A DNA stretch of 32,236 nucleotides from positions 1 through 32,236 of IMG/VR virus record IMGVR_UViG_3300027749_000335. One strand, 5' to 3'. This document shows positions 1-32,236 of this stretch, in pieces (the first letter of the stretch is position 1; every line of letters begins with the position of its first letter). Source of the stretch: a virus. Under the pieces are notes generated by a model, which worked only from the letters and a program-made list of their open reading frames with translations, did not search any database and was not told the DNA's origin. The position numbers were made by a program, and so were the translations under genes.

Positions 1-37
1 GGAGACAGGGTATGGGTTACAGAAAAAGTGCATATAT

Positions 38-58
38 GGGGGGAGGGGGAGGGATGGG
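38..58 (+). other. Potential G-quadruplex motif
   Basis: Four guanine runs of 6, 5, 3 and 3 bases are separated by 1-2 base loops, which satisfies the usual G3+N1-7 pattern. All nearby genes are on the minus strand, so the G-rich strand would be the template strand for their transcription. No function is shown by the sequence. Confidence 0.5.
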
Positions 59-65
59 TTGAGCT

Positions 66-80
66 TTGGCTTGGCTTGGC
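66..80 (+). repeat. Three tandem TTGGC units
   Basis: TTGGC occurs three times head to tail (66-70, 71-75, 76-80), next to the G-run cluster and just downstream of the HNH gene. Short iterated units near terminase genes can be terminase binding sites, but this is only a positional guess. Confidence 0.3.
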
Positions 81-91
81 AGGGCATGAGG

Positions 92-406
92 CTAGTTGGG
101 GTTGATGGGTTTGTTTCCTCGTCTGGAGTTGCATGATCTGTGGGCTGCAGCTAATGGAGAGTTTGGGTCTGATGGGATCAGGTGGTCTGCTGTGAACGGG
201 TCTGTTGTTCCTCTGTTTCCCTCTCCGCATATCCAACAATGTGTGGCTGTATCTCTCACTTGTTTTGCTCTGCGCTTGTATGAGCCTGCGTAGTGCGCTC
301 TGTATGGCTTTGGATGCGCTCTGTTCCATGCTGTCTGGCATGTGGGGCAGCGTGTGCCGTTTGTTGTTAGGGATCGGCAGGTTAGGCAGGGCTGGCTTAG
401 TGGCAC
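92..406 (-). CDS. HNH endonuclease
   Basis: Small HNH nuclease. The C-terminal half shows CWICGE, then ADHLIPSD with the core histidine, then the C-terminal AAHRSCNSRRGNK block typical of HNH proteins. The N-terminal part has a CxxC...CxxC pair that may bind zinc. I chose a GTG start at 406 because a GGGAAGG ribosome site lies just upstream; an ATG at 430 would add 8 residues and overlap the upstream gene. It follows the PLP enzyme gene directly. In many cos-type phages an HNH protein sits next to the terminase genes and helps the large terminase cut DNA. If the window ends join, this gene would be the one just before the small terminase. A stand-alone or homing nuclease is the alternative. 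Confidence 0.85.
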   Translation of the reverse strand: MPLSQPCLTCRSLTTNGTRCPTCQTAWNRAHPKPYRAHYAGSYKRRAKQVRDTATHCWICGEGNRGTTDPFTADHLIPSDPNSPLAAAHRSCNSRRGNKPINPN

Positions 407-407
407 A

Positions 408-1154
408 TCATCCTTCCCAACCGAGCACATTCCAGAATAGGCGTGATCTGTTGGGTTGCATTTTGATTGCTGTCTGCATCATGGCGAACGCTTTGGATTC
501 ATAGTGGTGGCAGATAGGGAACGGGGCTTCTACTTTCAGGGGCTTAGCGAATAGTAGGGGCTGCTCTAGGATCTGGCAGTTAGGGGGCAGGGTTTGCTTC
601 GCCCATCTTGATTGCAGCCCTACAGCTACCGCTTTGATCTCAGAGTTAGGGAACGCTACAGACAGATTCTTTGCGAGCATCCCTGAGCCTGCAGCGCACC
701 AGATCTCATCAGGCTGACCGATCTCATTGCTGAATGTTCCCAACATAGATTGAAATGGGGCTACTGCTGACTGAGTATCAAACCCTAGTGGTAGGAACAA
801 TGCGCCTGCCTGCTGTGCATAGTCTCTCGCTCGCTTCTGGACAACATTCATATATCCATGTTCTACGAGATGCAGGTCTGTTCCATTGTTCTGCACCCGC
901 TTCATGCGGGGATGTAGCTCTTTCCTCCACGCATAGAATATGGATATCCGTTTGCCTGTTTCCCTCCCTATAACAGAGAGAGCTACTGGTGCGCCTCCAG
1001 CGAAAGGTGCGCCAAAGACGATGTGCTCTGCATCTCCTACAACATAGGGTAGGAAGCGAACCTTTGTGCCTCCATCAATCAGATCATCTCTAACAGCAGA
1101 GTAGCCGTCATGCTTTGTGACTAGGAACTCTTGTGGTTTATATTCCACGCTCAC
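408..1154 (-). CDS. PLP-dependent deaminase/desulfhydrase-like enzyme
   Basis: The 248-residue product resembles the fold-type II PLP family of 1-aminocyclopropane-1-carboxylate deaminase and D-cysteine desulfhydrase. Residues 22-32 read RDDLIDGGTKV, matching the family's DDxxxGGNKxRK motif, with K31 as the likely PLP-binding lysine. A glycine loop, AAGSGM, lies in the second half where the phosphate of PLP is held. It is clearly shorter than the roughly 330-residue cellular enzymes. The GTG start overlaps the TGA stop of the upstream oxygenase gene (GTGA), so the two are translationally coupled. PLP enzymes in phages have been tied to making hypermodified DNA bases. Here it follows a methyltransferase and an oxygenase, so a role in DNA base modification is my inference; amino-acid salvage is an alternative. 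Confidence 0.75.
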   Translation of the reverse strand: MSVEYKPQEFLVTKHDGYSAVRDDLIDGGTKVRFLPYVVGDAEHIVFGAPFAGGAPVALSVIGRETGKRISIFYAWRKELHPRMKRVQNNGTDLHLVEHGYMNVVQKRARDYAQQAGALFLPLGFDTQSAVAPFQSMLGTFSNEIGQPDEIWCAAGSGMLAKNLSVAFPNSEIKAVAVGLQSRWAKQTLPPNCQILEQPLLFAKPLKVEAPFPICHHYESKAFAMMQTAIKMQPNRSRLFWNVLGWEG

Positions 1155-2341
1155 AGAAGCCCTGAGACTTTTCCATAGATCCAGTCCTGCACAGGCTGAT
1201 TGACAACAGCATCAATAACTAGATGGATGCGATCCTGCGCCCCGTTCTGATTTGAGACAGCGTGAGGTTTGCGTGTGTCCAGATACCAAAGGCTTCCTGT
1301 ATTTAGGTGCTTTTGCACCTGAGTGCCGTTGAGATGCCACGCCATGAATCGTGTCTCTGGGTTGGTTTGGATCGGGATGTGCAGGCGTGCGATCTTTCCT
1401 ATAGTTGCGCCTGCCTCTTTGTCTGTTATATCTGCGTGCCTAGACAGCCCGCCATCTGATGCCCTAACTCTCATCAGGCGAACTCTCTGTGTCTCACATC
1501 CCAATAGCTGCAGGATTCTATGAACAGACGGGAACGATCCCCATGCTTCGGTAGGTCTGACTTCGTTGCTCATCAGAGCAGCGTTGTCCTCTTTCCATTT
1601 CTTTGACATTTCTGCTGGCTTAATAATGAACTCAGGATCGTTTGTGAAACCTTTGAGGCTGATTGCACTCCATGATTTGCGAATGTTGTAGGAACTGTAA
1701 TGGTCTGCCCATCCATGATTCGTTGATTTCGCAACATAGTTCTCCAGATCAGACTTGACCGCTTGCAGCATCTCTACATCAACAAATGTTGGGGTTAGCT
1801 TCTCTAGCGTTGCTTTGTCTGATAGCGACATTGGATGGTTTGTGCGAACTATCTGGTTGTCTGTTTTGATCAGGATTGTTTTCAGCTCTGATGAGGCAGA
1901 TACTTTTGATCCTAAACGCTTGAATCCGACTCTCTCTAGCTGCTGTAGTTTCTCGCTGTCCTCAGCGTGCGTTTCAATCCAGATAGTTGATGCTTTTATT
2001 TGCTGCAGCCATTGGCTGAGTGTGCTGTCTGGGATCAGGCTGTTGAATGTCAGATGTTTGATCTGGAAATCATCCTTAGACACATATAGCTCTACATCTC
2101 CGAAGCATTGTTTGATGCTGTTTCGTTTAGCTGTTTTGCCAGACATAAACGCAACAACTGTTGTTCCATCCTCAGCAAACAGTTCTAACGCCTCATCATC
2201 TGTGAGCATCTGTGCGATTTCTGCTTCGTTCGGCATCCCGAACCTGCCAAATGCGTATGGTTTATATCTGTTGAACAGGCTTCTGATGTTTTTCAGGCGA
2301 TCCAAAGCAATTCCCTGTTGCCATGATTCAAGATTCGTCAT
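1151..2341 (-). CDS. GNAT-like domain fused to 2-oxoglutarate/Fe(II) oxygenase
   Basis: The 396-residue protein has two parts. Residues about 20-160 look like a degenerate GNAT acyltransferase, ending in a LERVGFKRLG segment that resembles the conserved GNAT C-terminal strand. Residues about 265-380 match the aspartyl/asparaginyl beta-hydroxylase type of 2-oxoglutarate oxygenase: H302-A-D304 and H360 are candidate iron ligands, and R371 in DRIHLVIDA is the likely 2-oxoglutarate-binding arginine. The start at 2341 is set by a GGAGGA site 8 bases upstream. It overlaps the end of the methyltransferase gene by 14 bases, and its own stop overlaps the PLP gene start. The substrate is unknown. Its place between a DNA methyltransferase and a PLP enzyme suggests oxidation of a methylated or modified base, but a protein substrate cannot be excluded. 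Confidence 0.75.
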   Translation of the reverse strand: MTNLESWQQGIALDRLKNIRSLFNRYKPYAFGRFGMPNEAEIAQMLTDDEALELFAEDGTTVVAFMSGKTAKRNSIKQCFGDVELYVSKDDFQIKHLTFNSLIPDSTLSQWLQQIKASTIWIETHAEDSEKLQQLERVGFKRLGSKVSASSELKTILIKTDNQIVRTNHPMSLSDKATLEKLTPTFVDVEMLQAVKSDLENYVAKSTNHGWADHYSSYNIRKSWSAISLKGFTNDPEFIIKPAEMSKKWKEDNAALMSNEVRPTEAWGSFPSVHRILQLLGCETQRVRLMRVRASDGGLSRHADITDKEAGATIGKIARLHIPIQTNPETRFMAWHLNGTQVQKHLNTGSLWYLDTRKPHAVSNQNGAQDRIHLVIDAVVNQPVQDWIYGKVSGLL

Positions 2342-3767
2342 TGTTTGCTTCCTCCAACCACTGAGGCTCGTTCTCAAAACCCCATTCACCCTCACCCAAT
2401 GTTTCTGTTGTTGCGAACGGATCGCCCTTAGCGAATATCAAAATGTTCTGATGGATTCGTGCGATCTTTCGTGATGCACCGAACATCCTTCCGATTCGCA
2501 ACGCCCATGATCCACTTGATTGCACATAGACGCATTCGCTGTAATATCTGAGCCCTGCTGCTTCAAATGCGTTGATGGTATCGCCAACGAAGTTGCGGTA
2601 GTTGCCTTTTTCATCTCTAATTTCAGAGATAACCCAAACAGCAAACGAGTTATCAACGAGCATTTCTGCGCTGCGCTCAATGATCTTTGCGTATGCAACC
2701 ATGAACTCGTCATAGGTTTTGAAGTTAGAAAGATCTGCTTCATCATCAGAGTACTGTTCAAGATCAAAATACGGGGGGCATGAGAACATTAAGTTGAACT
2801 TCTGTCCGAACTGGTTTAGATCAACAGTCAGAGAATCGCCATTGACCCACTCGCATGATCCTGAACCGTTGCCTATTTTCTCTAGCTGCTCTTTGTTCGC
2901 TTCAACTTGTTCTGCTCGCAGCTCAACACCCTTGTAGTTCATGCCTAGATGTGATGCCACGATTCCTCGCACCGATCCTCCAGCGAACGGATCAAGGATG
3001 TAACCGTTTTCAGGGCAATACCAGCGATACGCCAGCTCACAAATGACAGGATCAAATACAGATGTTCCGTTGTACTGAGGTTTGTCTGAATCTGGAGAGT
3101 TCAAGTAGATTGCGCTATTCGGAACAGTTAAGTTGTCGTTTCTGCCCTGTGATGAAAGGATCGTGTCGGAGAACTTAAGCAGGTTTTCGTTTCTGCCTAC
3201 CTCTGATGAGATGCCGAGCTTCAACCACACATCTCTGCGTTCCCGCCACCAACTTCTGCGACAGTCCAGAACAGAGAACGGGGCTATACCGAAGCGTTTA
3301 GCGATAGTTCCAGTGAATGCGCTCGTAGCGTAATCATCTGTAGATCCTTTGCCTATCTCAAAGTATTTGTTATCTGAAATGAGCACATCCAGATCATCAC
3401 CATCAAACAAAGATCCGTCTAGCCCATCTACCGACTCTGCAAGTTCTTTCAACAGAATCTCTAACCCATCATCGTTGTAGGAAGCCATGTCTGATGTTCT
3501 GTTATCTGCAAGCAGAATCCTCAGTGCATCTTGATCATTTTTCGTATCAACAAACGACACATCAATCTGTTCCCAACCGAGCGACTTAGCTGCTTTCCAT
3601 GTGTGGTTTCCTGCAAGGATTTTCATGGTTCTGCGATCAACAACAATCGGCTTGAACTGACCGTGAGCCTGCAAAGACTGACTGATTACGCCTATATCCC
3701 CTTGTCGCACATTTCGTGGATGAGGTGACACATCATCAATGTTGAGCGTTTTTGTTTCTAATGTCAT
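2328..3767 (-). CDS. ParB-like domain fused to DNA methyltransferase
   Basis: The 479-residue protein starts with a ParB/Srx-like domain (about 1-95) that includes ILAGNHTWKAAKSLGW. A SAM-dependent DNA methylase follows: motif I is LDPFAGGSVRG (258-268), and the catalytic motif is FSCPPYF (328-334), a variant of the D/N/S-PPY motif of amino-methyltransferases that form N6-methyladenine or N4-methylcytosine. ParB-methylase fusions are common in phages and often protect phage DNA from restriction. The start is preceded by AAGGAAACAGC and overlaps the stop of the small zinc protein (ATGA). It is the first gene of a four-gene run ending with the PLP enzyme and HNH nuclease. Which base it modifies cannot be read from the sequence. 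Confidence 0.9.
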   Translation of the reverse strand: MTLETKTLNIDDVSPHPRNVRQGDIGVISQSLQAHGQFKPIVVDRRTMKILAGNHTWKAAKSLGWEQIDVSFVDTKNDQDALRILLADNRTSDMASYNDDGLEILLKELAESVDGLDGSLFDGDDLDVLISDNKYFEIGKGSTDDYATSAFTGTIAKRFGIAPFSVLDCRRSWWRERRDVWLKLGISSEVGRNENLLKFSDTILSSQGRNDNLTVPNSAIYLNSPDSDKPQYNGTSVFDPVICELAYRWYCPENGYILDPFAGGSVRGIVASHLGMNYKGVELRAEQVEANKEQLEKIGNGSGSCEWVNGDSLTVDLNQFGQKFNLMFSCPPYFDLEQYSDDEADLSNFKTYDEFMVAYAKIIERSAEMLVDNSFAVWVISEIRDEKGNYRNFVGDTINAFEAAGLRYYSECVYVQSSGSWALRIGRMFGASRKIARIHQNILIFAKGDPFATTETLGEGEWGFENEPQWLEEANNDES

Positions 3768-3931
3768 GCTGTTTCCTTAATCGTGTATTCGGCGTGGCTC
3801 ATAATTATTAGCTTCCCGTTTGGTTGTATTGCAACCCATGTTGGTGCGTCAGGGTCGCAACCACATCCCGAAACATAAAGTGGGTCACGGCTCACAAGTG
3901 TTTCGCATTTGTGGCACAACAGTTGAATCAT
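3764..3931 (-). CDS. Small zinc-ribbon protein (55 aa)
   Basis: A 55-codon gene fits exactly between its neighbours. Its ATG follows the TAA of the upstream coiled-coil gene without a gap, and its TGA overlaps the methyltransferase ATG. The product begins MIQLLCHKCETLV and has cysteines at 6, 9, 23 and 25, which look like a zinc site; the rest is a short beta-rich tail. The tight coupling to the methyltransferase suggests co-expression. Function is unknown; it may be a DNA- or protein-binding accessory factor. Confidence 0.75.
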   Translation of the reverse strand: MIQLLCHKCETLVSRDPLYVSGCGCDPDAPTWVAIQPNGKLIIMSHAEYTIKETA

Positions 3932-4147
3932 TTACAGTTCAACGCCTTGCGACAATGCAATCTGCACACGCTCTAACATGGAACGCAATTGTTTGATTTC
4001 CGCATCTGCATGAACAACCGCTTTTGCCAACAACGCATTTTCGGCACGCAATGAATCTCTGTCCTCACGCAGACGCTCTATCGCAACCTGCATCTCATCT
4101 GTGCGCCCCTGCCAATGCTGCAGTTCGGCTTTCATGTCCTCGCTCAT
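3932..4147 (-). CDS. Small coiled-coil protein
   Basis: The 71-residue product is almost entirely charged heptad-type helix: residues about 3-60 are rich in Glu, Arg, Leu and Ala with regular hydrophobic spacing, indicating a long coiled coil. A strong GGAGGAAG site lies 7 bases before the ATG. The start overlaps the stop of another small coiled-coil gene (ATGA), and its stop abuts the zinc-ribbon gene. No enzymatic motif is seen. It may act as a scaffold or partner for the neighbouring small proteins; function unknown. Confidence 0.75.
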   Translation of the reverse strand: MSEDMKAELQHWQGRTDEMQVAIERLREDRDSLRAENALLAKAVVHADAEIKQLRSMLERVQIALSQGVEL

Positions 4148-4278
4148 TTTTTCTTCCTCCGTTTTTCAATCTCTGTTTCTAAGGCTTCCACAGTTTGTAC
4201 CAGCCTGTCCACCTCCATCTGCCCCACGCTGATCTTTCTCAGAAAGTAAATCGCACTCACTAGATCGTTCATGGTCAC
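4144..4278 (-). CDS. Very small helical protein (44 aa)
   Basis: A 44-codon frame begins at GTG (4278), six bases after a GGAGAT site; an ATG two codons later (4272) is the alternative start. The product reads as an amphipathic helix (MEVDRLVQTVEALETEIEK) ending in a basic RRKKK tail. Its TGA overlaps the ATG of the next coiled-coil gene, which supports it as a real translationally coupled gene. The 122 bases upstream (4279-4400) hold no clear gene but include a TGCG/CGCA hairpin and the palindrome CCTCTTGAGG. Function unknown. Confidence 0.6.
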   Translation of the reverse strand: MTMNDLVSAIYFLRKISVGQMEVDRLVQTVEALETEIEKRRKKK

Positions 4279-4400
4279 TGGTATCTCCGTTCTCGCTTGC
4301 TTCTAGTTCCTGCGCCATCATTGCAGACGGGCGTTCCTTGCCTCAAGAGGGGGGAAAGACAAGGTGCGTGGCTTACCGCAGGAGAATTACAGCCTATCTA

Positions 4401-4571
4401 TCAGCGTGGTGTTTGACGCTTCCTTGCTGCTGCTAATGCTTTCTTTTGCATGGCGTGGCGTGCTTCTGCTTTCTGGATGCCAGCCCATTTGCCGTGATGG
4501 AATCCTGCCAGCCAACAGCCAACAACGGTAATTGCTATTGCTACTAGTTGGAAGTTGCCGATATCGCTCAT
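4401..4571 (-). CDS. Small single-pass membrane protein (56 aa)
   Basis: The ATG overlaps the TGA of the upstream gene (ATGA). The product has one clear membrane segment at residues about 7-24 (FQLVAIAITVVGCWLAGF), followed by a basic, alanine-rich helix (KKALAAARKRQ) that should stay in the cytoplasm. The longer overlapping frame at 4387-4587 has no such pattern and was rejected. Small one-span phage proteins of this kind may alter the host envelope or block superinfection, but nothing in the sequence decides this. Confidence 0.7.
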   Translation of the reverse strand: MSDIGNFQLVAIAITVVGCWLAGFHHGKWAGIQKAEARHAMQKKALAAARKRQTPR

Positions 4572-4840
4572 GCTTCAACCTGCTCAATCTTGCAGAGATG
4601 AACCCTAGTTTCCCCTGTAGAGATCATAGAGCGCATGAACTCCCGTGCACCTGTTTTGATATCAAACCCTTCTGATGCTAGGTGCAACAGGTTAAACAAC
4701 CAGCCTGCAGCTGTCGCTGTTTCCTCGTCATCATCCCCATACCCTTCAACAACAACCACAAGTTTGACTTCAAACATAGGTGCTAGATCATGTTCTATAA
4801 GTTCAATGTGTTCCAATGTTCGCTTCGTTGGCTCGCTCAT
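4568..4840 (-). CDS. Hypothetical protein, small acidic alpha/beta
   Basis: The 90-residue product begins MSEPTKRTLEHIELIEHDLAPM. It contains a strand-rich segment (FEVKLVVVVEGYGDDDEE) and a helical segment (AGWLFNLLHLASEGFDIK). I chose the ATG at 4840 because it overlaps the stop of the upstream gene; the frame is open for 20 further codons but that would mean an unusually long overlap. No family is recognised. It belongs to the run of small coupled genes between 6015 and 3764. Confidence 0.65.
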   Translation of the reverse strand: MSEPTKRTLEHIELIEHDLAPMFEVKLVVVVEGYGDDDEETATAAGWLFNLLHLASEGFDIKTGAREFMRSMISTGETRVHLCKIEQVEA

Positions 4841-5370
4841 GCTGATACCGCCTGAACAATGTTGAGCATTGACTTCGCAACTTTTGCCTGTTCTAGCCAC
4901 TGTTCAGGCAGGCTGTGATCAAAACAAGTGTCCTCCCACGCCTGCTCTGGCGTAGTGATCTGATCAAACTCCCCGTAGAACTGATCAACATATTCAATCA
5001 GCGTTTCAGCTAGGGATTCAGATACTCGTAGATGTTTTGCCAACATGGTTAGATCCCGCTTCTGGTACTTCGTGCATCCAGCGAAATACGCAGCGTTGGC
5101 ATATGCGTGCATTGGCACACCATCCTCGTAAGATAGGTGCATTTCAACTAACAGTTGCAGGTGCGGGAAATGCTGCAGGATTTCATCATGGATGCAACCG
5201 CCAGACCCCTCCATCCATCTGTTGTTCTTTGCCTGCCAGTCTATTTTTCCAGTGATTGAAAAGTATGGTGCTTGCCCCAACGATTTCAGTTGAGCACGAA
5301 CTTTGATCCTGTGCTTGACCCCATCTTGCATGAACACTTTGTTCCACTCTTTAGCTGCTAACAAACTCAT
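4837..5370 (-). CDS. Conserved phage hypothetical protein
   Basis: The 177-residue product has a distinctive central block GSGGCIHDEILQHFPHLQ and then LHLxxEDGxPMHAxAN-like residues (MHLSYEDGVPMHAYANAAY), a pattern I associate with uncharacterised proteins of actinobacterial and other phages. The histidines and acidic residues in this block could form a metal site, but this is inference. The C-terminal half is helical and acidic. The ATG overlaps the stop of a 58-codon gene and is preceded by AGAGGGA. Function unknown. Confidence 0.7.
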   Translation of the reverse strand: MSLLAAKEWNKVFMQDGVKHRIKVRAQLKSLGQAPYFSITGKIDWQAKNNRWMEGSGGCIHDEILQHFPHLQLLVEMHLSYEDGVPMHAYANAAYFAGCTKYQKRDLTMLAKHLRVSESLAETLIEYVDQFYGEFDQITTPEQAWEDTCFDHSLPEQWLEQAKVAKSMLNIVQAVSA

Positions 5371-5543
5371 TTGATTCCCTCTGTTTCTATGTTTGTAATG
5401 TTGTTGTAACCGTGTGCGCTGACAGCAAATCGTTCTGCTTTCGCAACAGCTTGATCCCAGCTTCGTGCTTCATAGTGCACAGTGTCGCTGAAATGTTGCC
5501 CGAACTTAGTCCGAACCCGAACTTGCAGTGTGTATGTTTTCAC
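5367..5543 (-). CDS. Small protein, beta-strand plus helix (58 aa)
   Basis: A GTG-started 58-codon gene whose start overlaps the TGA of the zinc-ribbon gene (GTGA) and whose stop overlaps the next ATG (ATGA). The product begins VKTYTLQVRVRTKFGQHF (a likely beta hairpin) and continues with a helix SWDQAVAKAERFAVSAHG. Overlaps at both ends and good codon use make it a confident small gene. No family is recognised. Confidence 0.7.
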   Translation of the reverse strand: MKTYTLQVRVRTKFGQHFSDTVHYEARSWDQAVAKAERFAVSAHGYNNITNIETEGIK

Positions 5544-5710
5544 TTTTGTTTGAACCCCTCTGGGAACTCAAACCCGCAGCTCTCGCAAACATATGTCTGA
5601 ACCGATACAGGCTTTGCACATGCCCAACAACTTATGTCACGCTTTGTGACCTCGCTGCGTGGCGTGCGGTATGTTTTGACTCCGTTGATCTCTCTCTGAA
5701 TGTTTTGCAT
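5540..5710 (-). CDS. Small zinc-ribbon protein (56 aa)
   Basis: Four cysteines in two CxxC pairs (C28-WA-C31 and C42-ES-C45) form a typical zinc ribbon. A strong AGAGGAGG site lies six bases before the ATG at 5710; an in-frame ATG at 5731 is further from it. It could bind nucleic acid or protein. It is the second gene after the leader at 6016-6167 and is coupled to the next gene by a GTGA overlap. Confidence 0.7.
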   Translation of the reverse strand: MQNIQREINGVKTYRTPRSEVTKRDISCWACAKPVSVQTYVCESCGFEFPEGFKQK

Positions 5711-5733
5711 GATCATCCTCCTCTGCATCAACC

Positions 5734-6015
5734 TTAGATCTCTGCTGTCATCTGAAGCAAAGCGATCTCTGAGTATTTGATGTTGTTGATGGCGTCATAG
5801 ATCAAGGCGAAAGTATCGGAGTGATCTGTTCCTGTTTCATCATCTATCTGTTCCAGATAGTTCTTTGCCAACCTCATCCCTGCGAGAGCCTGTGCGTATT
5901 TGCTGCTGATTTCCAGCATCTCGTTTTGCACATCTCTGTCTTCTACGGAATTGATGAGTGCCAGAACTTCTCTCTTATGTGGTGATCCTACGATCGGTGA
6001 TCCTACGATCTTCAT
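5734..6015 (-). CDS. Hypothetical helical protein, first gene after leader
   Basis: The 93-residue product begins MKIVGSPIVGSPHKREV and then is mostly helical and acidic (ISSKYAQALAGMRLAKNYLEQ). The start at 6015 is fixed by a GAGGAGGGCAAA site. It resembles in size and layout the protein at 11623-11922, which also follows a leader with the same promoter and hairpin pattern; both have a DAINNI segment. That shared segment hints at a distant relationship, perhaps two diverged copies of one early gene. Function unknown. Confidence 0.65.
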   Translation of the reverse strand: MKIVGSPIVGSPHKREVLALINSVEDRDVQNEMLEISSKYAQALAGMRLAKNYLEQIDDETGTDHSDTFALIYDAINNIKYSEIALLQMTAEI

Positions 6016-6167
6016 TTTGCCCTCCTCTTGAGCTAGGGGGCTGGTTGCCCCCATGAATCAATCTTGCCCAATCGGTGTGGGTATTGCAAATCAACGAACC
6101 CTATACCTAGTCAGGGTTTCCCGTATTTGTTGCAATTCCAGCCCCTAGTTAGGGCATATTTCAGGCT
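6016..6167 (-). promoter_or_regulatory. Leader A: promoter-like boxes with 5' hairpin
   Basis: Read on the minus strand, TGATTTGC (6093-6086) leads into a TTGCAA -35-like box, a 17-base spacer and a CAAGAT -10-like box. Eight bases later a GGGGGC-5-GCCCCC hairpin (6052-6036) begins, followed by CAAGAGGAGG and the ATG of the next gene. The same layout with identical spacing is found at 11923-12000. Upstream lie TCAGGGTTTCCCGTA (6111-6125) and GCCCCTAGTTAGGGC (6141-6155), possible operator or terminator elements. The promoter call is inference from spacing and comparison of the two copies. Confidence 0.55.
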
Positions 6168-6692
6168 CTAGCAGCCTCGCCATGCAGACCAGCCACAACC
6201 ACCATCAGCACGATTCTGTTTAATGATCTCCAACGCTGCAGCAATGTTGATTTCTGGAATCAACAGATCTGTTGGCACTAAATTTCGCTCTAACTTTGTT
6301 TGTAAAAACCCCTGTGGATACCAGCGTGTCTGTTTGATCCAGTACAAGTTGATTTGATACAAACCGAAAGAGCCTTTGAACTTTCCTATGCGTGTTGGAT
6401 CATCAGAGTTGATTTGTGTTGCATCACATTTGCTTTCACGAAACATGATTGCATCACCCTTAACAATGTCAGCGTCAGACCAACCAGCATCATCCATTGT
6501 TTGCCACCACTGACCGCACTTTGCGCCTTCTTTGATCTTGTACGGAACTTCAATCACACGATCTGGCACATAGCTGTTCGCAATATAAACAGAACTAGAA
6601 CCACCATCAACATTCAACGCCTGAGCAACACCAGCGAAACCCGCCAGCACCGCAACAACACCTACAACTACTTTTTTCATAAATCCGAACAT
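6168..6692 (-). CDS. Secreted lysozyme-fold / lytic transglycosylase-like protein
   Basis: The 174-residue product has a signal peptide (MKKVVVGVVAVLAGFAGVAQA, cleavage near residue 25). A lysozyme-like domain follows: FRESKCD gives the likely catalytic E86, and GSFGLYQIN (107-115) is the SLT-type motif. It ends in a short Cys-containing segment, GCGWSAWRGC. It should cut peptidoglycan outside the membrane. The start at 6692 is set by GGAGGCGAAAGTG; the frame is open further upstream, but that part is the leader. It is separate from the lysis cassette (M15 endolysin at 13887-14393) and preceded by its own long leader. Roles could be wall remodelling, late release or superinfection control; a virion enzyme is less likely given its position. 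Confidence 0.85.
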   Translation of the reverse strand: MFGFMKKVVVGVVAVLAGFAGVAQALNVDGGSSSVYIANSYVPDRVIEVPYKIKEGAKCGQWWQTMDDAGWSDADIVKGDAIMFRESKCDATQINSDDPTRIGKFKGSFGLYQINLYWIKQTRWYPQGFLQTKLERNLVPTDLLIPEINIAAALEIIKQNRADGGCGWSAWRGC

Positions 6693-7065
6693 CACTTTCG
6701 CCTCCTCTAACTTTAGGTATAGATATAGAACTAAATGATTTTGTTTTATTACAGCAGCCCCTTTGAGCATCACGGCACAACATCTGTGCTGGTAGTTCGC
6801 CTCAGTTCGGCGTGTTCTCTCAGTGTAGCAGCGATTGACAACATATACATATATGTGTTGAATCACAGCAAACCTAAAGATGTAATGCCCCCCGTTGGGA
6901 TGCCTCACTCCAACAACCAATTACAAACGCACAGTGCCTCACGCTATTGACCAAATCATCTCGTCTTTCATAATTCAGTGCAGCGCAATCTACCCACGCT
7001 TTCCGTGTGTTACCCACTCACCTTGCAACAGTGGAGGTCATGCGACTAGCCGATTGTAGAAACTT
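6693..7065 (-). promoter_or_regulatory. 373-bp non-coding leader with dyad and hairpins
   Basis: No convincing gene is seen on either strand. On the minus strand there is a TTGCTG box, 18 bases, then TATATG overlapping a near-perfect 22-bp inverted repeat (6839-6860). Two small hairpins follow before the lysozyme gene: CGCC-7-GGCG near 6810-6824 and GCACA-5-TGTGC near 6773-6787. The layout suggests an independently controlled promoter with an operator and a structured 5' leader. No known riboswitch consensus is recognised. Confidence 0.45.
6839..6860. promoter_or_regulatory. 22-bp near-perfect inverted repeat (operator candidate)
   Basis: The sequence runs from CAACATATACA to TATATGTGTTG. 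Its arms pair at 9 of 11 positions, with mismatches at positions 6 and 10 of each arm. Flanking GATT and AATC extend the symmetry after a 2-base bulge. It overlaps a possible -10 box for the downstream lysozyme gene, as an operator would. The cognate regulator could be the phage HTH or WhiB protein, or a host factor. Confidence 0.45.
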
Positions 7066-7488
7066 TTAGCTCTCTGGCATCCGCCAGTTTGATCCTCTGC
7101 AGTTCGGGCAGGGGCGAACAACTTTGTAGATGAGCCCGTTTTCCTCTTGCTCATACTGTTCGCTTATGCGCTGACCAGCCTGCGAGTAACGAATACCGTC
7201 ATCCCAAAGCATCCCGTTACATATATCGCACTTCGTTTCAATCGGCTGGTTCTTTGATCCCAAGCCACGCACCTTGCGAAAGATGTTGTGCAGCTCTCTC
7301 AGCGAAGCAGGAAACTTGTCGCTGTTTGCTTTGATCCAGTCGGTTACTTTGCGTGCCTCATCAATATCAGCATCTAGCAGGAAGTCATCTACAGCCCATG
7401 CGTTCTTGACAGTGTTGCGCCCGATCTGAGTTGTTGGAAACAATCCGCATATTCTGTCCACCATCCCCTCAATCTGCATTGGTGTCAT
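7066..7488 (-). CDS. Helicase-loader-like zinc protein
   Basis: The 140-residue product has a helical N-terminal half (MVDRICGLFP...WAVDDFLLDADIDEARKVTDWIKANSDKFPASLRELHNIF). Its pattern of a W-x-x-x-L/F-x-D segment followed by FP-x-S-x-x-E-L resembles G39P-type loader or replisome-organiser proteins of phages. The C-terminal half has CDIC (87-90) and CPNC (127-130), a likely zinc ribbon. As no phage helicase or polymerase is seen, this protein would be the one to recruit the host replicative helicase; that is inference from weak similarity. The TAATG overlap with the upstream nuclease gene favours the start at 7488 over the ATG at 7494. Confidence 0.55.
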   Translation of the reverse strand: MTPMQIEGMVDRICGLFPTTQIGRNTVKNAWAVDDFLLDADIDEARKVTDWIKANSDKFPASLRELHNIFRKVRGLGSKNQPIETKCDICNGMLWDDGIRYSQAGQRISEQYEQEENGLIYKVVRPCPNCRGSNWRMPES

Positions 7489-8042
7489 TACCATTCCCCA
7501 ATCTTGTTCATGTCACGCAAGTAACGGTGTTCAATGTTCATGCTTTCAGCACGAAAAACTATACCGTTGCGTTCGTCAGTATCCCCAATTTTTATTTGCT
7601 GACCAAACTCATGCAGTTCCCAGTCATAACACCAGCCCACAAGGTATGCGCAGCAAAACGATTTAACATCACAAAAATCTGCGCCAGTCCTAAACAATGA
7701 CACAAACACAAACAAATCTGGTTTCTGTATCCAATCACCATAATTGTTCACTGAAGCCTCGTAATGTGCTTGAGGAATTGAAGTGCGCAGTTTTGTTTTA
7801 ATCTCCGCACGCTTCCCTTCAATTAGTAGATCATTCTGATAGTTACCATCAGGCAGCCAATCAACACCATGCCAGTCCAACCAAAACTCTGTCACACATT
7901 CACCCAATGCGCCCATCACGGCAGCACCCTCATTGCGTTGCACGGTTCTGAACTCACGATTGAACAACGGTGTTGCTGCACGCTGCTGACCTGCAGACCA
8001 AACATCTGAAACATAATCAACTTTGTGTTTATTCCAATGCAC
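7488..8042 (-). CDS. Predicted PD-(D/E)XK nuclease
   Basis: The protein has a restriction-endonuclease-like signature: an early glutamate (E48 in GALGECVTEFW), then NDLLIEGKRAEIKTK with D71, E80 and K82 forming the D-x(n)-E-x-K motif. No known specific family is recognised. Start choice is uncertain: a GTG at 8042 has a GTGGGGAT site and a 14-base overlap with the upstream gene, whereas an ATG at 8060 would add 6 residues. It sits directly after another DEXK protein and before the loader-like gene, in a recombination and repair neighbourhood. It may act as a resolvase, a repair nuclease or a host-DNA-degrading enzyme. Confidence 0.65.
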   Translation of the reverse strand: MHWNKHKVDYVSDVWSAGQQRAATPLFNREFRTVQRNEGAAVMGALGECVTEFWLDWHGVDWLPDGNYQNDLLIEGKRAEIKTKLRTSIPQAHYEASVNNYGDWIQKPDLFVFVSLFRTGADFCDVKSFCCAYLVGWCYDWELHEFGQQIKIGDTDERNGIVFRAESMNIEHRYLRDMNKIGEW

Positions 8043-8541
8043 CGCTATCCCCACCTTCATAGAACGCTTGCATTGCTGGTGCAACCAATTCCTCCCAAGT
8101 ACTCAAACGAATCATCACAAGCCCTTCCTTTCCCCAATCATCAGGCATCAACACCGCCCGTGCAGGCTTACGCCTAGAGCCATAATCAGCCTCATTGGAC
8201 TTCACCTGTGCTTCTATGCGCATCCAAGCGTTCACAGCAGGCTGTATCTGCTTCCCTGCTTTCACCTCATTGGCAAACAGTGCATCATTCCAGCGTTCCT
8301 CGTTACCGTCACCGAACTTGTGAGAAGGTGCAACACCAAGCCTCTTGCGTGCTGTGCGCTGCTTGTTCAATCCTTTGCGCCTAGATCGCTTTCCCCGTGC
8401 TGCAGGATCACTACAGCCCTTTATACGGCGTTTGCCATCACGCCCTGCAACACCAAGCGTTCCGAACTTCGGGCATCCATCTAGGTTGCACTTCTCTTGA
8501 TTGCCCTGACATTCGCCTTTGCGTTCCTCAGTCACGATCAT
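8029..8541 (-). CDS. Actinophage-type DEXK resolvase with Cys-rich N-terminus
   Basis: The N-terminal third is cysteine- and arginine-rich (C11, C18, C23, C43, then DPAARGKRSRRKGLNKQRTARK), a block I associate with a conserved actinophage protein often called a Holliday junction resolvase. The C-terminal part carries EERWNDALFANEVKAG with D86, E92 and K94, followed by RIEAQ with E110: the DEXK nuclease signature. The likely job is resolving or trimming branched DNA made by the annealing-type recombination system encoded upstream. The start at 8541 (ATG) follows GGATGG; a GTG at 8535 is possible. It overlaps the tiny membrane-protein gene by 14 bases. Confidence 0.7.
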   Translation of the reverse strand: MIVTEERKGECQGNQEKCNLDGCPKFGTLGVAGRDGKRRIKGCSDPAARGKRSRRKGLNKQRTARKRLGVAPSHKFGDGNEERWNDALFANEVKAGKQIQPAVNAWMRIEAQVKSNEADYGSRRKPARAVLMPDDWGKEGLVMIRLSTWEELVAPAMQAFYEGGDSGALE

Positions 8542-8629
8542 CCATCCAGTCCGCAAAGTTGGCGTATGCAATGACACTCAAAACGCCAGAAAGCCACGCT
8601 AGAACCGCACCAATGATTATTTGCCCCAT
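8528..8629 (-). CDS. Tiny membrane protein (33 aa)
   Basis: A 33-codon frame whose ATG shares one base with the TGA of the HTH gene (TGATG) and which overlaps the resolvase start. The product is a single hydrophobic helix (QIIIGAVLAWLSGVLSVIAYA) with an acidic end (DWMDDRD). The size is marginal, but the coupled start and clear membrane segment support it. Function unknown. Confidence 0.55.
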   Translation of the reverse strand: MGQIIIGAVLAWLSGVLSVIAYANFADWMDDRD

Positions 8630-8847
8630 CAGACAGCCTCCAGAGCGAACCAATCAAGCCAAACCTCTGAGGGGTGCATCCCCAACTTGATTGCATAGCG
8701 ATCAGCAGCCCACTGAGTAATCATGGTGTCATTCTGAAACCATTTGTACACCGTTGATCGTTTCATGTCTAACGCCTGCGCAATCGTCATAACGCTGGTG
8801 TTTGGTTCAAACTTGCGCACCAACGCTTTCGCAGGAAATGTGCGCAC
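8629..8847 (-). CDS. Small helix-turn-helix DNA-binding protein
   Basis: The 72-residue product contains a helix-turn-helix at about 20-40 (MTIAQALDMKRSTVYKWFQND), like small Xre or excisionase-type regulators. A second helical pair follows (ITQWAADRYAIKLGMHPSEVWLDWFAL). I chose a GTG start at 8847 because AGGAG lies seven bases upstream; the longer frame to 8979 covers a different, well-supported coiled-coil gene. It is a good candidate regulator for the nearby leaders. No lysogeny module is seen, so a prophage repressor role is unlikely. Confidence 0.7.
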   Translation of the reverse strand: MRTFPAKALVRKFEPNTSVMTIAQALDMKRSTVYKWFQNDTMITQWAADRYAIKLGMHPSEVWLDWFALEAV

Positions 8848-8857
8848 ATCATATCTC

Positions 8858-9013
8858 CTACCCACTGTTCCTCTTTTGCAGCTCGTTGATGTTCTCAAAC
8901 AAAGTTTCAAGCCGTTGATCCAGCTCTTCAATCTCTGTTTGCAGCCTTGCCAAAAGGAAATCCAGAGCATCATTGGCAACTTCTGTTCGTTCTAACTTCA
9001 TTTCCTCACTCAT
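8858..9013 (-). CDS. Small coiled-coil protein (51 aa)
   Basis: The product begins MSEEMKLERTEVANDALDF and is a single acidic amphipathic helix (LLARLQTEIEELDQRLETLF), a clear coiled coil. Three tandem ATG codons occur at 9019, 9016 and 9013; GAGGGAG is best spaced for 9013. It ends 10 bases before the HTH start. It may be a dimerisation partner or antirestriction-type small protein; the sequence does not decide. Confidence 0.65.
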   Translation of the reverse strand: MSEEMKLERTEVANDALDFLLARLQTEIEELDQRLETLFENINELQKRNSG

Positions 9014-9066
9014 CATCATCTCCCTCATCACAAATGGTTTCGTTCAATATTCTTTTGAATGTGCAT

Positions 9067-9330
9067 TTACACCGCACCCTTAAGTCCTCTCTTTATGTCA
9101 TCACGCAATACACGCCTATCAGCAGGTGATAGCCCACCAAACACGCCCCACCTGTCATCATCATCTGGCAAATTGATAACCAGTTTTAGACACTGACGCT
9201 TCACAGTGCAGTTCTTACACACCGCTTTAGCACGATCCCAACGGGCTTCGCCAAGAGACATATCAGGAAAGTACACATCAACTGGCTGACCCAGACAGCG
9301 TGCATCCTCTCGCCAATGGTCACGCTTCAC
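9067..9330 (-). CDS. whiB: WhiB-family iron-sulfur transcription factor
   Basis: The 87-residue product has the four cysteines of a WhiB protein (C12, C38, C41, C47 in the C-x(n)-CxxCxxxxxC pattern) and the WGVFGGLS turn (61-68), followed by a basic tail (RRVLRDDIKRGLK). WhiB proteins bind a 4Fe-4S cluster and act with the sigma factor to alter transcription; phage WhiB proteins can shut down host WhiB genes and block superinfection. The family is restricted to Actinobacteria and their phages, so this gene is the best host indicator in the window. The GTG start overlaps the stop of a 51-codon gene (GTGA). Confidence 0.95.
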   Translation of the reverse strand: MKRDHWREDARCLGQPVDVYFPDMSLGEARWDRAKAVCKNCTVKRQCLKLVINLPDDDDRWGVFGGLSPADRRVLRDDIKRGLKGAV

Positions 9331-9482
9331 GAAACCTTGCCAGTGGACTGATCGTATGCCATCAACGCTTCACGCAGCTCTAACAGCGAACACCGATCTG
9401 TTCCATCAAGCATGACAACAATCCGTGCTGCAGCAACAACATCCATCAACGCCATCGCTTGACTCATTTCTACGGACACCAT
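9327..9482 (-). CDS. Small helical protein (51 aa) upstream of WhiB
   Basis: The ATG overlaps the TAA of the annealing-protein gene (TAATG) and the TGA overlaps the WhiB GTG, so the frame is tightly coupled on both sides. The product has two helical parts (SQAMALMDVVAAARIVVMLD and CSLLELREALMAYDQ). No family is recognised. The double coupling is the main support. Confidence 0.65.
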   Translation of the reverse strand: MVSVEMSQAMALMDVVAAARIVVMLDGTDRCSLLELREALMAYDQSTGKVS

Positions 9483-10270
9483 TAGCGCATCTCCATCAGT
9501 TGCTTGATCAAACCAGATGCTTCTTTGCTGGTCAACTCACCAACAGCAGACTTGTTGAACAGCTCTCGCATCAACGGAACACAATCTCCGTTCACTTTTT
9601 CTTTCGCAAGTTTGCTAATCAAACCCTTTTGTTTGTCGCTCGCTTTCCCACTAGACGAAGCAACAGGCTTTGATATAGGCGTGATGTTCTCAACAATCGT
9701 GCCGTTGAACTGTGCAGCTATCTCTGCCATTTCATCTGGCGTTGGCTCAATTTCCTGAACAAACTCACGCACTACTTTCGGAGATGGCACACCCTTCGCA
9801 GGATGATTCTGAACATACGGCTTCGCTTCCTCAGCTCGCTTTGCTTGCGCTGCAGGGAGACTAATGATCGTTGTGTTATCAGACCAATCCTGCTTTGACC
9901 ATAGGCTAAGTGCGATACCGAAACGCATTGCAGCGTTGCGCAGGAAGTCACCGACAAGCTCTTTGTCAAGATCCTGTTTGTCTGCCCGAACCGATCCAAC
10001 GCCCAACATAGATTTGCCTAGCAGCGTGAGAGTTCCCCACATTGTTGCTGTTCCATTCTCCACATTGATTGCTGGTCTGCCATTTACCCATTCAATCGGC
10101 TGCCAGCTCCACGCTGGATCAACTTCAATTAGGATTTTCGTTATGTCTGCGTGGCTGACATAGGCAAGATTGATCCCGTTGCGTGGGATAGTTCCCACAA
10201 TTTTCGGATCTGGGGTTGCATATTGATCCAACACTGCACGCAGAAGTTGAGTATTAAGTTCCTCGCTCAT
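9482..10270 (-). CDS. erf: ERF/Rad52-like single-strand annealing protein
   Basis: The 262-residue protein resembles phage annealing proteins of the ERF/Rad52 superfamily. The conserved core covers about 35-135, with WSWQPIEWVNGRPAI, GTLTLLGKSMLGVGS and LRNAAMRFGIALSLW. A flexible linker and a C-terminal helical domain follow (SDKQKGLISKLAKEK). It would coat single-stranded DNA and anneal complementary strands. Its gene follows the YqaJ exonuclease with a 4-base overlap, the classic exonuclease-annealase pair for phage recombination and possibly recombination-dependent replication. The exact subfamily (ERF, Sak or RecT-like) cannot be settled by eye. Confidence 0.75.
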   Translation of the reverse strand: MSEELNTQLLRAVLDQYATPDPKIVGTIPRNGINLAYVSHADITKILIEVDPAWSWQPIEWVNGRPAINVENGTATMWGTLTLLGKSMLGVGSVRADKQDLDKELVGDFLRNAAMRFGIALSLWSKQDWSDNTTIISLPAAQAKRAEEAKPYVQNHPAKGVPSPKVVREFVQEIEPTPDEMAEIAAQFNGTIVENITPISKPVASSSGKASDKQKGLISKLAKEKVNGDCVPLMRELFNKSAVGELTSKEASGLIKQLMEMR

Positions 10271-11211
10271 TTTCCTTTTCCTTTCGTTATACGCATCACA
10301 CGAAATGGTGCGCCCTGTTTCTCATACTGCTGTACTAGCTCTGGATGATCTGAACGCAACTGCTTGGTATCCAATGATGCCTTGCCCGCTTGCTGTTTCC
10401 AACTAACGAGCTGAACGCCATCAACAGTGCCGATCTCGTTACCCAACATCATTTGAGCAAGCGCATCTTTTGCCTTGCTCTCCAGATCAGCAGCCTGCTT
10501 AGCCATAGCTCTTGCTTCCTCTAGCTGCAACGCCCAATCAACAGCACTCGTTGGCAACTCAACGCTTGTCGGCGTTGGCTTCCAAATGCGTGCGATATCA
10601 GCAGCACTGAAATTGTTTATGTTCTCATCCATTTCATCACCATCAACCCAACCGCCGAACACCGAAGTCTCTAGCTGCAACGCTTGGATCGCTTCGGGAT
10701 TAGCGGGTAGCTCTACAACAGATATGCGCTGGTCACGATCCAGCACAACGAACCAGACAGGCACTTGAAGCACAGCCATCTGCGCCCATCCCTGCCAACA
10801 CCATTCATCAGGGAGATCCTGAGCGTTGTAGATGCTGTAGCGGGTTGAGGTCTTAGCCTCTACCACCACGCTTGGCTGCAGCTCGTTATCCACACCATCA
10901 AGGCTGATTGATAAACGCCCATCACGGTAGATCACATCTGGCGTGAATATGTTTGTGCCAAGTATGCGAGACGCTTCCTCTAGCAACGGTTTCTCTAACA
11001 GGTTGCCTCGCCTGAACACCGCAGTCTCCTCTTGCTCTACAGGCTCGTTCACTTTGTCTGCGAACAGCTCGCCTCTGGTCTTGTACGGGCTTGCGCCCAT
11101 CAAAGCAGGCACATCTGATGCACCAAAGACACAACGCCCCTGCTCATCCTTCCAGCGTGCCAGCAACCAATCTTTACTTCCGTGCCTAGCTTTCGGTATC
11201 ACTTGCATTTC
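10267..11211 (-). CDS. YqaJ-like recombination exonuclease
   Basis: The 314-residue protein has the YqaJ/lambda-exonuclease pattern: FGASDVPALMGASPYKT near the N-terminus (28-44), RRGNLLEKPLLEEA (67-79) with a conserved glutamate, then SLDG with D104, and VVVEAKT with E117 and K119, giving the D-(D/E)XK active site. It would resect double-stranded DNA to give single strands for the annealing protein encoded next. The start at 11211 follows GAGGAGAATGAA; the open frame upstream of it is read-through. The C-terminal half has a helical segment (ARAMAKQAADLESKAKDAL) typical of these phage exonucleases. Confidence 0.85.
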   Translation of the reverse strand, partial: EMQVIPKARHGSKDWLLARWKDEQGRCVFGASDVPALMGASPYKTRGELFADKVNEPVEQEETAVFRRGNLLEKPLLEEASRILGTNIFTPDVIYRDGRLSISLDGVDNELQPSVVVEAKTSTRYSIYNAQDLPDEWCWQGWAQMAVLQVPVWFVVLDRDQRISVVELPANPEAIQALQLETSVFGGWVDGDEMDENINNFSAADIARIWKPTPTSVELPTSAVDWALQLEEARAMAKQAADLESKAKDALAQMMLGNEIGTVDGVQLVSWKQQAGKASLDTKQLRSDHPELVQQYEKQGAPFRVMRITKGKGK

Positions 11212-11263
11212 ATTCTCCTCTGTTTGTTGTTTGATCTCAGTATGCGTGATGGGTGTAACAGGG

Positions 11264-11623
11264 TTATCTGTCTGCAGCCCTGTCCGCTTTCGGATCACGC
11301 ACTTCCCACACTCCTCTGCGCAGTTTGCGAAACACATCAGTGCGCTCACCAATGAACTTGCGCACCGTTGGCTCACTCAACTTGGACAACTCCACCAGTG
11401 CTTCCACTGTGGCTTCCTCAAACACATTGCGCTTGCACCAATCCAGAATCAAATCGTACTGATACTTGCGTGTGAGGTAATCGGATGAGCGTTGCGCTGT
11501 TGCCAGCATCCCATCAAGCCACTGTGCATCAACTTGATGCCTGATTGGTTTCGGTACATGAGCAACCCATAATGGTCTGCCGTGTGTTGCGATTGCTTCA
11601 GCAACAATCTCTGCAGCAGTCAT
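11264..11623 (-). CDS. Hypothetical protein with winged-helix-like C-terminus
   Basis: The 119-residue product has a C-terminal section (VEALVELSKLSEPTVRKFIGERTDVFRKLRRGVWEV) that looks like a winged helix or HTH, with the second helix in SEPTVRKFIGER. The N-terminal part (MTAAEIVAEAIATHGRPLW) is helical. A near-consensus AAGGAGGTGAAGTG site precedes the ATG, which overlaps the upstream TGA. It may regulate the recombination genes that follow; the DNA-binding role is inference. Confidence 0.65.
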   Translation of the reverse strand: MTAAEIVAEAIATHGRPLWVAHVPKPIRHQVDAQWLDGMLATAQRSSDYLTRKYQYDLILDWCKRNVFEEATVEALVELSKLSEPTVRKFIGERTDVFRKLRRGVWEVRDPKADRAADR

Positions 11624-11922
11624 CACTTCACCTCCTTAGTCTTGCTTGGGAGAATGATTGAATCGTAAGCAGTTGTGATGTTGCCAATAAGGTTGTACAA
11701 CTCTTGACCCATCTGACCAATGGCTTCGTATGTTTCACTTCCTTCTGGAAGTCTGCTGTAGATATTGTTGATTGCATCAAATGCAAGTAGTGCTTGATTC
11801 ATGCAAACATTCAAATTGCTTTTTGTTGTGTCTTTTGTCAGACAAGCAATTTCATAATCAGTAGCCCACGCTGTGTAACCAGTTGGTGCTGTGTGCTTCC
11901 TGCGCAATATTTTCCTACTCAT
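11623..11922 (-). CDS. Hypothetical helical protein, first gene after leader B
   Basis: The 99-residue product begins MSRKILRRKHTAPTGYTAW. The centre and C-terminal half are helical (LNVCMNQALLAFDAINNIYSR and YEAIGQMGQELYNLIGNI). The start at 11922 follows GAGGAGGACATT. It shares its leader architecture, size class and a DAINNI segment with the protein at 5734-6015. Function unknown. Confidence 0.65.
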   Translation of the reverse strand: MSRKILRRKHTAPTGYTAWATDYEIACLTKDTTKSNLNVCMNQALLAFDAINNIYSRLPEGSETYEAIGQMGQELYNLIGNITTAYDSIILPSKTKEVK

Positions 11923-12030
11923 AATGTCCTCCTCTTGAACATCTGGGGTAGATCCCCATAAAGACACTTTATCAAAGTCAGCGAAGTCAAGCAAATCAGG
12001 GAAACCCTGACTGCGTGCGGGTTTGGGAGA
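11923..12030 (-). promoter_or_regulatory. Leader B: promoter-like boxes with 5' hairpin
   Basis: On the minus strand TGATTTGC (11998-11991) leads into a TTGCTT -35-like box, a 17-base spacer and TAAAGT as -10-like box. Eight bases later a TGGGG-5-CCCCA hairpin (11958-11944) begins, then TTCAAGAGGAGG and the ATG. The distance from TGATTTGC to ATGGGG is exactly the same as in leader A (45 bases in all). A perfect-arm palindrome TCAGGGAAACCCTGA (11996-12010) overlaps the -35 region, a typical operator position. Confidence 0.6.
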
Positions 12031-12059
12031 AGCCCCACCCCGTACTAGGGGGCAGGGCT
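12031..12059 (-). terminator. Hairpin downstream of the small conserved gene
   Basis: AGCCCCACCCC pairs with GGGGGCAGGGCT through an 11-bp stem with two G-T wobbles. It lies between the stop of the gene at 12105 and the promoter-like leader B, where a transcript end would be expected. No clear run of T follows on the minus strand, so it may need other factors. Confidence 0.35.
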
Positions 12060-12104
12060 ACTCAACCAAGCCCGTGACGGAGAAGGAGAACATCACGAGC
12101 AGGA

Positions 12105-12368
12105 TCACCCTAGATGCTCAGACGCATCCAGTCCACTCCCTAATACTCTCATTGATTGCACCATTGCAACAGGAATACTCAACACACAATCAATCTGCTC
12201 ATAACTGTTTAACGATTGAACAAGTACCACATGATCAGGTTTTGCATCAGGCAACAAAATCCCACAAGAAACCACAACACACGGTTGTTCACTGATCTCA
12301 TCTTTTTCCATCCATGTTGTTGTATCTGCGTGCGCATCATGCCAGATGATTTCCACAAATGTTGCCAC
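12105..12368 (-). CDS. Conserved small phage protein
   Basis: The 87-residue product has the pattern VEIIWHDAHADTTTWMEKDEI...PCVVVSCGILL...HVVLVQSL..., which I recognise as a widespread small phage protein of unknown function (IxWxDA start, then a G-x-L strand and a final strand). It is beta-rich. A GTG start at 12368 follows GGTGAG and lies directly after the phosphoesterase stop. It is the last gene before leader B. Function unknown. Confidence 0.65.
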   Translation of the reverse strand: MATFVEIIWHDAHADTTTWMEKDEISEQPCVVVSCGILLPDAKPDHVVLVQSLNSYEQIDCVLSIPVAMVQSMRVLGSGLDASEHLG

Positions 12369-12371
12369 AAC

Positions 12372-13433
12372 TCACCAGCCTTCCTTCTTGCGATCCATAC
12401 AGAACACTGGTGCTTGAATCGTGAGGTTGCGTTCAGGGGTAACAATTCCTAACGCCTGTTGTGGTGGCTCATGCCCGAAACCCATCAACATTGCATACTC
12501 GTCATATCCTTTCAGCGATCCGTTCACAACCATTGATGGCGTACTGATGTACTGATGCCAGTGTCCAAGCCACAATGTTTGAAATGATTTACCTGTCACC
12601 ATGTACCGTGCATGTTTCCTCGCACGCATTCGCATAATCGGCGGGTAGATGCCACCGATACCGCCACCGCCAGACACCTGATCACCGTGCGTTATCAAAT
12701 GCCCGTAATCATAAATCTGAACAAGCGCATCAGCTGACTCTGGGATCGTGAATGTGACCCGTTTATCTTTCGTGAAACTGCGTTCAACCATTTTCGCAAG
12801 CAGCCAATCAAAGTTTGTTTTCACACGCTGCTTCATGCGTGGCTTGCGTGTCGTGCGCCCATGATTGCCAACAACAGAAACAACATGGCATTTCTTGAAC
12901 TCTGTTGCCAGTAGCTCAACTGCAGCCGATACTTGTTCAGCCCAAAACAGCAACGATCCAATCATGGTGTCCTCGTTGGTCAGAGCTAGTTCCTCGTGGA
13001 TATCGCCAGAGAAAATGTCACCGCCCAAGATCAAAACAACACCGTCATAGTTCACACCTGACAGATAGTGGCGTGCCATCTTGATTACATTCTGTGTCCA
13101 CTTCTCTAACCGCATTATTGCTATTTCACGGTTGTAGGCGTTCAGCCCCTCCATTTCATCTGGGTTCACTACCTCGTCAAAGTGTGTGTCCGACAGCATG
13201 ACAACGAGCGTTGCTGCATGGGTTTTCGGTTTCGCTGGTGCAAGCCACACTGGAGGCTGAACAGTCAAACCATCTACCTGATCAACGACAGACAGCGCAC
13301 GCTCTAGCTCATCCAGTTTCGTTTGCAGGCGCACATTCTGGTTTGCATAGCTGTCACGCTGTTTGCGCAACCTCAGCAGCTCTCCGTTGTTCTCAGCCTC
13401 TAACGCCTCATTGATTTGATCGCCCAAACTCAT
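12372..13433 (-). CDS. Calcineurin-like metallophosphoesterase
   Basis: The 353-residue protein has an N-terminal coiled coil (about 5-52) followed by a metallophosphoesterase domain with all the expected metal motifs: D82-T-H84, GGD (D139), GNH (N190, H191), THGD (H249) and GHWH (H291, H293). This layout resembles phage proteins annotated as DNA-repair exonucleases of the SbcD/Mre11 class, but no Rad50-like partner is seen. The substrate is thus open: DNA ends or a nucleotide. The start at 13433 follows GAGAGGG and overlaps the stop of the small HTH-like gene (TGATG). Confidence 0.85.
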   Translation of the reverse strand: MSLGDQINEALEAENNGELLRLRKQRDSYANQNVRLQTKLDELERALSVVDQVDGLTVQPPVWLAPAKPKTHAATLVVMLSDTHFDEVVNPDEMEGLNAYNREIAIMRLEKWTQNVIKMARHYLSGVNYDGVVLILGGDIFSGDIHEELALTNEDTMIGSLLFWAEQVSAAVELLATEFKKCHVVSVVGNHGRTTRKPRMKQRVKTNFDWLLAKMVERSFTKDKRVTFTIPESADALVQIYDYGHLITHGDQVSGGGGIGGIYPPIMRMRARKHARYMVTGKSFQTLWLGHWHQYISTPSMVVNGSLKGYDEYAMLMGFGHEPPQQALGIVTPERNLTIQAPVFCMDRKKEGW

Positions 13434-13663
13434 CAGATACCCTCTCTGTTTCGCCAACGCTGGATTGCGTGCCGTGTGACTTCGTGACCGTTAATCTGCA
13501 GCACTTCTGAGATAACAGTAGGGGAGATCGTGATGTTGCGCAAAGCGCACACCAAGTCCTCTCTGTCCTCCCCCTGCATTGATTGAATCGCCAAATCAAC
13601 GGATGATTGTTTCCCACCAGCATTAACTGGCGTTGCCTCTATCTGCTGTAACAGTTTTCCCAT
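13433..13663 (-). CDS. Small HTH-like protein
   Basis: The 76-residue product has a C-terminal segment (SPTVISEVLQINGHEVTRHAIQRWRNREG) that reads as a helix-turn-helix with a basic recognition helix (RHAIQRWRNR). A GGGAAG site precedes the ATG at 13663; a TTG two codons upstream is possible. It overlaps the membrane/coiled-coil gene by 41 bases and the phosphoesterase by one. It sits between the lysis and DNA-metabolism blocks and may regulate one of them, though the size would also suit a small terminase-like or recombination accessory protein. Confidence 0.6.
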   Translation of the reverse strand: MGKLLQQIEATPVNAGGKQSSVDLAIQSMQGEDREDLVCALRNITISPTVISEVLQINGHEVTRHAIQRWRNREGI

Positions 13664-13886
13664 TCCCAACTTCCCTATGATCTTTGATGTGTTGTTCTAA
13701 CTTGTTATCAACCTTGTTCAAACCCTTATAAATCATTTTCAGTTGCATCTGCACAACAGCATGATCCTCACGGTTCTCTTTTCGGGTTTCCTTGCTCTCC
13801 TTCTTAAATGATTGCATGAAACCGACAACAATGCCACCAACCGTTGTGATACAAGCAACGATTATGGAAGCAGCACCCAAATCCAT
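13623..13886 (-). CDS. One-TM coiled-coil membrane protein (holin/spanin-like)
   Basis: The 87-residue product has one N-terminal membrane helix (about 5-24, AASIIVACITTVGGIVVGFM) followed by a charged coiled coil (KKESKETRKENREDHAVV... and VDNKLEQHIKDH). One-TM coiled-coil proteins of this type are common in actinophage lysis cassettes as a second holin-like component. It lies immediately after the endolysin gene. The exact role (holin, antiholin or envelope linker) cannot be read from sequence. Confidence 0.6.
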   Translation of the reverse strand: MDLGAASIIVACITTVGGIVVGFMQSFKKESKETRKENREDHAVVQMQLKMIYKGLNKVDNKLEQHIKDHREVGNGKTVTADRGNAS

Positions 13887-14393
13887 TTATGCACCAATAG
13901 TCACTTTTGCTGGAGGATTCTGTGCAAAGACAGCCTTAATCTGCTCAGACGATTTCTTACCATCAACTTCCACATGAAACCAATCTCCATTAGGTGCGCC
14001 ATGCACCGTATCTTTGTCGTACTTCAACCACGCCATATCACGATCACACTTAGATGCACGCCCATATGGTGCAGGGAAATAATCAATAATCATTTCAATA
14101 CCCAAATCATCAGCGTGTTTAATCAGATACTCCATTGCCTCTGTCGCATACTTGCGCCCACCTTGTGCAATGCCTTGCTTGCCATTGCCCATGTTGCGCC
14201 ACGAAATATCTACGGCACGACCTGTTGCATGAACACTCAATGATTCTTTGCCTCGCATATTGCGAATACCCCAACTGCCGTTGTTCCAAAGTGCAGGGCT
14301 ATAAGCCTTCAAGATTTCTTTGATTAACGCTGTGAGTTGTGGATGTTCACCTGCTGATGCACCATCTTTGTTGCCTGTGTAAGCACGCTTCAT
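13887..14393 (-). CDS. M15-family peptidase endolysin
   Basis: The 168-residue protein has the zinc peptidase M15 signature: SVHATGRAVD (H55 and D62, the SxHxxGxAxD motif) and GDWFHVEV with H140 as the third zinc ligand. Such enzymes cleave peptide cross-links in peptidoglycan (L-Ala-D-Glu or D-Ala-D-Ala types). There is no signal peptide, so it needs a holin for export. Two small membrane proteins lie just upstream and one downstream, giving a compact lysis cassette. No separate wall-binding domain is seen. Confidence 0.9.
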   Translation of the reverse strand: MKRAYTGNKDGASAGEHPQLTALIKEILKAYSPALWNNGSWGIRNMRGKESLSVHATGRAVDISWRNMGNGKQGIAQGGRKYATEAMEYLIKHADDLGIEMIIDYFPAPYGRASKCDRDMAWLKYDKDTVHGAPNGDWFHVEVDGKKSSEQIKAVFAQNPPAKVTIGA

Positions 14394-14650
14394 TTAGCAG
14401 CCTTTTTCGCTGCAATCTTTTTTGGTGTCGCACCAAACGCTGCATCAATCTCATCCATAGTTAGTTCACCATCAATAGATGCTTTTGCTAATGATTCAGC
14501 AACTTTGAATACGGACACTGCACCAGCAATGCAAGCCGATTTCCACACTTGCAAATCTGGCGCAATGATTGCTGCACCAGTTACAACACCCAACGCATTT
14601 GTGAGAAACAACGCAATAATTCTGCCTGCGACATCTTGAACCTTTTTCAT
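14390..14650 (-). CDS. Putative holin
   Basis: The 86-residue product has a short basic N-terminus, a hydrophobic helix (about 10-30, RIIALFLTNALGVVTGAAII) and a second weaker one (about 36-52, KSACIAGAVSVFKVAE), ending in a lysine/alanine-rich tail (PKKIAAKKAAK). Two spans with a basic tail suit class II holins. The stop overlaps the endolysin ATG (ATGA), supporting a joint lysis role. Assignment rests on context and topology. Confidence 0.7.
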   Translation of the reverse strand: MKKVQDVAGRIIALFLTNALGVVTGAAIIAPDLQVWKSACIAGAVSVFKVAESLAKASIDGELTMDEIDAAFGATPKKIAAKKAAK

Positions 14651-14817
14651 TCTGAATCACCTTTCCTAAGAACCGTTGCAATGAAATGTACCAGCACCGT
14701 AAAACAGGTGATCCATAACGCCTGCTTCAAAGTTGTTCCAGACAAAGTTAGTAACACTAAACCAGTACCAGCCCAAACCCATGCGTTCTCAATTAAATAG
14801 TCATGCAGTTTTTTCAT
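14647..14817 (-). CDS. Small two-TM membrane protein, second holin candidate
   Basis: The 56-residue product has two hydrophobic helices (AWVWAGTGLVLLTLSG and ALWITCFTVLVHFIATVL) with short charged ends. The ATG at 14817 follows GAGGCGTA and lies inside the end of the PA14 protein gene. Its stop overlaps the start of the holin candidate. It is likely a holin, antiholin or accessory membrane protein of the lysis cassette. Confidence 0.65.
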   Translation of the reverse strand: MKKLHDYLIENAWVWAGTGLVLLTLSGTTLKQALWITCFTVLVHFIATVLRKGDSE

Positions 14818-16165
14818 TACGCCTCGCAGGTGCAGGTGACGGTAGAGCCACAAGGATTGTAGTACCTGCGATAATTGTGCGCCTCACAGCAACATTGACA
14901 ACAGAACCCAATGGGATGTAGTTACTGAAACCGTTGTTGCCAAAGATGTTTAATGTTTCCTCAAACGCTGTTTTCACTTCATCAGGCACATCGGGATTGT
15001 TCAAAGTGTCTGCGATCACTGCAGCCATGTCCTCAGAAAGTTGTGCTGGTTCAATTTGTTGAAATAGTTGTTGTGCCTGTTCGCCCGTGATCGCTGTAAG
15101 CACTTCAGGTGAAGCAACCAGTTGCTCTGCCTGTGTGCTGCTCAGATCGGCTTTTAACATCTCTGTGACCACCGCTTGAACCTGATCTGAGGATGTTGCA
15201 TCAGACAAAACCGACAAGGCTGCCACAAAATCTGCTTGGCTTAAAGGCTGATCTGGGGCTTGTTCTGGCAACACAAAAGTTGAGGGGGGTACATCTACGG
15301 TGTCTGGAGGTTCTGACGCAACAGGAAGGCTCACAGGGGGCTCTGGTGCTGTTTCTGGAGGAAAGTACACGGTGACGATTGGGGCAATGATTTCTGGTGG
15401 TGCTGGCTCTGTGATTGGTGGCAGAGCAACCGTGTCAGGTGGAAGTGCAACAGTAACCTGAACTGATGAAATTGTTTCTTGCACTGTTGTTGTTATTTGT
15501 GGTAATCCCGTTGTGGTTACTCCAGCGATTGATGAAAGATTAGATGAAAGCATTTCTGTGGTGCTTGTTGGCATCCCCGTTGTCGTGGTATCTGGTTCTG
15601 TGGTGGTTGTGGACTGGATTGGTAAAGCGTCAGAAGTAAATGCCTCTGGTGGCACTATCTCCCATCCCGTGTTGTCAATATTCCAAGCCATAAGAAAACA
15701 GGTCGCACCGCCATTCTCGTACATCCACGCATCAACAGGCTGTGTACCAGCAGCAATGTTTAACTCACCAGACATAGTTGCCGAACAACCCTGATCCTGC
15801 CACACACCAAACTCATCTAAACCAATCTTGACAGTTCCACCATCATCTGAAGCAACAAAGAACTCAATAGTCTGATGCTCAGGAATCTGCAGATAACCCG
15901 TGTAATGAAGCATGAACAAATCCCAATCACACTGCTCATACGGCTGATAATCCCAAGTTGCATTAATAAACGGCTCTGTTGAAGTACCGCACATTGGGTA
16001 AGCAATATCAGACTTAGTTGGTGGTATCTCGCTGATTGAATATCCACGAACCAGCAAACCAACCTGTGTTGCGTGTGCGGGTTGCGGTGCAAACAATGCG
16101 AACAAGGCAACAGGAAGAAAAATCAGCCAGCGACTACTTCCCATTTTTGTTTTGTTTCGTTCCAT
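14801..16165 (-). CDS. Secreted PA14-domain protein with Thr/Pro stalk and C-terminal TM
   Basis: The 454-residue protein begins with a signal peptide (RWLIFLPVALFALFAPQPAHA, cleavage near 32). Residues about 35-175 resemble a PA14/GLEYA sugar-binding domain (FFVASDDGGTVKIG, with paired cysteines). Then comes a long Thr-, Ser- and Pro-rich stalk (about 183-305), a helical region with Asp-Val-Ala-Leu repeats (about 308-400), and a C-terminal hydrophobic stretch ending in RRNEK. The plan is that of a surface-displayed adhesin held in the membrane of the infected cell, odd for a phage gene between tail and lysis genes. An ATG at 16144 is an alternative start. It may bind envelope or neighbouring-cell sugars, or be a virion receptor-binding protein; inference. 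Confidence 0.7.
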   Translation of the reverse strand: MERNKTKMGSSRWLIFLPVALFALFAPQPAHATQVGLLVRGYSISEIPPTKSDIAYPMCGTSTEPFINATWDYQPYEQCDWDLFMLHYTGYLQIPEHQTIEFFVASDDGGTVKIGLDEFGVWQDQGCSATMSGELNIAAGTQPVDAWMYENGGATCFLMAWNIDNTGWEIVPPEAFTSDALPIQSTTTTEPDTTTTGMPTSTTEMLSSNLSSIAGVTTTGLPQITTTVQETISSVQVTVALPPDTVALPPITEPAPPEIIAPIVTVYFPPETAPEPPVSLPVASEPPDTVDVPPSTFVLPEQAPDQPLSQADFVAALSVLSDATSSDQVQAVVTEMLKADLSSTQAEQLVASPEVLTAITGEQAQQLFQQIEPAQLSEDMAAVIADTLNNPDVPDEVKTAFEETLNIFGNNGFSNYIPLGSVVNVAVRRTIIAGTTILVALPSPAPARRNEKTA

Positions 16166-16470
16166 TTATACATCTTGCCATCATTTGGCATTGGTGTTGG
16201 TGCTTGCCAATCATGGTTGTTGTCTAATGTCCAAGATGGAAATGGTTTCGGCGTAATAAATACATCAGCAGTTGCATCATAGGAATAACCAATACCCGCA
16301 TACTGTTTGCGGATTTTTCCGTGATATGAAGTCCGTTTGCAAACTTGTCCACGAATGTTTGCATAGTGTGTTTCCCAATCTGAAACACCATCAACAACTT
16401 CTGTTTCATTACGCCCAACAATCACTTCCGTGACAATGTTGTTCTCATCTAAAAATGCGTAGTGTGCCAT
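16123..16470 (-). CDS. Conserved tail-associated protein (fibre accessory type)
   Basis: The 115-residue protein shows a pattern widespread in marine and freshwater phages: MAHYAFLDENNIVTEVIVG at the start, TSYHGKIRKQYAGIGYSYD in the centre, and PFPSWTLDNNHDWQAPTPMP near the end, closing with YKWNETKQKWE. It is usually found next to tail-fibre genes and may be a fibre accessory or assembly factor; the function is not established. Its gene lies between the glycine-rich adhesin and the PA14 protein, which fits that association. Confidence 0.7.
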   Translation of the reverse strand: MAHYAFLDENNIVTEVIVGRNETEVVDGVSDWETHYANIRGQVCKRTSYHGKIRKQYAGIGYSYDATADVFITPKPFPSWTLDNNHDWQAPTPMPNDGKMYKWNETKQKWEVVAG

Positions 16471-16471
16471 G

Positions 16472-17452
16472 TCAAACCTTGATCGTGTCGCTTCCAGATG
16501 TGAATTGGTAAAGGTGATAGACGCCAGTGTTTGAGTATGTGTATGTCAAGCCTGCACCTATTGAAGTTAATTGGTCGTACATGTTTGAGTATCGCAACAC
16601 CACAAATCCTGCGCCACCGTTTCCGCCCGTGCCGAAAGCACTTGTATATCCTGCTGCGCCGCCACCCGATCCCGTGTTGACTGTGCCGTTTCCAGCGGTT
16701 GCCCCAATTCCGCCTGCGCCGCCTCCGCCCGTTCCACCTGCGCCTGCGGAAGCGTTTGGGGATGAACGACCATCGGCTGCACCGCCTCCTCCGCCTGCTC
16801 GAACAACTGCGCTACCCGTGATGCTGGATGATGTTCCAGCCCCACCAGATCCAGCAACAGTTAAAGCAGGGAAACCAACCGAGACAGCGCCGTTAGTGCC
16901 TTGTGCGCTACTTCCACCGCCACCACCACCATTGCGATAGTTCAAGTCGGTGCTACCAACACCGTTTCCGCCGTAGAAACCTTGAGCAGGTGTTGTTGCG
17001 GGGCTAGACGATCCACCTGTTGGTGTTCCAGCCGTGGTCTTAATTCCTGCACCGCCGCCCGATCCGCCGTTTGTCCCGTTGAGATCCGCTCCTCCGCCTT
17101 TCCCGCCACCCGTGGAAGTAAGCGTCGAAAATATAGAGTCGGCACCGTTTGTTCCAGCATTTCCGCCCGTGCCACCCGAGCCACCTGCGCCAATCGTGAC
17201 CGTGTACAAGGTTCCACCTGCAACAGTAATTGTCTGTGTGCGATATCCGCCTGCGCCACCGCCGCCACCATACGATCCACCTGCGCCTCCGCCTGCAATG
17301 ACTAACGATTCAATGGATGTTGTCGGGTTTGAGGCGCCACCACCAATCCAAAAATCATTTGCCTGATTGGTGTTTCCACGCCGTTTGCGTGGCGCTAACG
17401 AACCACTAGCAATAGACATTCCACCCGATAATGCACGATCAAATCTTGACAT
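16472..17452 (-). CDS. Glycine-rich tail adhesin
   Basis: The 326-residue product is dominated by glycine (runs such as GGGAGGSYGGGGGAGGYR) between residues about 48 and 285, with a beta-rich C-terminus (YTYSNTGVYHLYQFTSGSD). Phage receptor-binding adhesins with polyglycine II sandwich domains, such as gp38 of T4-like phages, are built this way. It is followed by tail-associated genes and likely decides host receptor choice. The C-rich plus strand of this segment gives long false open frames, which were discarded. Confidence 0.7.
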   Translation of the reverse strand: MSRFDRALSGGMSIASGSLAPRKRRGNTNQANDFWIGGGASNPTTSIESLVIAGGGAGGSYGGGGGAGGYRTQTITVAGGTLYTVTIGAGGSGGTGGNAGTNGADSIFSTLTSTGGGKGGGADLNGTNGGSGGGAGIKTTAGTPTGGSSSPATTPAQGFYGGNGVGSTDLNYRNGGGGGGSSAQGTNGAVSVGFPALTVAGSGGAGTSSSITGSAVVRAGGGGGAADGRSSPNASAGAGGTGGGGAGGIGATAGNGTVNTGSGGGAAGYTSAFGTGGNGGAGFVVLRYSNMYDQLTSIGAGLTYTYSNTGVYHLYQFTSGSDTIKV

Positions 17453-17455
17453 GAT

Positions 17456-17815
17456 TTATGCGGAGATGCGGTTCACAAATCCAGTGATTGATATAACCGC
17501 AGTAGTTGCAGCAAACGCACGAATTGTGTACGGACTTGCGTTTCCTTTTAATACCAAACCAGAAGCAATCAGGTATAAACCGTTTGCAGCCTTTACCGTG
17601 TATTTGATGTTGTTGCTTGTTGTGGCGTTCCCCCATTCAACAGTAAGCACAACATCTGATGCAGAAGTGTTTGTTGCATACAACCAAACTTCATCAATTG
17701 TTGTTGTAGTACTTGAACAAGTGTGAATCAATGTTCCAGCAGTTGCAGTTTGTGTTACCGAAATTGGCAATCCGTCTGTGCTACCTGAAAATATTTGTTT
17801 TGTAAATGTTGCCAT
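17456..17815 (-). CDS. Small beta-rich virion protein, likely tail-tip/fibre
   Basis: The 119-residue product is Thr/Ser/Ala-rich with alternating hydrophobic residues (IDEVWLYATNTSASDVVLTVEWGN). This beta-sandwich pattern is common in small tail or decoration proteins. It lies between two fibre-like genes. No specific family is assigned. Confidence 0.6.
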   Translation of the reverse strand: MATFTKQIFSGSTDGLPISVTQTATAGTLIHTCSSTTTTIDEVWLYATNTSASDVVLTVEWGNATTSNNIKYTVKAANGLYLIASGLVLKGNASPYTIRAFAATTAVISITGFVNRISA

Positions 17816-17826
17816 GTGTTATTCCT

Positions 17827-18246
17827 TTATCCGAAAATCTGACTTGAAAGAATTGCTTGATCATCCTCAACATCCATACCCCTGAACAGAACCCAAGTGT
17901 CAGTGGCAGTTTTGTAAAGAGTAGCAACAGCATACTGATTCAACGACAAGTCAAGCGTTGAGTTCCAAATTGTTGCAGCACCAGTACCAGCGACAGTGAC
18001 CACGCCAGCACCCAAGTTGATCAACTGGATTTTTGCGCCAATCGCATAGTTCACGGTTGCGCTTGCAGGCACGGTGATTGTGGTTGCGCTTGCGTTGGTC
18101 ATTGTGACCTGTTTTCCAGCGTCAGTAAGTACCAGCGTGTATGAGGTTGTTTGTGCGTTCACATCATCAGACCACACAGAAGCCTGAAGGGTGTTCATTT
18201 GTGATGCTGTCAGGACTGCGCCTGCGGTGAAGGTTTGCCGTGCCAT
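17827..18246 (-). CDS. Tail fibre-like protein
   Basis: The 139-residue protein starts MARQTFTAGAVLTASQMNTL, close to the TFTAGEVLTAxxMN motif at the start of many actinophage and other tail-fibre proteins. The rest is a beta-rich sequence (TTITVPASATVNYAIGAKIQL). It probably forms part of a tail tip or fibre base. It follows the hub-like protein at 18270-19502. Confidence 0.7.
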   Translation of the reverse strand: MARQTFTAGAVLTASQMNTLQASVWSDDVNAQTTSYTLVLTDAGKQVTMTNASATTITVPASATVNYAIGAKIQLINLGAGVVTVAGTGAATIWNSTLDLSLNQYAVATLYKTATDTWVLFRGMDVEDDQAILSSQIFG

Positions 18247-18269
18247 AGTGTCTCCGATTGTAACAGTTG

Positions 18270-19502
18270 TTAGATTGCGCCCGAATCAAGCAATCCGAAT
18301 ATACCTGAATCCAAAATGAAACCAACTTGAGACAATGAACCGAAACGGTATTGGACAATGTGATTGGCAGGGGTAATCGTGTGTGTGATGCCTTCCACGA
18401 TCACATATTTCGTTATTGATGCAGGGCTGCCAGCAGTGTAGGTGCGTGTCACTGTAGCCAAATCGGTGAGATCAAGCCCAAGTAATTTGTTTTGATTAGT
18501 TGCCGACAATCCAGCAAGTTGTTGTGTCAGTCCTGTGTAGCGAACTTCTGGTGTTTTGTAGGTTTGCAAAAGCAGGTTTGCGATAGAAAGAACTTCTGCC
18601 GTGTCTGAGTTCAAAAGATCAGTTGCTTCAAGCGTCACCGTGTCATAAGTTGCAATGCTTGTTGCATCAGTAACAATTTGTGCCACACCTGCAGGAGACT
18701 GAGCAACAATACGATTAAACAAAAGATCATCACCAGTTTCCACATCTAGCGTCATGTAACTAGAAGTACCTGATCCGTCATCCGCAAAAGCAACCCCACC
18801 TGTTTGCGCCAAAACTGTTGAACGACCCTTGAACTTCAATGTGTTGTCATTAGAACAAAATAGAAACCCTTGCTCACTTTTTTCTACCTGTCGCAAATAG
18901 CCAAGCACACCCTCATTATCTGCAACAGCAAAAGCACCCATTGTTGAAGTGCCATCATCAACACTCACAGATGTTCCAGTGAAACTAATTTCAGGGCGAT
19001 TCAATGCGGTGGTGATTCGTAAACCAGACAACTCAACATCAGGGATAAATGTGGAAAGGTTTTGATTTGCCAGCAAAGCGAAAGCATCAGAACAAGATGC
19101 TGTTACATAACTATCTTGAGGTTGCTCATAACTCAAAGACCAGTTGTTGATCAGACCAGCAAACACTGGAAGGCTGTTTGATTTGATATGCACATAACGG
19201 CGTGGAATCACATAAGGGTAGTAGGCACTAGCCGTGTTCAATGGATCATATTTGCGTGTCTTGTCGTAAAACTGTATAGAGGCTGTGCCTGCTTGGTATT
19301 CATCCAACTGGCGTGAACGCCCACGATTTACAGTCACCTGCTGCACATCAGCAGAAACATCAGTGAAGTTCAAATGCCCGTCAAGCAAATAATATGGGTT
19401 GTTCAATACGCCTTTAGTTGTGTCATCAAGCGTGAAACCAATCCCATCATAAACAGGTGTTTCATCAAAACAGATTTCAACCGTTGTCGTAGGTGCAGCC
19501 AT
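18270..19502 (-). CDS. Minor tail protein (tail hub/distal tail type)
   Basis: The 410-residue protein lies directly after the tape measure, where the distal tail or hub protein is encoded in siphoviruses. The N-terminal part has ADVQQVTVNRGRSRQLDEYQAG and FYDKTRKYDPLN, a pattern of actinophage minor tail proteins. The C-terminus is hydrophobic (FGSLSQVGFILDSGIFGLLDSG). It is expected to close the tail tube and anchor fibres. Assignment rests on position plus this sequence pattern. Confidence 0.75.
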   Translation of the reverse strand: MAAPTTTVEICFDETPVYDGIGFTLDDTTKGVLNNPYYLLDGHLNFTDVSADVQQVTVNRGRSRQLDEYQAGTASIQFYDKTRKYDPLNTASAYYPYVIPRRYVHIKSNSLPVFAGLINNWSLSYEQPQDSYVTASCSDAFALLANQNLSTFIPDVELSGLRITTALNRPEISFTGTSVSVDDGTSTMGAFAVADNEGVLGYLRQVEKSEQGFLFCSNDNTLKFKGRSTVLAQTGGVAFADDGSGTSSYMTLDVETGDDLLFNRIVAQSPAGVAQIVTDATSIATYDTVTLEATDLLNSDTAEVLSIANLLLQTYKTPEVRYTGLTQQLAGLSATNQNKLLGLDLTDLATVTRTYTAGSPASITKYVIVEGITHTITPANHIVQYRFGSLSQVGFILDSGIFGLLDSGAI

Positions 19503-19504
19503 AA

Positions 19505-21937
19505 CTATGCAGAAGCAAACACTTTGCCACTGCGCCTCTCCGCTTTCCTAATCGCATCAATGATCTGATTCCCGATCTCCGCACCATCAGCACCCATGCC
19601 AGCATTAACAGTGATATAGGTGTTTCCACCCATTCCACCCATTTGTGAGAGAGGGATTACAGCCTCACTCCCGTTTTCGCCTATCAAAGCCAATGTTGGT
19701 TGCGTCACAATACCTCCGCTTGCCATAGCAGGAATGTTGTGCGCATCAATAATGCGTTGCTGTGCAGCAGCAATAGCAGCAGACAAAGTGGCATTACCTT
19801 TCTTGACAATCGCACCACCAGCCTTGCTCTTAACATCCTGCAAAGCCAACTCAGCCTCAGCAAGTTTCAATGTTGCTTCAAGTTCACGATCTTTAGCCTG
19901 CTTCACATTGTCAATGGCATCCGCTTCGTCTTTGCGAGCATCAGTCAATTCCTTCAACGCATCCTTAAAAATATTTGAATCCTCCGCAGCACCAGAAACA
20001 ATCTGGGAATACAACAAGTTTTCATCATTGAGTTTCTGTGTAGCATCCTGTTGATCAGAAATAGCCTGCTCAACAGCAAGTTTTGCGTCAGCAACATCAC
20101 GCTCTGCAGTAGCAATTTCCTCTGCCGTAGGTGAATCCTCACGCAACTTCTTTAGCCCTGCTTCTGCTTCACTTACAGCAAGAGTGGCATCACGCTGACT
20201 AAACTTTGCTTCAATCAAAGATATTTCTTGCTTACGGATTTCCTCTGGAGTTGCATCACCCTTTGTTCGCAGATCAGCCAACGCTTGTTCAGCATCCAAC
20301 ACATCAAATGTTGCTTTCTCTGCGTTCAGTTTGGCTTTCTCAAGATCGGTTTCAGCATTATCAATAGTGGTTGCTGAAGGCTTTTGACGCATAGCGTTCA
20401 ACCTTGCTTCAGCATCAGCCAGTGCTTTCGTTGCATCCGTTACACCGTTGTTTGCTTGCGCCAGATCACGCTGTGCAGAAGCAACCGCACGGGACTGTGT
20501 AGCAGCCTCTTTAGAAGCAGCACCATAACCTTGTGCAATTTGATTGAACTTTGCTAACGCAACAGAAACTTTGTCGTGTGCAGCCATTTGATCTGTTTGC
20601 GCTTTAGTGACAGCCTTACCAGCCTCAGCAGCAGATTTCTCTGCATCAGTTTCCGATTTCAACGCATCAAGATATTTCTTTACTTTTTCTGTAGCAGTTT
20701 CAATAGTTTTACCTGCGCCACCAAAAGATTTAGAAGTATCAGCACCAGTTTTGATTGCCTGAACTCCAGCCTCATGCTCAGACCTTCTGAAATCAATCAT
20801 TGCGCCTTCTGTCGCTTTGGCTGCAGCACCGATACGCCCAAACTCAACAGTTCCAATAGTTCCTATCTCATGCAAACCTGCACCAAACAAATTGGCTGCA
20901 CCGATCAGCAAGTTGATTCCATCAATGATCAAGTTGATGACATGAATCCAAGCATTCAGCCAGTTCTCAATGATCGCAATGATCGCATTGATCACAGCAT
21001 TCACCACTGTGCGCACAATCTCAAATTTCATATAAAGCGCAACAACAACGGCAATCACCGCAATCACCGCCAACGCAATCCATGCAAAAGGATTTTCTGC
21101 ATTAACAATCTCTTCCCAAATAGCCATGACCTTTAGAACTGTGTTAGCAACAAGGATTGCTGCAGACAATGCTGCAACACCTGCAGCCATGATCACAAAC
21201 ATTTTTGAGTGCTTTTGCGCCCAATCACCAAACGCTTGCAAATATGGGATGACTGCCTTGAACGCTGGAAGCAAAGCGTTGCCGATTGATTCCCACATTT
21301 CATGGATGCTTTCATTGAAACGGCGCATACCACCTGCAGCAGTTTTCTCAAACGCAGCCTCAGAACCACCAAATTTTTGTGTCAGCAAATCCTGAACAAC
21401 AGCAAAATCTTTAGTACTGCCCAAAACTTTCTTTAATGAAGGATCAAGTTTGACCAAACCCCTAGTAACACCGTTATGAGCCTTACCCAAAGCCTGTGTA
21501 ACAGATTCTAAATCAGCACCAGTAGCAGCACTGATATCCATAGCCAACGCCATATCTTTTTGCGCTGTAGCAACCGAACCAGTAGCAACAACCAGATATT
21601 GCATTGCAGGGCGTAACTGTTCTTTGCTGATGCCAGTTTGTTTTGCCATTGCCTCAATAGAGCCATCTAAGGCTTTTATTTGTGCTTCAGTTGCCCCAGT
21701 GACATTGCCAATAACTTTCTCAAACCGCATCTGGCTGACTTCATTTTCCATTGCAGCGTGTAAAGCGTGTGTGGCTGCAACAGCCAAACCAGCCAACGCT
21801 GCAGCAGCAGGTATAGCAGCCTTCTTAACAGCAAATTGTGCTTTAGCCTGTGTGGTTTCAAGTTTCTGAAACTCTTTGATTGCCTTAGTTACACCTTCAG
21901 CATGAAAGTGGCTAAAAATATTTACGCCAACACTCAT
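19505..21937 (-). CDS. Tail tape measure protein
   Basis: At 810 residues this is the longest gene. It has an Ala-rich hydrophobic helix near the start (about 40-60), a group of membrane-like segments (about 245-355), a long coiled coil (about 400-740, many Lys, Glu, Ala and Asp), and the C-terminal ASGGIVTQPTLALIGENGSE motif typical of tape measures. Tape measures fix tail length at roughly 0.15 nm per residue, which suggests a tail near 120 nm; that is a rule-of-thumb estimate. It follows the chaperone frameshift gene with one gene between. Repeated ADAEARL/AEAGLKKL helices suggest internal duplications. Confidence 0.95.
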   Translation of the reverse strand: MSVGVNIFSHFHAEGVTKAIKEFQKLETTQAKAQFAVKKAAIPAAAALAGLAVAATHALHAAMENEVSQMRFEKVIGNVTGATEAQIKALDGSIEAMAKQTGISKEQLRPAMQYLVVATGSVATAQKDMALAMDISAATGADLESVTQALGKAHNGVTRGLVKLDPSLKKVLGSTKDFAVVQDLLTQKFGGSEAAFEKTAAGGMRRFNESIHEMWESIGNALLPAFKAVIPYLQAFGDWAQKHSKMFVIMAAGVAALSAAILVANTVLKVMAIWEEIVNAENPFAWIALAVIAVIAVVVALYMKFEIVRTVVNAVINAIIAIIENWLNAWIHVINLIIDGINLLIGAANLFGAGLHEIGTIGTVEFGRIGAAAKATEGAMIDFRRSEHEAGVQAIKTGADTSKSFGGAGKTIETATEKVKKYLDALKSETDAEKSAAEAGKAVTKAQTDQMAAHDKVSVALAKFNQIAQGYGAASKEAATQSRAVASAQRDLAQANNGVTDATKALADAEARLNAMRQKPSATTIDNAETDLEKAKLNAEKATFDVLDAEQALADLRTKGDATPEEIRKQEISLIEAKFSQRDATLAVSEAEAGLKKLREDSPTAEEIATAERDVADAKLAVEQAISDQQDATQKLNDENLLYSQIVSGAAEDSNIFKDALKELTDARKDEADAIDNVKQAKDRELEATLKLAEAELALQDVKSKAGGAIVKKGNATLSAAIAAAQQRIIDAHNIPAMASGGIVTQPTLALIGENGSEAVIPLSQMGGMGGNTYITVNAGMGADGAEIGNQIIDAIRKAERRSGKVFASA

Positions 21938-22464
21938 TTGTAGGTACTCAACTTTCTCTCAATTTCAACATCAAGTTTTGCCAAGATTATCTCAACTTCT
22001 GTTTCAATCATTGGTAGATGCTTTTGAGTTGAAGGGAACATGACACGGGATCGGGTCTTTTTGCCTGAAGCAATACTGTTGGCAGCATAATCCAATGCTT
22101 GAATGAAACCGTTTGTATCAGATTTCTTTGCACTGTCAAACACTGCACCAGATGGTGACATTTGTTGAACACGAGCAAAAGAACGCTTACCAGTACTACT
22201 AGAAATAATCACACGGGTTTGAGCAAGCCCATCCCATTTAGGTGAGCGTGCTTTGCCTTTATATCTGCCCGTTCCAACCCAGTGCATATCTCCGTGAAGT
22301 GCTGGTGGCACTTTTGGGAAAGAATTACCAACAGCAACAGCCAACGGGCGCAACCTGCCCTTCATGTCCTTCTGCAAAGCCTTTAGAGCATCAGGATCAT
22401 ATTTGCGCAAGGCTGTAACTGTTTCACGCAAACCAACAATTTTTGTAGTCATATCTGCGCTCAT
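21934..22464 (-). CDS. Tail component, HK97 gp10-like candidate
   Basis: The 176-residue protein begins with a helical segment (LRETVTALRKYDPDALKALQKDMKGRL), which resembles the start of HK97 gp10-type tail completion proteins. It contains a loop-rich central section (GDMHWVGTGRYKGKARSPKW) and a C-terminal helix. Its position between the tail assembly chaperone and the tape measure is unusual, as gp10-like genes are normally upstream of the major tail protein. No good ribosome site precedes the ATG at 22464; an ATG at 22452 is possible. The stop overlaps the tape measure start. Confidence 0.55.
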   Translation of the reverse strand: MSADMTTKIVGLRETVTALRKYDPDALKALQKDMKGRLRPLAVAVGNSFPKVPPALHGDMHWVGTGRYKGKARSPKWDGLAQTRVIISSSTGKRSFARVQQMSPSGAVFDSAKKSDTNGFIQALDYAANSIASGKKTRSRVMFPSTQKHLPMIETEVEIILAKLDVEIERKLSTYK

Positions 22465-22479
22465 AGAAAGCAGATGTTA

Positions 22480-22922
22480 CTACCTGTGCTGCTTTCTCAT
22501 TTGCTTGCCAAGCCATTTGAGATAGCGCAACATAGTGTTAAGCATCTCCTCATCCTCATTGATTAGAACGCTAGGCGCAATGTGGAACTCATGTGCAAGA
22601 TGCACAATCAGCCAATGCGCTGAATCCTCACCTAATCGTTCTTGTCCTCTAAAGGGATATCAGCACCCAAAACAGGTTCATCCTCACGGGTCAAAACCTG
22701 CGACACGGTACGAATCCACTCTGGATCAAACTTCAATACTGTTTCACCTGTGCGTGTAAGCCCTGACCATGCAAGCCAAGCCAAATCTGTTAGACGAAGT
22801 TCTTGTTCAAACTTTGTGACACTGCGTGACCATGTGCGCTCAAAGCCCACAAAATCTGCAAACACAGCATCAACATCTTTTTTTGTGCCGTCTGTGAACT
22901 CAACTGTCAATGCAATTTTCAT
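22480..22922 (-). CDS. Tail assembly chaperone, -1 frameshift product (GT type)
   Basis: A slip at CCCTTTA (22656-22650) moves ribosomes from the 96-residue frame into a second frame that continues for 56 residues (starting RGQERLGEDSAHWLIVHLAH, ending KQHR) to a TAG at 22480. The joined product would be 147 residues. This matches the lambda G/GT arrangement, where a small share of longer protein is made and binds the tape measure. Without the slip the second frame has no start codon of its own with a ribosome site. The efficiency cannot be judged from sequence. Confidence 0.75.
22632..22922 (-). CDS. Tail assembly chaperone, unshifted product (G type)
   Basis: The 96-residue protein has a beta-rich start (MKIALTVEFTDGTKKDVDAVF) and a helical, Trp-rich middle (FERTWSRSV...LAWLAWSGLTRTGE), like chaperone G proteins of actinophages. 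It lies between the major tail proteins and the tape measure, the standard position. Its 0-frame ends six codons after the slippery site. It should hold the tape measure soluble until the tube forms. Confidence 0.8.
   Translation of the reverse strand: MKIALTVEFTDGTKKDVDAVFADFVGFERTWSRSVTKFEQELRLTDLAWLAWSGLTRTGETVLKFDPEWIRTVSQVLTREDEPVLGADIPLEDKND
22650..22656 (-). other. Slippery heptamer CCCTTTA for -1 frameshift
   Basis: In the 0-frame the codons read ATC CCT TTA, so the heptamer has the X XXY YYZ form with CCC and TTT repeats. After a one-base slip the ribosome reads AGA GGA CAA in the open second frame. It is positioned just before the end of the G-type frame, as in other siphoviruses. 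Confidence 0.8.
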
Positions 22923-22955
22923 TGCTGTCTCCTTCTAGTTGTTTATTTGATTAGA

Positions 22956-23363
22956 TTACGATAATGCCTTAGCCATTGTTCCACCAGTGAATGAAAGCGT
23001 GGTGGTAACAAGTTCTCCAACTTTTCCAGCGACAGGCGTGTGCGCTGCAAGGTATGCGCCACTCACAGTGTATGAAGGGTTTGTTGCACCAGTGGTTGCA
23101 CCGTTCGGTTTAATGATAACGGTAGTGGTACTACCAACCAAAGGATAAATCGTTGCTTCCACATTGGATGTTGCATAATCTTGGTTAAAAGCGATTTCAA
23201 TAGAGTTGTTTTGCAGACCACCCGTGAAGGTGTGACCGCTTGAACCAAAAGCAGTTGTCTCAACTTGGTCAATTTCATAATGCACAGAAACGCTATTGCC
23301 GTGATCTGAAAGCACAACTCCGTTCACCGAAATGTATGCGTTGGTTAATGCAAGAACAGCCAT
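22956..23363 (-). CDS. Major tail protein, second copy
   Basis: The 135-residue protein is closely related to the one encoded just upstream (23380-23787). Both start MAV, share NSVSxHYExDQVExTAFG, FNQDYA and the block AHTPVAGKVGELVTTTL, and end with a TFTGGT/SFTGGT strand. The short beta-rich tube-protein pattern and position before the chaperone support a tail tube role. Two copies in tandem could build a mixed tube, or one may be a tail decoration or terminator variant. Confidence 0.75.
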   Translation of the reverse strand: MAVLALTNAYISVNGVVLSDHGNSVSVHYEIDQVETTAFGSSGHTFTGGLQNNSIEIAFNQDYATSNVEATIYPLVGSTTTVIIKPNGATTGATNPSYTVSGAYLAAHTPVAGKVGELVTTTLSFTGGTMAKALS

Positions 23364-23379
23364 GATGTTTCCTTAAAAA

Positions 23380-23787
23380 TTAAACAGTTGCCTTAGCAAG
23401 TGTTCCACCAGTAAAGGTGAGTGTTGTTGTTACCAATTCTCCAACTTTTCCTGCGACAGGTGTGTGTGCTGCAAGGTATGCATTTGAAAGCGTGTAGCGA
23501 GGGTTTGTTGCAGAAACAGCACCGTTCACAGGAATGATCACAATGGATGAAACTTGTGTGCCGACCAACGGGAATATTGTTACTTCAACTTTTGTTGCTG
23601 CATAATCTTGGTTGAAAGTAATTTCACAACTGTTGTTCTGCAAACCACCAATGAAAGAGTGGTTTCCACCAAATGCTGTTGCCTCAACTTGATCTACTTC
23701 ATAGTGAAGTGAAACGCTGTTTGCGTATGAACTTAAATCGGTTGAACCGACTGTGATGCTTGCGTTAGTGAGAACCTGAACAGCCAT
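23380..23787 (-). CDS. Major tail protein, first copy
   Basis: The 135-residue protein begins MAVQVLTNASITVGSTDL and shares most of its length with the next gene, including LQNNSxEIxFNQDYA. It is beta-rich with a conserved glycine turn (AFGGNHSFIGGL). It follows a 54-codon gene whose stop lies two bases upstream. As the first copy it may be the principal tube subunit, but the sequence gives no direct proof. Confidence 0.75.
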   Translation of the reverse strand: MAVQVLTNASITVGSTDLSSYANSVSLHYEVDQVEATAFGGNHSFIGGLQNNSCEITFNQDYAATKVEVTIFPLVGTQVSSIVIIPVNGAVSATNPRYTLSNAYLAAHTPVAGKVGELVTTTLTFTGGTLAKATV

Positions 23788-23789
23788 GA

Positions 23790-23954
23790 TTATTTATCCG
23801 TTTCTTTTTCGGCTTTAACTTTGCCACTGACTTCTGTGATATGTCCACCTTCAACCAGTGCAACAATATTACACCCATCCAAAACTTCCTCAGATACGGT
23901 TTCTCCTGCTGCGCCAAATGCGAAGTTATCGCTAAGAATCTTGAATTGTGCCAT
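23790..23954 (-). CDS. Small protein between tail terminator and tail tube genes (54 aa)
   Basis: The 54-codon frame starts at an ATG preceded by TAGGAAACAAC and ends 2 bases before the first tail tube gene. The product begins MAQFKILSDNFAFGAAGETV, contains a strand-rich middle (GCNIVALVEGGHITEVSG) and ends in a charged tail (KVKAEKETDK). Similar small proteins lie near connector genes in many siphoviruses. Function unknown. Confidence 0.7.
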   Translation of the reverse strand: MAQFKILSDNFAFGAAGETVSEEVLDGCNIVALVEGGHITEVSGKVKAEKETDK

Positions 23955-23962
23955 GTTGTTTC

Positions 23963-24370
23963 CTATCCGTGAACTGTAACGGTGAACTGGATTTGTAAAA
24001 ACTCTGCATCTGCAGCATTAACGCTACTGATGCTTGCTGCTGAGGATACTACCAAAGTTGAGGATGTTCCACCAAGCGTCAGATCAGATTCAAGTGCAGC
24101 TCTAATGCTTTTGCTTCCAGAGTAAGAAAGCATCTCATCTAGCAATGCTTGTGCTGTGCGATCTGTCCAACGCCCAACAATCACATACACAGTAAAATCT
24201 GCAACAAAATCTCCACCACCAAAAGCAGCATGATATGTGACTGAGTTGAGAACAGGGAACGCACACGGAGGATTCAACTGTTCAGGCTGGTAAGCAGATG
24301 TGCGCAAACCCGAAACGGTTGCAAGGTTGGTTGCCAGACCAGAACACATCTGTGAGATGGTTGCTGACAT
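23963..24370 (-). CDS. Tail terminator-like protein
   Basis: The 135-residue protein has the pattern of tail terminator proteins: a helical start (SQMCSGLATNLATVSGL), PPCAFPVLNSVTYH in the first strand region, DFTVYVIVGRWTDRTAQALLDEML, and a C-terminal strand (FLQIQFTVTVHG). It lies between the head-tail adaptor and tail tube genes, which agrees with the role of capping the tube before it joins the head. The ATG overlaps the adaptor TAA (TAATG). Confidence 0.7.
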   Translation of the reverse strand: MSATISQMCSGLATNLATVSGLRTSAYQPEQLNPPCAFPVLNSVTYHAAFGGGDFVADFTVYVIVGRWTDRTAQALLDEMLSYSGSKSIRAALESDLTLGGTSSTLVVSSAASISSVNAADAEFLQIQFTVTVHG

Positions 24371-24972
24371 TAGGCAATGCCAAACTTTAGATACGGCGAA
24401 AGCAAATCACGCACATCTGGATCAACAGCACGAACATTTATAGCCATATCAGCAAAGCCCACAACACCAAGTGCTGCGTTTAGACGGGCAAATTGGCGCA
24501 TTGAGAGAAGCACACAAGCCTGTTTCACATCATCTGGAACAGCATCCCAACCCCATTGCGCTGTGACCTGCACGGATTCAACGGCAGGTGAGTAATAGAT
24601 TGGGAATGTTGCTGCACCAATACCTCTGGCATATTGAAACGGATGCCCCAAGATAGGTGCAGAAGTTGGTTCAAGCGTGTAATCAGTTCCTCGCACCAAT
24701 GTGGTTGCATAACTTCCATCACCAGCAGTGTCGGTTTTAATGGTCACAGTGGTGTTTGCAATGTCATACGGGAAACGAATGATGTATTCGTTGTATGGGA
24801 ACAAGGTGATAGCAGTGCTGGCAGTCCTATAAAAGAACCTGCCCGTGTAACCGTCTATTCGGCGTGAAGCAGAACCAATGGCGTTCTCAATCAAAGAATC
24901 ATCCACAGTGTCCGTTAAACGCAGTGCAGCCTTAACATCTGCCAGCGTGCAATAGCCATTAGTTATTGCCAT
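24370..24972 (-). CDS. Head-tail adaptor (HK97 gp6-like)
   Basis: The 200-residue protein starts with YCTLADVKAALRLTDTVDDSLIENAIGSASRRIDGYTGRFF, the helical start common to gp6-type connector proteins (a pattern of two short helices ending in I-x-x-Y/F-x-G-R). The centre is beta-rich, and the C-terminus (VPDDVKQACVLLSMRQFAR) is helical. It should form a ring under the portal. It is the third gene after the capsid gene. Confidence 0.8.
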   Translation of the reverse strand: MAITNGYCTLADVKAALRLTDTVDDSLIENAIGSASRRIDGYTGRFFYRTASTAITLFPYNEYIIRFPYDIANTTVTIKTDTAGDGSYATTLVRGTDYTLEPTSAPILGHPFQYARGIGAATFPIYYSPAVESVQVTAQWGWDAVPDDVKQACVLLSMRQFARLNAALGVVGFADMAINVRAVDPDVRDLLSPYLKFGIA

Positions 24973-24975
24973 TGA

Positions 24976-25179
24976 TTACGCCTTGCGCTTTGGTGCAGCC
25001 TTACGAATCGCACGCTCTGCATCTGGCTCTATGCTTGCTGTTTCAACTTCTGGTGCAACAGTTTTGGCTTCATAACCAAATGCACGCAAAGTTTCATCTA
25101 CAGCCTTTACACGGTCAGCCTTTTTGCGCACAACATATCCTGCACGCTCAATCAATAGTGCTTCAATTTGTTTATCCAT
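24976..25179 (-). CDS. Small charged protein after the capsid terminator
   Basis: The 67-residue product begins MDKQIEALLIERAGYVVRKKADRVKAVDETL, a pattern seen in small proteins encoded near the capsid genes of actinophages (ERxGYxxRxxxDRVxxVD). The C-terminal half is acidic then basic (RKAAPKRKA). The start at 25179 is a best guess; an ATG at 25191 is also possible. It lies just beyond the strong capsid terminator, so its expression must come from read-through or another promoter. Function unknown. Confidence 0.7.
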   Translation of the reverse strand: MDKQIEALLIERAGYVVRKKADRVKAVDETLRAFGYEAKTVAPEVETASIEPDAERAIRKAAPKRKA

Positions 25180-25205
25180 GTTGCCGATCATACACCGTAG
25201 AAATA

Positions 25206-25245
25206 GAAAGACCGCCAACACCTTTCTAGATGTTGGCGGTCTTTC
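25206..25245 (-). terminator. Strong terminator after the major capsid gene
   Basis: A perfect 15-bp stem (GAAAGACCGCCAACA paired with TGTTGGCGGTCTTTC) encloses a 10-base loop. On both strands the stem ends in TTTC, so it can act in either direction. Located right after the capsid gene stop, it should trim the capsid transcript and reduce expression of the genes beyond. This is the strongest hairpin seen in the window. Confidence 0.85.
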
Positions 25246-25274
25246 GGTTCTAATCCGAAATGTAGTTATCGGCT

Positions 25275-26579
25275 TTAGAAGGTTGGGGTTACCAATCCCG
25301 TGCCGTTGATTTGTGCGAAAGCATTTGGGTAACGGTTTGCAGTAAACGCTGCATAACCGTACACAACTGCAAGCACTTCCAACTTGGCTGCTGATGGTTG
25401 CTCAAAGCGCAACATCATTGGATCGCCATTGCCCTGTTCCCACAGGTGCAATTCTTGTGCGTTACCAACATAGATGGTGTCTTGGTTCGTTCCTGAGCCT
25501 TGTGCTACCGAAACGGTTGCATCAGTGATAACTGGCAGACCAGCAATGCTGTATCCGCTGTTGCCGTACTGAACTGCGCCGTTACCAACAGCAACAGCGT
25601 TCATTGCGTAAGGTGATGGAACTGCCAGTGGGCGATTCTGTGAGTCAAGTGACGCAAGAATGAAAGCCAAACGGCGTGGGTGCATGATGATCACATTCGG
25701 ACCACCAAAGAAAGTGGTCTGAACCTTCTGAATGGCATCCAACAATTTCGGATACAACTCTGGAACGGTTGGTGATGCGTCAGTGTAAGTGACGGTCTGA
25801 CCTGCAGATGAAAGCAATTCAGCAACAACGGCAGTGTTCAATGAGGTGTGGTATGCACGGACAAGATCGTTCATAACGAGGGTGTCAATATTTGTTCCAC
25901 GCTCAAGAGCCTGACGGGTTACGGTCTGCTGACCTGCATAAGTGTTCACGCTGATATCCAACTTGGTGTCATCCATGTTCGTTTCAGATACAGAAGCCTT
26001 TTCGGTCTGTGCTGCAACAGATGAACCAGTTGTGATCTTGCTCAACGAGATCGTCAAACCAGCAGCAGGAAGTTGATGCTTGTTTGCAATATCTGCGGTT
26101 GGGCGACCTGCACGGGCGTATGGTGCTGCAAGTTCGGTGAGGAACTGTGGAACAACCAAGCCTGCGAAGTTGCTTGAATCAACATCACGGCGTTCAATGC
26201 GTTCCTCGTTCATGTGACGGGCAAGACGCTCTTGTGCGCTGTAATCGTTGTTGAACTGTGCTGCGAAAGCGTCAGCAAGGAACGAAGTCTCAGCCTTTGG
26301 ACTGTAGGTGCGTGCCTCTGACTTAACTACTGCTGGTGCAATCACTGCATCAATTTTCTTTTCTTTGCGCAGTTCTGCTGCCTCAGACGAACGCTTTTCA
26401 AGTTCGCTGTGCTTTGCAATCTGTGCATCAAGTGAACGAACCTCATCAAGTGCAGATGAAATCTCTGTATCTTGTTCTGGGGTCAATTCACGGGCTTCTG
26501 CCTGTGCTGCTTCAACAATGGCTTCTGCCTTTGCAAGTGCAGCATCACGCTTTTCTGTAAGTGTTTTGCTAAATGACAT
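25275..26579 (-). CDS. Major capsid protein (HK97 fold, with delta domain)
   Basis: The 434-residue protein has an N-terminal coiled-coil scaffold part (about 1-75, rich in Glu, Ala, Lys), followed by the HK97-type capsid fold from about 130 (SSNFAGLVVPQFLTELAAPYARAG). Later marks are GPNVIIMHPRRLAFILASLDSQ and FTANRYPNAFAQINGTG at the end. The delta part should be cut off by the prohead protease encoded just upstream. AGGAGACATCAA gives a good ribosome site. No sign of an internal Ig-like decoration domain. Confidence 0.95.
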   Translation of the reverse strand: MSFSKTLTEKRDAALAKAEAIVEAAQAEARELTPEQDTEISSALDEVRSLDAQIAKHSELEKRSSEAAELRKEKKIDAVIAPAVVKSEARTYSPKAETSFLADAFAAQFNNDYSAQERLARHMNEERIERRDVDSSNFAGLVVPQFLTELAAPYARAGRPTADIANKHQLPAAGLTISLSKITTGSSVAAQTEKASVSETNMDDTKLDISVNTYAGQQTVTRQALERGTNIDTLVMNDLVRAYHTSLNTAVVAELLSSAGQTVTYTDASPTVPELYPKLLDAIQKVQTTFFGGPNVIIMHPRRLAFILASLDSQNRPLAVPSPYAMNAVAVGNGAVQYGNSGYSIAGLPVITDATVSVAQGSGTNQDTIYVGNAQELHLWEQGNGDPMMLRFEQPSAAKLEVLAVVYGYAAFTANRYPNAFAQINGTGLVTPTF

Positions 26580-26656
26580 TTGATGTCTCCTAGTTAGTTG
26601 TTTGGATTTGGCTTCTCAGTGACATGAAACCAGTGATCCGTTCTAGGATCGGCTGT

Positions 26657-28417
26657 CTATCGGCTGCGATACTTCTGAAGTTCAATCTGCGATTTGCGCA
26701 AACGAACACCAGAAGTGATAGCAACAGTAACAGGTGTGATTTCTTTGCGCAACTCTGCCACAGTCTGCTCATAAGCAGGGAAGGTAACAATGCTCACATC
26801 AAACAACTGGACTTCACGAAGTTCACGGGTCATACGATCTTTAGACCAAGAATCCTTGACAGTTCTGAAAGCAAAACTCATTTGTGAAAGATCGCCACGC
26901 TTCATTGCAGACATGACACGAGCAGCATCAGGGTTCATTGGGTCTAGTTGTGCTTCAACTAAAAGCCCACGATTATCCTCAGACAATTTCAATGTTCCTG
27001 ATTTGGTGCGTGCCAACGGTACGCCTTCATGGTCAATCAACAAACGCACATCAGCACCATCATTTAGTGTTTTGGTAAAAGCACCACGCTTCACAAACTC
27101 TGTGAACGGCATTGGATGTGACGGGGTATCCCACATGGCTGCATAACCAACCAAAGTTTTTCCATCCTCTGATGCACGCAATTCAAGATTGGTGTAAGCG
27201 TAACTACGCTTGCTGTCATCAGAACGCACAGCCCAACCAGAAGTTGAACGCTGCTGTGTGGTATCTAATGATGCCTTCAACTGCCAACCCCATTTACGGT
27301 GCATATCAATGCGATCAGCAAGGAAGTTACAAATACCCTGCTCATCAAGTTCATCCGCATATTCGTATGTGCAATTCAATGCTTCCAACATTTGATCGTT
27401 AGAAGCCAGCAATGCTGCAGCCAAACTAGATGGGCTATCTTGCACCATCATTTCATCTACTTTGCGTAATGAAACAAGTTCCTGCAATTCAAACGGTGCT
27501 TCACCATCAAGTTTGCGCACCATCTCTGCAGTTGGATCAATCGCAGAATAAACATCCTCATAAATTGTTTGAAACAAATCATGGTATTGCGCAAAATCCA
27601 TTCCACGAACATTCCAATGTGATCCGTGCGCTTGAAAATACATTGACACAGTTGAAGCAACAAGTGAACGCAATTCCTCAACCAACATCTCTGGCGTAAC
27701 AATTCCCTCAACTTGTTCCTCTTGATCTGCCATAGGCAATACATCACTCAAAGAGCCAGCCACCATGCCTTCTGGCGCAACATCATTTGTGTTGCCATAC
27801 ATATCTCGTTGGTTAGTCATAACAGCCTCTACTTTACACAAATTAGAATTGGATGTACTTCTAGGTTCTTTCAAATCGCTAGGACTGATCGTATGGATGC
27901 CCAACGAATTGTACGCATCCCTAGCCTTAGCGTCATTATCTATTGCCACATTGATTGGTTTAGCAATCTGCAAACGCTTAGCAGCATCTTTCTTGTATTC
28001 GGCTGTGTCCTGCTTTGCATCTTGTTTCATAACCAGACGGTCATATTTAACGCCAGCATCCTTCAATGCTTTAACTGTTGTGTCACGCTGGTTCTCTGTT
28101 CTGCCAGTTATAAGCACTATCTCAAACTTGTCTGCCATAAAGTTCAGTGCATCAATGTTCTTTTGCATTGGGCGTGTTCCAAGACGCAACAAAGTGTCAT
28201 CAATATCACAAACCACAAACCTTCCAGCCTGACGGTTGCGCTTTCCGATCTCGCCTATTGGATCAAGTTTTTCTGCAATGGACTGTGCCACCATACGATC
28301 AATAGCGTCTTGCTTGCTGATGTAACACTTCAGCGTTGTATATGAGCCATCTGATTCTTGTTTTACTGCAGCCCAACCTGAACAATCAGATTGGTTGTTT
28401 GAAATCCCGTATGGCAT
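26657..28417 (-). CDS. HAD phosphatase - Dps-like - prohead protease fusion
   Basis: One 586-codon open frame holds four parts. (1) Residues 1-50: a short Cys-containing domain (DCSGWAAVK...KCYISKQDA) like those found with actinophage capsid genes. (2) Residues 64-180: a HAD domain with D71-I-D73-D74-T75, ITGR (103-106) and AIDND (D160, D162), as in polynucleotide 3'-phosphatase-type proteins. (3) Residues 240-385: a Dps/ferritin-like domain with HWNVRG (H267), H279, D294 and E298 at Dps ferroxidase spacing. (4) Residues 410-560: an S78-type prohead protease with IDHEG (H463) and MSFAF (S514). It follows the portal region and precedes the capsid gene, the usual protease position. An AGAGG site before M200 (27820) could also give a shorter Dps-protease form. 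The added domains may be packaged in the procapsid; that is inference. Confidence 0.85.
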   Translation of the reverse strand: MPYGISNNQSDCSGWAAVKQESDGSYTTLKCYISKQDAIDRMVAQSIAEKLDPIGEIGKRNRQAGRFVVCDIDDTLLRLGTRPMQKNIDALNFMADKFEIVLITGRTENQRDTTVKALKDAGVKYDRLVMKQDAKQDTAEYKKDAAKRLQIAKPINVAIDNDAKARDAYNSLGIHTISPSDLKEPRSTSNSNLCKVEAVMTNQRDMYGNTNDVAPEGMVAGSLSDVLPMADQEEQVEGIVTPEMLVEELRSLVASTVSMYFQAHGSHWNVRGMDFAQYHDLFQTIYEDVYSAIDPTAEMVRKLDGEAPFELQELVSLRKVDEMMVQDSPSSLAAALLASNDQMLEALNCTYEYADELDEQGICNFLADRIDMHRKWGWQLKASLDTTQQRSTSGWAVRSDDSKRSYAYTNLELRASEDGKTLVGYAAMWDTPSHPMPFTEFVKRGAFTKTLNDGADVRLLIDHEGVPLARTKSGTLKLSEDNRGLLVEAQLDPMNPDAARVMSAMKRGDLSQMSFAFRTVKDSWSKDRMTRELREVQLFDVSIVTFPAYEQTVAELRKEITPVTVAITSGVRLRKSQIELQKYRSR

Positions 28418-28419
28418 TT

Positions 28420-28674
28420 TCAGTCCACATCAGGAGTGAGAACACGCATGGTTTGTGTTGATGCAGATGTGATGCCGTAAATAGTTTCATTGAATGGAAC
28501 ATTTAACTGCATTGTTGTACTGGTTGGCAAATGTATTCCTGTTGCTGCTGTGACATCACTGCCGCCAACATAAACGCTGCCTGTTCCTGAATGTAAATAA
28601 CATATACGCTCTTTGTTATCTGCTGCAATCAAAAGTGTTGCTGTAGTTCCAACTGTTATTGCTGATGTTTTCAT
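28420..28674 (-). CDS. Small beta-rich protein between portal and protease
   Basis: The 84-residue product is Thr/Ala-rich with alternating hydrophobic residues (TSAITVGTTATLLIAADN, SGTGSVYVGGSDVTAATG, TIYGITSASTQTMRVL), consistent with a small beta sandwich. Its ATG overlaps the portal TGA (ATGA). Small genes here may encode decoration or adaptor proteins of the capsid; no family is assigned. Confidence 0.65.
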   Translation of the reverse strand: MKTSAITVGTTATLLIAADNKERICYLHSGTGSVYVGGSDVTAATGIHLPTSTTMQLNVPFNETIYGITSASTQTMRVLTPDVD

Positions 28675-29879
28675 TGTGTCACCTGCTCATTAGTTATTGC
28701 ATCAACACCAATAGTCGGTAGTGCGCCACCTGCAACACCTGCAACAGCGGTGCCTTGAATACCAAGAACGAATTGGTCTCCACCGTCATAAGGCTCACGG
28801 TTCTCATACTGGCGTGCCTCGTTAGGTGTCAAAGTTCCAGACATGATTTGTAGATGTTGCGCTTTAACACGGGTTTCCAAATCTGCACGCAAGAACTCAT
28901 CAGGATTCAAATGAATTTCCTCAAATGGATCAGGCAACATTTCGCTAAACAATGATTCAAGACGGCGCACCCAACCCAACAGCGTGTATTTATAAAAGGT
29001 TGATCCCAATGCTTCAATGTTGGCATAAGTTTGTTTATCGCCACCGCTACCCAAAATTAGATGCAATGGGATTCTGTAGGTGCGTGCAATGTCACGAATG
29101 ATGGATTCTTTGTGTTCCAACATTTGCATATCGGCTGCACTGGTTGTGATGCTGCGCCATTTCAAACCGCCTTGCAAAACTGCTGGTCTGCGCTTCTTGT
29201 AATGCGCTTCCTCCCAGTTGTCTTTGATTTGTTTTGCTTGCTCTGCAGTTAAGTTCTGATCTGTTTCAAGAATTGATGATGGTGTTGCACCTTCACCGTA
29301 GAACTGTGCAAGGAAGCGATCCATCGCCAAGCCCATACCGATTGTGTTGCGCATGGATTCAAGTGGGCTTAAACCTCTTGACTGTTCAGGGAATATCAGC
29401 CAGTGAACAGCATGGATATCGTCACTGTTATATTTGTTGTTGCCGATTTCGTAAATCAGTTTTCCGTTGGTGTCTTTGCTAACTTTTTTGACGGAGTTGG
29501 GGTGAATATTGCGCATCTCAAGTGGATAACCGTCTGCACCTCTAGGGGCATAGATGTAGGCGTTGCCATGTAGGGCAAGAGCCAGCATGAGTTGATGCAC
29601 AAACTCAAACATTGTTTGTTCGTCATTAGGTTTCCTAAAGGCTTCTGGTTTTTCTACTCTGCGTACTTTTCCACCTTCAGTGGTGGAAACTTCTATAGGC
29701 ATGATTGCGATTGAATCAGCCAGCAAAGTGATCGCACCAATTACAGCAGATGAAGCAAACACGGTAAGTTCTGTGACGATCTCGCCTGAATAGTTTGCGT
29801 AAAATGGGCGTGCAGTTATCTGGTACGGGTCAATGTTGGTTGGCAAAGAACGCTGTTCAGATTTCTTCCACAAACTCAT
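28671..29879 (-). CDS. Portal protein (HK97 family)
   Basis: The 402-residue protein has the portal pattern: VFASSAVIGAITLLADSIAIMPIEV, LMLALALHGNAYIYAPRGADG, VHWLIFPEQSRGLSPLE, RDIARTYRIPLHLILG and a C-terminal LEDLETRVKAQ-like helix with GTLTPNEARQYENREP. It would form the twelve-fold ring for DNA entry and tail attachment. It follows the large terminase, separated only by a 47-codon membrane gene. Full length. Confidence 0.95.
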   Translation of the reverse strand: MSLWKKSEQRSLPTNIDPYQITARPFYANYSGEIVTELTVFASSAVIGAITLLADSIAIMPIEVSTTEGGKVRRVEKPEAFRKPNDEQTMFEFVHQLMLALALHGNAYIYAPRGADGYPLEMRNIHPNSVKKVSKDTNGKLIYEIGNNKYNSDDIHAVHWLIFPEQSRGLSPLESMRNTIGMGLAMDRFLAQFYGEGATPSSILETDQNLTAEQAKQIKDNWEEAHYKKRRPAVLQGGLKWRSITTSAADMQMLEHKESIIRDIARTYRIPLHLILGSGGDKQTYANIEALGSTFYKYTLLGWVRRLESLFSEMLPDPFEEIHLNPDEFLRADLETRVKAQHLQIMSGTLTPNEARQYENREPYDGGDQFVLGIQGTAVAGVAGGALPTIGVDAITNEQVTQ

Positions 29880-30019
29880 GCTGCCAAGCCTCCACCGATT
29901 ACCAAGAGAACGCCTAGCACAATAACACTAATTGGAACATTGAAACTCCCAATGCCAATAACAATGCAAGCACCACCAATAATTTCTATTGCTGTTGTAA
30001 CTGCTTCTCGTTTAGTCAT
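29876..30019 (-). CDS. Tiny membrane protein between terminase and portal (47 aa)
   Basis: The product begins MTKREAVTTAIEIIGGACIV and is almost wholly hydrophobic after residue 8 (two possible membrane segments, IIGGACIVIGIGSF and PISVIVLGVLLVIGGGL). The ATG at 30019 lies inside the terminase end; a longer open frame to 30109 would read through terminase codons. The stop overlaps the portal ATG (ATGA). Very small membrane genes occur at this position in other actinophages; role unknown. Confidence 0.65.
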   Translation of the reverse strand: MTKREAVTTAIEIIGGACIVIGIGSFNVPISVIVLGVLLVIGGGLAA

Positions 30020-31523
30020 TCCAAATATCCAATACTGATGGTGAGGGTTGATTTTCTGGTTTGCTTGTCGCACGATCCAATGCCATAACCATAGCAATGC
30101 AAGCGTCAATCTTTCGTTTGCTTTTGCCTTTGCTCAATGTCCAGCCTTTATCGCTCATACGCTGCGCTGCAGATAGGACTTGATCTGTGAATGTTGGTGC
30201 GCCATCATGGGCAATCTTCTTGGCAACGATCATCTCGTAGGCGTTACCGCACGCAGGAATCATCCGTGATGCTGACTGAGGAAATGTAACTAAATTCATG
30301 CCCTCATCAGATAGGTATTCTGCGCTGCGCTCAAAGAAGGCGGGGTCATACACGAACTCCCGCACCTCATAGGTGTTGTGCAGTTCCCGCAAATGCGCTT
30401 CTACGCCAGCGATATCAATACCTTCCAGCTCTGGATTCCAGATTTTCGCACGCAGAACAACCCGATCCTGTTGTGGCTGTGCGATACAAACAGCAATGGT
30501 GTCACGCTTCAACGCCATGTCTATACCAACCCACACAGGCAGATCAGGGTCAAGCTGATGTGTATGCGACACACATTGTTCCCATGCGCCCGAAGGCAGC
30601 CATGATTCTTGGCTTCTAGTCCAGTTGTTCAAACGCCATCTGCGCACACTGGATTCAGCAGACTGTTTCACTGCTGCAGCTAGATCCTCAGGATCAAGCA
30701 GCCCCTCAGCAAGGTTAGGGTTTGCTATCGCCCACGCTTTACGATCATTCAAATCACAATCCTCTGGGGCTTCCCACCACCAGAACCCGAAAGTATCGTC
30801 ATCTACCTCGCCTGCAGCTACCTGTTTCCCGTACTGGTACATCTTTCCTGCAGGGGAATCCAAGTCAAATCCTGCTGTCGTGATGCTAATGCTTATCGGT
30901 TCTATTCTGTTTCCAGAACCCAACTGCATCTGGTCAAGCAGATCACTGTTTGATTGCCCCCACACTTCATCTATGAGCGACACGGATGGGTTCAAACCAG
31001 CTAAACCTTTGACTTCGCTGGAGAGAACACGGAACACTGAGCCGAAGCGGGGCATCTCTATTGCATCACGGTAAATCTTTGCTTCGCTGTTTAGCAGTGG
31101 GCTGTTTTGGATTTGCTGTTTTGCTTCACCGAAAATAATCCGTGCCTGCTGGCGATCATTGGCGATTGCGTAGATTTCAGATCCAGCCTCTCCACTGATC
31201 ATGGTGAAAACGCCGAGCGCACTCATCATAAGGCTCTTACCGTTCTTGCGTGGCAATCCAATTAGCGCACGCCTGTAACGAAGCGTGCCTGTTTCATCAT
31301 TCCGTTCAAGCAGAGATCGCAGCAACCACTTCTGCCAGTCCGTGAACTCCAAAGGCAGTCCTCCCTTGAAACCTTTTAACACCTGAAAGTGCGCCTCAGC
31401 GAACGCAATCAGTTCATCTCCGTCTGTTTGCAAATACTTTCTTGGCGTATAGAACGCTGGCTTCCACTTATTTAGTGGCTGCACGCTTTTCGGCAATGCG
31501 CCTGTGGAGATCGCTGAACTCAT
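30012..31523 (-). CDS. terL: Terminase large subunit
   Basis: The 503-residue motor-nuclease has a Walker A-type motif IGLPRKNGKS (88-97), Walker B VSLIDE (181-186, D185 and E186), and an RNase H-like nuclease domain with D335 (WVGIDMALKRD), D393 (FVYDPAFF) and D473 (KIDACIAMVMALD). It pumps DNA into the prohead and cuts it. The N-terminal overlap with the small terminase gene is 56 bases, fairly long; the ATG at 31523 is the first in frame, and a GTG at 31484 is an alternative. It belongs to the phage terminase-like family common in actinophages. Confidence 0.95.
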   Translation of the reverse strand: MSSAISTGALPKSVQPLNKWKPAFYTPRKYLQTDGDELIAFAEAHFQVLKGFKGGLPLEFTDWQKWLLRSLLERNDETGTLRYRRALIGLPRKNGKSLMMSALGVFTMISGEAGSEIYAIANDRQQARIIFGEAKQQIQNSPLLNSEAKIYRDAIEMPRFGSVFRVLSSEVKGLAGLNPSVSLIDEVWGQSNSDLLDQMQLGSGNRIEPISISITTAGFDLDSPAGKMYQYGKQVAAGEVDDDTFGFWWWEAPEDCDLNDRKAWAIANPNLAEGLLDPEDLAAAVKQSAESSVRRWRLNNWTRSQESWLPSGAWEQCVSHTHQLDPDLPVWVGIDMALKRDTIAVCIAQPQQDRVVLRAKIWNPELEGIDIAGVEAHLRELHNTYEVREFVYDPAFFERSAEYLSDEGMNLVTFPQSASRMIPACGNAYEMIVAKKIAHDGAPTFTDQVLSAAQRMSDKGWTLSKGKSKRKIDACIAMVMALDRATSKPENQPSPSVLDIWND

Positions 31524-31950
31524 GCTGCTTCACTTCCCCTGTTCCTAACAGTCCTCGCTCTGATGGGGTAAATCCTATCTGACCAAGCAGCGTGATGATC
31601 TGTCGGTCAATCTCTCGCAACGCTCTACGCTCACGCCACAGTGTTTGATCTTGCGCCACCATAGCTCTGACACGCACTCGTTCATCCATAGCCTCACACA
31701 GCATGAGCACCAGCTCTGTGTCCATGTTTTGCTTTAGCCATCCAGCACCGCTAGTCCAAACCTGATTCCATAAACGCAAACCGACACGCTCGCCTAACGG
31801 TCTGTGTGGCTCAGGGATATGCGAAGTCGGCAAAGCGACAACATCTGCAATCGGGGCAGGTTTGGGTAACTTGCGACCAGACGGATTCCCTATGCGCTGC
31901 TTGCGCTCAACAGGTTTCCTGTTATGCCCACCACTGCCTTTGCCACCCAT
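31468..31950 (-). CDS. terS: Terminase small subunit
   Basis: The 160-residue protein starts with a glycine/basic tail (MGGKGSGGHNRKPVERKQRIGNPSGRKLP), a layout typical of P27-type small terminases of actinophages, then a helical core (VRVRAMVAQDQTLWRERRALREIDRQIITLLGQIGFTPSERG) that would form the DNA-recognition ring. A GGAGG site lies 9 bases upstream of the ATG. It precedes and overlaps the large subunit gene. Likely packaging-site recognition near the region upstream. Confidence 0.85.
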   Translation of the reverse strand: MGGKGSGGHNRKPVERKQRIGNPSGRKLPKPAPIADVVALPTSHIPEPHRPLGERVGLRLWNQVWTSGAGWLKQNMDTELVLMLCEAMDERVRVRAMVAQDQTLWRERRALREIDRQIITLLGQIGFTPSERGLLGTGEVKQHEFSDLHRRIAEKRAATK

Positions 31951-32001
31951 AAAATGAATCCTCCGATATCAACTAGATACATAGTGTTGCACAACTAAAT
32001 A

Positions 32002-32033
32002 GGGCGCACCCTGCGATCAGTCAGAGTGCGCCC
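32002..32033 (-). terminator. GC-rich hairpin upstream of terS
   Basis: GGGCGCAC (32002-32009) pairs with GTGCGCCC (32026-32033); inside, CTG and CAG add three further pairs after one mismatch. On the minus strand TATTTAGTT follows, a weak T-rich tail. It may end transcription coming from the previous operon before the packaging genes, or be a structural element of the packaging site. Confidence 0.5.
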
Positions 32034-32055
32034 CACAGGGGGAAATCTTATTGGG

Positions 32056-32201
32056 TCAATGTGTGTTGATTTGTTCTTTATGATCCTGACGCAAGAAACC
32101 AACTTCACGCCAGACTTCACGCATAGTTGAAACACGCCAATCATCAAATCCAACAGATGTTTCCCAACCACAACTGCCCGATCCAGTTCAAACCATCCCA
32201 T
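32056..32201 (-). pseudogene. Possible frameshifted small gene
   Basis: Read from 32201 the frame gives MGWFELDRAVVVGK. A one-base shift at GGGAAAC brings it into a frame that continues TSVGFDDWRVSTMREVWREV and ends at a TGA at 32056, with codon choice typical of this phage. Neither frame alone has a good start and a coherent whole product. It may be a decayed gene, a sequencing or assembly error in a short A run, or a chance reading. No ribosome site precedes the ATG at normal distance. Confidence 0.3.
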
Positions 32202-32236
32202 AAAAACTGGTTTTGCTGCTAATGCGTGCCTCCTCC

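Follow-up and report, generated by a model that had tools for sequence, protein, structure and literature searches.

We describe a recurrent phage leader, apparently an unreported and statistically well supported structured RNA, in which a sigma-70-type promoter is followed by a hairpin at the probable 5' end of the transcript (H1) and by a second hairpin (H2) that carries the Shine-Dalgarno (SD) box. About 50 distinct copies are present in IMG/VR phage contigs. Comparison of these sequences strongly supports a structure of two covarying hairpins; its function is inferred. With a probability of roughly 0.6, the leader serves early genes as a promoter/5'-UTR cassette; H1 would cap the 5' end of the mRNA and H2 would present or gate the SD.

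Two leaders of one architecture in a phage genome

The window, meaning the whole stretch of DNA analysed, is a 32.2-kb virus record whose larger open reading frames (ORFs) lie mostly on the minus strand, those of both leader-bearing operons included. A Pfam and PHROGs scan of the window proteins revealed a WhiB protein, and the large terminase is best matched (39%) by that of Pontimonas phage phiPsal1, also a WhiB-bearing phage; on these two grounds an actinobacterium is the probable host. The two leaders, A (6093→6016) and B (11998→11923), are both on the minus strand and follow one order: after TGATTTGC and a stretch of 31 nt comes ATGGGG, then a hairpin whose loop has 5 nt, then CAAGAGGAGG and finally ATG. 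The original prediction had described this spaced pattern, and it recurs exactly at 6093-6049 and 11998-11954 with no third match in the window, where CAAGAGGAGG likewise has exactly two occurrences. The gapless 45-base alignment that it reported is present on the minus strand with an identity of 24/45, to which the fixed ends contribute 14 and the sequence between them 10/31, close to background. It had placed the copy at leader A at 5923-6093; the portion 6016-6093 is the leader, while a start at 5923 runs into coding sequence. The features are as follows.

6061-6089, minus strand: leader A promoter, with -35 TTGCAA at 6084-6089, a 17-nt spacer and -10 CAAGAT at 6061-6066 (from the sequence; geometry kept in ~48 relatives)
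6054, minus strand: probable transcription start of leader A, an invariant A 7 nt past the last T of the -10, with a pyrimidine at -1 in 48/48
6036-6052, minus strand: leader A H1, 6 bp with loop AACCA (GGGGGC/AACCA/GCCCCC) (MFE fold, H1 covariation)
6019-6033, minus strand: leader A H2, with the SD box UCAAGAGGAGG at 6021-6031 (MFE fold, H2 covariation)
5734-6015, minus strand: operon A first gene, 93 aa, of no known family (ORF; relatives in contigs L003-L006)
6109-6122, plus strand: 14-mer AGTCAGGGTTTCCC, upstream of leader A and in the opposite orientation to it (exact repeat; kept in L003/L004, L005)
11966-11994, minus strand: leader B promoter, with -35 TTGCTT at 11989-11994, a 17-nt spacer and -10 TAAAGT at 11966-11971 (from the sequence and conserved geometry)
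11959, minus strand: probable transcription start of leader B, an invariant A assigned as for leader A
11944-11958, minus strand: leader B H1, 5 bp with loop AUCUA (UGGGG/AUCUA/CCCCA) (MFE fold, H1 covariation)
11923-11943, minus strand: leader B H2, 7 bp, with the SD box UCAAGAGGAGG at 11928-11938 (MFE fold, H2 covariation)
11623-11922, minus strand: operon B first gene, 99 aa, of no known family (ORF; other genes take its place in relatives)
11999-12012, minus strand: 14-mer AGTCAGGGTTTCCC, adjoining the upstream end of leader B (exact repeat; kept in L003/L004, L005, L008, L012)

The 17-base promoter spacers and the 5-nt H1 loops of the original prediction are thus found in both leaders; H2, the 14-mer and the use of the leader before many unrelated genes had no part in it. 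The -10 box of leader A is weak. Folding from the putative +1, MFE prediction gives H1 and then H2 in both leaders, each with the seven bases AAGAGGA unpaired in the H2 loop, at modest z-scores of about -2. The two leaders differ by compensated stem changes inside one genome, and a covariance model built from 33 leaders detects exactly these two in the window (about 1e-13).

Recurrence of the leader in other phage contigs

A single pair of leaders could be due to chance, a concern that is resolved because relatives carry the same pattern. A search with the first protein of operon A yielded three contigs that are close and one that is distant, and the close ones carry both leaders. Three partly independent scans of the collection, for the promoter with ATGGGG and AGGAGG (8 stretches), for H1 with the box (24) and for the box together with one fixed C-G pair beside it (58), gave 84 distinct box sites in all, among which are about 50 leaders of the same kind and, apart from these, six H2-only sites. 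The remaining sites, mostly coding-region or chance matches, served as natural controls. The motif search in related phages had been set as the check on the original prediction, and both the spacing and the hairpin are kept in the relatives. Its view that the pattern is selected gains from the first scan, in which all 8 IMG/VR DNA stretches match in a leader context, and again from a fourth scan for the promoter and H1 in which the box was not required: the exact 11-nt SD box was nonetheless in place in 16 of the 21 contigs recovered. The other five (L078-L082) have the promoter and H1 with no box, and seem to be either chance matches or a leader of another kind.

The covariance model finds 1-4 leaders per record in other records, and two further leaders that came to light in this way both have the exact box, an inserted G disturbing H2 in one of them. 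Neither in Pontimonas phage phiPsal1 nor in a Manatee Spring phage did the same model give a convincing match. Rfam had no match above the gathering score at the leaders of the window or its relatives, and the isolated phages of INPHARED had none to the DNA of gene A or to a first protein, with only chance-level matches to leader DNA. Four exact pattern matches in GTDB genomes (a Nocardiopsis and three MAGs) are without the promoter and H2 context and were judged to be chance. A literature search, limited in that subscription journals lay mostly outside its reach, found no description of the leader. The phage group that bears it probably infects aquatic actinobacteria.

Promoter and probable transcription start

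The promoter is of the sigma-70 type, with a -35 of TTGC(A/T)(A/T) and G-rich and AT-rich conservation upstream; six leaders of one gene family have a different promoter spacing. In the MAFFT alignment an invariant T, the last base of TANNNT, and an invariant A, the probable +1, stand exactly 7 apart. A pyrimidine occupies -1 in 48/48 leaders and an A occupies -11 in 46/48, neither of which was conditioned on, and we infer that the invariant A is where transcription begins. In the 48 leaders, 0-3 nt separate this A from the H1 stem that follows (1-2 nt in 41), which agrees with the earlier placement of a hairpin at the likely transcript 5' end. A leaderless or upstream ORF from an AUG at +1 was considered and rejected, since no more than 30/50 leaders have that AUG and, where it occurs, it falls at random in the three frames with respect to the true start (10/9/11).

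Compensatory changes in the two hairpins

H1 is a hairpin of 4-7 bp with an A-rich loop of 3-5 nt, placed a constant distance past the -10. Its stems include such different types as GGGG/CCCC, UGCCC/GGGCA, UCAAGG/CCUUGA, CGGGC/GCCCG and AUCAGUU/AACUGAU. H2 is built around the invariant 11-nt box UCAAGAGGAGG, which sets the SD core in a 7-nt loop, and in an alignment of sites the bases around the box are complementary and change together (GC/GC, UGC/GCA, AUGU/ACAU, GUC/GAC, AGAU/AUCU and UUGAU/AUCAA are among the types).

Covariation was counted on fixed-length pieces, because MAFFT misaligns leaders with 4-nt loops. H1 is 95.7% paired against 75.2% when shuffled, with double changes in all five pairs and a covariation score of 0.516 against 0.141 (0/500 shuffles), and the six-pair helix of H2 is 90% paired in 30 distinct 23-nt sites against 70.7% in shuffles, with a score of 0.526 against 0.204 (0/500) and slid controls at most 0.129; since the sequences are related, these shuffle statistics overstate the significance for both hairpins. 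As the H1 placements were picked for best pairing, the fair control is a shuffle test of the box sites, in which hairpins lie ahead of the box at 50/84 sites compared to 7.3 expected and a shuffle maximum of 15. The covariation is cleanest at the two inner variable pairs of H2, which are paired in 60/60 cases over the 30 sites (UA16/CG14 and GC19/AU9/UA2); a few H2 sites came through the pattern that fixed one C-G pair, and the other types were free to mismatch. The predicted stability of H2 is weak and narrow across stem types, at -2.5 to -4.4 kcal/mol, and the predicted fold leaves the SD core AGAGGA unpaired and masks the last GG alone. Because compensating mutations are found in both hairpins, in copies that precede unrelated genes, selection appears to act on the folded leader RNA itself.

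Genes behind the leader

The leader precedes first proteins that fall into 27 sequence clusters, and close relatives of the window carry different first genes behind leader B. As its copies precede so many unrelated small first proteins, the leader is, by this distribution, a module and not gene-specific. The operons that bear it are small, non-structural and probably early. First protein A had sub-threshold Pfam matches only and no PHROG match, and no relative was found for the first gene of operon B. The DAINNI segment that the original prediction saw in both first proteins is real as letters, being identical in the two (a 6-residue match occurs in 1/2000 shuffles). Homology of the proteins did not hold up: BLASTP aligns only a 14-residue stretch, the profile E is about 0.13-0.18, and the segment is lost in the relatives of first protein A.

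A perfect tandem 15-nt repeat, GGTGATCCTACGATC, also stands at the start of first gene A, at 5981-6010 of the window, and makes the protein repeat IVGSP; relatives have GGTGATCCTACGATC in one copy or none. At 4552 (minus strand) of contig L042, a homologue of this gene lies behind an intercistronic RNA and H2 in place of the promoter, H1 and H2, so that the gene A family occurs under two ways of making the leader.

Neighbouring elements

The exactly repeated 14-mer AGTCAGGGTTTCCC, which lies upstream of the two leaders in opposite orientations and is retained in close relatives, is a possible operator. Between the upstream gene and leader B, at 12031-12059 (minus strand), is a strong 11-bp GC-rich hairpin, GCCCTGCCCC/GGGGTGGGGC, with no T run; its sequence is also found ahead of several other leaders, and it is possibly a terminator.

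H2 is also present inside operons, without promoter or H1. In an intercistronic gap of L010, a type II hammerhead ribozyme at 9600-9664 on the plus strand (Rfam RF02276, 48.7 bits, gathering 37) is directly upstream of the H2 SD-hairpin box that belongs to the following gene. Hammerheads with a possible role in transcript processing have been described in phages (PMC3088659); the new part in L010 is the coupling of a hammerhead to the SD hairpin. The unnamed intercistronic RNA seen in L042 has the form GCCTAG-CGC..GCG-TGGGATTCAATTCCA-CTAGGC-ACAA-GGC..GCC, is predicted to fold as a three-way junction plus a hairpin, and shows the compensatory changes CGC/GCG to CAC/GTG and GGC/GCC to GGT/ACC. 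Its copies are at about 10147 in L021, 9784 in L029 and 11842 in L060 (plus strand), and in L032 and L042 (minus strand) just ahead of the boxes at 1753 and 4552; four of the five are directly upstream of an H2 SD hairpin, and the copies searched had no Rfam match.

Relation to known systems

The closest parallel in placement and use is offered by the SAS/ESAS elements of cluster K mycobacteriophages, in which the SAS is a 13-bp consensus, GGGATAGGAGCCC, found with up to 2 mismatches ahead of start codons, and the ESAS consists of imperfect 17-bp inverted repeats with a variable spacer upstream of about half of the SAS sites (PMC3203893). The role of SAS/ESAS still needs experiments (PMC12699233). 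Like the SAS, the leader puts a short conserved SD-bearing element a few nt at most from the start codon, and does so for many non-structural genes that are not related to one another, here of 27 downstream protein clusters, in phages that are (for the leader, probably) actinobacterial, and the SAS often has inverted repeats upstream. The box here is TCAAGAGGAGG rather than GGGATAGGAGCCC, and it was absent from the examined parts of TM4, Angelica and Pixie; H1, with its short stem just past the probable +1, likewise differs from the 17-bp ESAS repeats. From parts of three genomes we recovered 44 SAS sites, whose consensus can fold into a 3-bp stem whose 7-nt loop bears the SD. The stems of these 44 sites are nearly constant and their deviations mostly uncompensated, whereas those of the leader vary and covary. 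The leader is therefore not a member of SAS/ESAS, though it may work like them.

H1 resembles the 5'-terminal stabilising stem-loops of ompA, papA and bla with an appended hairpin (PMC3997798), being a hairpin at the extreme 5' end with few unpaired nt, 0-3 in the 48 leaders when counted from the putative start. The ompA/papA-type stem-loops belong to single host genes, whereas the leader is a recurrent phage module with a promoter and a second, SD-bearing hairpin. CsrA targets and T4 RegB sites present the GGA of an SD in a hairpin loop closed by C-G. H2 shares the GGA in the loop and the C-G closure with such translational operators, its loop being AAGAGGA compared to the usual ANGGA form of CsrA targets.

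Proposed function and alternatives

Under the cassette reading, transcription would begin at the invariant A and H1 would fold at the extreme 5' end with only 0-3 nt unpaired, hindering pyrophosphate removal and 5'-end-dependent RNase attack and so lengthening the life of the mRNA. B. subtilis RppH requires at least two unpaired 5' nt, and bla mRNA is stabilised by an appended 5' hairpin (PMC3997798), and stabilisation by H1 fits the few unpaired nt predicted here. H2 would keep the SD exposed in a 7-nt loop, its last GG tied down, on which the tail of 16S rRNA could nucleate, and would insulate the ribosome-binding site from the coding sequence behind it. Together the two hairpins would give standardised expression whatever gene follows. 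As the two G's of the SD tied down in H2 would alone lower initiation, a regulatory role is equally natural, and an H2 regulated by a protein or by conditions is the main rival to this passive reading.

In its protein-dependent form, H1 and H2 would be an RNA operator, recognised by a phage or host RNA-binding protein or SD endonuclease, comparable to CsrA-type repressors or T4 RegB, that switches all leader-bearing genes together. We consider this possible, though somewhat improbable. The invariant 11-nt box, the GGA in a loop closed by C-G, the weak but conserved stem, the A-rich H1 loops and the same SD hairpin inside operons without H1 would all suit it, but the stems vary so freely that recognition would depend on the loops only, the box is also simply a good SD, and in the window proteins that were compared with Pfam and PHROGs no such regulator, and no CsrA or RegB homologue, could be recognised, most early proteins being unannotated. 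In a wider and more tentative proposal, H1 and H2 form a phage-wide RNA 'address tag' by which one RNA-binding factor or modified ribosome would switch early genes post-transcription, and internal genes would gain the H2 tag behind intercistronic structured RNAs, one of them a hammerhead ribozyme. It is unlikely that H2 is a cis-acting gate, its masking of the SD sensitive to temperature or ions so that translation varies with conditions; the low and narrow predicted stability would be in keeping with this, but AGAGGA is unpaired in the predicted fold, where the last GG alone is masked.

Inverted repeats by promoters are common operators, and those of the leader might work as DNA, binding repressors near the start site. 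The separate exact 14-mer upstream of both leaders could be seen in the same light, and may be an operator in any case. For the hairpins we regard this as very improbable: pairing persists from copy to copy although the stem sequences are wholly different, which is at odds with a protein that reads sequence, and H2 encloses an asymmetric SD. Least probable is a recent duplication of the leader with no selection. Two copies with the same fixed points in one genome might suggest it, but only 10/31 bases agree between the fixed points, the leader is conserved in diverse contigs and ahead of unrelated genes, and the covariation already contradicts it.

Significance

In uncultured, actinobacterial-looking phages, the leader is a mark of the expression of genes that are probably early, and it indicates that selection for structure can act on an SD displayed in a hairpin loop. 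It offers a concrete, testable model for the unexplained SAS elements of mycobacteriophages and, at about 40 nt, would be a compact natural part with which mRNA life and translation could be tuned in actinobacteria.

Follow-up and report, generated by a model that had tools for sequence, protein, structure and literature searches.

Proteases of the S78 family work within procapsids, as is established for HK97 and its relatives, and a domain fused to such a protease enters the procapsid too unless it blocks assembly. The usual picture of a phage head is a container for DNA, with a small number of proteins inside. Polyvalent proteins combine several unrelated effector-like domains in one polypeptide and are encoded with head genes (Iyer et al., 2017, PMC5512222), and MuF polymorphic toxins attach variable, C-terminal toxic domains to a head-morphogenesis protein (Jamet et al., 2017, PMC5576092). 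Domains of the ADP-ribosyltransferase and Zeta kinds are packaged, or thought to be injected, in other phages, as in T4 Alt and the MuF toxins (PMC5512222, PMC5576092). Among non-viral shells, the HK97-fold encapsulins hold ferritin-like cargo brought in by targeting peptides, one class of which is closest to Dps (PMC6668986). Phages also encode ferritin-family proteins as stand-alone genes, including a free Dps in gut Gratiaviridae (PMC8008677) and the ferritin Sajous1 gp217, found by mass spectrometry of the phage (PMC10892097); the authors propose host-protection or tail roles for them, and no fusion to a prohead protease is reported.

The window analysed here, a 32,236-base IMG/VR virus record, holds a head gene in which the S78 protease is itself joined to a HAD phosphatase domain and a Dps domain (Table 1). 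Because free phage Dps, polyvalent proteins and ferritin-loaded encapsulins are already known, the novelty lies in the carrier and the cargo: head-carried multidomain proteins have precedents, and what is new is an S78 protease as carrier with Dps and a Pnkp-type phosphatase as cargo. The gene is read on the minus strand, from an ATG at 28417 down to 26657, and its translation of 586 aa has no internal stop. An earlier note on this DNA, which gave no strand for the frame, had described HAD, Dps and S78 domains in one intact frame; the single open reading frame and the Pfam, PHROG and fold matches bear this out, and a short N-terminal module, absent from that list, makes a fourth, in the order N-terminal module, HAD, Dps, S78.

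Gene order around the fusion is small terminase subunit, large terminase subunit, portal, an 84-aa open reading frame, the fusion gene, HK97-type capsid and head-tail connector, so that the protease gene lies between the portal and capsid genes as is usual for the S78 family. A described counterpart is phiPsal1 gp006 (AUV61415.1), an S78 (HK97-family) protease with an N-terminal extension, which shares the N-terminal module, the S78 domain and the order terminase-portal-small ORF-protease-capsid, but has a Cys4/HiPIP-like stretch together with an M2859-like segment (see below), and lacks both HAD and Dps. Since the capsid protein has mycobacteriophage capsids as its closest named relatives and the terminase is closest to that of the Pontimonas phage phiPsal1, the host of the window virus is likely actinobacterial. 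The GTDB metagenome-assembled genomes (MAGs) that hold Dps-S78 contigs are labelled Actinomycetota (L179) and Betaproteobacteria (L178); assignment through these labels was dropped because the binning of phage contigs into MAGs is unreliable, and the host call therefore rests on capsid, terminase and phiPsal1 similarity. The window phage and its Dps-bearing relatives are all uncultured. Elsewhere in the window, on the minus strand, a ParB-like N-terminal domain is joined to an N6/N4 DNA methylase (2328-3767), and neighbouring genes at 408-2395 resemble an aspartyl/asparaginyl beta-hydroxylase (E 3.7e-9) and, weakly, a PLP-dependent enzyme, a pair that is unusual in a 32-kb phage.

Table 1. Features of the fusion gene and its neighbours in the 32,236-base window. 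dN/dS values are for comparison with the 91% identical relative L002.
Feature	Coordinates	Strand	dN/dS	Remarks
Terminase large subunit	30012..31523	-		Pfam and PHROG match; closest named relative Pontimonas phage phiPsal1 (39%)
Portal protein	28671..29879	-		PF04860, E=1.4e-75
Small ORF, 84 aa, in portal/protease gap	28420..28674	-		sister phages, L104 and phiPsal1 among them, have a small ORF in a comparable place
Whole gene, four-module prohead protease	26657..28417	-		586 aa; stop 26659-26657; architecture repeated in independent contigs
N-terminal module, aa 1-58	28244..28417	-	0.03	predicted beta-beta-beta-alpha; pLDDT about 85-90 over residues 1-50
M2859 insertion site	28231..28243	-		close relatives L002 and L005 bear an extra module of ~116 aa here
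HAD phosphatase domain, aa 63-185	27863..28231	-	0.020	T4 Pnkp 3'-phosphatase fold (predicted); D71xD73xT75, T104-G-R, K142, D160
Linker 1, aa 186-240	27698..27862	-	0.40	predicted mostly disordered; pLDDT <50 at 186-237; net charge -6
Dps domain, aa 241-387	27257..27697	-	0.024	four long helices plus short BC helix 311-318; ligands H267, H279, D294, E298; Q283 replaces canonical Asp
Linker 2, aa 388-402	27212..27256	-		predicted disordered; pLDDT <50 at 386-402
S78 prohead protease domain, aa 403-560	26738..27211	-	0.068	likely triad H463, S514, D540
Basic C-terminal tail, aa 561-586	26660..26737	-		net +5; partly helical
Major capsid protein, HK97-type, next downstream of fusion gene	25275..26579	-		PF25209, E=3.7e-8; phrog_2263, E=3.3e-51

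The protease domain matches Peptidase_S78 (PF04586) over residues 410-557 (E=5.8e-43, 147 bits against a cut-off of 21) and the head maturation protease family phrog_80 (E=8.5e-57). H463 and S514, which together with D540 form the likely catalytic triad, are invariant in 171 of 171 distinct S78 domains, in all of which residue 540 is D or E. An AlphaFold2 model of the whole protein, made with the relatives collected here in the alignment, has a mean pLDDT of 72 and consists of separate domains on disordered linkers.

When residues 1-185 were modelled alone (pLDDT 88.6), the top fold match was the T4 Pnkp 3'-phosphatase (Z 17.1, rmsd 2.0 over 119 residues), and T4 and bacterial Pnkp entries took ranks 1-8 among the matches listed (Z 16.1-17.1). 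Nir2 follows at 15.4, a small gap, then a Deinococcus HAD hydrolase at 13.7 and lipin/Pah at about 13. Profile matches are to Acid_phosphat_B (PF03767, residues 98-150, E=5.4e-8) and to the polynucleotide kinase family phrog_415 (E=4.9e-12). HAD motifs I-IV (DxDxT, T, K, D) are present; across 22 sequences D71, D73, T75, T104 and K142 never vary, and D160 hardly does. The window domain thus resembles the T4 phosphatase in predicted fold and motifs but lacks a kinase domain and is joined to a capsid protease. The suggestion in the earlier note that the HAD part acts on nucleic-acid 3' ends gains support from this closest fold and the intact motifs. A stand-alone gene of the same HAD family, which begins where an S78 gene ends, was seen in one other contig (L286:3349-3762).

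The central region matches Ferritin/Dps in Pfam (residues 247-388, E=3.6e-15) and the Dps family phrog_3636 (E=1.5e-22), and its modelled helices (242-269, 275-302, 311-318, 329-356 and 360-387) include, besides four long ones, the short BC helix that is typical of Dps. They superpose on solved Dps structures, best on TpF1 (Z 18.8, rmsd 3.1 over 145 residues), and the highest Foldseek TM on the target is 0.85; phmmer places the region in the same Dps family. The middle parts of the protein accordingly have predicted HAD and Dps folds, as the earlier note had proposed. Residues H267, H279, D294 and E298, which we equate by alignment with the E. coli Dps ferroxidase ligands H51, H63, D78 and E82, are the same in all 49 distinct fused Dps domains. 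The fifth ligand (E. coli D67; here Q283) varies among Q, L, N, G, A, E and M in the same 49 domains, so ferroxidase activity may be reduced; H. cinaedi CAIP, also among the matches, likewise aligns Gln at this position. In comparison with T. pallidum TpF1, L. innocua Dps and H. cinaedi CAIP, the window domain shares the fold (Z about 18-19) and four of five ferroxidase ligands, but is joined to two other domains, varies at the fifth ligand and is strongly acidic (net -16; mean -12 over the 49 fused domains). It has no Lys-rich DNA-binding tail, the 25 aa preceding the domain averaging -3 over the 49. Such a tail occurs in some Dps members only and does not define the family, the Agrobacterium Dps protecting DNA without binding it (1o9r, title). 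Because the domain is acidic and without a Lys-rich tail, iron and peroxide chemistry is favoured over DNA binding, and the binding or shielding of DNA that had been envisaged for a packaged Dps is disfavoured.

By the Nei-Gojobori estimate, in which dS of HAD and of the N-terminal module is near saturation, dN/dS is near 0.02 in HAD and Dps against 0.068 in the protease and 0.40 in the first linker, which indicates that purifying selection on HAD and Dps at least matches that on the protease and that the linker is weakly constrained. The N-terminal module also heads S78 fusions, stand-alone upstream head proteins and ADP-ribosyltransferase/Zeta proteins, and a procapsid-targeting or assembly role is possible for it. 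No conserved cleavage motif was recognised in the linkers, and inspection by eye found no cleavage motif common to them and the capsid N-terminal arm.

The fusion recurs widely. At least 60 distinct IMG/VR proteins, the window's included, have Dps and S78 in one frame, and by their Dps domains they fall into 21 clusters at 90% identity, or 8 at 70%; the numbers rest on the best 80 matches per fused query (whole protein and each domain) with profile annotation, and show occurrence rather than frequency. The order HAD-Dps-S78 was found in at least nine further contigs (L002, L196 and L198-L204). L002 is 91% identical to the window protein; the others compared share 37-40% identity with it in the N-terminal/HAD/Dps part and 41-44% in S78. 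The same domain order, for which the earlier note had advised searching, does exist elsewhere in independent contigs. Dps-S78 also occurs in two MAG contigs of GTDB genomes from other projects. Since two contigs (L029, L038) carry the reverse arrangement, S78-Dps, the linkage of Dps to the protease is independent of any one domain order, and in four more (L021, L022, L039, L051), representing another head type, a Dps gene overlaps the end of an XkdF-type (PF14550) protease gene. In L021 a MuF gene lies upstream of the XkdF-type protease/Dps pair.

A tree of the Dps domains suggests that HAD joined Dps-S78 more than once, with two origins: the window and L002 proteins stand apart from the L196 group, and two changes are needed, in nearly all bootstrap trees, the well-supported branches forcing one only. 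Several relatives have solo Dps genes, and many carry S78 without Dps or HAD, which indicates that the cargo is dispensable.

The earlier note knew of no standard phage system with this combination. That view holds for named phages and for the literature searched: within the sensitivity of tblastn, 50,697 phage records yielded no Dps relative in fusion with a prohead protease, the Dps query matching one record and a second family member 21 weakly, none annotated as a prohead protease and all in separately annotated genes or in records without annotation; and no description of such a fusion was found in the literature searched, which took in no preprints and few subscription journals. It does not hold for uncultured phages, in which the fusion is common, and the predicted viral structures of UniProt already contain unremarked relatives, such as A0A6J7WPK9, a 763-aa 'Prohead protease' that aligns over most of its length.

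With two or more unrelated effector-like domains on one polypeptide, encoded in the structural locus of a mobile element, the window protein has the architecture of the polyvalent class, and related proteins bear ADP-ribosyltransferase and Zeta domains; here, however, the carrier is the protease itself. The terms Dps, ferritin and phosphatase are absent from the main text of the polyvalent-protein study, where 'prohead' occurs only in a reference title (PMC5512222). The MuF toxins differ in that MuF is the carrier and the toxic cargo C-terminal, whereas here S78 is the carrier of mostly N-terminal, protective-looking cargo, and Pfam and PHROG scans gave no MuF match in the fusion protein. Encapsulins, especially those with IMEF cargo, offer the likeness of an HK97-fold shell around a Dps-related protein, a location inside the shell that we infer for the window virus. 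Their mode of recruitment is not what we find: the window cargo is fused to a protease, and the phage, with its virus capsid, has portal and terminase genes.

We propose that the prohead protease is a covalent cargo carrier, by which a Dps and a 3'-phosphatase would be taken into the head against oxidative damage, and give this reading a probability of roughly one half. It is supported by the fusion, the predicted folds, the intact active-site residues, purifying selection, recurrence and the linkage to two classes of head protease. The position of the gene between the portal and capsid genes and the intact S78 triad are in keeping with it, as are the three Dps-protease linkages (Dps-S78, S78-Dps and a Dps gene after an XkdF-type protease) the presence of the N-terminal module with HAD on ADP-ribosyltransferase/Zeta head proteins beside the protease, and the precedent of ferritin-like cargo in HK97-fold encapsulins. 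Carriage inside the head, as put forward in the earlier note, is the best reading of the genetic linkage, with head entry itself the conjectural part of it. Against the proposal count the variable fifth ferroxidase ligand, the linkers in which no conserved cleavage motif was recognised, the many relatives that do without the cargo, and the size of Dps cages: at about 9 nm across they cannot pass through a portal intact, and only unfolded subunits could be injected.

The S78 domain would bring the entire polypeptide into the procapsid, where the protease would cut the capsid protein and then itself at the flexible linkers. This would release into the head, together with the DNA, an acidic Dps-type ferroxidase, probably as cages, and a Pnkp-type 3'-phosphatase. 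Dps-type proteins oxidise Fe(II) by means of peroxide, and oxidative strand breaks commonly leave 3'-phosphates, the substrates of Pnkp-type phosphatases. With peroxide as its oxidant, the Dps could thus oxidise Fe(II), sequester it and in this way suppress Fenton strand breaks, while the phosphatase could convert 3'-phosphate break ends into repairable 3'-OH, in the head or after injection; given these two chemistries, a joint task in protecting and repairing packaged or newly injected DNA is plausible for the pair. The fullest form of the proposal, in which the capsid has a built-in oxidative-damage kit whose Dps cages and DNA 3'-phosphatase enter on the protease, cut themselves free and stay with the DNA, we offer as tentative. 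If correct, the virion would be a compartment in which metal and peroxide are managed, and so the viral analogue of the ferritin-loaded encapsulins. The one enzyme that normally enters the procapsid is here linked to a ferritin-family domain and a DNA-end phosphatase; many phages show such a linkage, and its arrangement is not always the same. Should the cargo stay in the head, iron and peroxide chemistry would be managed around the genome, a functional link to the encapsulins of the same fold would follow, and the fusion point would be a natural site for loading proteins into HK97-type capsids. The N-termini of prohead proteases are worth screening for more packaged domains.

The cargo might instead be packaged but become active in the next host cell, with HAD working on nucleic-acid ends or against nuclease- or nucleotide-based defence and Dps handling host iron and peroxide early in infection. 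This is attractive in that proteins encoded next to the protease combine the N-terminal module and HAD with ADP-ribosyltransferase and Zeta domains, kinds that are listed for injected polyvalent proteins (PMC5512222), but an acidic four-helix Dps from a 12-mer-forming family would be hard to eject and Dps is not a known anti-defence protein, so that we find injection doubtful. The readiness of Dps to form 12-mers, a natural property of the family, would suit a structural role, in which Dps oligomerises so that proteases are gathered or positioned in the procapsid, the modules being digested or lost after cleavage, and the free variation of modules among relatives agrees with this. A pure scaffold, however, has no need of metal ligands kept in 49 of 49 domains or of HAD catalytic residues at dN/dS near 0.02, and many relatives do without Dps; we therefore regard such a role as unlikely.

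Similarly improbable, in our estimation, is a cytoplasmic task before assembly, with the fused Dps shielding the infected host from oxidative stress. Free Dps-like proteins of gut phages are so interpreted (PMC8008677), and the solo Dps genes of several relatives fit, but repeated fusion or tight linkage to two prohead-protease classes, in both orders, is left unexplained. Finally, an assembly artefact or a chance frame through separate genes is conceivable in that the N-terminal module and S78 are separate neighbouring genes in sister phages. Against this, HAD-Dps-S78 frames persist in independent contigs down to 37% identity and codons are constrained through every domain; the same fusion also turns up across different metagenomes, in many contigs, and twice among the GTDB MAG contigs of other projects. 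This excludes in practice the assembly join that the earlier note had named as its possible undoing, and we give it next to no weight.

Beyond HAD and Dps, the stretch N-terminal to S78 is a variable bay, in which we find the N-terminal module, M2859, a Cys4 stretch, DUF5824, a Tudor-like domain, HAD and Dps. Among the loci nearest in S78 sequence, 23 have a separate N-terminal/M2859 gene just upstream of a bare S78 gene. Read-through of a stop codon joining such split genes was considered and rejected, since the S78 frame lies directly behind the upstream stop, and in frame with it, in some split loci only, by hand count about one case in three, as chance would give. The N-terminal module and HAD lead a protein with an ADP-ribosyltransferase domain beside the protease in L014/L208 and L205 (L014:1530-3917, which adds a Zeta-type kinase domain; L205:3447-5285), and the multidomain proteins of L014 and L205 are likely head-carried effectors.

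M2859, a module of ~100 aa that is part of phrog_2859 (L002:4315-4623 and 36 relatives), is common in the prohead proteases and head proteins of these phages. At about position 28237 of the window, L005 has in frame a ~116-aa M2859 between the N-terminal module and HAD, whereas the window has none; AAGCGCAAC (KRN) stands at the window junction, and the L005 copy of it lies at the far edge of the M2859 module. Since L005 is otherwise near-identical, the module appears to have been recently lost or gained cleanly, and modules of this bay thus come and go cleanly. M2859 has no useful sequence match in the PDB. Its members gave recurring sub-threshold Pfam matches to PF21790 (17 of 37, best E 0.0015); identity as an 8-oxoguanine glycosylase was rejected, a profile comparison with three genuine OGG-like proteins giving 1% probability over 18 columns. 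The module has the conserved motifs ARH.VD and A..LWGG. Often beside it stands a four-Cys stretch that is weakly HiPIP-like (E 0.01-0.09; L006, L007, L010, L104 and L184, the last being phiPsal1), and, by a profile built here, it stands beside Dps in L009.
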